Below, piece by piece: positions 1-64,000 of a stretch of DNA of 64,000 nucleotides. A model generated the notes under the pieces. That model did no database searches. It had not been told where the DNA came from and was given only the letters and a program-made list of their open reading frames with translations. The position numbers were made by a program, and so were the translations under genes. This DNA comes from Sphaerotilus microaerophilus (lineage in GTDB: Bacteria > Pseudomonadota > Gammaproteobacteria > Burkholderiales > Burkholderiaceae_C): the NCBI RefSeq assembly GCF_023734135.1, contig NZ_AP025730.1, forward strand, positions 2,542,001-2,606,000, in the 5' to 3' direction. Position 1 is the first letter of the stretch. Every line of letters starts with the position of its first letter.

Positions 1-181
1 CAAGACGGTGCGCCAGCGCGTCGACAAGCTGGGGCTGAAATCCCAGGAGCAGGCGGTGCAGACCTCGGCGGGCCAGCGCACCCGCGTGCGGCTGGGACCC
101 TTTGCCTCTCGCGAGGAAGCCGACCGGGCCGCGGCCAAGCTGCGTGCCAACGGCCTGGGCGCCTCGGTGGTGTCGCCTTGA
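1..181 (+). CDS. SPOR-domain protein, C-terminal part (5' end outside window)
   Basis: The frame with codons starting at position 2 is open from the window edge to the TGA at 179-181. The last 50 or so residues (…RTRVRLGPFASREEADRAAA…) match the C-terminal half of a SPOR domain, which binds denuded septal peptidoglycan in division proteins such as FtsN and DedD. It lies 12 bases before cvpA, the same order as dedD-cvpA-purF in many proteobacteria, so a DedD-like protein is the likeliest identity. The N-terminal transmembrane part is outside the window, so the full architecture cannot be confirmed. Confidence 0.75.
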   Translation, partial: KTVRQRVDKLGLKSQEQAVQTSAGQRTRVRLGPFASREEADRAAAKLRANGLGASVVSP

Positions 182-193
182 GGCCCGCGGCAG

Positions 194-706
194 ATGGCCT
201 CCGGTGCACTGGGATGGATCGACGTGCTGATCCTCGTGGTCCTCGGGGGCTCGGTGCTGGTCGGCGTGCTGAGGGGCCTGGCCTTCGAGGTGCTGTCGCT
301 GCTGGGCTGGCTGGTGGCCTGGCTGTGCGCGCAGGCCTGGGGCATCCGCGTGGCCCAGGCGCTGCATGTCGGTACGCCCGGTTCGCTGCTGGAGCGCGGC
401 GTGGGCTTTGCGCTGTGCTTCGTGGCGGTGCTGCTGGGTTGGAAGCTGCTGAGCTGGCTGGTGCAGCAGGTCATCCAGGCGACCCCGCTGGCGCCGATCG
501 ACCGCACGCTGGGTGCGGCCTTCGGTCTGCTGCGCGGCGGGGTGATCGTGCTGGTGGCCGTGACGCTGGTGGGGCTGACACCCTGGGCCCGATCGGCCCC
601 CTGGCAGGCGGCCGCGGGCGTGCGCTGGGCACAGGTGCTGCTGGGTGTGTTGGCGCCGGTCATGCCGGGGCCGGGAACGCCTGCTTCGAGCAGCGGGAAA
701 ACATGA
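194..706 (+). CDS. cvpA: CvpA family inner-membrane protein
   Basis: 170-residue hydrophobic protein with four predicted membrane segments, beginning at about residue 9. The N-terminal pattern (WIDVLILVVLGGSVLVG…RGL) is typical of CvpA, a membrane protein known from colicin V export and envelope stress work, whose molecular role is not settled. The ATG lies just after the SPOR gene and 115 bases before purF, the usual cvpA-purF arrangement. The gap to purF contains a perfect hairpin at 721-741. The product ends with a short Pro/Gly/Ser-rich tail. Confidence 0.9.
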   Translation: MASGALGWIDVLILVVLGGSVLVGVLRGLAFEVLSLLGWLVAWLCAQAWGIRVAQALHVGTPGSLLERGVGFALCFVAVLLGWKLLSWLVQQVIQATPLAPIDRTLGAAFGLLRGGVIVLVAVTLVGLTPWARSAPWQAAAGVRWAQVLLGVLAPVMPGPGTPASSSGKT

Positions 707-720
707 ATCGAGCGTGCGAC

Positions 721-741
721 GCCACCGGCCTGGCCGGTGGC
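721..741 (+). other. Perfect hairpin in the cvpA-purF gap
   Basis: GCCACCGGCC and GGCCGGTGGC flank one T, forming a very stable stem in the 115-base gap. There is no T-run, so it is not a standard terminator. It could reduce read-through or act on the mRNA; nothing in the sequence decides this. Confidence 0.4.
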
Positions 742-821
742 TGGCGCACCGTGCAGCGGGTGCGCTGGGCCGTCAGGGCCGGGTGAGCGCACCCAACCAT
801 TGGCAATCTTTGGAGTAGGCG

Positions 822-2342
822 ATGTGTGGCATCGTGGGGGTGATTTCAGCGTCGCCCGTGAACCAGCTGATCTATGACGCGCTGCTGCTCTTGCAGCACC
901 GCGGCCAGGATGCCGCCGGCATCGTCACGGCCATGGGGACGAAGTTCTTCATGCACAAGGCGCGTGGCATGGTGCGCGACGTGTTCCGCACCCGCAACAT
1001 GCGTGCGCTGCCCGGCACGATCGGCCTGGGCCAGGTCCGCTACCCGACCGCCGGCAACGCCTACAGCGAGGAAGAGGCGCAGCCCTTCTACGTCAATGCC
1101 CCCTTCGGCATCGTGCTGGTGCACAACGGCAACCTCACCAACGCGCACGCGCTGAAGGAGGAGCTCTTCGACATCGACCGGCGCCACATCAACACCGAGA
1201 GCGACACCGAGGTGCTGATCAACATCCTGGCGCACGAGCTGGAAACGGCCGCACGCGACCAGCCCCTCACGCCCGAGGAGGTCTTCAAGGCGGTGGCGGC
1301 GGTGCATCGGCGGGTCAAGGGCTCCTATGCCGTGATCGCGCTGATCGCCGGCTACGGCCTGCTGGCCTTCCGCGACCCCTACGGCATCCGGCCGCTGTGC
1401 GTGGGCGCGATGGGCGGGGCCCAGGGCGCCGAGTGGATGGTGGCCAGCGAGTCGGTGGCACTCGAAGGCACCGGCCACCAGCTCGTGCGCGATGTAGCGC
1501 CGGGCGAGGCGGTCTTCATCGACATGCGCGGCGAGCTGCACGCGCGCCAGTGTGCCGCCCATCCGGCGCTGAACCCCTGTGTGTTCGAGTTCGTCTACCT
1601 GGCGCGGCCGGACTCGGTGATCGACGGCGTGTCGGTCTACCACGCCCGCCTGAACATGGGCGAGACGCTGGCGCAGCGCGTCATCAACGCCATGCCGCCG
1701 TCGGAAATCGATGTGGTGATCCCCATTCCCGAATCCAGCCGGCCCTCGGCGATGCAACTGGCGCAGAAGCTGGGCAAGCCCTACCGTGAAGGCTTCGTGA
1801 AGAACCGCTACGTTGGGCGCACCTTCATCATGCCGGGCCAGGCGGTGCGCAAGAAGAGCGTGCGTCAAAAGCTCAACGCCATCGGCATGGAGTTCAAGGG
1901 CCGCAATGTGCTGCTGGTGGATGACTCGATCGTGCGCGGCACCACCAGCCGCGAGATCGTGCAGATGGCCCGTGAAGCGGGGGCGCGCAAGGTCTACATG
2001 GCCTCGGCCGCGCCGCCAGTGCGCTTCCCGAACGTCTATGGCATCGACATGCCGACCAAGGAGGAGCTGATCGCCCACGGCCGCACGATGGAGGAGATCC
2101 GCGCCTACATCGGCTGCGACGCGCTGATCTACCAGGACGTCGACGCGATGAAGCGGGCGGTGGCTGCGCTGAACCCGGCGCTGCAGGGCTTCGAGGCCTC
2201 CTGCTTCGACGGTCGCTACATCACCGGCGACGTGTCGGCCGCGGACTTCGACGCGATGCAGGCGCAGCGCCTGGCCCAGCCCCAGGACGAGGACGCTGCC
2301 GAGCGCGGCCGCCTGGCGCTGCCGAACGCCAGTGAGTCCTGA
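822..2342 (+). CDS. purF: Amidophosphoribosyltransferase (purine synthesis, first step)
   Basis: 506 residues, the usual PurF length. It transfers ammonia from glutamine to PRPP to give 5-phosphoribosylamine, the committed step of de novo purine synthesis in the cytoplasm. The protein begins MCGIVGV, so Cys2 becomes the N-terminal nucleophile of the class II glutamine amidotransferase domain after Met removal. The C-terminal phosphoribosyltransferase domain shows the PRPP-binding motif LLVDDSIVRGTTSREI. A GGAG ribosome site sits 8 bases before the ATG. It follows cvpA, and gltX starts 30 bases downstream with no terminator between, so co-transcription is plausible. Confidence 0.97.
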   Translation: MCGIVGVISASPVNQLIYDALLLLQHRGQDAAGIVTAMGTKFFMHKARGMVRDVFRTRNMRALPGTIGLGQVRYPTAGNAYSEEEAQPFYVNAPFGIVLVHNGNLTNAHALKEELFDIDRRHINTESDTEVLINILAHELETAARDQPLTPEEVFKAVAAVHRRVKGSYAVIALIAGYGLLAFRDPYGIRPLCVGAMGGAQGAEWMVASESVALEGTGHQLVRDVAPGEAVFIDMRGELHARQCAAHPALNPCVFEFVYLARPDSVIDGVSVYHARLNMGETLAQRVINAMPPSEIDVVIPIPESSRPSAMQLAQKLGKPYREGFVKNRYVGRTFIMPGQAVRKKSVRQKLNAIGMEFKGRNVLLVDDSIVRGTTSREIVQMAREAGARKVYMASAAPPVRFPNVYGIDMPTKEELIAHGRTMEEIRAYIGCDALIYQDVDAMKRAVAALNPALQGFEASCFDGRYITGDVSAADFDAMQAQRLAQPQDEDAAERGRLALPNASES

Positions 2343-2372
2343 TCACCGAACCGACACATCCCTGTCCGACCC

Positions 2373-3803
2373 ATGAGCACCACCGTTCCGAGCGGCGCCG
2401 CTGCGCGCGCCGTCCGCACCCGCTTCGCCCCGTCGCCGACGGGCTTCATCCACCTGGGCAACATCCGCTCGGCGCTGTACCCCTGGGCCTTCGCGCGCTC
2501 GCAGGGGGGCACCTTCGTGCTGCGCATCGAGGACACCGACCTGGAGCGCTCCTCGCAGGCGGCGGTGGATGTGATCCTGGAGAGCATGCAGTGGCTCGGC
2601 CTGGGCCACGATGAAGGGCCGTTCTACCAGATGCAGCGCATGGACCGCTACAAGGCGGTGCTGGCGCAGATGCTGGAGCAGGGCCTGGTCTACCGCTGCT
2701 ACATGAGCACCACCGAGCTGGACGCCCTGCGTGAGCGCCAGATGGCCAACAAGGAGAAGCCGCGCTACGACGGCACCTGGCGCCCCGAGCCCGGCAAGGT
2801 GCTGCCGCCGGTGCCCGAGGGGGTGCAGCCGGTGCTGCGCTTCAAGACGCCGCAGGGTGGCTCGGTGGTCTGGGAGGACAAGGTCAAGGGGCGCATCGAG
2901 ATCAGCAACGACGAGCTGGACGACCTGGTGATCGCCCGCCCGGATGGCACGCCAACCTACAACTTCTGCGTCGTGGTCGACGACATCGACATGGCGATCA
3001 CGCACGTGATCCGTGGCGATGACCACGTCAACAACACGCCGCGGCAGATCCACGTCTTCCGCGCGCTGGGGCATGAGCCGCCGGTCTATGCCCACCTGCC
3101 GACCGTGCTGAACGAGCAGGGCGAGAAGATGAGCAAGCGCCACGGCGCCAAGCCGGTGACGCAGTATCGCGACGAGGGCTTCCTGGCCGATGCGGTGGTG
3201 AACTACCTCGCACGGCTGGGCTGGAGCCATGGCGACGACGAGATTTTCAGCCGCGAGCAGCTCATTGCCTGGTTCGACCTCGACCACCTGGGCCGCAGCG
3301 CGGGCCAGTTCGACGAGACCAAGCTGCGCTGGGTGAACGCCCAGCATATGAAGCTCTGTGACAACGATCGGCTGGCGGGCCTGGTGGCTGAGCAGTTCGC
3401 TCGGCGGGGACTCGCAGTGGCGGCCGACCCGCGCCTGGCGGCGATGTGCGCCCTGTTCAAGGACCGCTGCAGCACCACGGTCGAACTGGCCGACTGGCTG
3501 TCCATGTACTTCACCCCGGTGGCGCCGGCCGAGGCGGATCTGGCCACACACCTGACGGAGGCGGTGAAGGCGGCGCTGCCGACCCTGCGCGCCAAGCTGG
3601 CAGCCTTGTCCGAATGGACGGCATCGGCGATCCAGGGTGCGATCAAGGAGACCATCGCGGCCCATGGCCTGAAGATGCCCCAATTGGCGATCCCGGTGCG
3701 GCTGCTTGTGTGCGGCCGCGCTCAGACGCCGTCGGTGGACGCGGTGCTCGCGTTGTTCGATAAAAAAATCGTCGAGCAACGCTTGCATAGTGCAGGAAGC
3801 TAA
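2373..3803 (+). CDS. gltX: Glutamate-tRNA ligase
   Basis: 476-residue class I aminoacyl-tRNA synthetase charging tRNA-Glu. The HIGH-type motif reads HLGN at residues 27-30 after APSPTG, and the KMSKR loop is at 252-256, so both ATP-binding signatures are intact. The C-terminal third is the helical anticodon-binding part. It follows purF closely on the same strand. The promoter-like boxes for the downstream tRNA genes overlap its 3' end. One of those tRNAs is tRNA-Glu(TTC), its own substrate, present in two copies. Confidence 0.97.
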
Positions 3804-3811
3804 GCCATAAT
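3783..3811 (+). promoter_or_regulatory. Candidate promoter for the tRNA cluster
   Basis: TTGCAT (3783-3788), a 17-base spacer and CATAAT (3806-3811) lie across the end of gltX. The -10 box matches the sigma-70 consensus at five of six positions, but the -35 box is weak. Transcription would start near 3818, about 75 bases before the first tRNA. Confidence 0.4.
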
Positions 3812-3892
3812 CTCTTTCTCGCTTGAACGACGAAGCAAATCGACGCCAAGCAGATTGCTGACGCGGCCTTGTGTCGTGAATGTGGTCCGCAA

Positions 3893-3968
<76 letters not shown>

Positions 3969-4003
3969 TCGAAGCGTTTCGGCATTCAAGTCAACAAGTT
4001 CCT

Positions 4004-4079
4004 GACCCCTTCGTCTAGAGGCCTAGGACACGACCCTTTCACGGTTGTAACAGGGGTTCGAATCCCCTAGGGGTCGCCA
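4004..4079 (+). tRNA. tRNA-Glu (TTC), copy 1
   Basis: 76 bases with encoded CCA. The acceptor stem GACCCCT pairs with AGGGGTC, the anticodon loop contains TTC within CCCTTTCAC, and GGTTCGAATCC forms the TΨC loop. Identical to the copy at 4434. Confidence 0.95.
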
Positions 4080-4138
4080 AGTTTGGATGAGACTTGGCGG
4101 GCAGTGCAAGAGCGCTGTTGCAGATTCATCACCAACGC

Positions 4139-4215
4139 GGAGTGGTAGTTCAGTTGGTTAGAATACCGGCCTGTCACGCCGGGGGTCGCGGGTTCGAGTC
4201 CCGTCCACTCCGCCA
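4139..4215 (+). tRNA. tRNA-Asp (GTC), copy 1
   Basis: 77 bases with encoded CCA. The acceptor stem GGAGTGG pairs with CCACTCC, the anticodon loop CTGTCAC gives GTC, and the TΨC arm is GGGTTCGAGTCCC. Identical to the copy at 4569. Confidence 0.95.
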
Positions 4216-4223
4216 CAATATGG

Positions 4224-4259
4224 TGGGCTGCGATTTCGATGTTGCAGCCCATTTTGTTT
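4224..4259 (+). terminator. Rho-independent terminator after tRNA block 1
   Basis: TGGGCTGC (4224-4231) pairs with GCAGCCCA (4244-4251), followed by TTTTGTTT. It lies 9 bases after tRNA-Asp copy 1, so the two tRNA blocks may be separate transcription units. Confidence 0.75.
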
Positions 4260-4324
4260 GAGAGTTTGAGCAACGGGCGTTTCGCCTAAGGCGGCAGGTG
4301 TCGATGAAGTCGGCGACTGCTCTT

Positions 4325-4400
<76 letters not shown>

Positions 4401-4433
4401 GCGAAGCGTCTGTTGCGGCATTGAAAAGTTCCT

Positions 4434-4509
4434 GACCCCTTCGTCTAGAGGCCTAGGACACGACCCTTTCACGGTTGTAACAGGGGTTCGAATCCCCTAG
4501 GGGTCGCCA
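4434..4509 (+). tRNA. tRNA-Glu (TTC), copy 2
   Basis: Same 76-base sequence as the gene at 4004, with anticodon TTC and encoded CCA. Confidence 0.95.
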
Positions 4510-4568
4510 AGTTTGGATGAGACTTGGCGGGCAGTGCAAGAGCGCTGCTGCAGATTCATCACCAACGT

Positions 4569-4645
4569 GGAGTGGTAGTTCAGTTGGTTAGAATACCGGC
4601 CTGTCACGCCGGGGGTCGCGGGTTCGAGTCCCGTCCACTCCGCCA
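4569..4645 (+). tRNA. tRNA-Asp (GTC), copy 2
   Basis: Same 77-base sequence as the gene at 4139, with anticodon GTC and encoded CCA. A terminator hairpin begins 8 bases downstream. Confidence 0.95.
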
Positions 4646-4652
4646 ATTTTCA

Positions 4653-4688
4653 AATGGGTTGCAACTTACGTTGCAGCCCATTTTGTTT
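4653..4688 (+). terminator. Rho-independent terminator after tRNA block 2
   Basis: TGGGTTGCAAC (4655-4665) pairs with GTTGCAGCCCA (4670-4680), with one G·T and a 4-base loop, followed by TTTTGTTTT. Confidence 0.8.
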
Positions 4689-4960
4689 TCCGGGTTCGAT
4701 CCGTCGGCCTGCGAGGCTCCTGGCACAGGTCAGGCCGTGTTTCGCGCCTTGCCAGCCAGGATTGGCATGGCAGCGATCGCTGCCGGCCACGATGTGGCGG
4801 CGTCATATGGTGCGCCTCGGTCGACGGGGCGGGCTGGCGCGATTTGCCGTCCACCGTGAACTTCACCGGGTTGGGTGGGGCGGCTGAGAGGCCAGGCTGA
4901 AACGGGGGCGAGACTCCCTACAATGCTGCCGGTTTTGCCACCCAGGGTTGCCCATACACC
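4689..4960. other. Gene-free stretch between the tRNAs and the phosphohexomutase gene
   Basis: I see no convincing gene here; short open frames have no ribosome site or recognisable product. It contains a perfect 16-base palindrome at 4769-4784 and a candidate promoter box (TACAAT, 4919-4924) for the next gene. Confidence 0.6.
4919..4924 (+). promoter_or_regulatory. Candidate -10 box for the phosphohexomutase gene
   Basis: TACAAT lies 37 bases before the ATG at 4961, followed by G as in many Burkholderiales promoters. No good -35 box is seen at the expected spacing. Confidence 0.4.
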
Positions 4961-6352
4961 ATGCAAGTTCAAGCGTCCGCCTTCAAGGCCTATGACATCC
5001 GCGGCATCGTCGGCCAGGCCATCGATGAGGTTTTCGCCGAGCACCTCGGCCGTGCCTTTGGCAGCGAGGCCGTGGCCTGCGGCGAGCGCGCCGTGGCCGT
5101 CGGCCGTGACGGGCGCCTCTCCGGGCCTGGCCTGGTTCAGGCCCTGATGCGCGGCCTGGCGTCCACCGGGCTGGACGTGATCGACCTGGGCGCCGTGACC
5201 ACGCCGATGCTGTATTACGTCGCTGCCACGCGGGGCGAGCAGGGCTGCCGCAGCGGCATCCAGGTCACCGGCAGCCACAACCCGAAGGACTACAACGGCT
5301 TCAAGATGGTGCTGGCCGGCGTGGCCATCCATGGTGAGGCGATCCAGCGGTTGCGCCAGCGCATGGAGGCCGAAGACTATGTGAGTGCTGCGGACGGTGG
5401 CATCACGGCATTGGACGTCCTGCCGGAGTACAGCCTGCGCGTCACCGGCGATTGCAGGCTCAGCCGGCCGATGAAGATCGTGATCGATTCGGGCAATGGC
5501 ATCCCGGGCGCCTCGGCGCCGGGCATCCTGCGTGCCCTGGGCTGCGAGGTGATCGACCTGTACAGCCGCGTTGATGGCGACTTCCCCAACCACCACCCCG
5601 ACCCTTCCAAGCTGGAGAACCTGGCCGACCTGATCAAGGTCGTGAAGGCCACTGAGGCCGAGCTGGGCCTGGCCTTCGACGGCGACGGCGACCGCCTAGG
5701 GCTGGTGACCCGCGACGGGCAGATCATCTTCCCGGACCGGCAGATGCTCCTGTTCGCACGCGACATCCTCGGTCGGCATCCGGGCGGCACCATCATCTTC
5801 GACGTCAAGTGCTCCCAGCGCCTGTCCGCCGGCATCCGTGAAGCGGGTGGCGTGCCGCTGATGTGGAAAACGGGGCACTCGCTGGTCAAGGCCAAGCTCA
5901 AGGAAACCGGCGCGCCGATCGCTGGGGAGATGAGCGGCCACATCTTCTTCGGCGAGCGCTGGTATGGCTTTGACGATGCGATGTACACCGCGGGCCGGCT
6001 GCTGGAAATCCTCTCGCGCGAGGCCGACCCGAGCGCGGTGCTCAACGCCCTGCCGACCAGTTATTCCACCCCGGAGCTGAACGTGGCGGTGCCCGAGGGC
6101 AACCAGCACGCCATCGTTGAACAGCTGATTGCTCGGGCGCGTTTCCCGGGCGCCGAGATCGGCACGATCGATGGCCTGCGTGGCGACTATCCCGATGGCT
6201 TCGGCCTGATCCGCGCCTCCAACACCACGCCGGTGCTGGTGCTGCGTTTCGAGGGGCACACGCCCGAGGCGCTGGAGCGCATCGAGCGCGACTTCATGGC
6301 GGCGCTGCGTGAGGTGATGCCTGGTGCGCAGGTGCAGGCGGCGGCGCATTGA
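4961..6352 (+). CDS. algC: Phosphomannomutase/phosphoglucomutase
   Basis: 463-residue alpha-D-phosphohexomutase of the AlgC/ManB type, interconverting mannose-1-P/-6-P and glucose-1-P/-6-P to supply sugar nucleotides for LPS and exopolysaccharide. The active-site loop TGSHNP places the phosphoserine at Ser105. The metal-binding loop DGDGDR and the sugar-binding loop GEMSGH are present, and the C-terminal substrate phosphate loop reads RASNTTPVL. The usual loop is TASHNP; Gly for Ala is common in this subgroup. waaA follows on the same strand after 72 bases, consistent with a cell-surface sugar role. The family is clear; sugar preference is not readable from sequence. Confidence 0.93.
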   Translation: MQVQASAFKAYDIRGIVGQAIDEVFAEHLGRAFGSEAVACGERAVAVGRDGRLSGPGLVQALMRGLASTGLDVIDLGAVTTPMLYYVAATRGEQGCRSGIQVTGSHNPKDYNGFKMVLAGVAIHGEAIQRLRQRMEAEDYVSAADGGITALDVLPEYSLRVTGDCRLSRPMKIVIDSGNGIPGASAPGILRALGCEVIDLYSRVDGDFPNHHPDPSKLENLADLIKVVKATEAELGLAFDGDGDRLGLVTRDGQIIFPDRQMLLFARDILGRHPGGTIIFDVKCSQRLSAGIREAGGVPLMWKTGHSLVKAKLKETGAPIAGEMSGHIFFGERWYGFDDAMYTAGRLLEILSREADPSAVLNALPTSYSTPELNVAVPEGNQHAIVEQLIARARFPGAEIGTIDGLRGDYPDGFGLIRASNTTPVLVLRFEGHTPEALERIERDFMAALREVMPGAQVQAAAH

Positions 6353-6424
6353 CGGCGTCAGCCAGGTGGTGCGCGTGGTGCTGGATCGGCCCGCAGGCAG
6401 GCTCGGCCAGATGAGGGGGCGGGC

Positions 6425-7762
6425 ATGACACGCTGGCGGGAAGCGGTGGTGCTGCGCCTGTACGGCGTGCTGATGCAGCTGCTGACACCGCTGCTGCTGC
6501 TGCGCTACCTCTGGCGCGCACGGCGCGAGCCACTCTACGGTCGGTGGCTGGGCGAGCGTTTCGGGTTCGGCGCGCCGGCTCGGCCTGGCGCGGTGTGGAT
6601 CCATGCGGTCTCGCTGGGCGAAACCCGCGCCGCGGAGCCTCTGATCCAGGCGCTGCGGCTGACTTGGCCGGACGTGCGGCTGCTGTTGACCCACGGCACC
6701 GCCACGGGCCGGGAGACTGGCGCGGCGTTGCTGCGCGAGGGGGATGTGCAGCGCTGGCTGCCGCTGGACCTGCCAGGTGCGACGCGGCGCTTCGTGCGCC
6801 GGCACCAGCCGGCGCTCGGGGTGCTGCTGGAAACCGAGGTCTGGCCGAACCTGCTGCACGCCGCCGCCGATGCGGGCGTGCCGGTGGTGCTGGCCAATGC
6901 CCGCCTGTCCGAGCGCAGCCTGGCCAAGTCGCTGCGCTTCGACCGGCTGCTGCGGCCGGCGGCGCGCAGCCTCTCGCTCACGTTGGCGCAGACGCCCGAG
7001 GATGCCCACCGCCTGGTCGCGGCCGGCGCCCGGCCGGTGCAGGTCTGCGGCAACCTGAAGTTCGACCTGCTGCCCGACCCGGCCCTGCTGGAGCGCGGGC
7101 GGCGTTGGCGCGATGCGCTGCCCCTGGTCCAGGGTGGCAGCCGGTCCCGCCGGGTGGTGCTGGCGGCGGTGTGGCGCGAAGGCGAGGACGAGTGGCTGCT
7201 CGATGCCTGGCGGCGCTGGCTGCTGTCGCTGCCCCAGCGTGACACGACCGCCTGGCCGCTGCTGCTGATCGTGCCGCGGCACCCGCAGCGTTTCGACGAG
7301 GTGGCGCAACTGGTCCTGCGGACCGGCCTGGAGCTGTCGCGCCGCAGCCAGTGGGTGGACGACCTGCCACCCGCTGGCGCTTTGCATGCCGATGTCTGGC
7401 TGGGTGATTCGCTGCGCGAGATGCCGGCGTATTACGCGCTGGCCGACGTGGCGCTGCTGGGCGGCAGTTTTGCCCCGCTGGGCGGCCAGAACCTCATCGA
7501 GGCGGCGGCCTGCGGCTGCCCCCTGGTGATGGGGCCGCACACCTTCAACTTCGCCCAGGCGGCCGAGCTGGCGGCCGAGCAGGGCGCCGCCCTGCGCGCT
7601 GCCGACCTGGCTGAGGCGGTGGCGATGGCCGGGCAGATGGCCGGCGACGACACGGCGCTGGCCGAGCGCGCCGCTGCCTGCCTGCACTTCTCGCGGGCGC
7701 ACCAGGGTGCGGCGATGCGCACGGCGGCGGCGCTGCGCGCGGTCTGGCAGTCACGCCACTGA
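6425..7762 (+). CDS. waaA: 3-deoxy-D-manno-octulosonic acid (Kdo) transferase
   Basis: 445-residue glycosyltransferase family 30 enzyme that adds Kdo from CMP-Kdo to lipid IVA on the inner-membrane cytoplasmic face, the first step of LPS core assembly. An N-terminal hydrophobic anchor (about residues 8-27) precedes a GT-B fold. Motifs IHAVSLGETRAAEPLI, TEVWPNLL and GGSFAPLGGQNLIEAAACGCPLVMGP are family hallmarks, including the acceptor-side Glu and the donor-binding GGQN…E region. It is convergent with the TolC-family gene, with a hairpin between them. Confidence 0.95.
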   Translation: MTRWREAVVLRLYGVLMQLLTPLLLLRYLWRARREPLYGRWLGERFGFGAPARPGAVWIHAVSLGETRAAEPLIQALRLTWPDVRLLLTHGTATGRETGAALLREGDVQRWLPLDLPGATRRFVRRHQPALGVLLETEVWPNLLHAAADAGVPVVLANARLSERSLAKSLRFDRLLRPAARSLSLTLAQTPEDAHRLVAAGARPVQVCGNLKFDLLPDPALLERGRRWRDALPLVQGGSRSRRVVLAAVWREGEDEWLLDAWRRWLLSLPQRDTTAWPLLLIVPRHPQRFDEVAQLVLRTGLELSRRSQWVDDLPPAGALHADVWLGDSLREMPAYYALADVALLGGSFAPLGGQNLIEAAACGCPLVMGPHTFNFAQAAELAAEQGAALRAADLAEAVAMAGQMAGDDTALAERAAACLHFSRAHQGAAMRTAAALRAVWQSRH

Positions 7763-7772
7763 GCGCGCCAAG

Positions 7773-7793
7773 GCTCCCGCGCCAGGCGGGAGC
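7773..7793. terminator. Hairpin between convergent waaA and the TolC-family gene
   Basis: GCTCCCGC and GCGGGAGC form a perfect 8-base stem with a 5-base loop in the 51-base gap between two convergent stop codons. It has no T-run, so bidirectional termination is inferred from position. Confidence 0.4.
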
Positions 7794-7813
7794 TGCTGGC
7801 CCGGGCGATCAGA

Positions 7814-9166
7814 TCAGGGCTGCAGCAGCACGTTGACCGGGTCGATGTCGGCCGCACCCAGGGTGCCTGCCGCCTGGCGCAGCTTCAGGCTGGTCACCAG
7901 CAGGTCGTAGCGGGCCTTGGCCAGGTCGGCCTGGGTCGAGAACAGCTGGGTCTGGGCATTGAGCACGTCCAGGTTCACGCGCACACCGACCTTGTAGCCC
8001 AGCTGCGTGGCCTCCAGTGCGAGCTTGCTGGAGGACTCGGCCGCTTCCAGCGCTGCGACGCGGGAGCGCCCGGACTCGACCCCCAGGAAGGCCTGGCGGG
8101 TCGCCTGTGACAGGCTGCGCCTTGCGCCTTCGAGGTCGTTGCGGGCCTTGTCTTCCAGCTTCAGGGCTTCGCGCACCTGGTTCTGGATCGCGCCACCGGC
8201 GTACAGCGGCATCTTCAACGTCACGCCGATCGAGTTGGTATTGGCGGTGCCTTCGCCACCCATCGACGGGGCGTATGAGCCCCGGTTGTTGGCCATGCCG
8301 AGGCTGCCAGTCAGGTCGACCGTGGGCCGGTGCCCGGCTTCAGCACGGCGCACCTCCATCTTGGCGATGTCCAGACCGGCCTGGGCCTTGCGTACGGTCG
8401 GGGAGCTGTCGACCTTGGTCACCCAGTCGTCCATCCCCCCGCCCGCCGCGATGGGCAGTGGCGACACCTTCTTCAGGCTGAAGGGCGTGACACCGCTGCC
8501 ACCGACGAGCTGGTCGAGCGCGACGCGCTTGCTGCGCAGGTCGTTCTCGGCGGCCAGCACCTGGGCGGTGGACAGGTCGAACTTGGCCTGCGCTTCGCGG
8601 GTGTCGGTGATGGTGGCGGTGCCGACCTCGAAGTTGCGCTTGGCCGAAGCCAGCTGTTCGCTGATGCCCTTCTTGTTGGCCTGCGCGGTGGCGAGCGTGT
8701 CCTGGGCCGCCAGCACGTCGAAATAGGCCTGGGCGAGGCGCACGATCAGATCCTGCTCGGCGGCCTGGAGATCGGCAGCGGCCACGTCGAGGCTGCGCCT
8801 TGCCTTGTCGATGTTGGCGCCATTGGTGGCGTTGTAGAGCGGCTGGGTGGCGCTCACGCCCAGCGAGGCCACGCGGGCGCTCTTGTTGCCGCCCAGCGGG
8901 GTGTCGTAGCCATTGCGCTTGAGGTCGGCCTGCAGGCCGACCGAGGGCAGGTTCAGGGCATCGGCCTGGGCGGCCTTGTACTGGGCGGATTCGGCCTGGG
9001 CGCGTGCGGCCAGGAAGGTGGCGTCATAGCCGCGGGCCGCCTCGAACAGGTCCTTGAGGCTCTGCGCCTGGGCGGGCGCGGCCAAGCCGCACAGCCCGGT
9101 AACGGCCAGGGCGAGGGCCGTCAGGGCGACCTTCGTGGGTCGGTGGGTCGATTGGTGGGGCTTCAT
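7814..9166 (-). CDS. TolC-family outer-membrane efflux protein
   Basis: 450 residues from the ATG at 9166, chosen because a GGAAGGA ribosome site precedes it and a normal signal peptide follows (cleavage near residue 33, after AQA). The open frame continues 93 bases further upstream, but that extension has no signal-like sequence. Two halves of long helical hairpin repeats rich in Ala, Gln and Leu, with ATQPLYN and VTLKMPLYAGG segments, mark the outer-membrane factor family that forms trimeric exit ducts for RND pumps and type I secretion. It is the last gene of a minus-strand run that includes an RND pump at 10294-13500, so it is the natural outer-membrane partner. Confidence 0.93.
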   Translation of the reverse strand: MKPHQSTHRPTKVALTALALAVTGLCGLAAPAQAQSLKDLFEAARGYDATFLAARAQAESAQYKAAQADALNLPSVGLQADLKRNGYDTPLGGNKSARVASLGVSATQPLYNATNGANIDKARRSLDVAAADLQAAEQDLIVRLAQAYFDVLAAQDTLATAQANKKGISEQLASAKRNFEVGTATITDTREAQAKFDLSTAQVLAAENDLRSKRVALDQLVGGSGVTPFSLKKVSPLPIAAGGGMDDWVTKVDSSPTVRKAQAGLDIAKMEVRRAEAGHRPTVDLTGSLGMANNRGSYAPSMGGEGTANTNSIGVTLKMPLYAGGAIQNQVREALKLEDKARNDLEGARRSLSQATRQAFLGVESGRSRVAALEAAESSSKLALEATQLGYKVGVRVNLDVLNAQTQLFSTQADLAKARYDLLVTSLKLRQAAGTLGAADIDPVNVLLQP

Positions 9167-9219
9167 GTGCAACGCATCCTTCCAGGACCAGGGACGGAAA
9201 AGGGGACCGGGCGGCGCGC

Positions 9220-9561
9220 TCAGTAGCGCGGCACCGCGGGATCGACATCGCGCGACCAAGCGTCGATACCGCCTTCGATGTTATACGCATGGGGGTATCC
9301 ATGCGATTCGAGGAACATGGCGACCTGCAGGCTGCGCATGCCGTGGTGACACAGGCACAGGATGGGCCGCTGCGGATCGAGTTCCGCCAGCCGCGACGGG
9401 ATCTCCCGCATGGGCAGGCACTTCAGCGCTGCGTGCGGCAGTTCCAGGCGGGCGAGCGCCGTTTCCCAGGGCTCGCGCACGTCGAGCAGCAGCGGCGCCG
9501 GCCCCGTGGTGGCAAGCCGCGCCAGCTCGGCCGGGAGATCCTGCACGGACAGTCGCTGCAT
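9220..9561 (-). CDS. Rhodanese-like domain protein
   Basis: 113 residues forming a single rhodanese domain. LLLDVREPWE is the CH2-A region and the active-site loop reads CHHGMRS, with the catalytic Cys in place. Such single-domain proteins carry persulfide sulfur for transfer or detoxification in the cytoplasm. The gene is 12 bases downstream of pcm and 53 bases upstream of the TolC-family gene, all minus strand. From memory, a pcm-rhodanese-tolC order recurs in Burkholderiales. The substrate cannot be read from sequence. Confidence 0.9.
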   Translation of the reverse strand: MQRLSVQDLPAELARLATTGPAPLLLDVREPWETALARLELPHAALKCLPMREIPSRLAELDPQRPILCLCHHGMRSLQVAMFLESHGYPHAYNIEGGIDAWSRDVDPAVPRY

Positions 9562-9573
9562 GCCCGGCCCGGG

Positions 9574-10227
9574 TCAGAAGGAAAAGGTGGAGGGCTCGCC
9601 GAAGCCATCCAGGCGCGGCGCGACGGTGTCGAACAGCACCTCGGTGCGGAAGTCGCGTTCGCCCGTGCGGGTGATGCGCTGGGCCAGCATCATCGGTTCG
9701 CTGCCGACGACGGCGACCAGACGGCCGCCCACCTTGAGCTGGTCGAGCAGGGCCTGCGGCACCTGGGCCACCGAGCCGGACAGGACGATGGCGTCCCACG
9801 GGCCGCGGCCGGCATCGCCCGCAATACCGTCACCCTGGCGCACCTCGGCGTTCATCACCATGGCGTGGCGCAGGTTCTCGCGCGCCATCGCGGCCAGGGC
9901 CGGGCGGATCTCGTAGCTCAGCACCTGCTGGGACTTGTGCGCCAGCAGCGCGGCCATGAAGCCCGAACCGGTGCCGATCTCCAGCACCTTCTCGTTGCGG
10001 TGCAGGGCCAGTTCCTGCAGCAGGCGGGCCTCCAGGCGCGGGGCGAGCATCACCTGGCCATCGGCCAGCGGGATCTCGATGTCCATGAAGGCCAGCGAGC
10101 GGTGGGCCACCGGCACGAAGTCCTCGCGCTTGACGGCGCCCAGCAGAGACAGCACGGCGGGATCCAGCACGTTCCACGGGCGGATCTGCTGCTCGATCAT
10201 GTTGAAGCGGGCCTGTTCGACGTTCAT
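9574..10227 (-). CDS. pcm: Protein-L-isoaspartate O-methyltransferase
   Basis: 217-residue SAM-dependent methyltransferase that methylates isoaspartyl residues in damaged proteins and so starts their repair. The SAM-binding motif I is VLEIGTGSGFMAALLA; FNMIEQQIRPW at the N-terminus and DAIVLSGSV are typical of the PCMT fold. Length fits the family (about 210-220). It starts 66 bases after the RND pump stop codon, so it could be read from the efflux transcript or its own promoter. Confidence 0.88.
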   Translation of the reverse strand: MNVEQARFNMIEQQIRPWNVLDPAVLSLLGAVKREDFVPVAHRSLAFMDIEIPLADGQVMLAPRLEARLLQELALHRNEKVLEIGTGSGFMAALLAHKSQQVLSYEIRPALAAMARENLRHAMVMNAEVRQGDGIAGDAGRGPWDAIVLSGSVAQVPQALLDQLKVGGRLVAVVGSEPMMLAQRITRTGERDFRTEVLFDTVAPRLDGFGEPSTFSF

Positions 10228-10293
10228 CGCGGTTCCTTGGATTCCTTGGTTTCCTGGGGCGGGCAGGACAGAGAGCTTGCCAAACCCTCCATT

Positions 10294-13200
10294 CTAGGAG
10301 GGCAAACCCTGCGTTGGGCTTGCGCTGGCGCCGCGGCGGCGCCTCAGCCATTGCGACAGGTCATCGAGCCAGCAGTAGATCACGGGCACCACCACCAGCG
10401 TCAGCACCGAGGAGGTGATCACGCCGCCGATCACCGCCTGGCCCATCGGGGCGCGCTGCTCGGAGCCCTCGGAGATCGCCAGCGCCAGCGGCAGCATGCC
10501 GAAGATCATCGCCAGCGTGGTCATCAGGATCGGGCGCAGCCGCACCCGGGCGGCCAGCAGCAGCGCTTCGTCGCGCTCCAGCGGGCGCCCGGGCGTGCCG
10601 GGCAGACCGCATGGATGCGCCTCGGTGTGCACCTCGCCGGCGCGCGCACGGATGGCAAAGTCGATCAGCAAGATGGCGTTCTTCGTCACCAGGCCCATCA
10701 GCATCACGATGCCGATGATGGAGAACAGGTTCATCGTCGAGCCGAAGGCCAGCAGCATGACCACCACGCCGATCAGCGTGAGCGGCAGCGAGCTCATCAG
10801 CGCGATGGGCTGGATGAAGCTGCGGAACTGCGACGCCAGGATCATGTAGATGAAGATCACCCCCATCGCCAGCGCCGAAATGGCGTAGGCGAAGCTCTCC
10901 GCCATGTCCTTGGTCGAGCCGCCAAAGCGCCAGCGCATGCCGGTCGGGAAGGCGTGCTGGTCCAGCACGCGGCGGATGTCCGCCGACACCTCGCCCAGCG
11001 AGCGGCCATACACGTTGGCGGTGAATTCCACCTCGCGCGCCAGGTCGCGGCGGTTGATCTGGTTGGCGGTGGTGGCCTCGCGCAGCTCGGCCACTTGGCC
11101 CAGGCGCACCAGCCGGGGCGTGCCGTCGGCCGCGGTGCCCACCGCCAGGCTGAGCCGGGCCAGGTCGGCGGGGTCGTCGCGCGCTTCGGGGGCCAGGCGC
11201 ACCTTCACGTCGACGTTCAGGTCGTCGCTGGCGCGCCAGTTGCCGATCGTCTGGCCGGCCACCAGCGCGCGCAGGCTGTTCGTGACCGCGCCCACCGACA
11301 GGCCCAGGTCGGCGGCGGCATCGCGTTTCACGTCCACCGCGACGGTGGGTTGGTCCGGTTTGGCGCTGCTGTCCAGGTCCACCAGCCCGGGGATGGCCAG
11401 CAGCTGGCTGCGCAGATGCTCGGACTGCTGGCGGAGTTCCTGCAGGTTGCTGCCCTGGATGGAAAACTGCAGCGGCTTGTTGCCCCCTACCGGGTCGAGC
11501 TGGCCGACATGCGTCACCGTGATGCCCGGGATGCGCGCCAGCCGCTCACGCAGCGGGCCGGTGAGCTGATCCTGATTGAGGGCGCGGTCCTTGCGGTCCA
11601 CCAGCCGCACGTACATCACCGCGTAGATCTTGCCCTGCGCCTGGCCGGTGTTGATGGTCGTGAGCGTGTAGCGCACCTCCGGCCGCTCGCGCACGATGGC
11701 ATCCACCTGGCGCACCTTGGCCTCGGTGACTTCCAGCGACGAACCGACTGGCGTGTGGAAGGCGATGGTCGTCTCGGAGAAGTCCGCCTTGGGCACGAAC
11801 TCGCTGCCCAGCACGCGCAGCAGGCCGATCGACGCCACGAAGGTCAGGCCGGCGATCGCCACGGTGGCCAGCTTGTGGCGCAGTGACCAGGCGAGCGCCC
11901 GCTCGTACAGCCGCCCCAGCGCGTGCGAGAAGCGGTCCACCGCGTGGGTGACGCGCCCCAGCGTGCGGTCGTACAGCGTCTTGGGCTCGAAGGTCGCCCC
12001 ATCGGCGTGTATCGCCGGGTCGTGCCAGACCGAGCTGAGCATCGGGTCCAGGGTGAAGCTGACGAACATCGAGATCAGCACCGCCGCGACGATGGTGATG
12101 CCGAACTGGTGGAAGAAACGCCCGATGATGCCGCCCATGAAGCCGATGGGCAGGAACACCGCGACGATCGACAGCGTGGTGGCCAGCACCGCCAGGCCGA
12201 TCTCCGCGGTGCCGTCCAGCGCAGCGCGGCGCGCGTCCTTGCCCATCTGGACGTGGCGCACGATGTTCTCGCGCACCACAATGGCGTCGTCGATCAGCAG
12301 CCCCACGCACAGGCTCAGCGCCATCAGCGTGATCATGTTGATCGAGAAGCCGTAGAGCTGCATCACGAAGAAGGTGCCGATCAGCGCGATCGGCAGCGTC
12401 AGCCCGGTGATGACGGTGGAGCGCCAGGAGTTGAGGAAGAGGAAGACGATGCCGATGGTGAGCAACGCGCCCTCGAAGAGCGTCTGGCGCACGTTGGTGA
12501 CCGCCACGCGGATCGGCCGCGCGTTGTCGCGCACCAGCTCCAGCGTGGCGCCGGCAGGCAGCTCGCCCTTCTCGCGCAGCTGTGCCACCGCGGCGTTCAG
12601 GCTGTCCACCACCGCGATGGTGTTCTCGCCCTGCGCCTTCAGCACGTCCAGCGCCAGCGTGCGCTGGCCGTTGTAGAGCGCCAGCGACTCCGCCTCCTCC
12701 GGCCCGTCGGCCACGCGGGCGACCTCGCCGAGGCGGATCAGCGTGCCGTTGCGCTTTGCGACCACGAGGCGCTCGAAGTCCTCCGGCCGCCCGACGCGGC
12801 CCTGCACCTGGACGACGCGTTCACGCTCCAGCGAGCGGAGCGCGCCGGCGGGCAGCTCCTGGTTCTCCGTTCGCACGGCGGCCATCACCTGCTCGGCACT
12901 GACGCCCAGCGCCTCCATCGCCGCCGGGTTGAGGTAGAGGTTGATCTCGCGCTTGATCGCCCCGACCAGCGCCACCGAGCCGACGCCGCGCACGTTCTCC
13001 AGCCGCTTGCGCAGCACCTGGTCGGCCCAGGTGGAGAGCTGCACCGCGTCGATGCGGCCATCCGGCGAGCTCAGCGCCACCGACCAGATCGGCCGCGAAG
13101 CGGGGTCGAAGCGCTGCACCTTGGGCTTCTTGACCTCCTCGCGCAGGCTCGCTTCCAGGATGGCGACCTTCTCGCGCACGTCCTCGGCGGCACGCCGCCC

Positions 13201-13500
13201 GTCGATCGACAGTTCGAACTGCACGATCACCACCGAGGTGCCCGAGTAGCTGCGCGAATAGAGCTGGTTGATGCCGTCGATGGCGTTGACGGCCTCCTCG
13301 ACCTTGCGGGTGACCTCGGTCTCCACCACCTCGGCCGAGGCGCCGGGGTACTCCACCGACACCACCACGATCGGGAATTCGATGTCCGGGAACTGGTCGA
13401 CCTTCAGCCCCTGGTAGGAGAACAGGCCCAGCACCAGCAGCGCGGCCATGACCATCGTGGCCAGCACCGGGTTGGCGATCGAGAGGCGGGTGAACCACAT
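10294..13500 (-). CDS. RND multidrug efflux pump, inner-membrane transporter (HAE1 family)
   Basis: 1068 residues, the normal AcrB/MexB-type length. It exchanges protons for drugs or solvents and works as a trimer with a membrane-fusion protein and a TolC duct. Twelve membrane segments with two large periplasmic loops are visible. The proton-relay residues are present: the Asp pair in LLIDDAIVV of TM4 and Lys in [11 protein letters not shown] of TM10. The N-terminus ([17 protein letters not shown]) is standard. It lies 18 bases after the fusion-protein gene, itself overlapping a TetR gene, so the three form one operon. Substrate range is unknown. Confidence 0.95.
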
Positions 13501-13518
13501 GGCGCTGTGCTGCCGGGG

Positions 13519-14715
13519 TCAGCGTGACGCGGCCGATGCCGCCAGTGCTCTGGGCACAGCCATCGCCGCCAGCCGGGCTGCCGCCCCATCGGCCACCAGC
13601 CCGAGGCTGCCGCGCAGCACCGGCGTGCCGGCTGCAATGCCCTCGCGCAACTCGACGTAGGGCTCGGTGGCGCCGGGCTCGTCGGCCGTGCCACGCGCAC
13701 CCAGCAGCACCCGCCGATGCTGCACCCGGCCGTTCTCGAAGGCGATCACGTAGGGCCGCGAGGCATCCACCCGCACCGCCGACACCGGCACGCTGGGCAC
13801 GGAGGCTGCCGCGGCGCGGGCGAGTGCAATCTCCCCGCGCGCGAACAGGCCGGCGCGCAGGCCCGGCGCCCCGCGCAGCCCCAGGTAGGCCAGCACGGCG
13901 CGCGTGCCCGCCTGGGCGCTGGGGTTGATCCGGACCACGGTGGCGGCGACGGGCTCGGCGCGGCCCTCCACCCACAGGCGTGCGCTGGCGCCCGGTGCCA
14001 GCACGGCGGCCTCGTCGGGCGGCAGGGCGGCTTCCAGTTCGAGGCGCGAGAGGTCGACGATCTCCAGCAGGCGCGCATCCACCGCCACGCGCTCGCCCGG
14101 CTGCGCCAGGCGCTGGGCCACCTGGCCGCTGATCGGGGCACGCAGCAGGGCATCGGCCTGCGCCTTGCGGGCCAGTTCCACCGCGGCCTGCACCGCCGCG
14201 AGGTTGGCCTGCGCGGCGTTGTCATTGGCCAGCGCGGTGTCCAGCGCGGTGGGCGAGATGAAGCCCTGTTCCACCAGCGCCCGGTTGTTCTGCAACTGGC
14301 GCAGCGTGATGTCCCGCTGGGCCCGCGCGGCGGCCACCTGCTGCTCGGCCTGCTTGAGCCGCCAGTCGAACTCGGTGGGGTCGATGCGGCCGACCAGCTC
14401 CCCGGCGCGCACGCTGTCGCCCTCGCGCGGCGTCAGCGCCAACAGCTCGCCGGCCACCTTGGCCTTCAGGACGGCGCTCTGCACCGGCTTCAGGCTGCCG
14501 GTGAACGTGACCGCGCGCGTGAGCGGTCGCCCACGCACCTCGACCAGATCGCCCGGTGCCAGCTCCAGCACCGCGGCGGCCGAGCCTGCCGAGGCGGCGG
14601 GCGCGCTCGCCGCCACCGTGGCGGCCCGGCGCGAGGGCACCTGGCGCCAGGCGAAGGCGCCCGCGAGCAAGGCCACCAGGACGGCGAAGAGGAGCAGGCC
14701 GGTGCGTCGCGTCAT
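13519..14715 (-). CDS. RND efflux periplasmic adaptor (membrane fusion protein)
   Basis: 398 residues. An N-terminal hydrophobic segment (about residues 5-23) anchors it to the inner membrane; I see no lipobox. A biotinyl-lipoyl-like barrel half (LKAKVAGELLAL…GDSVRAGELVGRIDP) is followed by an alpha-helical hairpin (QAEQQVAAARAQRD…) and the second lipoyl half (LRAPISGQVAQRL), then the beta-barrel domain. This is the HlyD/AcrA layout bridging the pump and the outer-membrane duct. Its ATG overlaps the TetR stop codon (ATGA), implying translational coupling. Confidence 0.94.
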   Translation of the reverse strand: MTRRTGLLLFAVLVALLAGAFAWRQVPSRRAATVAASAPAASAGSAAAVLELAPGDLVEVRGRPLTRAVTFTGSLKPVQSAVLKAKVAGELLALTPREGDSVRAGELVGRIDPTEFDWRLKQAEQQVAAARAQRDITLRQLQNNRALVEQGFISPTALDTALANDNAAQANLAAVQAAVELARKAQADALLRAPISGQVAQRLAQPGERVAVDARLLEIVDLSRLELEAALPPDEAAVLAPGASARLWVEGRAEPVAATVVRINPSAQAGTRAVLAYLGLRGAPGLRAGLFARGEIALARAAAASVPSVPVSAVRVDASRPYVIAFENGRVQHRRVLLGARGTADEPGATEPYVELREGIAAGTPVLRGSLGLVADGAAARLAAMAVPRALAASAASR

Positions 14716-15449
14716 GTGGGGCGGCTTTCAGGTGCAACGGAAGTCGTGCCGGTGCCGGGGCTGCCCGAGCTGCCTGGGTCGCCACCCGGCAGCGTCAGGC
14801 CATGCAGCAGCAGTTCCATGTGCTGCTGGATGAAGTGCTGCGGATCGCCGAGGGCCTCGGAGGGGTGGCACACGCCGAGCGAGTGCTTGTGCACGCACAG
14901 CATCACCATCGGCAGCACCAGCGAATGCACCACCATCTCCACCGGCAGCGGGCGAAATTCGCCCATGGCGATGCCACGCTCAATGATCGCGCCCAGCAGC
15001 CGCTGCCCCGGGTCGACCACCTCGCGGAAATAGAACTCCGCGATCTCCGGGAAGTTGCGCACCTCGGCGATGACCAGCTTGAACACCCCGGAGGCGTCGC
15101 TGCGCAGCACATCGCTCCACCACAGCGTCAGCACGTTGCGCAGCAGGTCGGCGCAGGAGCCCTCGTGGCTGGCCACGAAGTCGGCCGCGGCGGCGATGCG
15201 GCTGGACAGGCGCTCGCGGATCACCGCCTTGAGCAGCTCTTCCTTGCTCTCGAAGTAGAGATAGAGCGTGCCCTTGGACACACCGGCGCGCCGCGCAACC
15301 TCCTCGGCCCGGGTGGCAGCGAAGCCCTTCTCGACGAACAGCGCCAGCGCCGCATCGAGCAGCTCCTGCGGACGTTCGGCCTTGCGGCGTTGGTGTGCGG
15401 GCGCGGCAGTGCTGCCGGGTGGGGTGGGGTCGTCGAGAACGGGGGACAC
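14712..15449 (-). CDS. TetR-family repressor of the efflux operon
   Basis: 245 residues. The N-terminal helix-turn-helix reads ATRAEEVARRAGVSKGTLYLYFESKEELLKAVI (in two stretches), the standard TetR DNA-binding domain; the C-terminal part is a ligand domain of the AcrR/TtgR style with a Ser/Gly/Pro-rich tail. The start appears to be GTG at 15449; no better ATG precedes the HTH. It heads the operon with the adaptor and pump, and a perfect 6+6 inverted repeat lies 58 bases upstream, so autoregulation and ligand-induced derepression are likely. Confidence 0.9.
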   Translation of the reverse strand: MSPVLDDPTPPGSTAAPAHQRRKAERPQELLDAALALFVEKGFAATRAEEVARRAGVSKGTLYLYFESKEELLKAVIRERLSSRIAAAADFVASHEGSCADLLRNVLTLWWSDVLRSDASGVFKLVIAEVRNFPEIAEFYFREVVDPGQRLLGAIIERGIAMGEFRPLPVEMVVHSLVLPMVMLCVHKHSLGVCHPSEALGDPQHFIQQHMELLLHGLTLPGGDPGSSGSPGTGTTSVAPESRPT

Positions 15450-15506
15450 GGCAGCAAGGCCAGTACCGCTGCGGCGAACCGCCCCGATCTGGCAGAAAAT
15501 AAGTGA

Positions 15507-15520
15507 CTGACTGGTCAGTA
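15507..15520. promoter_or_regulatory. Candidate TetR-family operator upstream of the efflux operon
   Basis: ACTGAC and GTCAGT form a perfect inverted repeat around a central TG. The site is 58 bases before the GTG of the TetR gene, inside an AT-richer stretch. Dyads of this size and position are typical operators for self-regulating TetR repressors. Confidence 0.6.
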
Positions 15521-15560
15521 ATGTAGTGGTGAGCTGATCGGGTGGTCAAGGCATCGGCGC

Positions 15561-15590
15561 TTGACACTTCTGTCGGTTCGGGTGGATGAT
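15561..15590 (+). promoter_or_regulatory. Candidate promoter for the 104-residue membrane protein gene
   Basis: A consensus TTGACA (15561-15566), an 18-base spacer and GATGAT (15585-15590) point into the small cassette. The gene start is at 15636. Confidence 0.35.
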
Positions 15591-15593
15591 GTT

Positions 15594-15615
15594 GGCAAAA
15601 GACAAGACCTGACCC
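15594..15615. repeat. Left inverted repeat of a small cassette
   Basis: This 22-base arm (ending AAGACCTGACCC) matches the reverse complement of 16020-16041 at 19 of 22 positions. It is followed by a 12-base direct repeat, TGACCCTTCTTG, at 15610-15621 and 15622-15633, abutting the ATG region of the enclosed gene. Confidence 0.7.
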
Positions 15616-15635
15616 TTCTTGTGACCCTTCTTGCC

Positions 15636-15950
15636 ATGGAAATTCAGAGCCGTCTTATCGCTAGCGCAGCCAGCCTTGCCTTCAGTGCAGTCGCTGTTTG
15701 GTTCGTGCTGTTCAACAGCAGATTTACTTCGAACGGTGCCCCGCTGGCCGGCTATGAACTGCTGGTCTTCATGAGCATCTGCGTCCTTGCTGCGCTCGTC
15801 TTTGCTGCCTTTGGGGCGAAGAGTTTTAAGAGTCGTGCTTCATTGGCAGCGGTGGCGCTCGCAGTTGGTGTTGCAATCCCTTTCTTGGTCATTGCCATGC
15901 CGCTACTTTTCTGTCTCGTATTCCAATGCCGTGGATTCGACTGGCCGTAG
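15636..15950 (+). CDS. Small membrane protein of unknown function
   Basis: 104 residues from the ATG at 15636 (MEIQSRLIASAASLAFSAVA…). The open frame extends upstream to 15561, but that part reads through the repeat and lacks a ribosome site; the 15636 start also has only a weak one. Three hydrophobic segments are visible, at about residues 9-26, 41-60 and 70-95, the last ending with Cys residues (FCLVFQC). I do not recognise the family. Codon use is clearly less GC-biased than the neighbours, and the gene sits between inverted repeats at 15594 and 16020, suggesting it arrived as a unit. Confidence 0.55.
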   Translation: MEIQSRLIASAASLAFSAVAVWFVLFNSRFTSNGAPLAGYELLVFMSICVLAALVFAAFGAKSFKSRASLAAVALAVGVAIPFLVIAMPLLFCLVFQCRGFDWP

Positions 15951-16019
15951 ACCGCCCAGTCGTTTGATACAGAGGGGAGCTGGAGGTCAAGGGTCCTGGG
16001 GGTTAGGTCTCTGGGTACG

Positions 16020-16041
16020 GGGTCAGGTCTTGAGTATTGCC
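16020..16041. repeat. Right inverted repeat of the small cassette
   Basis: Begins GGGTCAGGTCTTGA and is the inverted partner of 15594-15615 (19 of 22). The preceding 50 bases are rich in related GGTCAAGGGTC / GGTTAGGTCTC words. The whole 15594-16041 unit is about 450 bp and carries one gene but no transposase. Confidence 0.7.
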
Positions 16042-16103
16042 TAATGATGTGAGATTAAGTCCCTGATGCAAGAATCCGCCTCCCGTTGCCCACCGGAGCC
16101 CTC

Positions 16104-16721
16104 ATGTTCGACAGTCCGAAGTCCGCCCATCCCAGCAGGTCCGTTGCAGGCGGAGGTGTTGGCCGCCGGCAATGGCTCGGCCGGGCTGGCTTGCTCGTGC
16201 TCGCGCCGCTGGCCGGTTGCGCGGCGCTCTACCCGCGCGAGATTGGCCTCAGCGAGGCGGAGTTGCTCAGTGCGCTGGCCTCGCGCTTTCCGGCCGAGCA
16301 GCGGGTGATGCAGATCTTCGACCTGAAGCTGGCGCGCCCGCGGCTGAAGCTGCTGCCGGCGGACAACCGCGTCGCCATCGCGCTGGACCTGGGGCTGCAG
16401 GACACCGTGCTGCGCCGGCAGATGGACGGCGGCCTGGGCTTCACCACCGGGCTGCGCTACGACGCCGGCCGGCAGAGCGTGGTGCTGACCGGCGTGCGGG
16501 CCGACAGTGCGTCCATCGATGGGCTGCCCCGTGTGCTGGCGGGCACGGTCAACCAATGGGGCGGCTGGCTGGCCGAGCAGCTGCTTGAAGGGGCGGTGGT
16601 GCGCAAGGTGTCCGACGACGAGCTCAGGCAGGTGCGCAGCCGCGGCCTGCACCCCGGCGCGATCCGGGTGACGGACCGCGGGGTGGCGCTGGCGCTCGAA
16701 GAAGAAGCGTCGGCGCGCTGA
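16104..16721 (+). CDS. DUF1439-type lipoprotein with Tat-like signal
   Basis: 205 residues from the ATG at 16104, chosen because a GGAG ribosome site lies 7 bases before it. The N-terminus has a twin-arginine run (RRQWL, residues 21-25), a hydrophobic segment and a lipobox LAGC with Cys39, so it is probably a lipoprotein, possibly exported folded. The mature part (LSEAELLSALASRFP…RVMQIFDLKLARPRLKL…) resembles DUF1439/YceB lipoproteins of the outer-membrane periplasmic face, which have a lipid-binding-like fold and no settled function. It is convergent with paaY and stands alone on its strand. Confidence 0.75.
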   Translation: MFDSPKSAHPSRSVAGGGVGRRQWLGRAGLLVLAPLAGCAALYPREIGLSEAELLSALASRFPAEQRVMQIFDLKLARPRLKLLPADNRVAIALDLGLQDTVLRRQMDGGLGFTTGLRYDAGRQSVVLTGVRADSASIDGLPRVLAGTVNQWGGWLAEQLLEGAVVRKVSDDELRQVRSRGLHPGAIRVTDRGVALALEEEASAR

Positions 16722-16738
16722 CGTGCCGGCTGGCCGCG

Positions 16739-17344
16739 TCAGTCGCCGCGCTTGGCGGCGATCAGCGGCTTGACGTCCGAGGCCGGGATGCGTGGGCGGT
16801 CGGCCTCGACCGCTGCCAGCGGTGCCACCTCGACCAGCGAGGCCAGGCTGCGCCGCGTCAGCTCCTGGTAGGTGCCGGTGCCGGCGCGCTTCCAGGCGAT
16901 CTCGTCGTCGCTTAGGTCGCGCACCACCTTGGCGGGCACACCGGCCACCAGCTTGGCCGGCGGGATCTTCAGTCCTGCGCGCACGAAGGCGCAGGCGGCG
17001 ACGATGCTCTTCTCGCCGATCTCGGCCTCGTCCATCACCACCGCGTTCATGCCCACCAGCGCGTCGCGCCGCACCACGCAGCCGTGCAGCACCGCGCCGT
17101 GGCCGATGTGGCCGTTGACCTCGACGACGGTGTCGGTGCCCGGGAAGCCGTGCATCACGCAGGTGTCCTGCAGATTGGCACCTTCCTCGATGACGATGCG
17201 GCCGAAGTCACCGCGCAGGCTGGCCAGCGGGCCGATGTAGGCGCCGGGGCCGACGATGACGTCGCCGATCAGCACTGCGCTGGGGTGAACGTAGGCCGTG
17301 GGGTCGACGACGGGGATCACGCCGTCGATGGCGTAGCAGGGCAT
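16739..17344 (-). CDS. paaY: PaaY, hexapeptide-repeat thioesterase of the phenylacetate pathway
   Basis: 201 residues, a left-handed parallel beta-helix of the gamma-carbonic-anhydrase-like group. Repeated hexapeptides run from about residue 10 to 135 ([12 protein letters not shown]…GAYIGPL…[10 protein letters not shown]), with metal-ligand type His residues. PaaY proteins hydrolyse stalled CoA thioesters of the phenylacetate pathway, protecting it from dead-end products. Assignment over a generic carbonic-anhydrase homologue rests on PaaY-like N- and C-terminal sequence and on position: divergent from paaG with 187 bases between, sharing the regulatory region. Confidence 0.88.
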
Positions 17345-17452
17345 GGGGTCTCCTTGGTGGGTGGCCTTAGCAAACTCTGGCCGTGATGTCTTTGCGTTGG
17401 ATCAGTCTTCCGCGCTGAGGGGTTCTCAGGGTCAATCCCGAGGCCAATCGGA

Positions 17453-17481
17453 TTGCGGTGGATCAAGTTGGAGGCTACGAT
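17453..17481 (+). promoter_or_regulatory. Candidate promoter of the paaG operon
   Basis: TTGCGG (17453-17458), a 17-base spacer and TACGAT (17476-17481). The -10 box matches at four of six positions. The expected transcription start (about 17488) falls inside the PaaR-like operator, as expected for steric repression. Confidence 0.5.
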
Positions 17482-17500
17482 TTACTTACCGGTCGGTCAA
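17481..17500. promoter_or_regulatory. PaaR-like operator in the paaY-paaG intergenic region
   Basis: The core ACCGGTCGGTCAA matches 17 of 20 positions of the palindrome TTGACCGACC/GGTCGGTCAA, which is the form I recall for TetR-type PaaR of Burkholderia. The right half is perfect and the left half degenerate. It overlaps the predicted -10/+1 of paaG, and a TetR-type paaR gene is in the same operon. Confidence 0.65.
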
Positions 17501-17531
17501 GAATGTTTTGAACCCAGGAGACAGTGTGACG

Positions 17532-18356
17532 ATGAGCCAGCCAGAGCCCCAGGTCCTGATCCAGCAAGACGCTGCGGTGCGCACGCTGACGCTGAACCGC
17601 CCCAAGGCGCTCAACAGCTTCACCACCTCGATGCACGCCGAGCTGCTGGCAGCGCTGAACGCGGCGGCCGATGACGCCAGCGTGCGCTGCGTGGTCATCA
17701 CCGGCGCGGGCCGGGGCTTTTGCGCCGGGCAGGACCTGAGCGACCCGGCCATCGCGCCGAAGATGGTCGACGGGCAGATGCTGCCGCCCGCCGAGCAGCC
17801 GGACATCGGCGACCTGATCGAGGCCTGCTACCGCCCGCTGGCGCTGCGCGTGCAGACGATGCCGGTGCCCGTGATCGCGGCGGTCAACGGCGTGGCGGCC
17901 GGGGCGGGCGCCAACTTCGCGCTGGGCTGCGACCTGACGGTGGCGGCGCGCTCGGCCAGCTTCATCCAGGCCTTCTCGAAGATCGCGCTGGTGCCCGACT
18001 GCGGCGGCACCTGGTGGCTGCCGCGCCTGGTCGGCCGCCAACGGGCCATGGGCCTGGCGATGCTCGGCGACAAGCTGGGCGCCGAGCAGGCGGCGGCCTG
18101 GGGTCTGATCTGGCAGTGCGTCGACGACGCTGAACTGGGCGCCACGGTGGCGGCGCTGGCCGCGCGGCTGGCCGCCATGCCGGCGCGGGCGCTGGTCGAG
18201 ACCCGCCGCGCCTTCGACGCCGCCGCAGGCATGGGCTACGACGAGGCGCTGGTCAACGAGGGTCGGCTGCAGTCCGAGCTGGGCCATGCGGGCGACTATG
18301 CGGAGGGGGTGACCGCCTTCTTTGCCAAGCGCGTGCCAACCTTCACCGATCGTTGA
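17532..18356 (+). CDS. paaG: PaaG, ring-1,2-epoxyphenylacetyl-CoA isomerase
   Basis: 274-residue crotonase-fold protein. It converts the epoxide of phenylacetyl-CoA to the seven-membered oxepin-CoA. The oxyanion-hole segments are visible (GAGRGFCAGQDLS and NGVAAGAGANFALGCDL), and an Asp follows at …VPDCGGTWWLPRLVG, typical of the PaaG subgroup. Start choice is open: ATG 17532 with GGAG 11 bases upstream, or in-frame GTG 17526 at a 5-base spacing. It is the first gene of the plus-strand paa operon, behind a promoter overlapped by a PaaR-like site. Confidence 0.92.
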   Translation: MSQPEPQVLIQQDAAVRTLTLNRPKALNSFTTSMHAELLAALNAAADDASVRCVVITGAGRGFCAGQDLSDPAIAPKMVDGQMLPPAEQPDIGDLIEACYRPLALRVQTMPVPVIAAVNGVAAGAGANFALGCDLTVAARSASFIQAFSKIALVPDCGGTWWLPRLVGRQRAMGLAMLGDKLGAEQAAAWGLIWQCVDDAELGATVAALAARLAAMPARALVETRRAFDAAAGMGYDEALVNEGRLQSELGHAGDYAEGVTAFFAKRVPTFTDR

Positions 18357-18375
18357 TCCGATCTCATCACTCACC

Positions 18376-18822
18376 ATGACGATGACCCCCCAGCAGACCG
18401 CGGAATTCGTCCGCGATGGCATGTACGCCCAGGACCACGCGGTGCGCGCGCTCGGCATCCAGATCACCGACATCGGCCCCGGCCGGGCCATGGCGGTGAT
18501 GACGGTGCGCCGCGACATGGTCAACGGCTTTGCGATCTGCCACGGCGGCTTGGTGGCCACGCTGGCGGACACGGCCTTTGCCTACAGCTGCAACTCGTAC
18601 AACGAGATGACGGTGGCCTCGGGCTTCGACGTCGACCTCTTTGCCGCCTCCCGCGAGGGCGACGTGCTCACCGCGGTGGCCGAGGAGGTGCATCAGGCCG
18701 GCCGCACCGGTGTCTACGACATCCGCGTCACCAATCAGCGCGGTGAGCGCATCGCGGTGTTCCGCGGCCGCTCCTACCGCATGAAGGGGCGGCCGACCGT
18801 GGCGCCCCAGAGCGCCAGCTGA
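18376..18822 (+). CDS. paaI: PaaI, hydroxyphenylacetyl-CoA thioesterase
   Basis: 148-residue single hot-dog-fold thioesterase from the ATG at 18376. The motif MVNGFAICHGGLVATLADTAFAY contains the conserved Asn, His-Gly-Gly and Asp of PaaI. It cleaves CoA from aberrant ring-hydroxylated phenylacetyl-CoA and so recycles CoA. The frame is open 54 bases further upstream inside the end of paaG, but the downstream start fits the family length. It lies 19 bases after paaG and 91 before paaK. Confidence 0.92.
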   Translation: MTMTPQQTAEFVRDGMYAQDHAVRALGIQITDIGPGRAMAVMTVRRDMVNGFAICHGGLVATLADTAFAYSCNSYNEMTVASGFDVDLFAASREGDVLTAVAEEVHQAGRTGVYDIRVTNQRGERIAVFRGRSYRMKGRPTVAPQSAS

Positions 18823-18913
18823 CGCCGCCATCGACTTTTCACGCGCCCGCACCGACCGGCCGAAGCCGGCAGCCCGACGCGCAGACCATCCACCGCATCG
18901 AGGAGACAAGCCC

Positions 18914-20215
18914 ATGCCCGTCAAGCGCCCCGCGCCCGGAGACCTGGAGCCCATCGAAACCGCCAGCCGCGACGAGCTGCAGGCGCTGCAATTGCAGCGC
19001 TTGAAATGGTCGCTGCAGCACGCCTACGACAACGTGCCGCACTACCGCAGCTCCTTCGACGAGAAGGGCGTGCACCCCAGCGACCTGAAGACGCTGGCGG
19101 ACCTGGCCAAGTTTCCCTTCACCAGCAAGGCGACGCTGCGCGACAACTACCCCTTCGGCCTGTTCGCGGTGCCGCGCGAGCGGGTGGCGCGAGTCCATGC
19201 CTCGTCGGGCACCACGGGCAAGCCTACGGTGGTGGGCTACACCCGCAACGACATCGACCACTGGGCCGACCTGGTGGCGCGCTCGATCCGTGCGGCGGGC
19301 GGCCGGCCGGGCGACATCGTGCATGTGGCCTATGGCTACGGCCTGTTCACCGGTGGCCTGGGCGCGCACTACGGCGCCGAGCGGCTGGGTTGCACCGTGA
19401 TCCCGATGTCGGGCGGCCAGACCGAGAAGCAGGTGCAGCTGATCACCGACTTCAAGCCGGACATCATCATGGTCACCCCCAGCTACATGCAGGTGATCAT
19501 CGAGGAGATGCGGCGGCAGGGGATGGACCCGGCGGCCTGTTCGCTGAAGGTCGGCATCTTCGGTGCCGAGCCCTGGACCGAGGCCATGCGCCGCGAGATC
19601 GAGCGCGACGCCGGCATCGATGCGGTGGACATCTACGGCCTGTCCGAGGTGATGGGCCCGGGCGTGGCCAATGAGTGCATCGAGACCAAGGACGGCCCGG
19701 TGATCTGGGAGGACCACTTCTACCCCGAGATCATCGACCCGCTGACCGGCGAGGTGCTGCCCGAGGGCAGCGAGGGCGAACTGGTCTTCACCACGCTGAC
19801 CAAGGAGGCGCTGCCGGTGATCCGCTACCGCACCCGCGACCTCACGCGCCTGCTGCCGCCGACGGCACGCAGCATGCGCCGCATGGGCAAGATCGTCGGC
19901 CGCAGCGACGACATGCTGATCATCCGCGGCGTGAACCTCTTCCCGACGCAGATCGAGGAGATCGTGCTCGGCCACGGCCAGCTGTCGGGCCAGTACCAGC
20001 TGGTGGTCACCCGCAACGGCCACCTCGACAAGCTGAAGGTGCGCTGCGAGCTGCTGCCCCAGCACGTGCACGCCGATCTGGCCGAGATCGCCGGCACGCT
20101 GGAACACCGCATCAAGACGCTGTGCGGCGTCAGCAGCAAGGTCGAGGTGTGCGCGCCCGAGGCGATCGAGCGCACCCTGACCGGCAAGGCCCGCCGCGTC
20201 ATCGACCGCCGCTGA
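18914..20215 (+). CDS. paaK: Phenylacetate-CoA ligase
   Basis: 433-residue adenylate-forming enzyme activating phenylacetate with ATP and CoA, the entry step of the pathway. The P-loop-like motif is [14 protein letters not shown]; the later [10 protein letters not shown] and YRTRDL motifs and the C-terminal Lys-containing [10 protein letters not shown] region are all present, so the enzyme looks complete. It has a GGAGACA ribosome site at 18900. Co-directional with paaI and paaA at short spacing. Confidence 0.95.
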
Positions 20216-20250
20216 CAGCACGGGCGACCCTTCGAGAGGAAAGCAAGACC

Positions 20251-21279
20251 ATGTACACGCAAGCCCTGGATGTGATGGCCAAGGAGGGCGCTCCGGCCGC
20301 GAAGCCGCTGCGCTCTGCCGAGGAGCTGCGGCTGGAAGAGCCCCTGCAACAGCGCTTCGACGCGCGCATCGACGACGGCGGCTTCATCGAGGCCAAGGAC
20401 TGGATGCCCGATGACTACCGCCGGACGCTGGTGCGGCAGATCAGCCAGCACGCGCACTCGGAGATCGTCGGCATGCTGCCCGAGGGCAACTGGGTGTCGC
20501 GCGCACCCACGCTCAAGCGCAAGGCGATCCTGCTGGCCAAGATCCAGGACGAGGGTGGCCACGGCCTGTACCTCTACGCCGCCGCCGAGACGCTGGGCAC
20601 CAGCCGCGACGAGCTGCTCGGCGCGCTGCACAGCGGCAAGGCCAAGTACAGCTCGATCTTCAACTACCCGACCCTGACCTGGGCCGACGTGGGCGTGATC
20701 GGCTGGCTGGTGGACGGCGCGGCCATCATGAACCAGGTGCCGCTGTGCCGCTGCAGCTACGCGCCCTACGCGCGGGCGATGATCCGCATCTGCCGCGAGG
20801 AGAGTTTCCACCAGCGCCAGGGCTACGACAGCCTGCTGGTGATGATGCAGAACGGCACCGACGCCCAGCGCGCGATGGTGCAGGACGCGGTGAACCGCTG
20901 GTGGTGGCCCAGCCTGATGATGTTCGGCCCGCCGGATGGCGAATCCACCCACAGCGCGCAGAGCATGCGCTGGGGCATCAAGCGCATCAGCAACGACGAC
21001 CTGCGGCAGAAGTTCGTCGACGCCACGGTCGAGCAGGCCAAGGTGCTGGGCGTGACGATGCCCGATCCGGACCTGAAGTGGAACGAAGAGCGCCAGCACT
21101 TCGACTTCGGCAGCATCGACTGGGACGAGTTCTGGCGCGTGGTGGGCGGCGAAGGCCCCTGCAATCGCGAGCGCCTGGGCATGCGCGTGAAGGCCTGGGA
21201 CGATGGCGCCTGGGTGCGCGAGGCCGCGCTGGCCCATGCTGAAAAACAGGCGCAGCGCGCCCGGCAGGCCGCCGCCTGA
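20251..21279 (+). CDS. paaA: PaaA, phenylacetyl-CoA epoxidase catalytic subunit
   Basis: 342 residues from the ATG at 20251, behind a GAGAGGAAAG ribosome site; an open frame extends far upstream, but only inside paaK. PaaA is the ferritin-like di-iron subunit that epoxidises the ring of phenylacetyl-CoA using O2 and electrons from PaaE. Ligand motifs are seen as [11 protein letters not shown] and [12 protein letters not shown] (E-x-x-H pairs), with HAHSEIVGM. It is the first gene of the paaABCDE block. Confidence 0.96.
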
Positions 21280-21302
21280 AACGCAAGACGAGACGAATCT
21301 CC

Positions 21303-21623
21303 ATGAGCAACGACAGCACCCACCGCGACACCACACCGCCCCGCAACGAATGGCCCCTCTGGGAAGTCTTCGTGCGCAGCAAGGCCGGCCTGGACCACAA
21401 GCACTGCGGCAGCCTGCACGCCCCCGACTCGGCCATGGCCGTCCAGCTGGCGCGCGACGTCTACACCCGCCGCCAGGAAGGCACCAGCGTCTGGGTGGTG
21501 CGCTCCGAGCACATCGTTGCCAGCGACCCGGGCGACAAGGACATGTACTTCGACCCGGCGGAGGACAAGGTCTACCGGCACCCGAGCTTCTACAAGCTGC
21601 CGGACTCTGTCGATCACATGTGA
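21303..21623 (+). CDS. paaB: PaaB, phenylacetyl-CoA epoxidase subunit
   Basis: 106-residue small subunit. The start NEWPLWEVFVRSKAGLDHKHCGSLHA and the segment RDVYTRRQEGTSVWVV are characteristic of PaaB, which bridges PaaAC dimers and is needed for the active complex. It sits 23 bases after paaA. Its stop codon TGA is part of TGACCGGTCGA, which resembles half of the PaaR operator. Confidence 0.95.
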   Translation: MSNDSTHRDTTPPRNEWPLWEVFVRSKAGLDHKHCGSLHAPDSAMAVQLARDVYTRRQEGTSVWVVRSEHIVASDPGDKDMYFDPAEDKVYRHPSFYKLPDSVDHM

Positions 21624-21636
21624 CCGGTCGATCAGC

Positions 21637-22454
<818 letters not shown>

Positions 22455-22458
<4 letters not shown>

Positions 22459-22997
22459 GCCAGCGCATCGCTGCCGCACCCGCTGAGACTGATGCCGACC
22501 GCGCCGCGCTGGCCTGGGCTGCGCTCGCCACGGTGATGGATCCGGAGGTGCCGGTGGTCTCGCTGGTCGAGCTGGGCATCGCCCGCGAGGCCCGGCTGGC
22601 CCCCGACGGCGCGGTGGAAATCGTCCTCACGCCGACCTACTCCGGCTGCCCGGCCACCGAGCTGATCGAGCAGCAGGCGCGCGCCGCGGTCGAGGCCGCC
22701 GTGCCCGGCCCGGTGCGGGTGCTGACGCAGCGCGCCCCGGCCTGGACCACCGACTGGATCAGCGCCGAGGGCCGGCGCAAGCTGCGCGAGTACGGCATCG
22801 CCCCACCGGGACCTGCCGAAGTGCACGGCGGTGGTGAGTCCGTGATCCGCTTCATGCCCCGGGCCGCTTCGGTGACCTGCCCGCGATGCGACAGCCCGGA
22901 CACCGAGCGCCTCTCCGCCTTCGGCTCCACCGCCTGCAAGGCCCTGTACCGCTGCCGCGCCTGCCGCGAGCCTTTTGAACACTTCAAGCCGATCTGA
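22455..22997 (+). CDS. paaD: PaaD, MIP18-family maturation factor of the epoxidase
   Basis: 180 residues. The N-terminal MIP18/DUF59 domain (ALATVMDPEVPVVSLVELGI … TPTYSGCPATELI) is followed by a C-terminal zinc-ribbon-like region with CPRC and CRAC pairs. PaaD helps assemble the metal centres of the epoxidase. I use GTG at 22455, which overlaps the paaC stop (GTGA); an in-frame GTG at 22452 is equally readable. Confidence 0.93.
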
Positions 22998-23023
22998 CCG
23001 GTCGACGCCAACGGACTTTCCAG

Positions 23024-24106
23024 ATGACCCGCCTGAGTTTCCATCCGCTGCGTGTGGCCTCGGTGCAGCCCGACACCGACGAGGCGGTGATCGTGACCTT
23101 CAACTGCCCGAGCGAGCTGCGCGAGACCTTTGCCTACACCCAGGGCCAGTACCTGACGCTGCGCCAGACGCTGGGCGGCGAGGAGCTGCGCCGCAGCTAC
23201 TCGATCTGCGCCGGCGTGGACGACGCCACGCTGCGCGTGGGCGTGCGCCGCGTGGCCGGTGGGCGCTTCTCCAACTGGGTGCAGCGCGAGCTGAAGGCCG
23301 GCGACACGATCGAGGTGATGCCGCCGCAGGGCCGCTTCTTCGTGCCCGTCGAGGCCGACAGCCGCCGCCACTACCTGGGGCTGGCGGGCGGCAGCGGCAT
23401 CACGCCGATCCTCTCGATCATGAAGACGGTGCTGGCGCGTGAGCCCGGCAGCCGCTTCACGCTGATCTACGGCAACCGCCGCCAGGCCTCCACGATGTTC
23501 AAGGAGGAGCTGGAGGACCTGAAGAACCGCTACATGACGCGGTTGACCTTGCACCACGTCTTCTCCGACGAGTTCACCGACGTGCCGCTGCAGTCCGGCG
23601 TGATGAACCGGGAGAAGATTGGTGAGTTCCTGGGCGGCCTGATCGATGCGGCGTCAATCGACCACGCCTTCGTCTGCGGCCCCTACCAGATGAACGACGA
23701 GGCCGAGGCCGCGCTGCGCACCGCCGGTGTGCCGGCCGAGCGCATCCACATCGAGCGCTTCGGTGCACCGCTGCCCAACGCCACCGATGCGCTCAAGCAC
23801 GAGGCCAAGCCAGGCGACGCGCCGCAGGCCACCATCGTGGTGATGCGCGACGGCCTGCAGCGCGAAGTGCCCTACCGCAACGGCGATGCGAGCATCCTCG
23901 ACGCGATCGCCGCCGCGGGGCTGGAGGCGCCGTATTCCTGCAAGAGTGGCGTGTGCGCCACCTGCCGCTGCCGCGTGCTGGAAGGCCAGGTGCGCATGGA
24001 CCGCAACTTCTCGCTCGAAGCAGCGGACCTGGCGGCCGGCTTCGTGCTGACCTGCCAGGCGCATCCGCTCACCGAGCGGGTCTTGCTCAGCTTCGACGAC
24101 CGCTGA
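23024..24106 (+). CDS. paaE: PaaE, reductase of the phenylacetyl-CoA epoxidase
   Basis: 360 residues. The N-terminal FAD-binding part contains RRSYSICAG and the NAD(P)H-binding part GLAGGSGITPILSI. The C-terminal plant-type ferredoxin domain has the 2Fe-2S ligands CKSGVCATCRC and a distal Cys in VLTCQAHP. It passes electrons from NADPH to PaaA. The preceding gap (22998-23023) contains a second TGACCGGTCGA word at the paaD stop. Confidence 0.96.
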   Translation: MTRLSFHPLRVASVQPDTDEAVIVTFNCPSELRETFAYTQGQYLTLRQTLGGEELRRSYSICAGVDDATLRVGVRRVAGGRFSNWVQRELKAGDTIEVMPPQGRFFVPVEADSRRHYLGLAGGSGITPILSIMKTVLAREPGSRFTLIYGNRRQASTMFKEELEDLKNRYMTRLTLHHVFSDEFTDVPLQSGVMNREKIGEFLGGLIDAASIDHAFVCGPYQMNDEAEAALRTAGVPAERIHIERFGAPLPNATDALKHEAKPGDAPQATIVVMRDGLQREVPYRNGDASILDAIAAAGLEAPYSCKSGVCATCRCRVLEGQVRMDRNFSLEAADLAAGFVLTCQAHPLTERVLLSFDDR

Positions 24107-24122
24107 CCGGGATTCCGACGCC

Positions 24123-24785
24123 ATGGCACGCGGACGTTCGGCCGGCTACGACGACCAGCGCGAGGCCATCCTCGCGCAGGCGGCGGCGCTGTTCGCCCAG
24201 CGCAGCTACACCGGTACCTCGATGAACGAGGTGGCCGCGGCCTGTGGCGTCAGCAAGCCGGCGCTGTACCACTACGTGCGCGACAAGCAGGCGCTGCTGG
24301 TGCAGATCTGCCTGGCGCACATCGAGCGGCTGCAGCGCCTGGTCGACAGCGTGGAGGCCGAGGGCCTGCCGCCCGAGCCGCGGCTGCGCGCGCTGATCCT
24401 GCGCTTCGTCGAGGCCTACGCCGACTCGCAGAATCAGCACCGCGTGCTGACCGAGGACGAGAAGTTCCTGCCCGAGGCCGACCGTGAACGCGTGCGCGAG
24501 GGCGAGCGTCGCGTGGTGGCCGCCTTCGCCCGTGCGCTGGCCGCCGTGCGGCCCGGCGAGGACTTCGCCACCCTGCACAAGCCGCTGACGATGCTGCTGT
24601 TCGGGATGATCAACTGGATGTTCACCTGGCTCAAGCCCGAGGGCGCGCTCAGCCACGCCGACATGGCACCGGTGGTGGCCGACCTGTTCTTCGGCGGCCT
24701 GCAGGCCGTCCGCGTGCCGCACCCGACGCCGAGTTTTTCCCCCGCGACCCCTGCCATCTTTCCGACCCCTGAGACGACCCCCTGA
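24123..24785 (+). CDS. paaR: PaaR, TetR-type repressor of the phenylacetate operon
   Basis: 220 residues. The N-terminal HTH (GTSMNEVAAACGVSKPALYHYVRDKQAL, residues about 33-60) is TetR-type; the C-terminal domain should bind phenylacetyl-CoA or another pathway CoA ester. It lies 16 bases after paaE and 13 before the solute-binding protein gene, inside the operon it probably controls, which gives a feedback loop. The candidate operator is at 17481-17500. The link of regulator to operator is inference from context and the known Burkholderia PaaR. Confidence 0.88.
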   Translation: MARGRSAGYDDQREAILAQAAALFAQRSYTGTSMNEVAAACGVSKPALYHYVRDKQALLVQICLAHIERLQRLVDSVEAEGLPPEPRLRALILRFVEAYADSQNQHRVLTEDEKFLPEADRERVREGERRVVAAFARALAAVRPGEDFATLHKPLTMLLFGMINWMFTWLKPEGALSHADMAPVVADLFFGGLQAVRVPHPTPSFSPATPAIFPTPETTP

Positions 24786-24798
24786 AGGAGACAACCCA

Positions 24799-25965
24799 AT
24801 GAAGACCAAGACCTTTACCAACTGGACCCGCACCCTGATCGCCGGCGCCGCTCTGATTGCCGCCAGCGGCGCCGCCCTGGCCGACATCACCGTGGGCGTG
24901 ACCGTCTCGGCCACCGGCCCGGCCGCCTCGCTGGGCATCCCGGAGAAGAACACCATCGCGCTGATGCCCACCACCATCGGCGGGCAGAAGGTGAACTACG
25001 TCGTGCTGGACGATGCGTCGGACACCACCAAGGCGGTGGGCAACACCCGCCGCCTCATCACCGAGGACAAGGTCGACGTGATCCTGGGCTCCACCACCAC
25101 GCCGAACTCGCTGGCGATGATCGACGCCGTCTCCGAAGCGCAGGTGCCGATGATCTCGATGGCTGCGTCGGCGCGCATCGTCGAGCCGCAGGATGCCAAG
25201 AAGCGCTGGGTCTTCAAGACGCCGCAGAACGACATCATGATGTCGCTGGCCATCGTCAGCCACATGGCCGACAACGGCGTCAAGAAGGTCGGCTTCATCG
25301 GCTTTGCCGACGCCTATGGCGAGGGCTGGTACGGCGAGTTCAGCAAGGCCGCGGCGCTCAAGGGCATCCAGATCGTCGCCAACGAGCGCTACGCGCGCAA
25401 CGACACCTCCGTGACCGCGCAGGTGCTCAAGCTGGTCGGCGCGCAGCCGGACGCGGTGCTGGTGGCCGGATCCGGCACGCCGGCGGCGCTGCCGGCCAAC
25501 GCGCTGTCCGAACGGGGCTACAAGGGCAAGATGTACCAGACCCATGGCGTGGCGAACAACGACTTCCTGCGCGTGGGCGGCAAGGCCGTGGAGGGCACTT
25601 ACCTGCCCGCCGGCCCGGTGCTGGTGGCCGACCAGCTGCCGGCCAACCACCCGCTGAAGAAGAGTGCGCAGAACTACGTCCAGAAGTACGAGGCCGCCTA
25701 CGGCAAGGGCAGCGTCAGCACCTTTGGCGCCCACGCCTGGGACGCCGGCCTGCTGATGACCGCCGCGGTGCCGGTGGCGCTGAAGAAGGCCCAGCCCGGT
25801 ACGCCGGCCTTCCGCGCTGCGCTGCGCGACGCGCTGGAGCAGGTCAAGGAGCTGCCCGGCGCGCACGGCATCTTCAACATGTCCGCCGGTGACCACCTGG
25901 GGCTGGACCAGCGGGCACGGGTGATGGTGAAGATCGAGGGTGGGGCCTGGAAGTACCAGCCGTAA
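24799..25965 (+). CDS. ABC transporter solute-binding protein (LivJ/branched-chain amino acid family)
   Basis: 388 residues. A signal peptide (cleavage near residue 28, after ALA) is followed by a two-lobed periplasmic binding protein of the type I Leu/Ile/Val family (DITVGVTVSATGPAASLGIPEKN…, GDHLGLDQRARVMVKIEGGAW at the end). Membership of the paa operon suggests phenylacetate or a related aromatic acid as ligand. No permease or ATPase gene is next to it, so the partner subunits must be elsewhere or shared. A strong AGGAGA ribosome site precedes the ATG. Confidence 0.9.
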   Translation: MKTKTFTNWTRTLIAGAALIAASGAALADITVGVTVSATGPAASLGIPEKNTIALMPTTIGGQKVNYVVLDDASDTTKAVGNTRRLITEDKVDVILGSTTTPNSLAMIDAVSEAQVPMISMAASARIVEPQDAKKRWVFKTPQNDIMMSLAIVSHMADNGVKKVGFIGFADAYGEGWYGEFSKAAALKGIQIVANERYARNDTSVTAQVLKLVGAQPDAVLVAGSGTPAALPANALSERGYKGKMYQTHGVANNDFLRVGGKAVEGTYLPAGPVLVADQLPANHPLKKSAQNYVQKYEAAYGKGSVSTFGAHAWDAGLLMTAAVPVALKKAQPGTPAFRAALRDALEQVKELPGAHGIFNMSAGDHLGLDQRARVMVKIEGGAWKYQP

Positions 25966-26007
25966 GGGCTGCCCCTCTTGTTTCTGTTTCCTTGCGGGGG
26001 CAGAAAC

Positions 26008-26103
26008 AAATCCCCCCTCACCCCCCTTTTTCAAAAGGGGGAATCACACAGTCCCTTGCTCCGTGTTCCTCCCCCCTTTGAAAAAGGGGGGCAGGGGGGA
26101 TTT
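26008..26103. repeat. C-tract/G-tract inverted repeat between the binding-protein gene and paaZ
   Basis: Two 33-34-base arms are near-perfect inverted copies: AAATCCCCCC…CCCCCCTTTTTCAAA on the left (26008-26041) and its complement ending GGGGGGATTT on the right (26071-26103), with about 29 bases between. Each arm is also a small hairpin (CCCCCTTTT/AAAAGGGGG). It looks like a dispersed palindromic element or miniature transposable unit. It lies inside the paa operon, 42 bases after the binding-protein gene and 19 before paaZ. Confidence 0.75.
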
Positions 26104-26122
26104 CCCCACACCCACCACCGCC

Positions 26123-28168
26123 ATGACGACCCTTCTCCAAAGCCACATCGCCGGCCGCTGGCTTGGCGCGACTCCCGCGCAGACGCTGCGCAGCGCCGTG
26201 AACGGCCGGCCGGTGGCGGCCACGCACGCGGAAGCCATCGACTTCGGCGAGGCGGTGCACTTCGCCCGCACGGTCGGCCTGCCCGGGCTGCTGGCGCTGG
26301 ACTTTCAGCAGCGCGCGGCGCGGCTGAAGGCGCTGGCCAAGTACCTGGTCGAGCGCAAGGAGCAGCTCTACGCCGTGTCGGCCCACACCGGCGCGACCCG
26401 TGCGGACAGCTGGATCGACATCGAGGGCGGTACCGGCACGCTCTTCGCCTACGCCAGCGCCGGCAGCAACGAGCTGCCCAGCGGCAACTTGGTGCACGAG
26501 GGTCCGGCACTGAACCTGGGCAAGACGGGGCGCTTCGGCGGCACGCACATCCTGGTGCCGCGCGGCGGCCTGGCGGTGCACATCAACGCCTTCAACTTCC
26601 CCGTCTGGGGGCTGCTGGAGAAGTTCGCCCCCAGCTTCCTGGCGGGCATGCCCTGCATCGGCAAGCCCGCCACCGCCACCAGCTACCTGACCGAGGCGCT
26701 GGCGCGGCTGATCGAGACCAGCGGGATCCTGCCCGCCGGCGCGCTGCAGTTGGTGATCGGTGGCACTGGTGACCTGCTCGACCGGCTCGACGGCCGTGAC
26801 GTGGTCACTTTCACCGGCTCGGCCGACACCGCCGCGAAGCTGCGCGTGCACCCGAATGTGGTGCGCCACAGCATCCCGTTCAACGCCGAGGCGGACTCGC
26901 TGAACTGCGCCATCCTGGCGCCGGAGGTCACGCCCGACGACGCCGAGTTCGACCTCTTCGTCAAGGAGGTGGCGCGCGAGATGACGGTCAAGGCCGGCCA
27001 GAAGTGCACCGCGATCCGCCGCGCCATCGTGCCGCGCCGCCACCTGGACGCGGTGGCCGAGGCGCTGCGCGCGCGACTCGCCAAGACGGTGATCGGCGAC
27101 CCGGCGGTGGAGGGCGTGCGCATGGGCGCGCTGGCCTCGCACGCCCAGGTGGCCGACGTGGCCGAAAAGATCGCCCGCCTGCGCGAGGCGGCCGAGGTGG
27201 TGCACGACGGCAGCGCCGGCTTCGCGCCGCTGGGCGAGGGGGTGGGCGAGGGCGCCTTCCTTGCGCCGATGCTGCTGCGCGCGCGCAACCCGCTGGGCGA
27301 CGACACGGTGCACGCGGTCGAGGCCTTCGGCCCGGTCAGCACACTGATGGCCTACGAGGACCTGGACGAAGCGCTGACGCTGGCCGCGAAGGGGCAGGGC
27401 AGCCTGGTTGGCACGCTGGTGACCAAGGATCCGGCGGTGGCGGCAAAGGTCATCCCGGTCGCCGCCGCGCTGCACGGCCGCCTGCACATCCTGGATGCCG
27501 AGGCCGCGCCCGAGTCCACCGGCCACGGCTCGCCATTGCCGCTGCTCAAGCACGGTGGCCCGGGCCGCGCGGGCGGGGGCGAGGAGCTGGGCGGCATCCG
27601 CGCCGTGCACCACTACCTGCAGCGCTGCGCGGTCCAGGGCTCGCCGACGATGCTGGCGGCGGTCACCGGCGAATACGTGCGCGGTGCGAAGCGCATCGAG
27701 ACCGAGATTCACCCCTTCCGCCGCCACTTCGAGGACCTGCAGATCGGCGAGAGCCTGCTGACGCACCGCCGCACGGTGGGCGAGGCGGACATCGTCGCCT
27801 TCGGTGGCATCTCAGGCGACTACTTCTACATGCACTTCGACGAAGTGGCGGCCAAGGACTCGCCCTTCGGCAAGCGCATCGCGCACGGCTACTTCGTGCT
27901 GTCGGCGGCGGCGGGGCTGTTCGTCAGTCCAGCACCGGGGCCGGTGCTGGCCAACTACGGGCTGGACACGCTGCGCTTCGTCAAGCCGGTGGGCATTGGC
28001 GACACCATCCAGGCGCGCCTGACCGCCAAGCGCAAGATCGACCGCCAGAAGGTCGACGCCCAGGGCCGTGGCCAGGGCGTGGTGGCCTGGGACGTGGAAG
28101 TCACCAACCAGCTCGGCGAGCTGGTGGCCAGCTACGACATCCTGACGCTGGTGGCCAAGCGCGGCTGA
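26123..28168 (+). CDS. paaZ: PaaZ, oxepin-CoA hydrolase / 3-oxo-5,6-dehydrosuberyl-CoA semialdehyde dehydrogenase
   Basis: 681 residues from the ATG at 26123, the length of the E. coli enzyme. It opens the oxepin ring and oxidises the resulting aldehyde. The N-terminal aldehyde dehydrogenase domain (to about 525) has the catalytic Cys295 in AGQKCTAI and the general-base Glu in FNAEADSLN. The C-terminal MaoC-like hydratase domain shows ISGDYFYMHFDEVAA and IAHGYFVLS with the Asp/His pair. The frame is also open upstream through the palindromic repeat, but that extension is not PaaZ-like. A strong terminator follows. Confidence 0.96.
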   Translation: MTTLLQSHIAGRWLGATPAQTLRSAVNGRPVAATHAEAIDFGEAVHFARTVGLPGLLALDFQQRAARLKALAKYLVERKEQLYAVSAHTGATRADSWIDIEGGTGTLFAYASAGSNELPSGNLVHEGPALNLGKTGRFGGTHILVPRGGLAVHINAFNFPVWGLLEKFAPSFLAGMPCIGKPATATSYLTEALARLIETSGILPAGALQLVIGGTGDLLDRLDGRDVVTFTGSADTAAKLRVHPNVVRHSIPFNAEADSLNCAILAPEVTPDDAEFDLFVKEVAREMTVKAGQKCTAIRRAIVPRRHLDAVAEALRARLAKTVIGDPAVEGVRMGALASHAQVADVAEKIARLREAAEVVHDGSAGFAPLGEGVGEGAFLAPMLLRARNPLGDDTVHAVEAFGPVSTLMAYEDLDEALTLAAKGQGSLVGTLVTKDPAVAAKVIPVAAALHGRLHILDAEAAPESTGHGSPLPLLKHGGPGRAGGGEELGGIRAVHHYLQRCAVQGSPTMLAAVTGEYVRGAKRIETEIHPFRRHFEDLQIGESLLTHRRTVGEADIVAFGGISGDYFYMHFDEVAAKDSPFGKRIAHGYFVLSAAAGLFVSPAPGPVLANYGLDTLRFVKPVGIGDTIQARLTAKRKIDRQKVDAQGRGQGVVAWDVEVTNQLGELVASYDILTLVAKRG

Positions 28169-28196
28169 TCCAGTTCCCGCTGTTTCAACGGCCCAG

Positions 28197-28238
28197 CGGC
28201 CCGGCACGCTTCAAGCGGCCGGGCCGTTTTGCATTTTG
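28197..28238 (+). terminator. Rho-independent terminator of the paa operon
   Basis: CGGCCCGGC (28197-28205) pairs with GCCGGGCCG (28218-28226), followed by TTTTGCATTTT, 29 bases after the paaZ stop. Confidence 0.85.
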
Positions 28239-28268
28239 GGTGGCGGCCAGGCCGGTGGGATGGGCTTT

Positions 28269-28715
28269 TCAGCGGGTTGTGGAGCGGCTTTCCACCGGTG
28301 CCGGTGCCTGGCTGGCGGCCGGGCCGCTGCCCTTGAGCTCGCGTGCGGCGGCGCTGGCGGCCGAGCCCACGCGCTGGGCGCCCTCCTTGGCGCCACCCCA
28401 GGCCTGCTTGGCCGCGGCCGACGCGGCCGATGCGGCCTCGCGCGCACCCTGCGCCACGCTGCCGCCGATCTTGCGGGCCTCGCTGCCGATGGTGCGCCCG
28501 GCTTCACGGGCCTGATCCGCCACGCCGCCGACGATGCTCCGGTTGGGGCCGCTGGTGGCCGAGTCTGCAGCAGCAGGGGCCGCTGGCTGTGCGGCCGGCT
28601 GGGCCCCGGCGGCGCCGTGCAGCAGCAGACCCGCCGCAACCAGGGCGAGGGCCTGGCGCAGGGACCATGCCTGTGCGCCGGGGTTCGAGCGGAGAAGGTT
28701 CGGGGTCATCTTCAT
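28269..28715 (-). CDS. Small exported Ala-rich protein with LEA-like repeats
   Basis: 148 residues from one of three close ATGs (28718, 28715, 28709). A basic start and hydrophobic stretch (ALALVAAGLLLHGAAGA) look like a signal peptide cleaved near residue 38. After an Ala/Pro/Gln-rich linker the rest is a run of amphipathic 11-residue-like units (ADQAREAGRTIG, GGSVAQGAREAASAASAAAKQ, GGAKEGAQRVGSAAS) like LEA or apolipoprotein-type helices. I do not recognise a named family. It is convergent with paaZ across the operon terminator. Composition-biased proteins can be misread, hence moderate confidence. Confidence 0.6.
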   Translation of the reverse strand: MKMTPNLLRSNPGAQAWSLRQALALVAAGLLLHGAAGAQPAAQPAAPAAADSATSGPNRSIVGGVADQAREAGRTIGSEARKIGGSVAQGAREAASAASAAAKQAWGGAKEGAQRVGSAASAAARELKGSGPAASQAPAPVESRSTTR

Positions 28716-29001
28716 CATGCAAAGCCTAACGGGAAACGGCTGGCGCACGGCGACGCCTGGCCTGCGGCGGGTGTGTGCAGAGGTAATCGGGGCCCCCCGC
28801 GCCGGCTCGCACCGCCCCGCGCCGGCCCAGGGGAGGCGAGCCACCAGCGCGCCCGGCCAACGACGGTGTCGCTTGCTGTCGACGCCAGGGCCCGTTCCGG
28901 CCCGCGACACACTCGGACAGGGTGTGCAATATGCATCGAAAGTTACATAGGGTTTCGATTGAGTTGCATAATTTCTCACGAATCGACCACGGGATCCGCA
29001 A
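28716..29001. other. Intergenic stretch upstream of the 246-residue lipoprotein gene
   Basis: About 286 bases with no gene seen. The last 80 bases are AT-rich for this genome and include CATAAT at 28967-28972, a possible -10 box for the gene at 29002; no clear -35 box was found. The minus-strand gene ending at 28269 also starts here. Confidence 0.4.
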
Positions 29002-29742
29002 ATGAGCACAAGAGGCAATGGGTTTGGACGCCAGGTGATGGCCGCGTTGACGGTGGGCGCGCTGGCCTTGGGGGCCGTGGGTCTGGCCGGCTGTGGCGGT
29101 GGCGACAACGCCAGCACCACCAGCAGCAGCGAGACGACCACTGAGCCGCCCGTGACCTACCCGGTCGAGGCGACGCTGGCGACGCTGTTCACCACCGAGA
29201 ACGACCTGCTCTACTCGGCCTATGTGGACCCCGCCAACCGGGAGGACTACGGTTTCGCCACCCACATCACACCGGCGGCCGAGGATCACATCGTCCAGTT
29301 CGGCGGCAAGGGCGACATCCTGGTCAGGGTGTCGTACATGACGAGCACCCTGTCGCGCAACGGGGCGAAGGTCTGGGACAGCAAGGCGACCCTTCTGTAC
29401 ACGACCTCGCCGCTGGTCTGGCACGGCCAGATCGATGACGAGGGCACCTACAGCGTTCACGAGCCGGTCAATGCCCTGCCGGCACGGGCAGTGGTGGGCA
29501 CCCGCTCGAACTGGTTCACCTCGGTCGACTACACCAGCCGCGACCGCACGACCGTCAAGCAGCGCACCACGGTGGACTACTTCCTGGCCGCGGGCGACGT
29601 GGCCGGTACCGCCTGGCTCTGCCTGGACTTCAAGGTCAAGGAAGAGGCCACCGGCGCGTTGCAGAACAGCACCACCTGCATGAAGACCAACACCACCGGC
29701 GCGGTGCTGGGCGTCAAGCGCAGCGGCGCTTCGGTGCTGTGA
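29002..29742 (+). CDS. Lipoprotein of unknown function
   Basis: 246 residues. The signal peptide has a lipobox (GLAGC, Cys31) followed by a GGGDN and Ser/Thr-rich linker, so the mature protein is probably lipid-anchored; Gly at +2 does not point to inner-membrane retention. The globular part (YPVEATLATLFTTENDLLYSAYVDPANREDYGF…VWHGQIDDEGTYSVHE…) is beta-rich, with two Cys in the C-terminal third (AWLCLDF, NSTTCMK) that could form a disulfide. I recognise no family. It has its own AT-rich upstream region and no operon partner. Confidence 0.8.
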   Translation: MSTRGNGFGRQVMAALTVGALALGAVGLAGCGGGDNASTTSSSETTTEPPVTYPVEATLATLFTTENDLLYSAYVDPANREDYGFATHITPAAEDHIVQFGGKGDILVRVSYMTSTLSRNGAKVWDSKATLLYTTSPLVWHGQIDDEGTYSVHEPVNALPARAVVGTRSNWFTSVDYTSRDRTTVKQRTTVDYFLAAGDVAGTAWLCLDFKVKEEATGALQNSTTCMKTNTTGAVLGVKRSGASVL

Positions 29743-29948
29743 CGGCCTGATGCCGGCGCGGCGGGGCAGCGCTGTCAAGCCCTGAACCGCCCGCGGCGAC
29801 ACAGTGTGCGCAGGCGCAAGGCCTGGTGTCAGGTCGAGGCGGAGAATCCGCACAAACCCGCAGATGGAATCGGACGTACCCCCACCCGGGGGACGCCGTG
29901 AGTTGTCGCTGCGACTTGTGTCGACCGCCTCCCGACCTGAGAGCCAAC

Positions 29949-31772
29949 GTGCCGAGCGCTTTTCACTTCTCGATCTCACCCTTTGACTGCCTGAACAGCG
30001 AAGAGCGCACCCTGGTGCGCAACAGCCTGGACATCGCCTACTTCCGCGAGGGTGCGGAAATCCTCACCCCCGGGGCCCATCCCGAACACCTGTTCGTGCT
30101 GATCAAGGGCTACGTGCAGCAGTGGGACGGCGACGAGCTGGTGGCCACCTACGGGCCGGACGACAGCTTCGACGGCCGGGCGCTCGTGTCGGGCAAGGCC
30201 TCCAGCCGCTTCGTGGCGGCCGAGGAGGTGGTGGCCTACCAGCTGGCCAAGGAGGCGGTCAGCGAGCTGATCGCCAGCAACGCCACCTTCGGTGCGCTGC
30301 TGTTCTCCGACCTGTCGAAGAAGCTCAGTGCGCTGGCCGAGCGTGAGGGCGAGCACGAGCTGCAGTCCCTGACGATGGCGCGTGTGGAAGAGGTCTTCAT
30401 CCGCCCGGCCGCCTGGGTGGACGCGGACGACGACATCGTCAGCGTCGTGCGGGTGTTCCGTGACAAGCGCACCACCAACGTGATGGTGCGCGACAACCAG
30501 ACCGACCCGCCGCGCCAGGGCGTGTTCACGATCACCGGGCTGGAGCGGGCGGTGCTGCACGGCACGCCGCTCAACGAGTTGAAGGTGCGCGAACTGGCAA
30601 CCTTCAAGCTGATCACGGTGAAGCCGAAGGATCCGCTGTTCGAGGCGCTGGCGCTGATGATCCGCCACAAGATCCACCGCCTGGTGGTGATGGATGGGGA
30701 GCACATCATCGGCTTCCTGCAGCAGCTGGACCTGCTGAGCTTCCTGTCCAACCACTCCTACCTGATCATGTTGCAGATCCTGGAGGCCCAGGACCTGGCA
30801 ACGCTGCAGACCACCGCGGAGCAGATCACCCGCTCGGTCACGATGCTGCACCGTGCCGGCACCAAGGTCGAGCAGATCGCCCGGCTGGTGCAGGAACTCA
30901 ACGCCAAGCTCTTCGAGCGCGCCTGGCAGCTGATCGCCCCGCCCGACCTGGTGGCCAACTCCTGCCTCTTCGTGATGGGCAGCGAGGGCCGCGGTGAGCA
31001 GATCCTCAAGACCGACCAGGACAACGGCCTGATCCTGCGCGACGGCTATGTCTGCGAGCACGACCTCGGCGCGGTCTGCCAGCGCTTCTCGGACGCGCTG
31101 GCCAGCTTCGGCTACCCGGAGTGCCCCGGGAAGATCATGGTGTCGAACGCCGAATGGCGCCACCCGGCCACCGCCTTTGCGCAGCGGGCCAAGGGCTGGC
31201 TGCTGCATCCCTCGGGCGACAACATGATGGCGCTGGCGATCTTCCTCGACGCCCACGCGGTGTGCGGCGATGCCACGCTGCTGGAGCAGGTCCGCGGGGA
31301 GCTCTTCAAGCTGGCCACCGACAACGGCATGCTGCTGGCGCGCTTTGCCGCGGCGATCGAGTCCTTCGAGGAGGGGCAGGGCTGGTGGAACAAGCTGCTG
31401 TCGCTGGGCGGCGATGAAGCCAACCAGCTGGACCTGAAGAAGGCCGGCACCTTCCCGCTGGTGCACGGCGTGCGGGCGCTGGCCCTGGAGGCGCGCTTGA
31501 GCCAGACCAGCACCGCGGCGCGCATCGAGGCGCTGGTGACGGCCGAGAAGCTGCCGGCGCAGATGGGAGCCGACCTGGTCGAGTGCCTGCGCTTCTTCAT
31601 GGCGCTCAAGCTCAAGACCGGCTTGCAGGCCATCGTGCTGGGCAAGCAGCCGGGCGGCATCCGGGTCGACAAGCTCTCCAGCCTGGACCGCGACCTGTTG
31701 AAGGACGCGCTGGGCGTGGTCAAGCGCTTCAAGGCGATGCTGCGCACGCATTACCGCCTCGACGTGCTGTGA
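29949..31772 (+). CDS. cNMP-binding/CBS/DUF294 nucleotidyltransferase-like protein
   Basis: 607 residues from GTG 29949, chosen over an upstream in-frame ATG (29826) because the extra 41 residues are not domain-like and GAGAG precedes the GTG. Order: cyclic-nucleotide-binding-like domain (about 1-135), a CBS pair (about 155-275, …LMIRHKIHRLVVMDGEHIIGF), a DUF294 nucleotidyltransferase-like domain with GSEGRGEQ near residue 344 and the acidic DQDNGLI, then DUF294_C. The layout suggests a signal-regulated GlnD-type transferase. The exonuclease gene follows after 13 bases, and the actP pair is nearby, a grouping I recall from other Burkholderiales. Substrate and ligand are unknown. Confidence 0.88.
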   Translation: MPSAFHFSISPFDCLNSEERTLVRNSLDIAYFREGAEILTPGAHPEHLFVLIKGYVQQWDGDELVATYGPDDSFDGRALVSGKASSRFVAAEEVVAYQLAKEAVSELIASNATFGALLFSDLSKKLSALAEREGEHELQSLTMARVEEVFIRPAAWVDADDDIVSVVRVFRDKRTTNVMVRDNQTDPPRQGVFTITGLERAVLHGTPLNELKVRELATFKLITVKPKDPLFEALALMIRHKIHRLVVMDGEHIIGFLQQLDLLSFLSNHSYLIMLQILEAQDLATLQTTAEQITRSVTMLHRAGTKVEQIARLVQELNAKLFERAWQLIAPPDLVANSCLFVMGSEGRGEQILKTDQDNGLILRDGYVCEHDLGAVCQRFSDALASFGYPECPGKIMVSNAEWRHPATAFAQRAKGWLLHPSGDNMMALAIFLDAHAVCGDATLLEQVRGELFKLATDNGMLLARFAAAIESFEEGQGWWNKLLSLGGDEANQLDLKKAGTFPLVHGVRALALEARLSQTSTAARIEALVTAEKLPAQMGADLVECLRFFMALKLKTGLQAIVLGKQPGGIRVDKLSSLDRDLLKDALGVVKRFKAMLRTHYRLDVL

Positions 31773-31785
31773 GGGGGCGGCCAAC

Positions 31786-32436
31786 ATGAAATGGGGTCTG
31801 AAGCCTGCCTGGCAGGCACTGCGGCGCGAGTGGATGCTCTACCACATGGGCGACCAGCGCTTTCGCTTCATGTTCGACGCACCGCCGGAGAACGAGTGGG
31901 TGTCGGTGGACTGCGAGACCACCGGCCTGAACGTGGGGCGCGACGAGATCATCTCGATCGGTGCCGTGCGCATCGTCGGCGACCGCATCCTGACCAGCCA
32001 GCGGCTGGAGCTGATCGTCAAGCCGAGCAAGGGCGTCTCGGCCGACAGCATCCGGGTGCACCGCCTACGTGAGCAGGACGTGGCGCAGGGGCTGGACCCC
32101 GACGAGGCGATCAAGCAGTTGCTGCACTTCATCGGCAGCCGCCCGCTGGTGGGCTACTACCTCGAATTCGACGTCGCGATGCTCAACAAGGTGATCTTCC
32201 CGATCCTTGGCATGGGCCTGCCGCAGCCGAAGTTCGAGATCTCGGCGATGTACTTCGAATACAAGAACCGCCGGCTGGCGCCGCACATGCAGAGCGTCAC
32301 GAACATCGACCTGCGCTTCGCCACGCTGATGGACGACCTGGGCCTGCCGCTGCGAGATGCGCACGATGCCGTCAACGACGCGGTGATGGCCGCGATGGCC
32401 TTCACCAAACTGCGCCACCTGAACCGTCTGGCCTGA
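31786..32436 (+). CDS. DEDDh 3'-5' exonuclease (DNA polymerase III epsilon-like)
   Basis: 216 residues. Exo I is VDCETTGL (Asp42, Glu44), Exo II lies in the LVGYYLEFDVAMLN segment and Exo III is HDAVNDAVM (H…D), so all four acidic residues and the His are present. It is shorter than DnaQ and has an unusual 35-residue N-terminal extension before the fold. It is probably co-transcribed with the cNMP/CBS/DUF294 gene 13 bases upstream; the functional link of the pair is not established. Confidence 0.9.
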   Translation: MKWGLKPAWQALRREWMLYHMGDQRFRFMFDAPPENEWVSVDCETTGLNVGRDEIISIGAVRIVGDRILTSQRLELIVKPSKGVSADSIRVHRLREQDVAQGLDPDEAIKQLLHFIGSRPLVGYYLEFDVAMLNKVIFPILGMGLPQPKFEISAMYFEYKNRRLAPHMQSVTNIDLRFATLMDDLGLPLRDAHDAVNDAVMAAMAFTKLRHLNRLA

Positions 32437-32472
32437 GCTCGGCCTGAGGGAGAGGCGGCGCGGGCCGACGGA

Positions 32473-34233
32473 TCAGAACGTTTCCCAGTCGTCGTTGCCT
32501 GCCGCCACGGGGGCGGGCGAGGGCGCGGGGGTGGCGCGCGCCGGGGCAGGCGCGGAGGCCGCGGCCGGGGTCGATGACGGGGTGGACGGTGAGGTCGTCG
32601 CCACGGGGCGCGGCGCCGCTGCCACGCGTGCGGGCGGCAGGCTCGGCGCGCTGCGATGGCCGGCCTGCGTCGTTGCGGCACCCGCATGGATCCGGAACGA
32701 GCCCACCGCCTGCACCAGCGACTGTGCCTGGTGGTTCAGGCTGGTGGCGGCCGCAGCGCTTTCCTCGACCAGGGCGGCGTTCTGCTGGGTGACCTGGTCG
32801 AGCTGCGCCACGGCGTCGCTGACTTGGCCGATGCCGGAGGTCTGCTCCTGCGTGGCCGAGCTGATCTCGCCGATCAGGTCGTTGACACGCTTGACCTGGG
32901 CGACGATGTCGTTCATTGCGCTGCCCGCTTCGGTGACCAGGTGGGCGCCGGCCTCGACCTTCTCGACGCTGGCGCTGATCAGGCTCTTGATTTCCTTGGC
33001 CGCATCGGCCGAGCGCTGTGCCAGTGTGCGCACCTCGCCGGCCACCACCGCGAAGCCGCGGCCCTGTTCGCCAGCCCGGGCCGCCTCGACGGCGGCGTTC
33101 AACGCCAGGATGTTGGTCTGGAAGGCGATGCCGTCGATCGTGCCGATGATGTCCACCACGCGTCGGCTGCTGTTGCTGATCGCATCCATCGTGTCCACCA
33201 CCTGGCCAACCACGTTGCCGCCGCGGGTGGCTGCCGTGGCAGCCGACGCGGCCAGCTGTGCGGCCATGCGGGCCGTGTCGGCGTTGTTGCGCACGGTGGC
33301 GCTGAGCTGCTCCATCGAGGCAGCGGTCTCTTCCAGGTTGGCGGCCTGCTCTTCGGTGCGCTGGCTCAGATCGGCGTTGCCTGAGGCGATCTGTGAGGAA
33401 CCGGTGGCGATCGAGTCGCTGGCGCCGCGCACCTGGGTGACGATGCGCGCCAGGTTGTCGTTCATGCCCTGCAGGGACTCCAGCAGCTGGCCGACCTCGT
33501 CACGCGAGCGCACTTCGACACGCGTGGTCAGGTCGCCCGAGGCCACCTTGTCGGCGAACCGCATGGCCTCGTGGATCGGCCGGGCGAGCGACGCCGAGAT
33601 CCGCCAGGCCAGCAGCAGCCCGATCACGATGGTCAGGGCCAGCGCCGCGATGATGGCCACACGGGCGCTGTCGACGGTCGCCTCGGCCGTGGCACTGGAG
33701 GTCTTCGCGCCCTTTTCATTGAGCTTGACCAACTGGGCGAGCGCGTCCTCCGCATTGGCATAGAGCTTCTGGGACGCGCCGTTCAGGAGGGCATGGGCCT
33801 CCTCGGTGCGGTTGGCGCGCGACAGGTCCAACAGCTTGCCGTGTTCAGCCAGGAAGCCCTGCCAGGCCTGCTTGTTGGTGTTCCACAGCTGCTGCTCTTC
33901 GGGGCTGGCTATCAGTGGCACGTAGGCGGCTTCCAGCTTGGCGAGGTCGTCCGTGAGCTGCTTCATCTCGGCTTCGCGCTGCGCCATGCTCGCTTCGTCC
34001 TTGGACAGCACGTGCTGCAGTTCGGCGATGCGGAAGGCGGCGATCTGCGCGTCCATCTCCTTCACCAACTGTACGCTGGGCAGCCAGTTGTCGGTGATCT
34101 CATGCAGGTCCCGCTCGATCGTCTGCAGCCTCAGGATCGAGAAGCCGCCAATCAGCAGGCTCAGCGCCAGTACGGCACAAAAGGACACGACCAGCTTGGT
34201 CGCGAGGCGGAGGTGGGTGAACCACTGCAGCAT
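32473..34233 (-). CDS. Methyl-accepting chemotaxis protein
   Basis: 586 residues from the ATG at 34233, with an AGGAG site 9 bases upstream; the longer open frame has no ribosome site. TM1 (about 11-34), a periplasmic four-helix-bundle sensor (35-185), TM2 (191-210), a HAMP domain (211-265) and the cytoplasmic signalling hairpin with the tip [23 protein letters not shown] (in two parts) follow in order. A Pro/Ala-rich linker leads to the C-terminus DDWETF, very close to the NWETF pentapeptide that tethers CheR/CheB in E. coli Tar and Tsr. Ligand unknown; the downstream position from actP makes acetate-type signals a guess only. Confidence 0.95.
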
Positions 34234-34344
34234 GAGGGAAGTCTCCTGAGGCTGTCCATCCCGGTCGCTCGGTAGCGATGGCGGCTTGACCCGGCCTGGT
34301 TGCCGTGGCTTGCCTACTCGGGGTGGATGACTTGGAGAAGATAT

Positions 34345-34362
34345 CCCCCTCTGAACAGGGGG
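34345..34362. other. G/C-tract hairpin upstream of the chemoreceptor gene
   Basis: CCCCCT and AGGGGG flank a 6-base loop, 112 bases before the chemoreceptor ATG in the 292-base gap to actP. The rest of the gap holds only the actP terminator hairpin; no riboswitch could be recognised. Confidence 0.35.
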
Positions 34363-34446
34363 GAAGGCCGGTTCTGCGGCATGGGAACCGTCCACTTCCC
34401 GCTTTGGACGCGTGGGCGGCCGATGCGAATGCCACCCCCAAATGCA

Positions 34447-34471
34447 ACAGCCCGGGCGGGGCCCGGGCTGT
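34447..34471 (-). terminator. Terminator hairpin downstream of actP
   Basis: ACAGCCCGGGC and GCCCGGGCTGT form a perfect 11-base stem around three bases, 55 bases after the actP stop on the minus strand. The following minus-strand bases (TTGCATTTGG) are only moderately T-rich. Confidence 0.6.
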
Positions 34472-34525
34472 GGGAGGGGCGCCGCGTGGCGCCCGTCGAG
34501 GGGGCGGGCTCAAGGCCCGCGCAGG

Positions 34526-36337
34526 TCAGTGGCCGGAGGCGCCAGCGGCACCCAGGCCGGTCTCGGAGCGCACTTGCTGCGCATCGAAGTCGGCACGTTC
34601 CTTCTGGGCTTGGGCGCTGTTGTCCAGGATGGAGAACAGCCACACGCCGACGAAGCCGATGGTCATCGAGAACAGCGCCGGGGAGCTGTACTGGAACCAG
34701 GCCGAGCCCTTCGGGTAGCCCAGCGTGGCTTCCCACACCGACGGCGACACGATGGTCAGGCCCACCGACGAGATCAGGCCCAGGAAGCCGCCGATCACCG
34801 CGCCCTTGGTGGTGCAACCCTTCCACAGCATGGACAGGAACAGCACCGGGAAGTTGGCCGATGCGGCGATCGCGAAGGCCAGCGCCACCATGAAGGCGAT
34901 GTTCTGCTTCTCGAAGGCGATGCCCAGGACCACCGCGACCACACCCAGCGCCAGGGTGGTGATGCGCGAGACCTTCAGCTCGGAGGCGCTGTCGGCGTTG
35001 CCCTTCTTGAACACCGTGGCGTACAGGTCATGCGACACCGCCGAGGCGCCCGACAGGGTCAGGCCAGCCACCACCGCCAGGATGGTCGCGAAGGCCACTG
35101 CCGAGATGAAGCCGAAGAAGATGTCGCCACCGACCACCTTGGCCACCAGCACCGCCGCCATGTTGGCGCCACCGGCCTTGATCGTGCCCTTGGCGGTGTC
35201 GGCGAACTCGGGGTTCGTCAGCACCAGGGTGATCGCGCCGAAGCCGATGATGAAGATCAGGATGTAGAAGTAGCCGATCCAGGTGGTGGCCCAGAACACG
35301 CTCTTGCGGGCTTCCTTGGCGTTGGGCACCGTGAAGAAGCGCATCAGGATGTGCGGGAGGCCGGCGGTACCGAACATCAGCGCCATGCCGAAGCTGATCG
35401 CGGAGATCGGGTCCTTGATGAAGCCGCCCGGGCCCATGATGGACAGGCCCACCTTGGCCGGATCGATCGCGTTGGCCTTGGCCAGGGCACCTGCGGCGCT
35501 GGCGGCGGCTTCAGGCGAAGACGCTGCCGCGCTCGCGGCCATGGCGGCGGCGATGGCCGCATCCTTGCCGTTCTGCGCGATCGCTGCCTTGACCAGCACG
35601 CCCTTGGCGAACAGCGCTTCCGGCGAGAAGCCGAACTGCGACAGCACCATGAAGGCCATGAAGGTCACGCCCGACAGCAGCATGATGGCCTTGATGATCT
35701 GCACCCAGGTGGTGGCCGTCATGCCGCCGAACAGCACGTAGACCATCATCAGCGCACCGACGATCACCACCGCCATCCAGTAGTCGAGGCCGAACAGCAG
35801 CTTGATCAGCGAGCCGGCACCGACCATCTGGGCGATCAGGTAGAACGCCACCACGACCAGCGTGCCCGACGCGGCGAAGGCGCGGATCGGGGTCTGCTTG
35901 AAGCGGTAGCCCGCCACGTCGGCGAAGGTGAACTTGCCGAGGTTGCGCAGCTTTTCGGCCATCAGGAAGGTGATGACCGGCCAGCCGACCAGGAAGCCGA
36001 TGGAGTAGATCAGGCCGTCATAGCCAGAGGCCATGACCGCAGCGGAAATACCCAGGAAGGAGGCGGCCGACATGTAGTCGCCGGCAATCGCCAGACCGTT
36101 CTGGAAACCCGTGATGCCGCCGCCGGCGGTATAGAAATCGGCCGCACTCTTGGTTTTGGCAGCCGCCCATTTCGTGATCCACAGTGTGGCGAGCACGAAA
36201 ATGCCGAACATGACGATCGCAGTCCAGTTGGTGGCCTGCTTGGTGGTCTGACCCAGGTCTGCACCTGCGGCCAGCGCCGCGCTGCTGCCCGCCAGGGCGA
36301 GCAGTGCGAGGGAAATGCGGGAGCTACGCTTCATCAC
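34526..36337 (-). CDS. actP: Cation/acetate symporter ActP
   Basis: 603-residue sodium:solute symporter (SSS family) importing acetate and other short monocarboxylates. A signal-like N-terminus ending ALAAGA is followed by some 13 membrane segments; [31 protein letters not shown] is the hallmark loop. About 50 residues longer than E. coli ActP: residues ~250-292 form an Ala-rich polar insert ([13 protein letters not shown]… ANAIDP) between membrane segments. It overlaps yjcH by 4 bases (ATGA), so translation is coupled. Controlled by the region at 36643-36760. Confidence 0.94.
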
Positions 36338-36642
36338 TTGGTTTCCTCGGCCAGGATTTGTGCCGTCAGGGCGTCGTACTCGTTATTGGCACGACGCACG
36401 TAGATGCCGGTGATCACGATCGTGAAAATGATCACACCCATGCCGATCGGCACGCCGAGCGAAGTGACTCCGGCGCCGATCGGCTGGGCCAGGAATCCCT
36501 TGTTGAATGCGATCAGGGCGATATAGCCGTAATACACGATCAACATGAGGATGGCGAGAAACCAGCCAAATGAATTGCGCTTCTGCTTGAGTTCCTGATA
36601 CTTCGGATTTTTCTGAATGCGTGCGACGACAGGGTCTGTCAT
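36334..36642 (-). CDS. DUF485 membrane protein (YjcH-like)
   Basis: 102 residues from the ATG at 36642, behind a strong AGGAGAGAG ribosome site; the open frame extends upstream but without a start signal. It has two membrane segments (about 27-49 and 61-83) after a basic N-terminus ([16 protein letters not shown]), the DUF485 signature. It is nearly always paired with actP and is taken as an accessory subunit; its exact role is not known. Confidence 0.92.
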
Positions 36643-36682
36643 GCCTCTCTCCTCAATGGGTTGTGGGCAAATACCAAAGGTC

Positions 36683-36709
36683 TGCAATCGTCCCGTACGG
36701 ACCATTGCA
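36683..36709. promoter_or_regulatory. 27-base near-palindrome upstream of yjcH-actP
   Basis: TGCAATCGTCC (36683-36693), five central bases and GGACCATTGCA (36699-36709) form an inverted repeat matching at 10 of 11 positions. It sits 41-67 bases before the yjcH ATG, where a regulator of acetate uptake could bind. The protein that binds it cannot be named from sequence. Confidence 0.5.
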
Positions 36710-36851
36710 AAATCTTTCGTTACGAGTCTAGGAATGCTCTCTGACCAAAAGCTGACCTAGTTCATGGTTTTGTGCCTAGGACTTACCCTCATGTCCGGTT
36801 CCCGTGGGATACGGGCCGCGGCATGGGCGGGCGGGAAAGCCGCCGGGCTGC

Positions 36852-39137
36852 TCATTCCGGCAGGCTGTACCGGGTGGCCGGGCCCCGGCCGGTCTGGCGC
36901 AGCAGGCCACGTTCGGTCAGCGCGGCCAGGTGCTTGGAGGCGGTGGCCGGGCCGACGCTGCACAGCTGTGCGTAGGCGCTCTTGTGGATGTGGCCGTGCG
37001 CCAGCAGGTGCTGCAGCAGCGCGGCCTGGCGGGGGCGGTCGAGCATGTCGCCGGCACGGGCCTGCCAGGGGTCGGCCAGTTGCTGGGCGCGGGTCAGGGC
37101 CCGGCTGAAGAGCTGCTGCAACTCGGCGAAGTCGGCCGCAAAGGCGTCGCCCAGGCCGTGGCGCTCGATCAGCGCCTGGGCGGCCTCGCGTTCCTTGGCA
37201 GCGATGCTCAGGTAGGCGCGGGCGATGCGCAGCGTGGCGTGCACCTGCTCGGCCGGTGCGCCGGGCACCGCCAGCAAGGCGCGCTGGCGGTGCACCTCGG
37301 CGATTTCCTCGGCGTGGGCCACCGACTCCTGCGGCAGCAGCCGGTCGTAGGCCAGATCGTCGCGTGGGCCGAGGATCTCGGCCTTGAGGTTGCGAGCGGC
37401 TTCCAGGTGGGCCGGATCGCTCTCGTGCGGCCAGGCGGCCAGCGCCGCGGCCACGTGGGTGTCGCCGCGCTGCTCGTCGGCCGGGTCGTCGCTGGCCTGG
37501 AAGCGCTTGAAATGCGCCTCGGCCAGGTTGTAGTGCGCACGCCGCACCACCAGCGCCAGGCCGGCGCGCTCGGCCAGTTGCAGCGCCTGGGTGTAGGACT
37601 GGATGGCCTGCTCGTAGCGCCCCTGCCAGAACCAGGTGGCGCCCAGGTTCAGGTGGGTGCTGGCCACGGTTTCGGGCTCGACGGCGATGCGCTCGGCCAG
37701 CGCCAGCACCCGCTGCGAGGCCTCGATCGCCCGCGGAAAGTCCTTCGCATCGCCGTACAGCAGCGCCAGGTTGCCGTAGGTCTTGAGCACGGACTGCTGG
37801 TCGCCGATGCGCTCGTACAGGTTCAACGCGCGGTGCTTGTGCTCCAGGGCGCGGCGGATCTCGCCGGCACGGCGCCAGTACTCGCCCCAGGTCTGTTCCA
37901 GCGCGGCGAGCACCTCGGGCGCGATGCCGGCGGTGTCGCGCAGCGCCTGGGCGTTGTCGAGCACGGCGCGCGAACGCGGATCGTTGCGCAGCACGAACAC
38001 CCAGGCCAGCCGGGTCAGCGTCTGCAGGGTTTCCTCGGCGATGCGCGTGTCGACCGGCTCGCCGCCGGCTTCCAGGGCGCGGCGCAGGAAGTCGGCGCTG
38101 TCCTGGTAGCAGGCAAAGGCGCGGTCGGCATCGCGGGCCTCGTGGAACTTGCCCAGCGCACCGTAGGCGGCGCCCAGCAGCAGGTCGTCGCTGGCCTCGT
38201 CGGCCAGGCGCAGTGCCTGTTCGTAGGCCTGGCGCTCGCGCTCCGGGGCATCGTGGATGCGCCAGAGTGCGGCCTGGGCCAGGCACAGGTCGAATCGCTC
38301 GCGGGTGGTCAGCGGCTCGGCCGCCAGCGCAGCGATCAACGCCGGGGTCTCCGGGTGGCTGGCCAGCTCGATGCGTGCGCGCTGCAGCACCCGCAGGCAG
38401 GCGCCCACGTCGTGGGCCTGCAGGTGGTGCCACCAGGCCGAGGCCGGGTCGCCATCGACCAGCGCCTGCGTGGCCTGGCGCTGGTGCCAGTCCTGGCGGG
38501 CCTGCGCCGGCTGCTGTGCCCACTGCGCGGCCAGGGCCTGGTCGACCACCGCACGCAGGCTCAGCCGGTCAGCGCCCTGGCACGGCAGCTCGCGCAGCAC
38601 CGCGGCGAGCTGGCGCCGGCCCTTGTCGAGGGCGCGGTACAGCGTGCTCGGGCCGATCGCCCACAGGCCGCAGAGGTTGTCCACCACCGGCTCGTCGGCG
38701 CGGCGCCGGTATCGCTGCGGGAAGTCGGGTACCGCTTCGAAGCCGTGCTGGCACATCAACGCCAGCAGCGGACGCCAGCTGGTGCGTTCCAGCCAGCTGG
38801 CGTGGTCGATGCCGGTGAGCCCAGGCAGGCGGTCCGGCCGCAGTTGCGCGAGGCCCCAGCGCAGCAGCCAGGTCACCGCCCGGGCGCGCCCGCTGTCGCC
38901 GCGCAGGGCATCGCCGCCGGCACCGAGCAGCGGCTGCAGCCAATGGCGCTCCACCCAGCGGGTCAGGCGCGGGCGGCGGTGCAGCAGCTCTTCCAGCGCG
39001 CCGGCCCGGTGCGCCGCCAGGGCAGCGTCGACGAGGGACTCGACCAGGGCCGCGCTGGGCCAGGCCGAGCCGGCGCCGGCGTGGGCCGGTCCGCTGGCCG
39101 GGCCAGTTGGTAACGAGCTGTGAGCGGCGCGGGTCAT
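36852..39137 (-). CDS. TPR-repeat protein with C-terminal winged-helix domain
   Basis: 761 residues from the ATG at 39137; the open frame runs on upstream, but that part reads non-domain sequence across the divergent promoter. Residues ~1-330 are Trp/Arg/Leu-rich helical sequence of no recognised family. Tetratricopeptide-like repeats run from about 330 to 620 (YGALGKFHEARDADRAFACY, TYGNLALLYGDAKDFPRAIEASQ, LNLGATWFWQGRYEQAIQSY). The last 60 residues (AALLQHLLAHGHIHKSAYAQL … ASKHLAALTERGLL) form an ArsR/MarR-like winged helix. It is divergent from the C11 peptidase gene with 160 bases between, so it may regulate that locus. Signal unknown. Confidence 0.82.
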   Translation of the reverse strand: MTRAAHSSLPTGPASGPAHAGAGSAWPSAALVESLVDAALAAHRAGALEELLHRRPRLTRWVERHWLQPLLGAGGDALRGDSGRARAVTWLLRWGLAQLRPDRLPGLTGIDHASWLERTSWRPLLALMCQHGFEAVPDFPQRYRRRADEPVVDNLCGLWAIGPSTLYRALDKGRRQLAAVLRELPCQGADRLSLRAVVDQALAAQWAQQPAQARQDWHQRQATQALVDGDPASAWWHHLQAHDVGACLRVLQRARIELASHPETPALIAALAAEPLTTRERFDLCLAQAALWRIHDAPERERQAYEQALRLADEASDDLLLGAAYGALGKFHEARDADRAFACYQDSADFLRRALEAGGEPVDTRIAEETLQTLTRLAWVFVLRNDPRSRAVLDNAQALRDTAGIAPEVLAALEQTWGEYWRRAGEIRRALEHKHRALNLYERIGDQQSVLKTYGNLALLYGDAKDFPRAIEASQRVLALAERIAVEPETVASTHLNLGATWFWQGRYEQAIQSYTQALQLAERAGLALVVRRAHYNLAEAHFKRFQASDDPADEQRGDTHVAAALAAWPHESDPAHLEAARNLKAEILGPRDDLAYDRLLPQESVAHAEEIAEVHRQRALLAVPGAPAEQVHATLRIARAYLSIAAKEREAAQALIERHGLGDAFAADFAELQQLFSRALTRAQQLADPWQARAGDMLDRPRQAALLQHLLAHGHIHKSAYAQLCSVGPATASKHLAALTERGLLRQTGRGPATRYSLPE

Positions 39138-39200
39138 GGGGAGGTCCTCATCGTCTGGTGATCGTCTGAGGCGGGGGCCGCGGAGCCTGCCGGTCGTGCT

Positions 39201-39229
39201 TTGGCATGCGAACCAAGCGCGGCTAGTGT
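39201..39229 (+). promoter_or_regulatory. Candidate promoter of the C11 peptidase gene
   Basis: TTGGCA (five of six to the -35 consensus), a 17-base spacer and TAGTGT (39224-39229). The -35 box overlaps an inverted TTGG…CCAA repeat (39201-39216). A direct repeat ATCGTCTG occurs twice nearby, within about 39150-39175. Either could bind the divergent winged-helix protein. Confidence 0.45.
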
Positions 39230-39297
39230 ATCGAGCACCCGGCGGCGCTCGTGAGCGCAGGGCTGGGTGCCCCTGCCAACCTTGGAGGAACCCGATC

Positions 39298-40929
39298 ATG
39301 AGCGCGACGACAACCACGGCGACGATCACGAACACGACCACGGCGCAGCTGCCCGGCTTGCAGGGTGCACGCCCGGGCGATCCCGCCACCCGCGGGGTGG
39401 TGTTGGCGGTGTACGCACCGTTTGGCAGCGACGCGGTGCTCAGCACCTACCCGGACGGCGAATCGACCACGCTGGCGCAGCACCCGCTGCTGCGCCACCT
39501 GGCGGAAGTGGCGGCGGCCGGCACCCACGTGGTGGCGCTGCTGGACCGGTTGGACGACGACACCCAGCTCATCGAGATCGATGCCTACGCCCCGGCCAGG
39601 GTGCGCATCACCGCGCGCTGGAAGCAGGACATGGCCGATGTCCACACCCTGGCCGGCTTCCTGCGCCATGCCCACCGCGCCCACCCGGAGGCGGCCATCG
39701 TGCTGGCGCTGGAAGGCCACGGGGCCGGCTTCCTGCCGGAGATCGACCGCCGCCAGCTCAGCGCCGCCAACCTGACACGCGGCGGGCAGATCGAGTGGCG
39801 CCTGACGGGCGAGGGCGGCGCCCCCACGCTGCCGCAGGGCTCACCGATCCTGCCGCAGGGCTCGCCCATCCTGCCCCAGGGGTCACCGATCCTGCCGCAG
39901 GGCTCGCCGATCCTGCCGGCCAACCACATGCCGCTGTCCACCTGGGCGCTGGGCGAGGGGCTGCGCCGGGCCCAGGCCGCCGGGGTGCCGCGGCTGGCGG
40001 CGATCCACTTCAACAACTGCTTCAACATGGCCGTGGAGCTGCTGCACACCGTGGCGCCCTATGCGCAGGTGGCCACGGGCTACCCCAACTACAACTTCTT
40101 CACCGCCGGGGCGGCCTACCCCGCGGTGTTCCGGCAGTGGCAGCAGGCGGGCAGCGCCTCGGCGCTGCAGGTGGGGCACTGGCTGGCCGACGGCAACCGG
40201 GCGGTGCTGGCCGCCAAGGGAAATCACCCGACCGCCGGCTGCGTGATCGAGCTCACGCGCCTGCACGAGATCACCGAGCGGCTCGATGACCTGGCCGATG
40301 CGCTGCTGGCGGCGCTGCGCACGCCCGGCGGCATGCTTTCGCGCCAGGCGGTGGTGCAGCACATCCGCCGCGCCATCGTGCAGGCGCAGCAGTACGACAC
40401 CGAGGCCGGACCCGCGCTGGACACCCCCGACGAGCTGACCGACCTGTACAGCCTGGCGCGCACGCTGATGGACCAGGACTTCGGCCCCTACCGCGTGCAC
40501 GAGGCCGCGGCCCGGCTGCGCCACGCGCTGCAGGGCATCAAGCGCTACGGCGACAGCGACACCCCCTGGCTGGCCCCCGGGGTGCACTGGGACTTCTCCG
40601 AGAAGACGCTGGCGATGAACATCTTCCTGCCCGACCCGCTGCTGCAGGGCCACTGGGACTGGCGCTCGCCCTTCTACCTCGACGTCAATCCCGACCCCAC
40701 CCTGCCGCGCGTGCAGCCGCACATCATCGACTTCGTCAAGACCACCGACTGGGTGGACTTCCTGATCGAATACCACAAGGGCACCCAGTTCAAGTCGCTG
40801 CGCGCCGCGGCCATCCCCGAGTTCCCGGTGTTCAACGAGCGCTACCAGCCGCCCGAGCCGCCGCGGCCGACGCAGGGCGGCGATGACGGCGGCTGCGATC
40901 ACGGCAAGCCGCCCTCGTCCCGGCGCTGA
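39298..40929 (+). CDS. Clostripain-family (C11) cysteine peptidase with repeat linker
   Basis: 543 residues from the ATG at 39298, behind TTGGAGGAA. It is a caspase-like fold peptidase: the catalytic His is His141 (LALEGHGAGF) and the Cys is Cys241 (IHFNNCFNMAVELL), both in typical context. Between them lie four perfect copies of LPQGSPI plus a final LP (residues 178-207). In characterised C11 enzymes the dyad is about 45-55 residues apart; here it is 100, and the extra length includes this linker. No signal peptide is seen, so the protein is cytoplasmic or exported by an unusual route. It ends in a Gly/Asp/His-rich tail. A strong terminator follows. Substrate specificity is not readable. Confidence 0.85.
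   Translation: MSATTTTATITNTTTAQLPGLQGARPGDPATRGVVLAVYAPFGSDAVLSTYPDGESTTLAQHPLLRHLAEVAAAGTHVVALLDRLDDDTQLIEIDAYAPARVRITARWKQDMADVHTLAGFLRHAHRAHPEAAIVLALEGHGAGFLPEIDRRQLSAANLTRGGQIEWRLTGEGGAPTLPQGSPILPQGSPILPQGSPILPQGSPILPANHMPLSTWALGEGLRRAQAAGVPRLAAIHFNNCFNMAVELLHTVAPYAQVATGYPNYNFFTAGAAYPAVFRQWQQAGSASALQVGHWLADGNRAVLAAKGNHPTAGCVIELTRLHEITERLDDLADALLAALRTPGGMLSRQAVVQHIRRAIVQAQQYDTEAGPALDTPDELTDLYSLARTLMDQDFGPYRVHEAAARLRHALQGIKRYGDSDTPWLAPGVHWDFSEKTLAMNIFLPDPLLQGHWDWRSPFYLDVNPDPTLPRVQPHIIDFVKTTDWVDFLIEYHKGTQFKSLRAAAIPEFPVFNERYQPPEPPRPTQGGDDGGCDHGKPPSSRR
39829..39918 (+). repeat. 21-bp tandem repeat inside the C11 peptidase gene
   Basis: Four 21-base units (39829-39849, 39850-39870, 39871-39891, 39892-39912) plus 6 bases encode LPQGSPI repeats. 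The units differ only at third codon positions (for example TCA/TCG, CCG/CCC), so the protein sequence is exact while the DNA has begun to drift, which suggests the repeat is kept by selection. Confidence 0.9.
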
Positions 40930-40987
40930 CGCCCTCCGGCCCGCGTCCGACGCCCGCCGTTTCGAACGCTTCCATCCCCACGCCATG

Positions 40988-41024
40988 CCCCCGGCTGTTC
41001 GCGCAGCCGGGGGTTTCTTTTTTT
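40988..41024 (+). terminator. Strong rho-independent terminator after the C11 peptidase gene
   Basis: CCCCCGGCTG (40988-40997) pairs with CAGCCGGGGG (41004-41013), with a 6-base loop, followed by TTTCTTTTTTT. Confidence 0.92.
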
Positions 41025-41256
41025 GGGCGCTTCACGGCGTCCGGGCCGATCGTCTCGTGGTCGTCCATTCCCACGGGCTGTGGGGGCTGACGCGGCGCAT
41101 CGGAACGGGAAGGGGGCAGCGCTGCAATGCGTTCCAAGGCAGCGGCCCCGGGGCCTCCAGGCGAAATCCCCCGGCGGCCCCGCCCGACGGCAGCGCCCCC
41201 AGCGGCTGCGAGGCGCCGTCCGCAACCCCCCGCGGCCACACCGACCGGAGAACATC
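41025..41256. other. Gene-free stretch between the terminator and the 769-residue protein gene
   Basis: With the terminator this makes a 327-base gap. I see no gene or clear promoter boxes; a GGCCCCGGGGCC palindrome and G-tracts are present. A promoter for the next genes must lie here if the terminator is effective. Confidence 0.5.
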
Positions 41257-43566
41257 ATGGCGATCACGATGCAAGGCAGCTGGACGCTGCGTTTCAAGAG
41301 CAAGGCGGCTGCCTGGGCGCAGCGCTTCGTCGTCAGCGGCGCGGCCACCGGCAATGGCGTCTTCGCCGGCACGGCTGGCACGGCGGTGTTCGTCACCGGC
41401 ACGCAGTGGTCGGTCAAGCTGCAGCACCAGGCGCCGGGCGACCTCTGGCGCGATTCGGCGCAGCGCATCGGCACGCCCGGCGTCGCTGGCGGGCTGCTGA
41501 GCTTCGACATCCGCAGCGATGACGGGGGCAACGGCAACGGCGGCGATGCCGACTACGACGACCTGGTCATCACCGCCTCGATGCCGGCCAGCGGGTCGGA
41601 CTACGTGGTGCATGGCCGCGTGCGCAGCTACCAGGGCCTGTGCCTGTTCAATCCCTGCCGGCCCGACTTCGTGGTGATCGACCCGCCCTTCCACCTGCCC
41701 ACGCTGTGCGAGCGCTACCCGCTGCTCTGCGAGGTGCTCACCCAGCTCTACCCGGAGCGCATCCGTGGCCCGCGCCTGCCGCTGCCCGACCCGGCGCCCG
41801 ATGCGCTGCGCGACCTCACGCCACTGGTGATCCCGACCGGGCTGCCGCAGCGTGCCACCGGCATGGTGTTCCGCTCCGCATTCACGACGGCGCCGCCATC
41901 CACGCAGCCACCTACGCAGCAACCCGTGCTCACCCACCTGGCCGCCAGCGGCAAGGCGCAGAGCCAGGCGTCGCTGGATGCCATCGAGGCGCAGGCCGTT
42001 GCCGCGCTCAAGACCACGACCCGCCAGGTGGCCTTCGACGCTGCCCCGGTGCGTGCCGGGGCCGGCCGCCTGAACGCGGCTCAACTGCAGGGCATTGCCG
42101 CCATCCGCGATGCGGCGCTGCGCCTGCGCTGCAGCGTGGCGCCGGCACCCGGCCTGCTGCTGCGCTTCCAGGAGTACGACCGCACCGCCAGCGAGCGCGC
42201 CGGTGCGCCCTACACCGGCAGCGGCGCCCGGCAGGACCTGGGCCTGGCGGTCACCGACGAGCAGGGCAACTACCTCTTCCGCTTCAGCCCGACGCTGACC
42301 GACCTGGCCGAGGAAACCGCCGACGTGGCTGCCGGCGAGGCCCTGGCCACCCAGCTGCGCCCGGACGTGATCGTGCAGGTGCTGGGCACCGGGCTGACGA
42401 TGAGCTGGGAGTCGGCGCCGTACTACAACATCACCAACCTGCAGCGCATCGACCTGTGTGTGCCGCGCGAGCGGGTGCACCCGAGCCAGGGCTGCGGCGG
42501 CGACCGGGTGATCCAGCGCGTGGGCGACATCCTGATGCTGCACAGCGCGCTGGATGCGCCCGGGCACGTCAACACGCTTGACGCCGAGGGACGCATCACC
42601 TGCCGCAACGCCAACGCGCCGCAGGTGGACTGCGCCGGCTGGCGCGGTGCGCTGCGGCTGTACGGCTGCTTCGCCTCCGATGCCGCGCTGCGCTACGCCG
42701 TGTACTTCAAGCGGCCCGAGGCGCTGCGCTGGCAGGCGGTCAACCAGGCACATGCGCTGAACTACGTGCCCGACCTGATCGCCGGCGGCAAGACGGTGGG
42801 GCCCTTCCTGCGCCAGGTGGTGCCGGGCGTGCCGCTGGTCGGCGGGCCGGCCCTGGGCAGTGCGGTGGACGTGCCCACCTACGACAACCACGACCGTGAC
42901 CTGAACTGGATCGAGAACGACCTCAAGCTCATCCTCGACAGCAGCCTCTACCGGCCGTGGGACGAGCCGGGGCCGGTGCAGTGGCGCATCGAGGCCTATG
43001 ACGCGGCCGGGCAGTTGGTGGCAGGCAGCGTCGACCAGTTCACGCTCTACATCCACAACCGCACGGCGATCGCCGGGCGGCCGGGCAACGGCAGCAAGGG
43101 CGACATCGCCGGCATCCGCATGGGGACGACCGAGCTGGGCGACTGCGGGCTGTTCGAGCTGACCCACCCCGCCGCGCCGCTGACCGTGCGCCACCGCGCC
43201 GTGGACCCGGAGGGCTTCCTGCACAGCTGGAGCCTGGCCGTCACGCGGGGCAACAACGTGCCGGTGGCCACCTTCGTGGCCGGCGGGGTGACGCCCAAGG
43301 CCTATACCGCGGCGGTGCTGCCGGCCACGCCCTGCGACTTCACCGGCAGCCGCGACGAGCCCACCGCCGACCTGGACGACTACGTCGCCACCACGCTGCA
43401 GCCGGGCGGCTCCGGTGCGGCGGTGACCAGCTGGCTGCCGCCGGGGCACGGCTTCTGCGCCTTCGCGTTCACGCTGCGCGCCCACGACCGGGTCACCGAC
43501 GGCCGCAGCGCCTACCCGCAGGTGGTGTTCTGGCAGGACCTGATCGGGCTGAGCCTGCCCGGTTGA
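41257..43566 (+). CDS. Large protein of unknown function with N-terminal lectin-like Ca-binding motif
   Basis: 769 residues from the ATG at 41257 (CGGAG nearby). The frame is open further upstream without a ribosome site. Residues ~1-112 look like a small beta-sandwich ending in a glycine/aspartate loop with DADYDDLVITASMP, resembling the Ca-binding DNDYND motif of LecB-type lectins or DUF4114 domains. A Cys-bearing region (LCLFNPCRPDF…LCERYPLLCEVL) follows, then helices, a LAVTDEQGNYLFRF segment like carboxypeptidase-regulatory folds, and a long C-terminal beta-rich part. No signal peptide or membrane segment. I do not recognise the whole protein; the lectin link is inference from one motif. 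First of four co-directional genes. Confidence 0.75.
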   Translation: MAITMQGSWTLRFKSKAAAWAQRFVVSGAATGNGVFAGTAGTAVFVTGTQWSVKLQHQAPGDLWRDSAQRIGTPGVAGGLLSFDIRSDDGGNGNGGDADYDDLVITASMPASGSDYVVHGRVRSYQGLCLFNPCRPDFVVIDPPFHLPTLCERYPLLCEVLTQLYPERIRGPRLPLPDPAPDALRDLTPLVIPTGLPQRATGMVFRSAFTTAPPSTQPPTQQPVLTHLAASGKAQSQASLDAIEAQAVAALKTTTRQVAFDAAPVRAGAGRLNAAQLQGIAAIRDAALRLRCSVAPAPGLLLRFQEYDRTASERAGAPYTGSGARQDLGLAVTDEQGNYLFRFSPTLTDLAEETADVAAGEALATQLRPDVIVQVLGTGLTMSWESAPYYNITNLQRIDLCVPRERVHPSQGCGGDRVIQRVGDILMLHSALDAPGHVNTLDAEGRITCRNANAPQVDCAGWRGALRLYGCFASDAALRYAVYFKRPEALRWQAVNQAHALNYVPDLIAGGKTVGPFLRQVVPGVPLVGGPALGSAVDVPTYDNHDRDLNWIENDLKLILDSSLYRPWDEPGPVQWRIEAYDAAGQLVAGSVDQFTLYIHNRTAIAGRPGNGSKGDIAGIRMGTTELGDCGLFELTHPAAPLTVRHRAVDPEGFLHSWSLAVTRGNNVPVATFVAGGVTPKAYTAAVLPATPCDFTGSRDEPTADLDDYVATTLQPGGSGAAVTSWLPPGHGFCAFAFTLRAHDRVTDGRSAYPQVVFWQDLIGLSLPG

Positions 43567-43614
43567 GTTTGGCGGTTTGAGCCCCTCACTGTCCTTTCCT
43601 CGAAGGAGTTCGTC

Positions 43615-44055
43615 ATGGACACATCCCCCGTCCCACCGGGCGCGGCCGATCTGGCGCTGGCCTGGTCCGCCGCGGCGCTGGCGGTCTGGCGCCTGACCCA
43701 CTTGCTGCATGCCGAGGCCGGCCCCGGCGGGGTCTTCGCCCGGCTGCGCGATCTGGCCGGCACCGGCCTGGCCGGCCAGGCGCTGGGCTGCTTCTACTGC
43801 CTGAGCCTGTGGGTGGCTGCGCCGGTGGCTTGGCTGCTGCCGGCTGGCTCATTGGGGGGCGCGTTGGGCGGCGTGCCTGGGGGCCTGCTGCTGTGGCTGG
43901 CGCTGTCGGGCGCGGCGGTGCTGCTGCAGCGGCTGACCGAGCCAGCCCCGCTGGGCGCGCCCATCGCCGCGGTGCGCGCGGATCCGGCAGCGGCACTGCC
44001 ATGGCCGATCGCGGTCGAGGACCCGCCTCGCCACCCGGGCGCGCCGACGCACTGA
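43615..44055 (+). CDS. DUF1360-like small membrane protein
   Basis: 146 residues behind AAGGAG. WRLTHLLHAEAGPGGVFARLRDL followed by LGCFYCLSLWVAAPVAWLLPAG matches the DUF1360 pattern (RLTRL…E.GP…CxxCLSLWVG), a family of small membrane proteins of unknown role found in phages, sporulators and others. Three hydrophobic segments (about 12-26, 57-78 and 81-105) are followed by a Pro/Ala-rich tail. It lies 48 bases after the 769-residue gene and 34 before the next, so it is probably part of one operon. Confidence 0.72.
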   Translation: MDTSPVPPGAADLALAWSAAALAVWRLTHLLHAEAGPGGVFARLRDLAGTGLAGQALGCFYCLSLWVAAPVAWLLPAGSLGGALGGVPGGLLLWLALSGAAVLLQRLTEPAPLGAPIAAVRADPAAALPWPIAVEDPPRHPGAPTH

Positions 44056-44089
44056 CCTTCACCTTCATCCACCTCACCAGGAGACGCCC

Positions 44090-44356
44090 ATGTGCAACTG
44101 CACCTCCTCCAGCCGACGCTTCCACCCTGGCACCGGCCCCCTCGTTGCTCCCACTGCCTGGCTGCACCCGCCTGCCGCGGCGCCGCGCGACCGGGCGCTG
44201 TTCGAGTACATCGGCGCCACCGGCCTGACCGTCATCGGCCCGGCCAGCGGGCGGCGCTACCGCTTCGAGCGGCCTGGCGCCCAGGTCGGCATCGATGCGC
44301 GCGACCGCGGCGCCCTGGAGCGCCTGCCGCAGCTGCGTTGCCTGAGCACCGCATGA
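44090..44356 (+). CDS. Small Cys-rich-start protein of unknown function
   Basis: 88 residues behind CAGGAGAC. The N-terminus MCNCTSSS has a CxC pair; the C-terminal half (FEYIGATGLTVIGPASGRRYRFERPGAQ, in two parts, then VGIDARDRGALERLPQL) is a compact beta-strand-rich unit like small phage or secretion-system accessory proteins, but I cannot name it. Reading-frame quality, ribosome site and 34-base spacing support a real gene. Its stop codon falls within an 11-bp tandem repeat array. Confidence 0.68.
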   Translation: MCNCTSSSRRFHPGTGPLVAPTAWLHPPAAAPRDRALFEYIGATGLTVIGPASGRRYRFERPGAQVGIDARDRGALERLPQLRCLSTA

Positions 44357-44397
44357 ATACCGCCTGAGTACCAACTGAATACCAACTGAGTACCACC
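44343..44397 (+). repeat. 11-bp tandem repeats across the stop codon of the 88-residue gene
   Basis: Five adjacent 11-base units of the form TGARYACCRMC: TGAGCACCGCA, TGAATACCGCC, TGAGTACCAAC, TGAATACCAAC, TGAGTACCACC. The first unit is still coding (LST A) and the second supplies the TGA stop. Because 11 is not a multiple of 3, TGA appears in every frame in turn. Confidence 0.85.
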
Positions 44398-44495
44398 CGA
44401 GGGTCGTCCAGCGCGACGCCTTCCAGTCCCGAGTCCTGTCTTCACCTCGTCACCCGGCCCGCATCCCCTGCGGGCCACCCTCCCTGGAGCCCATC

Positions 44496-45899
44496 ATGGA
44501 AACCACCCTGCACACCCCCTCCGCCGCCGCTGCCGCCACCGCCAGCCGCGAGCTGGTCGACTACAACGACCTGCCCTGCTGCCCGCAGCTGGAGACCGAC
44601 CGCATCTGCGACGTCGTCGACCTGCGCCGCCGGCTGGTCTTCCCGACCCCGGTGCGTGGCCCGAAGGAGCAGCCCATCAAGGTGGAGGTGATCTTCCACA
44701 CCCGCTTCACCCGCTGCCCGGGCCCGTTGGCGCTGGGCGACATCGCCTACAGCACCACGCTGCTGCCCGGCGAGAAGGTGCGCCTGGCCACCACCGACCG
44801 ACGCAGCCGCTTCAGCTTCGACAGCGAGTCCAAGCTGAGCTGGCGCAGCGAGCAGATCAGCGAGGAGCAGTACCGGCTGCGCGCGCTGCGCGCCTTCATG
44901 GCCGACGAGAACTCGGTCGACCGCGGCAGTGACCGCTATAGCGAGCAGGGCAAGTGGGACTTCCACGGCGACGCCTCCGGCTCGCTGGGCTTCTTCTCGG
45001 CCAGCGCGGACACCAATGCCCGCGGCAGCCACAGCGCCTCCAGCGCACGCGACTACCTGCGCGAGCACCGCGCACACGCCGAGATGAGCGACCACCAGTC
45101 GGTGGAGGCCACCCGCAAGGCGCACAGCGTGTCGATCGGCGAGGTGTCCAGCCGCAGCCACGTGGAGGGCGAGTCCGAGGACCACTTCGAGGCCTCCTCG
45201 CGCGAGTTCCGCAACCCGAACACCTGCCACGCCGTCACCTTCATGTTCTACCGGCTCAACAAGCTGGAGACCATCAAGTTCGAGCTGCTGGCCATCGAGC
45301 GGCGCGTGCTCGACCCCGTGGCGCCCGCGCCGGTGGCGGGCAACCCCTTCCGTGCGGTGGGCCAGCTCGCCACCATCCCGCAGGAGCTGCCGGCCACCTC
45401 CGGCCAGCGCGCCGAGGTGCTCTCGCGCAGCATCGCGGCCGACCAGCAGGTGCTGGTGCAGGGCATCACGCCACTGCCGGGCGCGGCGCGTGGCCAGGTG
45501 CTGCTGGGCGCGGGCAGCGTGTCCATCGCCGCGCTGGCACAGGCGAACCTCGGAGAGGGCGAACCGCTGCCCGACGAGCTGCGCGCGAAGGCGCTGCAGT
45601 TCGTCGACGCCCAGCTGATGGCGCAGGGCCTGCTGCAGGAAGGCGGCGTGGTGTCGCGCAGCCTGCTCAAGGAGGTCAACTACAGCCGCACCACCAGCCT
45701 GCCCACGGCCGGCGTGATCGTGAAGAGCTGCATGGACGAGTGTGGCATCTGCGAGCCGCGGGTCGAGCGGCGCGAGGAGCTGGAGCTGGAGCGCCTGGCG
45801 CTGCAGAACAAGCTGCTGGAGCGCCAGATCGAGCTGCTCGGCCAGGCCCAGGAGTACCGCTGCTGCCCGGGCGTCTCGACCGAAGCCGAGCCGGCATGA
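44496..45899 (+). CDS. Protein of unknown function with Cys cluster and C-terminal coiled coil
   Basis: 467 residues behind GGAGCCC. Layout: CC pair at residues 28-29, a conserved-looking beta-rich part (VEVIFHTRFTRCPGPLALGDIAYSTTLLPGEKVRL), a Ser/His/Glu-rich middle (about 160-235), a helical part, then CMDECGIC (C-x3-C-x2-C, a possible metal site), a charged coiled coil (about 420-455) and a CC pair near the end. No signal peptide or membrane segment. I recognise no family. It ends the four-gene run that starts at 41257; the next gene has its own LexA-type promoter. Confidence 0.75.
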   Translation: METTLHTPSAAAAATASRELVDYNDLPCCPQLETDRICDVVDLRRRLVFPTPVRGPKEQPIKVEVIFHTRFTRCPGPLALGDIAYSTTLLPGEKVRLATTDRRSRFSFDSESKLSWRSEQISEEQYRLRALRAFMADENSVDRGSDRYSEQGKWDFHGDASGSLGFFSASADTNARGSHSASSARDYLREHRAHAEMSDHQSVEATRKAHSVSIGEVSSRSHVEGESEDHFEASSREFRNPNTCHAVTFMFYRLNKLETIKFELLAIERRVLDPVAPAPVAGNPFRAVGQLATIPQELPATSGQRAEVLSRSIAADQQVLVQGITPLPGAARGQVLLGAGSVSIAALAQANLGEGEPLPDELRAKALQFVDAQLMAQGLLQEGGVVSRSLLKEVNYSRTTSLPTAGVIVKSCMDECGICEPRVERREELELERLALQNKLLERQIELLGQAQEYRCCPGVSTEAEPA

Positions 45900-45950
45900 C
45901 CCTGCGGGCGGGCGGGATGTGGCGAGCGGGTTCTGCGTGAGTGTCAAATA

Positions 45951-45966
45951 CTGTATAAATAAACAG
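45951..45966. promoter_or_regulatory. LexA (SOS) box before the radical SAM gene
   Basis: CTGT-N8-ACAG with an AT-rich centre (ATAAATAA), a full match to the E. coli-type SOS box. TATAAA inside it can serve as the -10 box, so LexA would block transcription directly. It lies 33 bases before the ATG at 45999. Confidence 0.75.
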
Positions 45967-45998
45967 TCATTAAGTGCCGCCATCCGAACCGACCGACC

Positions 45999-47189
45999 AT
46001 GTCCCGACCCGTCGATCCCCGCGCTGATCCTCCTTGCGACGCCCCCAGTGACGGAGGTGGCGATCTGCGGCTGCCACCGCCACCCGCGGCCCTGCGCGGG
46101 CGCGGCACCGGCTGGCAGGTGGCGCACCGCTTCGAGCGCCGCGCGCGAGAGGCCTTTGACGACGGCTGGGGGGCGCTGGACCAAGTGGTGCAGGCGACGC
46201 AGGAGGAGCAGGCCGAGCCGCCGGCGCCGCACACCGAGGTGCTGGAGGAGCGCGCCGGCGAGATCCTGGCGCACAACGATTCGCCGGACGTGCCCTTCGA
46301 GTTTTCGATCAACCCCTACCGCGGCTGCGAGCATGGCTGCATCTACTGCTACGCGCGGCCGACACACGGCTACCTGAACCTGTCGCCGGGGCTGGACTTC
46401 GAGACGAAGATCGTCGCCAAGGTCAACGCCGCCGAGCGCCTGCGCGTGGCGCTGCGCCGCCCCTCCTGGCGGCCGCAGTCGATCAACCTGGGCTCGGCCA
46501 CCGACGCCTACCAGCCGGTCGAGCGCCGGCTGCGTCTCACCCGCGGCGTGCTGGAGGTGTTGCACGAGGCGGGCCAGCCGGTGTCCATCGTCACCAAGTC
46601 GGGCGGCATCGTGCGCGACCTGGACCTGCTGGCCGAGATGGCCGCGCGCCGCCAGGTGCTGGTGTTCATCAGCGTGACCACGCTGGACAACGCGCTGTCG
46701 CGCATCCTGGAGCCGCGTGCTACTGCGCCGCAGCGCCGGCTGGCGGCGATCCGGCGGCTGGCCGACGCGGGGGTGTGGGTGGGGGTGAACGTGGCACCGA
46801 TCATCCCCTTCGTCAACGAGCCGGAGATCGAGCAGATCCTGGCCGCCGCCGCGCAGGCCGGTGCCCGCAGCGCGCACTGGACGGTGGTGCGCCTGCCCTG
46901 GGAGGTGAACCCCCTGTTCCAGCACTGGCTGGCGCAGCACTTTCCGGACCGGGCCGAGCGCGTCATGGCGCGCCTGCGCGAGATGCGCGGCGGCCGGGCC
47001 TACGACGCCGATTTCCGCCACCGCATGAAGGGCGAGGGCCCGTGGGCACAACTGATCCGCCAGCGGGTGGAGAAGGGCGCCGCGCGGGTGGGCCTGCTGC
47101 GCGAGACGCCGGTACTCGACACCTCGGGCTTTTGCCCACCCCGGGCACCGCAGGCCGTGGGGGCACCCGAGCAGGGCAGCCTGTTCTGA
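45999..47189 (+). CDS. Radical SAM protein of the PA0069 / SPL-related family
   Basis: 396 residues. The 4Fe-4S-SAM motif is C110-x3-C114-x2-C117 (CEHGCIYCYARPTHGY), the arrangement of spore photoproduct lyase-related proteins, with the NPYRGCEHGC lead-in. LGSATDAYQP, SIVTKSGGIVRDLDLL and VNVAPIIPFVNEPE are family motifs. The function is unproven; DNA-lesion chemistry is a reasonable guess given the family and the LexA box immediately upstream. No operon partner follows closely. Confidence 0.9.
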   Translation: MSRPVDPRADPPCDAPSDGGGDLRLPPPPAALRGRGTGWQVAHRFERRAREAFDDGWGALDQVVQATQEEQAEPPAPHTEVLEERAGEILAHNDSPDVPFEFSINPYRGCEHGCIYCYARPTHGYLNLSPGLDFETKIVAKVNAAERLRVALRRPSWRPQSINLGSATDAYQPVERRLRLTRGVLEVLHEAGQPVSIVTKSGGIVRDLDLLAEMAARRQVLVFISVTTLDNALSRILEPRATAPQRRLAAIRRLADAGVWVGVNVAPIIPFVNEPEIEQILAAAAQAGARSAHWTVVRLPWEVNPLFQHWLAQHFPDRAERVMARLREMRGGRAYDADFRHRMKGEGPWAQLIRQRVEKGAARVGLLRETPVLDTSGFCPPRAPQAVGAPEQGSLF

Positions 47190-47373
47190 CGCGGTGGACG
47201 GGCCGGGCCTGGCTTTGCGGGTGCGATGCAGGCTGAGGTGGACCGCGGGATCGGAGGATGGAGTGCGTTGATTGCACAGATAGGTTCGTTTTTTGCGCTT
47301 GAGCTGTGCTCTTCGTGCACTTAGCATCACGTCCCAACCCGTTCATCCCGTCCACGAATTCAGGATCCTCACG

Positions 47374-48555
47374 ATGGCCAGCTCCAAAGCCTCCTTCCAC
47401 TGGGACGACGCCCTGCTGCTCGACAGCCAGCTCAGCGACGACGAGCGCGCCGTGCGCGATGCCGCCCGCGCCTACTGCCAGGACCGGCTGATGCCGCGGG
47501 TGCTGGAGGCCTTCCGCCATGAGCGCACCGACGTCGGCATCTTCCGCGAGATGGGTGACCTCGGCCTGCTCGGCCCGACCATCCCCGAGGCCTACGGCGG
47601 CTCCGGCCTGAACTACGTCTGCTACGGCCTGATCGCCCGTGAGGTGGAGCGCGTCGATTCTGGCTACCGCTCGATGATGAGCGTGCAGTCCTCGCTGGTG
47701 ATGGTGCCGATCAACGAGTTCGGCAGCGAGGCGACCAAGCAGAAGTACCTGCCCAAGCTGGCCAGCGGCGAGTGGATTGGCTGCTTTGGCCTGACCGAGC
47801 CGAACCACGGCTCCGACCCCGGCAGCATGGTCACCCGCGCCAGGAAGGTGCCGGGCGGCTACAGCCTGAGCGGCGCCAAGATGTGGATCACCAACAGCCC
47901 GATCGCCGACGTGTTCGTGGTCTGGGCCAAGGACGATGAAGGCGCGATCCGCGGCTTCGTGCTGGAGAAGGGCTGGAAGGGCCTGAGCGCCCCGGCGATC
48001 CACGGCAAGGTGGGCCTGCGTGCCTCGATCACCGGCGAGATCGTGATGGACGAGGTGTTCTGCCCGGAGGAAAACGCCTTCCCGGACGTGCGCGGCCTGA
48101 AGGGCCCGTTCACCTGCCTGAACAGCGCGCGCTACGGCATCGCCTGGGGTGCGCTGGGTGCGGCCGAGTTCTGCTTCCACACCGCGCGCCAGTACACGAT
48201 GGACCGTCGTCAGTTCGGTAAACCCCTGGCGGCCAACCAGCTGGTGCAGAAGAAGCTGGCCGACATGCTCACCGAGATCACCCTGGGCCTGCAAGGCTGC
48301 CTGCGCCTGGGCCGCATGAAGGACGAGGGCAGCGCCGCGGTGGAGATCACCAGCATCATGAAGCGCAACTCCTGCGGCAAGAGCCTGGACATCGCCCGCA
48401 CCGCGCGCGACATGCTGGGCGGCAACGGCATCAGCGACGAGTTCGGCGTGGCCCGCCACCTCGTCAACCTGGAGGTGGTCAACACCTACGAGGGCACGCA
48501 CGACGTGCACGCGCTGATCCTGGGCCGCGCCATCACCGGCATCGCTGCGTTCTGA
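47374..48555 (+). CDS. gcdH: Glutaryl-CoA dehydrogenase
   Basis: 393 residues from the ATG at 47374. It is an acyl-CoA dehydrogenase that oxidises and decarboxylates glutaryl-CoA to crotonyl-CoA, in lysine, tryptophan and some aromatic breakdown. [13 protein letters not shown] and [17 protein letters not shown] line the FAD and substrate site, and [21 protein letters not shown] holds the catalytic Glu with GcdH-type context. The N-terminal [22 protein letters not shown] is typical. A CoA-transferase gene follows after 3 bases, a common pair. Confidence 0.93.
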
Positions 48556-48558
48556 GCG

Positions 48559-49767
48559 ATGCAAGCCGGCGCACTGAAGGGCATCAAGGTCCTCGATCTC
48601 TCGCGCGTGCTGGCCGGGCCCTGGGCGGGGCAGATGCTGGCGGACCTGGGGGCGGACGTGATCAAGGTCGAGCGCCCCGGCGCCGGCGATGACACCCGTG
48701 CCTGGGGCCCTCCCTGGCTGAAGGACGCCGAGGGCCGCGACACGCGTGATGCGGCCTATTTCTTCTGCGCCAACCGCAACAAGCGCTCGGTGGCGATCGA
48801 CATCGCCACGCCCGATGGGCAGGCGCTGGTGCGGCGCCTCGCCGCCGAGGCGGACGTGCTGCTGGAGAACTTCAAGGTCGGCGGACTGAGGCAGTACGGG
48901 CTGGACTTCGAAAGCCTGAAGGCCGTCAACCCGCGGCTGATCTACTGCTCGATCACCGGCTTCGGCCAGGACGGGCCCTACGCGCAGCGCCCGGGCTACG
49001 ACTTCCTGATCCAGGGCATGGGCGGGCTGATGAGCGTGACCGGGCCGGCCGAGACCGCGCGGGCCGAGGGTGAGCCGCTGCCCGAAGGGCAGGGGCCGCA
49101 GAAGGTGGGCGTGGCGCTGGTGGACATCATGACCGGGCTGTACGCCAGCATCGGCGTGCTGGCCGCGCTGCAACACCGCCACGCGACCGGCGAGGGCCAG
49201 CACATCGACCTGGCGTTGCTGGACGTGCAGGTGGCCGCACTCGCCAACCAGACGGCCAATCACCTGATCGGCGGGCTGGTGCCCAAGCGGATGGGCAATG
49301 CCCACCCGAACATCGTGCCGTACCAGGACTTCCCGACCGCCGATGGCGACATGATCGTGGCGGTGGGCAACGACGCGCAGTTCGCCCGGCTGGCCGAGTC
49401 GGCGGGCCACGCCGAGTGGGCCAGCGACGATCGCTTTGCCACCAACGCGGCCCGCGTGGCGAACCGCGCCGTGCTGATCCCGCTGCTGCGCCAGGCCACG
49501 GTGATGCGCACGACGCGCGAGTGGATCGAGCGGCTGGAGGCGGCGGGTGTGCCCTGCGGGCCGATCAACCGGCTCGACGAGGTGTTCGCCGACCCGCAGG
49601 TGATCGCGCGTGGCCTGCGTGTGGACCTGCCGCACCCCGTGGCGGGGACGGTGCCGGGGGTGGCTAACCCGATCCGGCTGTCCGCCTCGCCGGTGGCCTA
49701 CCGCATGGCCCCGCCGCTGCTCGGGCAGCACACCGACGAGGTGCTGCGGGACTGGCTGGGCGATTGA
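48559..49767 (+). CDS. Family III CoA-transferase (CaiB/BaiF type), probably for glutarate
   Basis: 402 residues. KGIKVLDLSRVLAGPWAGQMLADLGADVIKVE is the standard start, GFGQDGPYAQRPGYDFLIQGMGGLMSVTG leads to the active region, and the catalytic Asp is probably in VALVDIMTGLYA. These enzymes move CoA between acids without thioester hydrolysis. The 3-base spacing to gcdH suggests it makes glutaryl-CoA from glutarate with succinyl-CoA as donor; this rests on context, since family III specificity cannot be read from motifs. Confidence 0.88.
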   Translation: MQAGALKGIKVLDLSRVLAGPWAGQMLADLGADVIKVERPGAGDDTRAWGPPWLKDAEGRDTRDAAYFFCANRNKRSVAIDIATPDGQALVRRLAAEADVLLENFKVGGLRQYGLDFESLKAVNPRLIYCSITGFGQDGPYAQRPGYDFLIQGMGGLMSVTGPAETARAEGEPLPEGQGPQKVGVALVDIMTGLYASIGVLAALQHRHATGEGQHIDLALLDVQVAALANQTANHLIGGLVPKRMGNAHPNIVPYQDFPTADGDMIVAVGNDAQFARLAESAGHAEWASDDRFATNAARVANRAVLIPLLRQATVMRTTREWIERLEAAGVPCGPINRLDEVFADPQVIARGLRVDLPHPVAGTVPGVANPIRLSASPVAYRMAPPLLGQHTDEVLRDWLGD

Positions 49768-49803
49768 CCCCGCCGCGCGCGTGGCGCTCGCCCGGCGGGC
49801 GGA

Positions 49804-51429
49804 TCAGGCGCGCATCGCCAGCGCGCCCGCTTGGCGGCCGACCTCGGACAGGCTGACGCGGGTGCCCTTGGTGCAGAAGCGTTCCTGCAGTGCATTGACG
49901 CGCTTCATCATCGGCTCGTAGAGCTCGATGCGCTCGCGGTGGCGCTGCAGCACCATGCTGGCGAGTTCCAGCAGCTTGGCATTGAGCGTTTCCTCGCCCT
50001 GGCGCAGCAAGGTCTGCACGGCCACGAGGGGTGAGCCCTTGATGCTGTGGGTCATGGCCTGCTCGGCCATCGCGCCCACGCGGGCGTGGGCGTCGCGCAC
50101 CACCTGCTGGTAGACGTCATGACCGAAGGCGGCGGCACAGAGCAGGTCCGTGCCAGCCTTGGAGACACAGAAGCGCATCGCCACGTTGCCCACCCAGACC
50201 TCGGCGTCAGGCAGCTGGACCTCGGTGCGCGCCAGGCGGGCCAGCAGCGCGATGAGGTTGGAGGCGGCCTCGAAGTCGTAGTCGTCGTCGCGGACCTCGC
50301 TGGCGACGCCCTTGACCTGGACGATGGCCCGGGCGATCTGCCGGTCCGCCACGCTGCGCAGGATGGTGCCCAGGCCCATGAAGCGCTGGATGCGGCGGCT
50401 TTCCGGGTGGCGCTCGCAGGCGTGGGCGAGGTTGTCGAGGGTGCGGACCATGCCGCGCGCGTCGGCGCTGTCGAACTTCAGCAGGGCCAGCAGCACGAGC
50501 GTTTCCAGGTCGAACATCTTGCTGGACATGCCCGTGCTCACCGCGCGGTCCAGCGCCTTCTCGCTTTCCTTGAAGTCCCCCGTGTAGAAGGCCAGCATGC
50601 CCTGCTTCTGCAGCCGCATGACGCTCGCCGGGGTCAGTTCGCAGGCCTTGCGGTAGGTTTCCAGCGCGGCCTTGAAGTCGCCGTGCTCCACCTGCACGCG
50701 CCCCATCACGTCGTAGGCGTCCGCGTAGGCCGGGTTGCCGGCGATGAGCGATTCGAGTGTGCGCTTGGCCTGCTCGGTGCCGCCGCCCTCGATCTCCGCG
50801 CGCGCGATGCCCAGCTTGGCCCAGGGCAGGGCGCGGGCCTCACGCACGGCGTCGAACATGCGCCGTGCCGCGTCATGCCGCCCCAGGCGCAGCAGCAGCT
50901 CGGCGCCGACGCGCGCGGCGTAGAGCCAGTACTCGCCGCGCTCGGTGAAGCGCTTCACGCACATGATGGCTGCCTGCTCGAATTGGCGGGCCTCGATGGC
51001 GTCGAAGATGTCGCGCAGCACCCGCTTGCGGCGGCGCGCCTGGGTGAGGCGCTCACCCAGAGCGGCGGCGTTGTGGGGCTTGAGCAGGTAGCTGTCCAGC
51101 GCCGATTCGGCCGCTTCAGCGACCTTGCCGTAGGAGGCCTCGCCGGTGACCATCACGAAGACGGTCGCAAAGGGCAGTAGCTGGGCACGCCGCAGGTCGT
51201 CCAGCAGGTCCTGGCCGCCCATGATCGACTGGTCGAAATGGTGCTCGCACAGCACGATGTCGAAGACACGCTCTTCGAGGATCTTGCGCGCGTCCTCGGG
51301 CCGGCTGGCCTGGGCCACCGTGCCGACGCCCCAGTCGCGCAGCATCGACACGAGGGTGCTGCGCGAAGTGGGGTTGCCATCGATGACGAGGGCGCGGCAG
51401 TCGCCGATTTCTGGATCGAGCAGTTGCAT
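49804..51429 (-). CDS. Receiver-like/TPR protein with altered phospho-site
   Basis: 541 residues. The N-terminal ~125 residues are a CheY-like receiver fold (ALVIDGNPTSRSTLVSMLRDWG, in two parts; SYLLKPHN keeps the Lys). The phospho-acceptor position is Glu62 (FDIVLCEHHF) instead of Asp, and the first acidic patch is DG rather than DD/ED, so normal phosphorylation is unlikely. TPR repeats follow from about 150 to 320 (AYADAYDVMGRVQVEHGDFKAALETYRKA, in two parts), then a helical C-terminal domain. No output DNA-binding domain, so it is probably a protein-interaction regulator. Convergent with the CoA-transferase gene. Confidence 0.85.
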   Translation of the reverse strand: MQLLDPEIGDCRALVIDGNPTSRSTLVSMLRDWGVGTVAQASRPEDARKILEERVFDIVLCEHHFDQSIMGGQDLLDDLRRAQLLPFATVFVMVTGEASYGKVAEAAESALDSYLLKPHNAAALGERLTQARRRKRVLRDIFDAIEARQFEQAAIMCVKRFTERGEYWLYAARVGAELLLRLGRHDAARRMFDAVREARALPWAKLGIARAEIEGGGTEQAKRTLESLIAGNPAYADAYDVMGRVQVEHGDFKAALETYRKACELTPASVMRLQKQGMLAFYTGDFKESEKALDRAVSTGMSSKMFDLETLVLLALLKFDSADARGMVRTLDNLAHACERHPESRRIQRFMGLGTILRSVADRQIARAIVQVKGVASEVRDDDYDFEAASNLIALLARLARTEVQLPDAEVWVGNVAMRFCVSKAGTDLLCAAAFGHDVYQQVVRDAHARVGAMAEQAMTHSIKGSPLVAVQTLLRQGEETLNAKLLELASMVLQRHRERIELYEPMMKRVNALQERFCTKGTRVSLSEVGRQAGALAMRA

Positions 51430-51577
51430 GCGGGGCGGTGAGGGGGAATGCGGCTGTCAGGGAAACCCATCCTGATATCGGCGGTTCCTCTGGGGGCTTG
51501 ATGGCCGCCGTGTCGGCGGCGCTTTCGCGCTGGCCGGCACGCCGAGCGGCGGCATCGGTCAGAGCCCGCGGGGCTGC

Positions 51578-51610
51578 ACCACAAACGAAACGGCCACCGA
51601 GGTGGCCGTT
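51578..51610 (-). terminator. Terminator downstream of dnaJ
   Basis: On the minus strand AACGGCCACC and GGTGGCCGTT form the stem, followed by TCGTTTGT, 40 bases after the dnaJ stop. Confidence 0.65.
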
Positions 51611-51649
51611 GTCGTCACCCGGGCCAACCGGATGGCCAAGTGGGGTGCT

Positions 51650-52810
51650 TCACTTGAAGAAGTCCTTCATCCGGTCGGTCCAGCTCTTGCCCGTGGGCGA
51701 GTGCTTGTCGCCCCCCTTCTTCAGCGACTCGTCCAGCTCCTTGAGCAGCTTGCGCTGGTGCTCGCTGAGCTTGACCGGCACCTCGACCTGGATGTGGCAG
51801 TACAGGTCGCCGGGGTAGTTGGAGCGGATGCCCTTGATGCCCTTGCCGCGCAGGCGGAAGGTCTTGCCGTGCTGTGTGCCCTCAGGCAGATCGATCTCCG
51901 CCTCGCCGCCCAGCGTCGGGATCTGGATGCTGCCGCCCAGCGCCGCGGTGACCACGCTGACCGGCACGGTGCAGTGCAGGTCGTCGCCGTCGCGCTCGAA
52001 GATGTCATGCTGCTTGATGCGGATCTCGACGTACAGGTCGCCCGCCGGCCCGCCGTGCATGCCCGGCTCGCCGTGGCCGCGCAGGGCGATGCGCTGGCCC
52101 TCGTTGATGCCCGCCGGGATCTTCACTTCCAGCGTCTTCTGCTTCTTGAGCTTGCCCGCGCCGTTGCAGCTGGTGCAGGGGTCGGAGATCACCTTGCCGC
52201 TGCCGTGGCAGTGCGGGCAGGTCTGCTGGATGCTGAAGAAGCCCTGGCGCAGGTGCACCGTACCTGAGCCATGGCAGGTGGCGCAGGTCTTGGCGCTGGT
52301 GCCGGGCTTGGCGCCGCTGCCGTGGCAGGTGTCGCATTCCTCCCAGGTCGGGATGCGGATCTGCGTTTCCTTGCCGTGGGCGGCCTCTTCCAGCGTGATC
52401 TCCATCGCGTAGGACAGGTCTGCGCCGCGGTAGACCTGCTGGCCGCCACCGCGCCGCCCACCGCCCGCGCCGCCCTGGCCGCCGAAGATGTCGCCGAAGA
52501 TGTCGCCGAAGGCCTCCGCGAAGCCGCCAAAGCCCTCGCCGCCCGCGCCCGGGCGGAAGCCCGCGCCACCGGCGTTGGGGTCCACGCCGGCGTGGCCGAA
52601 CTGGTCGTAGGCCTGGCGCTTCTGCGCATCGGAGAGCATCTCGTAGGCCTCCTTCGCCTCCTTGAATTTCTCCTCGGCCGCCTTGGCCCCGTCACCCTGG
52701 TTGCGGTCAGGGTGGAACTTCATGGCCAGCTTGCGGTAGGCCTTCTTGATTTCGTCGTCGCTGGCGGTCTTGCCCACCCCGAGGACTTCGTAGTAATCGC
52801 GCTTTGCCAT
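51650..52810 (-). CDS. dnaJ: Chaperone protein DnaJ (Hsp40)
   Basis: 386 residues. The J domain (1-70) has HPD at 33-35 that stimulates DnaK ATPase. A Gly/Phe-rich region, four CxxCxGxG zinc-finger repeats ([32 protein letters not shown]) and the two C-terminal substrate-binding beta-domains follow. Full-length class A co-chaperone. Downstream of dnaK on the same strand with a 140-base gap and followed by a terminator. Confidence 0.98.
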
Positions 52811-52950
52811 GAGCTCTCTCTCTGGTCCGTGGAAGCTGATCCTTGGAAGCGAAACCGCCGCGTCGGGCAGCAGGCAGTGCCTGTCACCCCGAACGCGGCG
52901 TGGAACCGGGTGTCACCCGTGGCCGAACTGGCCCCGGGTGCGCCCGCAGA

Positions 52951-54900
<1,950 letters not shown>

Positions 54901-55012
54901 GTGGGTGCTCCTGGATGCTGAAACGGTTGTCTTCGAGTTGTGGTCCGGTGTCCGACTTTCAAGCCCTGTCAAGCCAGGTTGTGCTCAAAGTCGGTCCGGA
55001 GCTTGCTTTGGG

Positions 55013-55579
55013 TCACTTCGCAGCGGCCACGGTCACCAGCGCGGGGCGCAGCACCCGCTCGGCGATCAGGTAACCCTTCTGCAGCACGGCCACCACGGTG
55101 TTGGCCTCCTGTTCGGCCGGCACCACGCTGATGGCCTGGTGCTGGTGCGGGTCGAACTTCGTGCCGGCGGGCGGGTTGACCTCCAGCACCTTGTTGCGCT
55201 CCAGCGCCTGGCCGAGCTGGCGCAGCGTGGCGTGCACGCCCTCGATGAGCTGCTCGGGCGTGCCCTGGCTGCTGGCGTGGGTGGCAATCGCCAGCTCCAG
55301 GCTGTCCTTCACCGGCAGCATGGCCTCGGCGAAGGATTCCACCGCAAACTTGCGCGACTTGGCGATCTCTTCGTCGGCACGGCGGCGGGTGTTGTCGGCC
55401 TCGGCCTTGGCGCGCAGGTAGGCGTCGGCCAGCTCGACGTTCTTGGCTTCCAGCTCGGCGATGCGGGCCAACGTGGCATCGGCCTGTTCCGCCTGGGCGG
55501 CCGCAGCGGCGGCCTCGTTGGCCTCGGCCGAATCGTTGAGCGGGACGGATGGGTTGGCAGCTTGTCGTGGGTCGGTCAT
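55013..55579 (-). CDS. grpE: Nucleotide exchange factor GrpE
   Basis: 188 residues. An Ala/Glu-rich N-terminal coiled coil ([24 protein letters not shown], in part) precedes the conserved [19 protein letters not shown] segment and the C-terminal beta-domain ([38 protein letters not shown]). It releases ADP from DnaK and acts as the thermosensor of the system. First gene of the grpE-dnaK-dnaJ run, behind a sigma-32-like promoter. Confidence 0.97.
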
Positions 55580-55618
55580 GGAGTGATTCCTCGCCGCATT
55601 TCAGCGGCCTCGCCACGA

Positions 55619-55646
55619 AATGACGGTTCGGACCTCGAATTCAAGG
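55619..55646 (-). promoter_or_regulatory. Sigma-32 (heat-shock) type promoter before grpE
   Basis: On the minus strand CCTTGAA (55646-55640) and CCGTCATT (55626-55619) are 13 bases apart, close to the heat-shock consensus CTTGAA…CCCCATnT. It lies 40 bases before the grpE ATG. Confidence 0.65.
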
Positions 55647-55812
55647 GGGCTGGAATGAGAAATTTGTCACGGTGGCGGACTTCGTTGCCCTGTCGTGGCG
55701 ATGTGGTTGGTTTTTCCACTTTGGCGGCCTCGCGCTTTGGCGCCGGGCAGGGCAAAATGGTGGGAATTCGTCCCATGGCGGCAGGTCGCCTGCGGGGCGC
55801 GCCCACCAAGAC

Positions 55813-56727
55813 ATGGACTCGACTCAATTGAACCCCGCTACGCAGCCGTCGGATGACCGCGGCCAGCGCAGCCTGGACGCAGCGATGCTGGTGCTTGCAC
55901 CGCTGGTGCGCTGGCTGCTGCGCCATGGGGTGCACTACGGCGCTGTGGCGCAGGGGCTCAAGCAGGTCTTCATCCACGAGGCGCGGCAGGAGCTTGAACG
56001 GCGCGGCGCCAAGGTGACCGACTCGGCGCTCAGCGTGCTGTCGGGCGTGCACCGCAAGGACGTGCGCGTGCTGGCCACCCTGCCGCAGGTGCAGGCGGCG
56101 CTGGTGCCGACGCCAGCGTCGATGCTCTTCACCCGCTGGGTCACCGACCCGGCGCTGCGCGTGGGCGCCGGGGACGGTCAGTCGCCCCCCGTGGTGCGCC
56201 CGAGCCTGCCGCGGCACGGCCCCATGCCCAGCTTCGAGGCGCTGGCGCGGGAGGTGTCCAGCGACGTGCATCCGCGCACCCTGCTGGAGGAGTTGCAGCG
56301 CCTGGGGCTGGTGAGCCTCGCGGGCGACGAGGTGAGGCTGGTGGCCGACCGCTACGTGGCCCCCACGGCGGAACTCGAAGCGGCCCAGACGCTGGGGGTG
56401 AACGTGGCCGACCACCTCAACGCCGCCGTGCACAACATCAGCGGTGGCGCGACGAAACGTTTTCTCGAACAGAGTGTCTATGCCTATGGCCTGAGCCCGG
56501 CCTCCGCCGAGGCGCTGGCCGAGGTGGCGCGCGACCTCTGGGCCCCGGCCTTCGAGGCCATGGTGCAGGCCACGACGGCCCGCCTGGTCGGCGACGACGC
56601 CGACCGTGCTGCAACCGCAGCAGCGCTGCCGCGCGAGCGCATGCGCTTCGGTGCCTACTATTACCATGAGGCCGAACCGCCCGAGGCGGTGACTCCTCCC
56701 CCGCCGCTGGCTGGCCCGGTGGCCTGA
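55813..56727 (+). CDS. DUF6502 family protein
   Basis: 304 residues from the ATG at 55813; the frame is open upstream through the divergent grpE promoter but has no start signal there. A helical, probably DNA-binding N-terminal part (LVRWLLRHGVHYGAVAQGLKQVFIHEARQEL, in two parts, then SVLSGVHRKDVRVL) looks like a wHTH with the conserved sequence of DUF6502, a family of unknown role common in betaproteobacteria. It is followed by two shorter helical regions and a Pro-rich end. The DUF5666 lipoprotein gene begins within 11 bases, so the pair is surely co-transcribed. Confidence 0.8.
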   Translation: MDSTQLNPATQPSDDRGQRSLDAAMLVLAPLVRWLLRHGVHYGAVAQGLKQVFIHEARQELERRGAKVTDSALSVLSGVHRKDVRVLATLPQVQAALVPTPASMLFTRWVTDPALRVGAGDGQSPPVVRPSLPRHGPMPSFEALAREVSSDVHPRTLLEELQRLGLVSLAGDEVRLVADRYVAPTAELEAAQTLGVNVADHLNAAVHNISGGATKRFLEQSVYAYGLSPASAEALAEVARDLWAPAFEAMVQATTARLVGDDADRAATAAALPRERMRFGAYYYHEAEPPEAVTPPPPLAGPVA

Positions 56728-56737
56728 AGTGATCGAG

Positions 56738-58240
56738 ATGACCCCTGAACTGCATTCGAGAGTGACGGCCCGGCCCGGCCGGATGGCCCGCGCTGCGCTG
56801 GCTGCCCTGCTGGCTGTGGGGATGGCCATCGGACTGGTGGCCTGTGGCGGCAGCGGCGTGGGCTCCAACGGCACCGGCGCGGCGCCGCAGGGCTCGGGCA
56901 CCGGCACGGTGACCGGCTTCGGCAGTGTCTACATCGACGGCGTGGCCTACGAGGACAGCGATGCCACGGTCGAGGTCGAGGAGGCCGATGGCTCGACGAC
57001 GACGACCGAAACCAAGATGGGCCAGCGCGTCGAGGTACTCTACGAGCCCGGCAGCAGCCGCGCCCTGGCCCGCCGCATCCGGGTGGAAGCCAGCCTGATC
57101 GGCAGTGTGGACAGCGTGGGCACCACCTCCCTGGTGGTGCTGGGCCAGACGGTGCGGGTCAACAGCGACGCGTCGGCGGGGCCGGTCACGGTATTCGACA
57201 CCGCCACGGGCACGGCGGTGGGGGGCGACCTGACCGATGTGGCAGCCGGCGATCCCGTCGAGGTGCACGCGGTGCGCAAGACCGTGGGGACGTCGGTCGA
57301 GCTGTGGGCGACGCGCGTCGAGCGTCTGGATGCGTTGCGGCGCCTGCGGGCCTCGGGCGTGATCACGGAAGCATCTGCCGGTGGATTCAGCCTGGGCAGC
57401 CTGACGGTAAACACCGCTGCCGCCACGGTGTTGCCTGCCAACACGGCGCCGGCGGTCGACCAGTGGGTGGTGGTTTACGCGACGAAGGACGACCTGAGCG
57501 GCAGTGTCCTCACCGCGCGCAGGGTGCGCATCGGTGAGCGCGCCACGGTCGCGGTATCGGATGACGAGGCCCACCTGGGCGGCTACGTGGCGAAGCTGGT
57601 CGGTGGCAGCCAGTTCCAGATCGAGGACGTCGTGGTCAAGCTCCAGACCACCACAAAGGTCGAGCCCAGCAGCACATCATTGGCTGAAGGGAAGTATGTG
57701 CGGGTGGAAGGCAGCTACGACAGTGACGGCAACCTGCTGGCCAGCGAGATCCACATCAGCACCGCCGACGATGGTGCCGAACTGCACGGCAGCATCGTGC
57801 AACTCAACACCACGACCATGTCGACCTTCCGTGTCCGCGACACTTGGGTGGATGTGCCTGACGCCAGGGTGATCGACTGGGGTGAGTGCACGACACGCAC
57901 GTTGGCCGACGATCTGTACGTCGAGGTGCGCGGCGTGATGAGTCGTGGGGTGCTGCAGGCCACGTCGATCGTCTGCGAGAAGGACGCGGCGCCGACCGGC
58001 AAGGTGATCGAGCGGCACGGCACGGTGTCCGCGCTGAAGGCAGAGTCGAAACAACTGACGCTGCTGCACCACAGCGATAGCCTGACGGTGCAGTGGACGG
58101 CCACCACCTACTTCCGGTATCCGTTGACAGCGGGCTCGCTGTCCTCGCTGCTGACGACGAACGAGACCATCGAGGTCGAAGGCCGCATGGAAGGCTCCGT
58201 GCTGGTCGCCACCAAGATCAAGCCGCGCTCAGGCGATTGA
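56738..58240 (+). CDS. DUF5666 repeat lipoprotein
   Basis: 500 residues from ATG 56738 (an in-frame GTG at 56729 is an alternative). The lipobox LVAC (Cys36) is followed by a GGSGVGSNGTG linker and a conserved first unit (GTGTVTGFGSVYIDGVAY). The rest is a series of beta-rich DUF5666-like modules built on G-x-V…L-G…V…V-E-G (for example YVRVEGSYDSDGNLLASEIHI, in part, and IEVEGRMEGSVLVATKIK). Probably an outer-membrane-anchored repeat protein. Always seen by me beside DUF6502 in this kind of genome; function unknown. Confidence 0.82.
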   Translation: MTPELHSRVTARPGRMARAALAALLAVGMAIGLVACGGSGVGSNGTGAAPQGSGTGTVTGFGSVYIDGVAYEDSDATVEVEEADGSTTTTETKMGQRVEVLYEPGSSRALARRIRVEASLIGSVDSVGTTSLVVLGQTVRVNSDASAGPVTVFDTATGTAVGGDLTDVAAGDPVEVHAVRKTVGTSVELWATRVERLDALRRLRASGVITEASAGGFSLGSLTVNTAAATVLPANTAPAVDQWVVVYATKDDLSGSVLTARRVRIGERATVAVSDDEAHLGGYVAKLVGGSQFQIEDVVVKLQTTTKVEPSSTSLAEGKYVRVEGSYDSDGNLLASEIHISTADDGAELHGSIVQLNTTTMSTFRVRDTWVDVPDARVIDWGECTTRTLADDLYVEVRGVMSRGVLQATSIVCEKDAAPTGKVIERHGTVSALKAESKQLTLLHHSDSLTVQWTATTYFRYPLTAGSLSSLLTTNETIEVEGRMEGSVLVATKIKPRSGD

Positions 58241-58289
58241 CCCGTCTGGAACGGTGGCGCCGCCGGGCGCTGCCGTTCAACGCCGCTGC

Positions 58290-58805
58290 TCAGCGGCTGG
58301 CGTCGTCCTCGTCGTCGTCGATCGACACGCTCCAGCGCTGCCAATCGGCCAGCTGGCGCCGGGCGGCCTTGGTTGGCCGGCCCTGCTCGATGCTCAGCGC
58401 CGGCTCCGTGTGCAGGCGGCGCTCGGCGGCCCACTTTGCCTGGGCGGCGAGGCTCTCCGGCGTTTCCTCGTAGAGCAGCCGGGCCACCGGGGCCGGGCCG
58501 CGCGCGGCCGACAGGCCCTGCACCACCACCTCGCGTGGCACCGGTGCATTCCCCTGGCGCAGGCTCAGGCGGTCGCCGCGGCGCACCTCCCGGGCCGGCT
58601 TGGCCAGCTGGCCGTTGACCATCACCCGACCGCGGCCGACTTCCTCGGCCGCCAGGCTGCGGGTCTTGTAGAAACGCGCCGCCCAGAGCCACTTGTCCAG
58701 CCGCAGGCTGGCGTGGCTGCCGGCCGGCAGGGCGTCGTCGTCGTCGCTGTCGCTGTCGTTCTTGCTGGAAGGCGAGGGCGGTGGGGCAGGGGATCGTCGG
58801 CTCAC
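58290..58805 (-). CDS. hslR: RNA-binding S4-domain protein, Hsp15-like
   Basis: 171 residues. A Ser/Asp-rich disordered start (about 1-30) precedes an S4 RNA-binding domain (LRLDKWLWAARFYKTRSLAAEEVGRGRVMVNGQLAKPAREVRRGDRL, in parts), the signature of Hsp15, which rescues stalled 50S subunits carrying peptidyl-tRNA after heat shock. A basic C-terminal part follows. It overlaps the tctE stop by 4 bases, so it is read from the same transcript, an unusual partner for a sensor kinase. Confidence 0.9.
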   Translation of the reverse strand: MSRRSPAPPPSPSSKNDSDSDDDDALPAGSHASLRLDKWLWAARFYKTRSLAAEEVGRGRVMVNGQLAKPAREVRRGDRLSLRQGNAPVPREVVVQGLSAARGPAPVARLLYEETPESLAAQAKWAAERRLHTEPALSIEQGRPTKAARRQLADWQRWSVSIDDDEDDASR

Positions 58806-60274
58806 GGGGTCGATTGTGTCGCGTGCGGTGGGGCTGTCGTGGACGCCGTCGCTGGTGTCGCCGCAGGCAGGGTCACGATGGCGTCCAGGCCCCCCGGTGC
58901 CGTGTCGCTGCCGCGGTTGACCAGCTGGATCTCGCCACCCAGGCGCTCGCAGATCTGCCGGCAGATCGCCAGGCCCAGGCCGCTGCCGGAGGTGGTGCCA
59001 GAGGTCGTGCCGGTGTGGAAGGGCTCGTAGAGGTGCGCACGCCGGGCCGCGTCGAGGCCCGGGCCGCTGTCACGCACCCGCAGGCGGGCGAGCGGCGCAG
59101 CGCTGCTGGAGGCCACGCTGTCCACCGAGACCACCAGCGGCGCCCCCGCGGGCGTGGCGCGGATGGCGTTGTGCAGCAGGTTGCGCGTCAGCTCGCGCAG
59201 CATCCAGGCGTGGCCTTCGATCCACACCGGCTGGTCGGCCTCCAGCTCGAAGTCCAGTTCCTTGTCCGCGATCAGCGGCGCCAGGTCCAGCGCCACCTCG
59301 CGCACCGGCTCGCAGAGGTCCAGCGTCTGCGGTGCGTCCTGCTGGTGCACCTGCTCGACCTTGGCCAGCGCCAGCATCTGGTTGGCCAGGCGGATGGCGC
59401 GGTCGATGGTGCCGTGCATGGCCTGCAGCGTCTCGCGCTCGCCGACGTGGCCCGACAGCCCGTTCTGCACCTGCGTCTTCAGCACCGCCAGCGGGGTGCG
59501 CAGTTGGTGCGAGGCGTCGCGCACGAACTGCCGCTGGTGCGCGATCAGCCCGGCCAGCCGGGCCATCAGGTCGTTCATCGCCGTGGTGACCGGGCGCAGC
59601 TCGGTGGGCAGGCCGGGGGTGACGAGCGCGGAGAGGTCGCGCTCGTCGCGCTCGGACACAGCGTCGCGCAGCTGGTTCACCGGGCGCAGCGCGCGCGCCA
59701 CCACCACGGCGGCCACCGCGCCGACCACGGCGACCATCAGCGCATGGCGCAGCAGCGTCTCCACCAGCAGGGCGCGGGCGTGCCGCTCGCGGATCTCCAG
59801 CGTCTCGGCCACCTGCACCAGCGCCACGCCGCGCAGCTCGGGGCCGGCCACCGGCTGGTAGAGCGCGGCCATGCGCACGCGCTCGCCGCCGTAGTCGGCG
59901 TCGTAGAAGTCCACCAGCGCGGCGTAGGCCGGGCGCTGCGGCGGCTGGCGGTTATAGGGCGGCAGGTCGGCGTAGCCGGAGAGGAACTCGCCGCGCACAC
60001 CGCTGACGCGGTAGACCATGCGGCCCTCGTTGCCCGCCTCGAAGATCTCCAACGCTGCGTAGGGCACCTCCACCCGCAGCTCCTGTCCCACCGGCTGCAG
60101 CAGCTCGCCGATCGAGCGGGCCGAGGCCAGCAGCGAGCGGTCGTAGGCGGTGTTGATCGACTCCAGCACGCGCCGGTAGGTGGACCAGGCGTCGAAGGCA
60201 ACGAAGGCGGTGATCGGCAGCACGATGCCCGCCAGCAGCCGCCAGCGCAGCGTCGCGGGGGCGCGCAACCTCAT
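58802..60274 (-). CDS. tctE: Sensor histidine kinase, TctE type
   Basis: 490 residues. TM1 (about 10-28), a periplasmic sensor (29-172) and TM2 (173-192) precede the HisKA domain with His256 in VRDASHQLRTPLAVLK and a HATPase domain with N-box ELTRNLLHNAIRA, RDSGPGL and SGLGLAI motifs. The periplasmic part has the TctE-type sequence (ALEIFEAGNEGRMVYRVSG…). With TctD it controls the divergent tricarboxylate transporter genes. The start overlaps the tctD stop by 4 bases. Confidence 0.92.
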   Translation of the reverse strand: MRLRAPATLRWRLLAGIVLPITAFVAFDAWSTYRRVLESINTAYDRSLLASARSIGELLQPVGQELRVEVPYAALEIFEAGNEGRMVYRVSGVRGEFLSGYADLPPYNRQPPQRPAYAALVDFYDADYGGERVRMAALYQPVAGPELRGVALVQVAETLEIRERHARALLVETLLRHALMVAVVGAVAAVVVARALRPVNQLRDAVSERDERDLSALVTPGLPTELRPVTTAMNDLMARLAGLIAHQRQFVRDASHQLRTPLAVLKTQVQNGLSGHVGERETLQAMHGTIDRAIRLANQMLALAKVEQVHQQDAPQTLDLCEPVREVALDLAPLIADKELDFELEADQPVWIEGHAWMLRELTRNLLHNAIRATPAGAPLVVSVDSVASSSAAPLARLRVRDSGPGLDAARRAHLYEPFHTGTTSGTTSGSGLGLAICRQICERLGGEIQLVNRGSDTAPGGLDAIVTLPAATPATASTTAPPHATQSTP

Positions 60275-60960
60275 GCGCCGCTGCCTTCGGCCAGCGAGCC
60301 GGCGCGCAGCAGGTAGCCCAGCCCGCGCAGGGTGACGAGCTGCACGCCGCTGCCGGCGAGCTTCTTGCGCAGGCGATAGGCCACCACCTCGATGGCCTCG
60401 AACTGGATGTGCTCCTCCATCGGAAACACCAGGCGGAACAGCTTCTCCTTGGGCACCGCGTGCCCCGGGCGGGCGATCAGCGCGCTGAGCAGGGCGTGCT
60501 CGCGCGGCGTCAGCTCCAGGATCTCGCTGCCGAGGTGGAAGGCGCCGGAGGGCCGGTCCAGCCGCAGCGGCCCGCAGGCCAGCGGCTCCTCCTCCCGCCC
60601 CGCATTGCGGCGCAGCAGGGCGCGCACGCGGGCCTCCAGCTCGTCGAGGTCGAAGGGCTTGGCGAGGTAGTCGTCCGCCCCGGCGTTCAGGCCCAGCACG
60701 CGGTCACCCACCGCGCCGCGGGCGGTCAGCACCAGGATGGGCACGCCGATGCCCTCGGCGCGCGCCCGGTGCAGCACCTGCAGTCCGTCCATGCCGGGCA
60801 GGCTCAGGTCCAGCAGCACCGCGTCGGGCGGCGCCAGGCGCAGGCGGGCCAGCGCCTCGCCGCCATCGGCGCTGTGCTCCACCTCGAAGCCACGCTTTTC
60901 CAGTGCGCGGCGCAGCGCCTGGGCCAGCGCCGCCTCGTCTTCCACCAGCAGCAGTCTCAT
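60271..60960 (-). CDS. tctD: Response regulator, TctD type (OmpR/PhoB family)
   Basis: 229 residues from the ATG at 60960. Receiver domain: acidic pair in VEDE (7-9), phospho-acceptor Asp51 (LLDLSLPG), Thr and Lys in LTARGAV and YLAKPF. The C-terminal winged helix (LELTPREHALLSALIARPGHAVPKEKLF … VVAYRLRKKL) is the OmpR/PhoB type. It is divergent from tctC with about 230 bases between and is probably the activator of tctCBA. Confidence 0.93.
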   Translation of the reverse strand: MRLLLVEDEAALAQALRRALEKRGFEVEHSADGGEALARLRLAPPDAVLLDLSLPGMDGLQVLHRARAEGIGVPILVLTARGAVGDRVLGLNAGADDYLAKPFDLDELEARVRALLRRNAGREEEPLACGPLRLDRPSGAFHLGSEILELTPREHALLSALIARPGHAVPKEKLFRLVFPMEEHIQFEAIEVVAYRLRKKLAGSGVQLVTLRGLGYLLRAGSLAEGSGA

Positions 60961-61189
60961 GGGGCGCAAGTGTGCCGCGCCGCGCCGATCTGCGGGGCAG
61001 GTGCAGGGCAGGTGCGGGGCCGGCCAGGGGGCCGACAGGCAGCTGACAGCCCCCCGGGCCCCTCTGACAGCCAAGTGACAGCTTGGGCGGCCCGCCTACG
61101 GGTTGCCCCGGACGGGCGCTGCGGGCGGCGCGGGCAACATCCGCTCACCGTTTTTTCCTCCCCCTTGCCCCAACCCAGGAGACCCGACG

Positions 61190-62161
61190 ATGCGTCGTTC
61201 CGCCCTCAAGCGCCTCGCCCTGCCGATTGCCCTGCCGATCGCGCTGGCCCTGTTCGGTGCCACGGCCGCCCAGGCCGCCGAGAACTTCAAGATCATGGCC
61301 CCGGCCAACCCCGGCGGTGGCTACGACCAGGCCGCGCGCGGCCTGGGCAAGGCGATGCAGGAGGCCGGCGTGGCCGGCAGCGTCACCTACGAAAACAAGG
61401 GCGGCGCGGGCGGCACCATCGGCCTGGCCCAGTTCGTCAACGCCAGCAAGGGCGACCCCAACGCGCTGATCGTCGTCGGCGCGGTGATGGTCGGCGCCAT
61501 CGTGCAGAACAAGCCGCCGGTCACGCTGACGCAGGCCACGCCGATCGCCCGCCTGATGGCCGAGTACAACGCCTTCGTGGTGCCGGCCAACTCGCCGATC
61601 AAGACCATGAAGGACGTGGTCGAGCAGATGAAAAAGGACCCCGCCAGCGTCAAGTGGGGCGGTGGCTCCAAGGGCTCGGTGGACCACGTCAGCGTGGCGA
61701 TGATCGCGCGCGACGTCGGCGTCGACCCCACCAAGGTCAACTACGTGCCCTTCAAGGGCGGCGGCGAGGCCACCGCGGCCATCCTGGGCGGCCACGTCAC
61801 GGTGGGCACCAGCGGCTGGGGCGAGCTGCAGGAGTTCGTGCAGAGCGGCAAGCTGCGCGCCATCGCCATCACCGCGCCGGCGCGCCTGAAGGGCGTGAAC
61901 GTGCCCACGCTCAAGGAGCAGGGCGTCAACGTCGAGATCGGCAACTGGCGCGGCGTCTACGCGCCCCCGGGCGTCAGCCCCGAGCAGCGCAAGGCGCTCA
62001 CCGACGCCGTGGTCAAGGCCACCAAGTCCAAGAGCTGGACCGAGCTGCTGGAGAAGAACAGCTGGACGCCGGTGGTGATGACCGGGCCGGACTTCGACAA
62101 GTTCGTCGACGGCAGCCACGCCGAGCTGCGTGCGCTGATGTACAAGCTGGGCATGCTCTGA
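61190..62161 (+). CDS. tctC: Tripartite tricarboxylate transporter binding protein TctC
   Basis: 323 residues from the ATG at 61190, with AGGAGAC before it. A signal peptide (cleavage near residue 29) and a periplasmic Bug/TctC fold with the conserved start FKIMAPANPGGGYDQAARGLGKA (in parts) and …ENKGGAGGTIGLAQFV. It captures a carboxylate for the TctAB membrane complex. The ligand (citrate or another di/tricarboxylate) is not readable. First gene of tctCBA, divergent from tctDE. Confidence 0.93.
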   Translation: MRRSALKRLALPIALPIALALFGATAAQAAENFKIMAPANPGGGYDQAARGLGKAMQEAGVAGSVTYENKGGAGGTIGLAQFVNASKGDPNALIVVGAVMVGAIVQNKPPVTLTQATPIARLMAEYNAFVVPANSPIKTMKDVVEQMKKDPASVKWGGGSKGSVDHVSVAMIARDVGVDPTKVNYVPFKGGGEATAAILGGHVTVGTSGWGELQEFVQSGKLRAIAITAPARLKGVNVPTLKEQGVNVEIGNWRGVYAPPGVSPEQRKALTDAVVKATKSKSWTELLEKNSWTPVVMTGPDFDKFVDGSHAELRALMYKLGML

Positions 62162-62174
62162 TCCGGTGGGCGCG

Positions 62175-62690
62175 ATGAGCAGCAACACACACAGCGGCGT
62201 CCCGGCCAACCGCGGCCACTTCTGGATCGGCGTGGGCACGGCCGCCCTGGGTGGGCTGCTCGCACTGGGTGCCACCCAGATCGGCGGTGCGGCCGGCTAC
62301 GGCGGTGCCGGGCCGGGTTTCCTGCCCTGGGTGGTGGCGCTGGCCCTGGTGGGCCTGGGGGTGGCGCAGATCATCTCCGCACGCCGCCATGCCGAGCCGC
62401 TGGCCGACGCGCCGGAGTTCCCGTCCGCCTGGACGGCGGTGGCCTGGGTCTCGGCCGGTGTGCTGCTCAACGCGCTGCTGATCGAGCGCATCGGCTTCAT
62501 CCCCTCCTGCGCGCTGCTGTTCGCCCTGTCGGCGCGCGGCTTTCGCATCGGCGCGGCTGCGCGGCCGAGCGCCGCCAGCGTGGCGACCGACTTCGTCATC
62601 GGCCTGGTGATCTCCGCGCCGGTGTTCTGGATCTTCACCAAGCTGCTGGGGCTGACGCTGCCGGGGCTGGTCAAGGGCGGCTGGATCTGA
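62175..62690 (+). CDS. tctB: Tripartite tricarboxylate transporter small membrane subunit TctB
   Basis: 171 residues from ATG 62175; an in-frame GTG at 62166 is an alternative. Four predicted membrane segments with the GHFWIGVGTAALGGLLALGA start and a GFLPWVVALALVGLG second segment typical of TctB. It sits between tctC and tctA, forming the small subunit of the secondary transporter. Confidence 0.9.
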   Translation: MSSNTHSGVPANRGHFWIGVGTAALGGLLALGATQIGGAAGYGGAGPGFLPWVVALALVGLGVAQIISARRHAEPLADAPEFPSAWTAVAWVSAGVLLNALLIERIGFIPSCALLFALSARGFRIGAAARPSAASVATDFVIGLVISAPVFWIFTKLLGLTLPGLVKGGWI

Positions 62691-62716
62691 CGACCGACAG
62701 AAGAAGTAGGAGTTGA

Positions 62717-64000
62717 CATGGACGTCTGGTCCTCCCTGATGGGTGGCTTCGCTGCGGCGGCCACCCCCATGAACCTGCTCTGGGCGCTGCTGGGCTGCAC
62801 CATCGGCACCGCAGTGGGCGTGCTGCCGGGCATCGGCCCGGCGCTGACGGTGGCGATGCTGCTGCCGCTGACCGGCCAGGTCGAGCCCACCGCCTCGATG
62901 ATCCTGTTCGCCGGCATCTACTACGGCGCGATGTACGGGGGCTCCACCACCTCCATCCTGCTCAACACCCCCGGCGAAACGGCCACGATGGTCACCGCGC
63001 TGGAAGGCAACCTGATGGCCAAGAACGGCCGCGCCGGTGCCGCGCTGGCCACCTCGGCGATCGGCTCCTTCGTGGCCGGCACCATCGCCACCGTGCTGCT
63101 CACCCTCTTCGCCCCCTGGCTGGCCGAGGTGGCGCTCAAGTTCGGCCCGCCGGAATACTTCTCGCTGATGGTGCTGGCCTTTGTCACCGTCTCCTCGGTG
63201 CTGGGCGCCAGCGCGCTGCGCGGCATGATCGCGCTGTTCATCGGCCTGGCCGTCGGCCTGATCGGCATGGACGAGATCTCCGGCGTGGCGCGCTACACCT
63301 TCGGCATCCCCGAGTTGGTCGACCGCATCGAGGTCACGCTGGTCGCGGTGGGCCTGTTCGCGGTGGGCGAGGCGATGTACTTCGCCCTCTACGAAGGCCG
63401 CCGTGTCGAGGGCGAGCACAAGATGTCCAGCCTCTACATGACCAAGCTGGAGTGGAAGCGCTCCTGGCCCGCCTGGATCCGCGGCACGCTGATCGGCTTC
63501 CCCTTCGGCACCGTGCCCGCGGGCGGCACCGAGATCCCGACCTTCCTCTCCTACGGCATGGAGAAGAAGCTCTCCAAGCACAAGGAGGAGTTCGGCACCA
63601 CCGGCGCCATCGAGGGCGTGGCCGGTCCCGAGGCGGCCAACAACGCCACCGCCGCGGGCGTGCTCGTGCCGCTGCTGACGCTGGGCATCCCCACCTCCAC
63701 GACCGCGGCCATCCTGCTGTCGGCCTTCCAGAACTACGGCATCACCACCGGGCCGCAGCTGTTCCAGAGCAGCGGACCGCTGGTGTGGGCGCTGATCGCG
63801 TCGCTGTACATCGGCAACGTCATGCTGCTGGTGCTCAACCTGCCGCTGGTCGGCCTGTGGGTCAAGCTGCTGCACATCCCGCGCCACTGGTTGTATGCGG
63901 GCATCCTGGTGTTCGCCACCGTGGGCGTGTACGGCATGCGCCAGTCGGCCTTCGACCTCGTGCTGCTCTACGTCATCGGCCTGCTGGGCCTGATGATGCG
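62717..64000 (+). CDS. tctA: Tripartite tricarboxylate transporter large membrane subunit TctA (3' end outside window)
   Basis: 428 codons are present from the ATG at 62717, behind TAGGAG; the family is about 500 residues, so the last part is beyond the window. [29 protein letters not shown] and [20 protein letters not shown] (first TctA duplication) and [21 protein letters not shown] (second half) are the hallmark repeats. About 10 of the 12 membrane segments are inside the window. It is the transport channel of TctABC. Confidence 0.95.

Follow-up and report, generated by a model that had tools for sequence, protein, structure and literature searches.

Background

The window analysed here, a 64 kb stretch of bacterial DNA, encodes a caspase-fold peptidase of the C11 (clostripain) family together with several proteins of no recognised family and, on the opposite strand, a TPR protein. 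Whether these genes constitute one system and, if so, which protein the peptidase acts upon are the questions that the locus raises. Some forms of bacterial immunity depend on peptidase-activated effectors, which are also relevant to how programmed cell death arose. In bacterial gasdermin operons, the effector gene adjoins genes for peptidases, caspase-like ones among them (PMC9612521). Among the protease-gated nuclease pairs and canu loci, a single effector family is combined with several peptidase families, including caspases, and TPR domains are found among the associated proteins (PMC12799240). The CATRA/EAD conflict systems are called caspase-dependent (PMC8195603). A preliminary description of the locus suggested an undescribed multi-gene arrangement in which the likely targets of the C11 peptidase, a membrane partner and a regulator would all be local; that reading is partly supported by the analysis reported here.

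Results and discussion

A six-gene island

The five plus-strand genes, with their coordinates, starts and ribosome sites, were reproduced by an open reading frame check (Table 1), and a GGAG- or AGGAG-like site precedes the ATG of each (C11, P769, the DUF1360-like gene, P88 and P467). The start of the divergent TPR gene, previously placed at 39446, is most likely at 39137 by comparison with orthologues, which leaves 160 bp between this gene and C11. The TPR/winged-helix regulator, the C11 peptidase and the four genes downstream make up an island of ~9.4 kb. In the same-genus genome G822, the counterparts of window positions 36654 and 46083 are only 378 bp apart (blastn), so that against this genome all the genes share one presence/absence pattern; G822 is the one informative genome of five, the other four having the flanking genes on separate contigs or one flank not found. 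The locus is real, its gene set and extent resting on sequence comparison, and three features set it above chance: C11 is paired with a TPR gene in 27 of 27 loci, one same-genus genome has an empty site, and operators flank the peptidase gene. At E ≤ 1e-5 neither plasmids nor phages gave a match to the window P467; the P467 alignment had none in viral contigs (pattern prefilter), C11 none in plasmids, and a relative of P88 none in phages. On these searches we reject a plasmid or phage origin. The C11 and TPR trees were mostly unresolved and gave no direction of transfer.

Table 1. Features of the island in window coordinates
Feature	Position	Strand	Context or basis
Island, approximate extent	36655..46082	.	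blastn; absent from same-genus genome G822
TPR protein, C-terminal winged helix, 761 aa, predicted regulator of O1 and O2	36852..39137	-	divergent from C11
Operator O1, ATCGTCT-N4-ATCGTCT, exact match	39150..39167	+	between TPR and C11
C11 (clostripain-family, caspase-fold) peptidase, 543 aa, His141/Cys241	39298..40929	+	PF03415
Heptapeptide tandem repeat (LPQGSPI)4	39829..39918	+	between catalytic His and Cys of C11; TRF
Terminator-like stem and T-run	40987..41024	+	3' of C11; sequence
Operator O2, 2 mismatches	41049..41066	+	ahead of cargo operon
Promoter-like boxes (GCATCGGAACGGGA ... TGCAATG)	41097..41129	+	behind O2; alignment of 13 O2 regions
P769, 769 aa, first cargo gene, no family	41257..43566	+	homologues beside P467
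DUF1360-like small membrane protein, 146 aa	43615..44055	+	PF07098 below cut-off
P88, 88 aa, N-terminal Cys motif	44090..44356	+	homologues beside DUF1360
P467, 467 aa, last cargo gene, unnamed family	44496..45899	+	homologues, AF2 model, alignment

The TPR regulator and a pair of operators

The regulator matches the Pfam models TPR_12 and TPR_1 over cut-off and HTH models below it; its only PADLOC matches are of TPR and SoFic type (E about 0.002). A divergent TPR-wHTH homologue adjoins C11 in all the loci checked, and on this genomic evidence the TPR regulator is the constant partner of C11. The direct repeat ATCGTCT-N4-ATCGTCT lies on both sides of the peptidase gene, as O1 before it and as O2 between its stop codon and the operon that follows; at ≤2 mismatches the repeat is matched twice in the window, against 0.18 matches expected. 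At the same threshold O1 is found in 16/26 C11 loci, and O2, 3' of C11, in 23/26, with O2 occurring in both Burkholderiales and Chloroflexota; G966 (at a contig end) and G029 (E 9e-4), of 26 family loci, were left out before counting. The promoter-like boxes behind O2 are the majority consensus of 13 O2 regions from the same two groups and are weaker in L111 and L115. Since a terminator-like stem and the second operator separate C11 from P769, the plus-strand genes probably form at least two transcription units, terminator-like stems as such being no more frequent in the region (2 found) than in shuffled sequence (1.9 expected). The operators stand at both the peptidase and the cargo, and regulator, peptidase and unknown proteins are therefore predicted to form one regulon. 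The operator scan upstream of P467 genes spanned 800 bp, a distance that an operator farther up a longer operon would escape.

The C11 peptidase

As the preliminary description held, the peptidase belongs to C11 (PF03415, 35.3 bits against a cut-off of 25.8) and no signal peptide is seen in it. It has PF03415 over cut-off and the His/Cys dyad in common with the known C11 peptidases PmC11, fragipain and the doripains, and the motifs around the dyad, EGHGAG and NCFN, are invariant in 12 aligned homologues. PmC11 is self-cleaved in the loop between His and Cys (PMC4850288), and the window protein also has a loop there. In contrast to known C11 peptidases, however, this loop holds a heptapeptide repeat free of Lys and Arg, Asn stands in place of the S1-type Asp, and the protein is paired with a TPR-wHTH regulator and shows no signal peptide. 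The repeat (21 bp x 4.3 by TRF) has units that differ synonymously; in most homologues the units are species-specific, and in some the repeat is degenerate or absent. The Asp two residues before the Cys is described as highly conserved (PMC4850288); among the 12 homologues it is present in L107 and L115, and we take it as a feature of specificity for basic residues that is not decisive for membership in C11.

Exchangeable cargo behind O2

The operon behind O2, here P769-DUF1360-P88-P467, differs among genomes: elsewhere it encodes an RTX protein, a CATASP-like small protein, a TM-type protein with a histidine kinase, or DUF1360, and an ABC-transporter protein follows two operator-decayed copies. 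Co-occurrence with C11, which the preliminary description proposed to look for, fails in ten sibling C11 loci (10-18 kb each), none of which shows P467, P769 or P88 and only one of which (L106) has a DUF1360 gene; nine of the ten are informative downstream, as L109 ends 305 bp past C11. Judged from these gene neighbourhoods, the cargo behind O2 is exchangeable, and the regulator-peptidase unit carries an operator-defined slot with contents that differ between genomes.

Could the island be a CATRA/EAD-type conflict system directed against phage, its caspase-like part supplied by C11? The name CATRA combines caspase and TPR, and the window likewise joins a caspase-fold peptidase to a TPR protein; the small cargo protein of the sibling locus L107 resembles CATASP below cut-off (E 0.0034, 17.7 vs 29 bits), and in Anaerolineae genomes operator-like sites lie upstream of an EAD7 protein and of S8 genes. 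However, the seven window proteins searched against Pfam at E ≤ 1 contain neither a CATRA nor an EAD domain, the five plus-strand proteins match no PADLOC anti-phage model at E ≤ 1, and no CATASP small protein was found in the window, which makes this assignment very improbable.

The cargo genes P769, DUF1360 and P88

That the 769-, 88- and 467-residue proteins are of no recognised family is borne out: Pfam and NCBIfam gave no above-threshold match to any of them, and PADLOC and PHROGs none at E below 0.1. Homologues of P769 adjoin P467 in L060 (57% identity) and L021 (35%), and a weak profile similarity (hhalign, E of 1.6e-4 at best, probability 51%) connects P769 with other large proteins encoded next to P467; its structure model is unusable (mean pLDDT 38). 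P769-like genes also occur without P467, in L117-L122. The DUF1360 label holds for a syntenic relative in L037, which passes the PF07098 cut-off (35 bits), whereas the window protein falls short of it (13.7 vs 21 bits). DUF1360 homologues lie near P467 in L021, L037, L050, L059, L060, L062, L063 and L011, and are also present in L106 and L116. P88 homologues adjoin DUF1360 in L060 and L037 and, weakly, in L004; the P88 relative of L059 has a match in L116.

P467 and its peptidase neighbours

The P467 family was found at 50 loci in genome contigs from at least six phyla. The Cys motifs noted earlier are confirmed for P467, with ten near-invariant positions, each of which is Cys in all, or all but one, of the 39 homologues aligned. 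The AF2 model is predicted to be β-rich, with long β strands, and all 39 homologues have a Ser/Gly-rich, hairpin-like insertion, amphipathic in pattern by eye, in a region modelled at pLDDT < 50. Comparison with the PDB gave no significant fold match and weak structural similarity to aerolysin-type and other β-pore-forming proteins, which P467 would resemble in its predicted long strands and amphipathic-looking insertion; the absence of gasdermins from those lists says nothing either way. Some aerolysin-type pore-formers are activated by proteolysis.

P467 homologues away from C11, which the preliminary description would have counted against the locus, are the rule: no C11 was found in 48/50 P467 loci (many cut by contig ends), and together with the ten sibling loci this leads us to reject C11 as the constant partner of P467. 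The locus does hold a regulator gene, a candidate membrane protein and unknown proteins linked to a peptidase, but a P467/P769 system with C11 as its constant core is not supported. On the other hand, P467 lies next to a peptidase from a different family in at least 12 of these 48 loci, and two further genomes carry a subtilase (S8) fused to a distant P467 domain. Overall, a peptidase neighbours P467 in at least 14/50 loci, so that on the evidence of gene order the link between P467 and peptidases survives in a broader form than C11 alone. Candidates were first chosen by eye from protein ends; neighbour sequences were inspected for 37/50 loci, partly for others, and the rest were assigned by BLAST clusters, which makes 14/50, a count per locus, a lower bound, whereas the control count of 1/30 is per gene (9/30 without any Pfam match). 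Pfam confirmed eight peptidase neighbours and the C11 of L016, the tenth protein scanned being the Thiomonas regulator; BLAST similarity alone identified those of L050, L062 and L063 (A4), L028 (S8) and L017 (C11). A conserved, effector-like family is thus combined with eight peptidase families, or about five clans, because C1, C2 and C70 all belong to the papain-like type and the two kinds of trypsin may share an origin. NAL1 proteins are trypsin-like; the NAL1 match is to an N-terminal domain, and support for Trypsin_2 is weak and comes from a relative. Outside the count, a Lon-like ORF lies upstream of P467 in L037 (by eye), and L081, not among the 50, has a trypsin-like gene on the opposite strand. 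No C70 gene was seen in L029, the sister of L030.

P467 is often stand-alone and C11 often lacks P467, as a chance neighbourhood of unrelated genes would have it; the empty site, the operator pair and the recurrence of the TPR-C11-P467 combination in Chloroflexota lead us to reject that reading as scarcely credible. The same recurrence bears on an arrangement in which TPR and C11 work as a pair in sensing, C11 processing the regulator or a signal as feedback, and the O2 genes are the output, the P467 operon being one of several outputs and not a C11 substrate. The high variability of the gene behind O2 and the sibling loci that have TPR-C11 with no P467 in view suit this arrangement, but P467 is linked to several peptidase families without TPR-C11, is also fused to S8, and meets TPR-C11 again in another phylum; we consider it possible, if rather unlikely.

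A candidate peptidase-gated effector

With about even confidence we favour a peptidase-effector cassette under the control of a regulator, P467 being an effector that inserts into the membrane and that its partner peptidase gates. The cassette would be mobile and self-contained. The TPR-wHTH protein, the presumed operator-binding protein, would sense a signal and bind both direct repeats, controlling its own gene and C11 from O1 and, through activation rather than repression, turning on the operon behind the peptidase from O2. P467 would insert into the membrane by long β strands around the Ser/Gly-rich hairpin with its hydrophobic tip; it may be kept inactive by P769, or assembled with it, and be anchored near the membrane by DUF1360/P88 until the partner peptidase (C11 in this genome, members of other families in others) releases or matures it by cleaving P467 or P769. 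The biological role might be self-limiting defence or antagonism.

The Cys-rich composition of P467, its β-rich model and its frequent solitary occurrence would suit a surface or extracellular assembly of P467 and P769 that a peptidase trims, with no killing or defence, and the RTX-repeat protein among the sibling cargos and the ABC-transporter protein after the decayed copies point the same way. Neither a signal peptide nor a secretion gene is seen in the window operon, however, and by eye the S8-P467 fusions likewise show no obvious signal peptide at their N-termini; we judge such maturation improbable.

No named system of this composition could be matched. The favoured cassette is like the gasdermin operons in having a candidate effector, P467, near a peptidase (C11 in this locus, some peptidase in the minimum of 14 loci above), but P467 is longer than bacterial gasdermins and Cys-rich, profiles detected no gasdermin similarity, and the window locus has, in addition, a gene for a regulator and two operators. 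In contrast to the protease-gated nuclease pairs and canu loci, no nuclease was detected at the window locus, and the linkage appears to be transcriptional, with cargo swapped behind an operator. More speculatively, and with considerable doubt, P467 may found a class of its own among membrane effectors gated by peptidases. Such a class would have spread horizontally over six or more phyla of bacteria, with a relative in a giant virus; its activating peptidase would have been swapped repeatedly for families of other clans, and in this genome it would occupy the cargo position behind O2 in a portable TPR-C11 unit. The P467-peptidase pairs are ready enzyme-substrate candidates, and the operator offers a sequence handle for finding more cargo genes.

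The C11 locus and its genomic setting

The preliminary description had drawn attention to a multi-gene locus at the clostripain-family (C11) peptidase gene, and this locus is real. A TPR/winged-helix gene, the putative regulator, lies on the minus strand, and C11, P769, a DUF1360-like gene, P88 and P467 occupy the plus strand in this order, the six being flanked by a DUF485/symporter pair (named by eye) on one side and a PA0069-type radical SAM gene on the other. Gaps of 160 bp (regulator to C11) and 327 bp (C11 to P769) are followed by gaps of 48 bp (P769 to DUF1360), 34 bp (DUF1360 to P88) and 139 bp (P88 to P467). In profile searches C11 scored over the PF03415 cut-off, and P769, P88 and P467 gave no above-threshold family in the four libraries searched. 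Downstream of C11 there is a terminator-like stem, of a kind that chance alone also predicts. A literature search, mainly of papers free of subscription, found no description of the TPR–C11 unit or of a P467-like family.

In G822, the one informative same-genus genome for an empty-site comparison (the remaining four were uninformative), the counterparts of window positions 36654 and 46083 are only 378 bp apart, which implies that about 9 kb with all six genes is missing there. At 72% G+C, the island segment is richer than its two flanks (66% and 70%) and than the window (69%). In a phylogenetic tree, the window P467 is placed within Chloroflexota proteins (4-row clade, 100/98; locus L016 as sister, 87/84), a nesting that points to horizontal transfer. 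The locus is real, was probably transferred as a unit, and comes with a predicted regulon of its own; any mechanism beyond the regulon is one that we infer.

The TPR–C11 unit

At all 27 loci checked (the window, L016, L017, L106–L115 and 14 others), C11 adjoins a divergent homologue of the TPR/winged-helix gene. Of 399 family genomes, 23 gave a match to window-type C11 at E<=0.001, a marginal one among them; it was matched in the class sample (369 genomes) only in the own genome and by a single marginal match; in the class of L016, 17 of 199 genomes were matched, strongly only in the query's own, the rest at E 1.7e-15 or worse.

The catalytic His and Cys are invariant among 12 aligned C11 sequences and are separated, in most members, by a heptapeptide tandem repeat that is uniform inside one protein and variable from species to species (SPILPQG, SPLLPGG, SPVLPEV, SPILPSG, SPLLPMG, SPILPTG); L113 and L114 have a degenerate form of it, and L115 and L177 lack it. 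The DNA units of the window repeat carry synonymous differences. According to the PmC11 study, the self-cleavage site of that enzyme is in the same stretch as this repeat (PMC4850288). The repeat contains neither Lys nor Arg, however, and in the window C11 Asn replaces the S1-type Asp.

Predicted operators and cargo

Between TPR and C11, Burkholderiales and Anaerolineae loci have a direct repeat in common, ATCGTCT-N4-ATCGTCT, which at <=2 mismatches has two matches in the 64 kb window (0.18 expected), the putative operators O1 and O2. Across nine genomes scanned at <=1 mismatch, 13 of 24 matches flank C11, as do all eight exact ones, and the reversed pattern gave zero matches. One genome, G143, has two such repeats away from C11 and none beside it, its C11 sites carrying 2 mismatches. 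Allowing <=2 mismatches, O2 is present downstream of C11 in 13/13 loci and then in 10/13 further ones (23/26 in total; chance expectation per site ~0.001, assuming even base composition), and O1 in 10/13 and 6/13 (16/26). The three loci without O2 are additional C11 copies in multi-copy genomes. Promoter-like boxes follow O2 at near-constant spacing in most of 13 aligned regions. As a control, the 800 bp upstream of P467 were scanned in 42 loci: the repeat occurs only in L016 and L017, both TPR–C11 loci, and the best candidates in the other 40 carry 3–6 mismatches.

Coordinates of predicted operators and other features
Feature	Sequence	Position	Remark
O1, putative operator	window	39150-39167	exact match
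O2, putative operator	window	41049-41066	2 mismatches; between C11 and P769
11/22-bp tandem repeat	window	44340-44395	between P88 and P467
Operator-like site	L142 (G566, Anaerolineae)	1500-1517	1 mismatch; 272 bp ahead of S8 subtilase
Operator-like site	L146 (G567, Anaerolineae)	1500-1517	1 mismatch; 295 bp ahead of similar S8 subtilase
IGSAGAF-type cargo	L107	7490-7729	CATASP (CATRA-associated small protein) match, E 0.0034, under cut-off
Protein with distant P467-like region	L080	7221-11081	

The gene behind O2 differs among C11 loci. The IGSAGAF-like proteins, nine of which were aligned, are the cargo of ten loci; in L112 a histidine kinase gene comes after the cargo, and in L109 a contig end cuts the downstream region.

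Cargo behind O2
Cargo	Loci
P769, then DUF1360, P88, P467	window
P467	L016, L017
DUF1360-like gene	L106 (under Pfam cut-off), L171
Small protein, IGSAGAF-like motif	L107, L108, L110, L114, L115, L168, L169, L170, L176, L178
Small TM-type protein	L112, L113, L173, L174, L177
RTX protein	L111 (by Pfam), L172 (by eye)

Three C11 copies occur in G841 and two in G962 (L169, L170, L181, L182, L184); at the additional copies O2 has decayed, and another gene comes next. In L181 and L182, O2 has decayed to 4 mismatches and the next gene encodes an ABC-transporter protein (L181 by Pfam), which we read as of T1SS type.

The operator-like sites ahead of S8 subtilases suggest that unlinked peptidases may belong to the predicted regulon. 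Another such site (L144, G566; 1 mismatch) lies 107 bp ahead of a gene for an EAD7-domain protein. At the Thiomonas locus L028, a distinct direct repeat of 11-bp period, perhaps an analogous operator, is found ~220 bp ahead of P467, beside a regulator of another type.

P467 and its neighbours

Relatives of P467 were found at 50 loci in genome_contigs, from Chloroflexota, Nitrospirota, Pseudomonadota, Bacteroidota, Acidobacteriota, Verrucomicrobiota and KSB1; counting the own genome and distant relatives, 7 of 200 family genomes and 8 of 369 class-sample genomes have one. Viral contigs, plasmids and phages gave no match at the sensitivity applied. At least 14 of the 50 loci have a peptidase gene within the P467 cluster, of type C11 (L016, L017), C1 (L060), C2 (L026), C70 (L030), S8 (L025, L028, L031), A4 (L050, L059, L062, L063), Trypsin_2 (L056) or NAL1 (L057), compared with 1 of 30 control genes sampled >4.5 kb distant within the same loci. 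In up to 36 loci, several of them cut by contig ends, no peptidase was seen, and many copies in Acidobacteriota and Anaerolinea stand alone. The C-terminal part of S8 subtilases in G143 and G118 is itself a distant P467 domain. The neighbouring regulators vary likewise (AAA/NACHT type in Thiomonas; sigma54-activator and AraC types by eye). The earlier reading holds for a multi-gene locus with a local regulator and candidate targets, and C11 as its constant core has to be given up. Among family genomes, P467 and C11 occur together in 3 of 7 P467 genomes, with C11 in 12 of 200 (p 0.005; p 0.04 once the own genome is removed); of ten genomes behind P467 loci, three have C11-family genes, in two of them as part of the cassette and in the third unlinked.

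P769 recurs beside P467 in L060 (Terriglobia; consecutive genes for C1 peptidase, P467, P769 at 57%, DUF1360, P88) and L021 (Nitrospira; P467, P769 at 35%, DUF1360). Proteins of 690–910 aa at other P467 loci are mutually linked by profile and weakly linked to P769 (best hhalign E 1.6e-4, probability 51%). In L116 a P769-like and a NAL1-type gene accompany DUF1360 and P88, with no P467 in view.

In structure, P467 is clearly related to a protein of the giant virus Yasminevirus (BFVD A0A5K0U6Q4; E 1e-14). Bacterial proteins of ~900–1370 aa in L080, L015 and L082 contain or resemble a distant P467-like region, and the genome of L080 also has, by eye, a mitochondrial-carrier-like gene.
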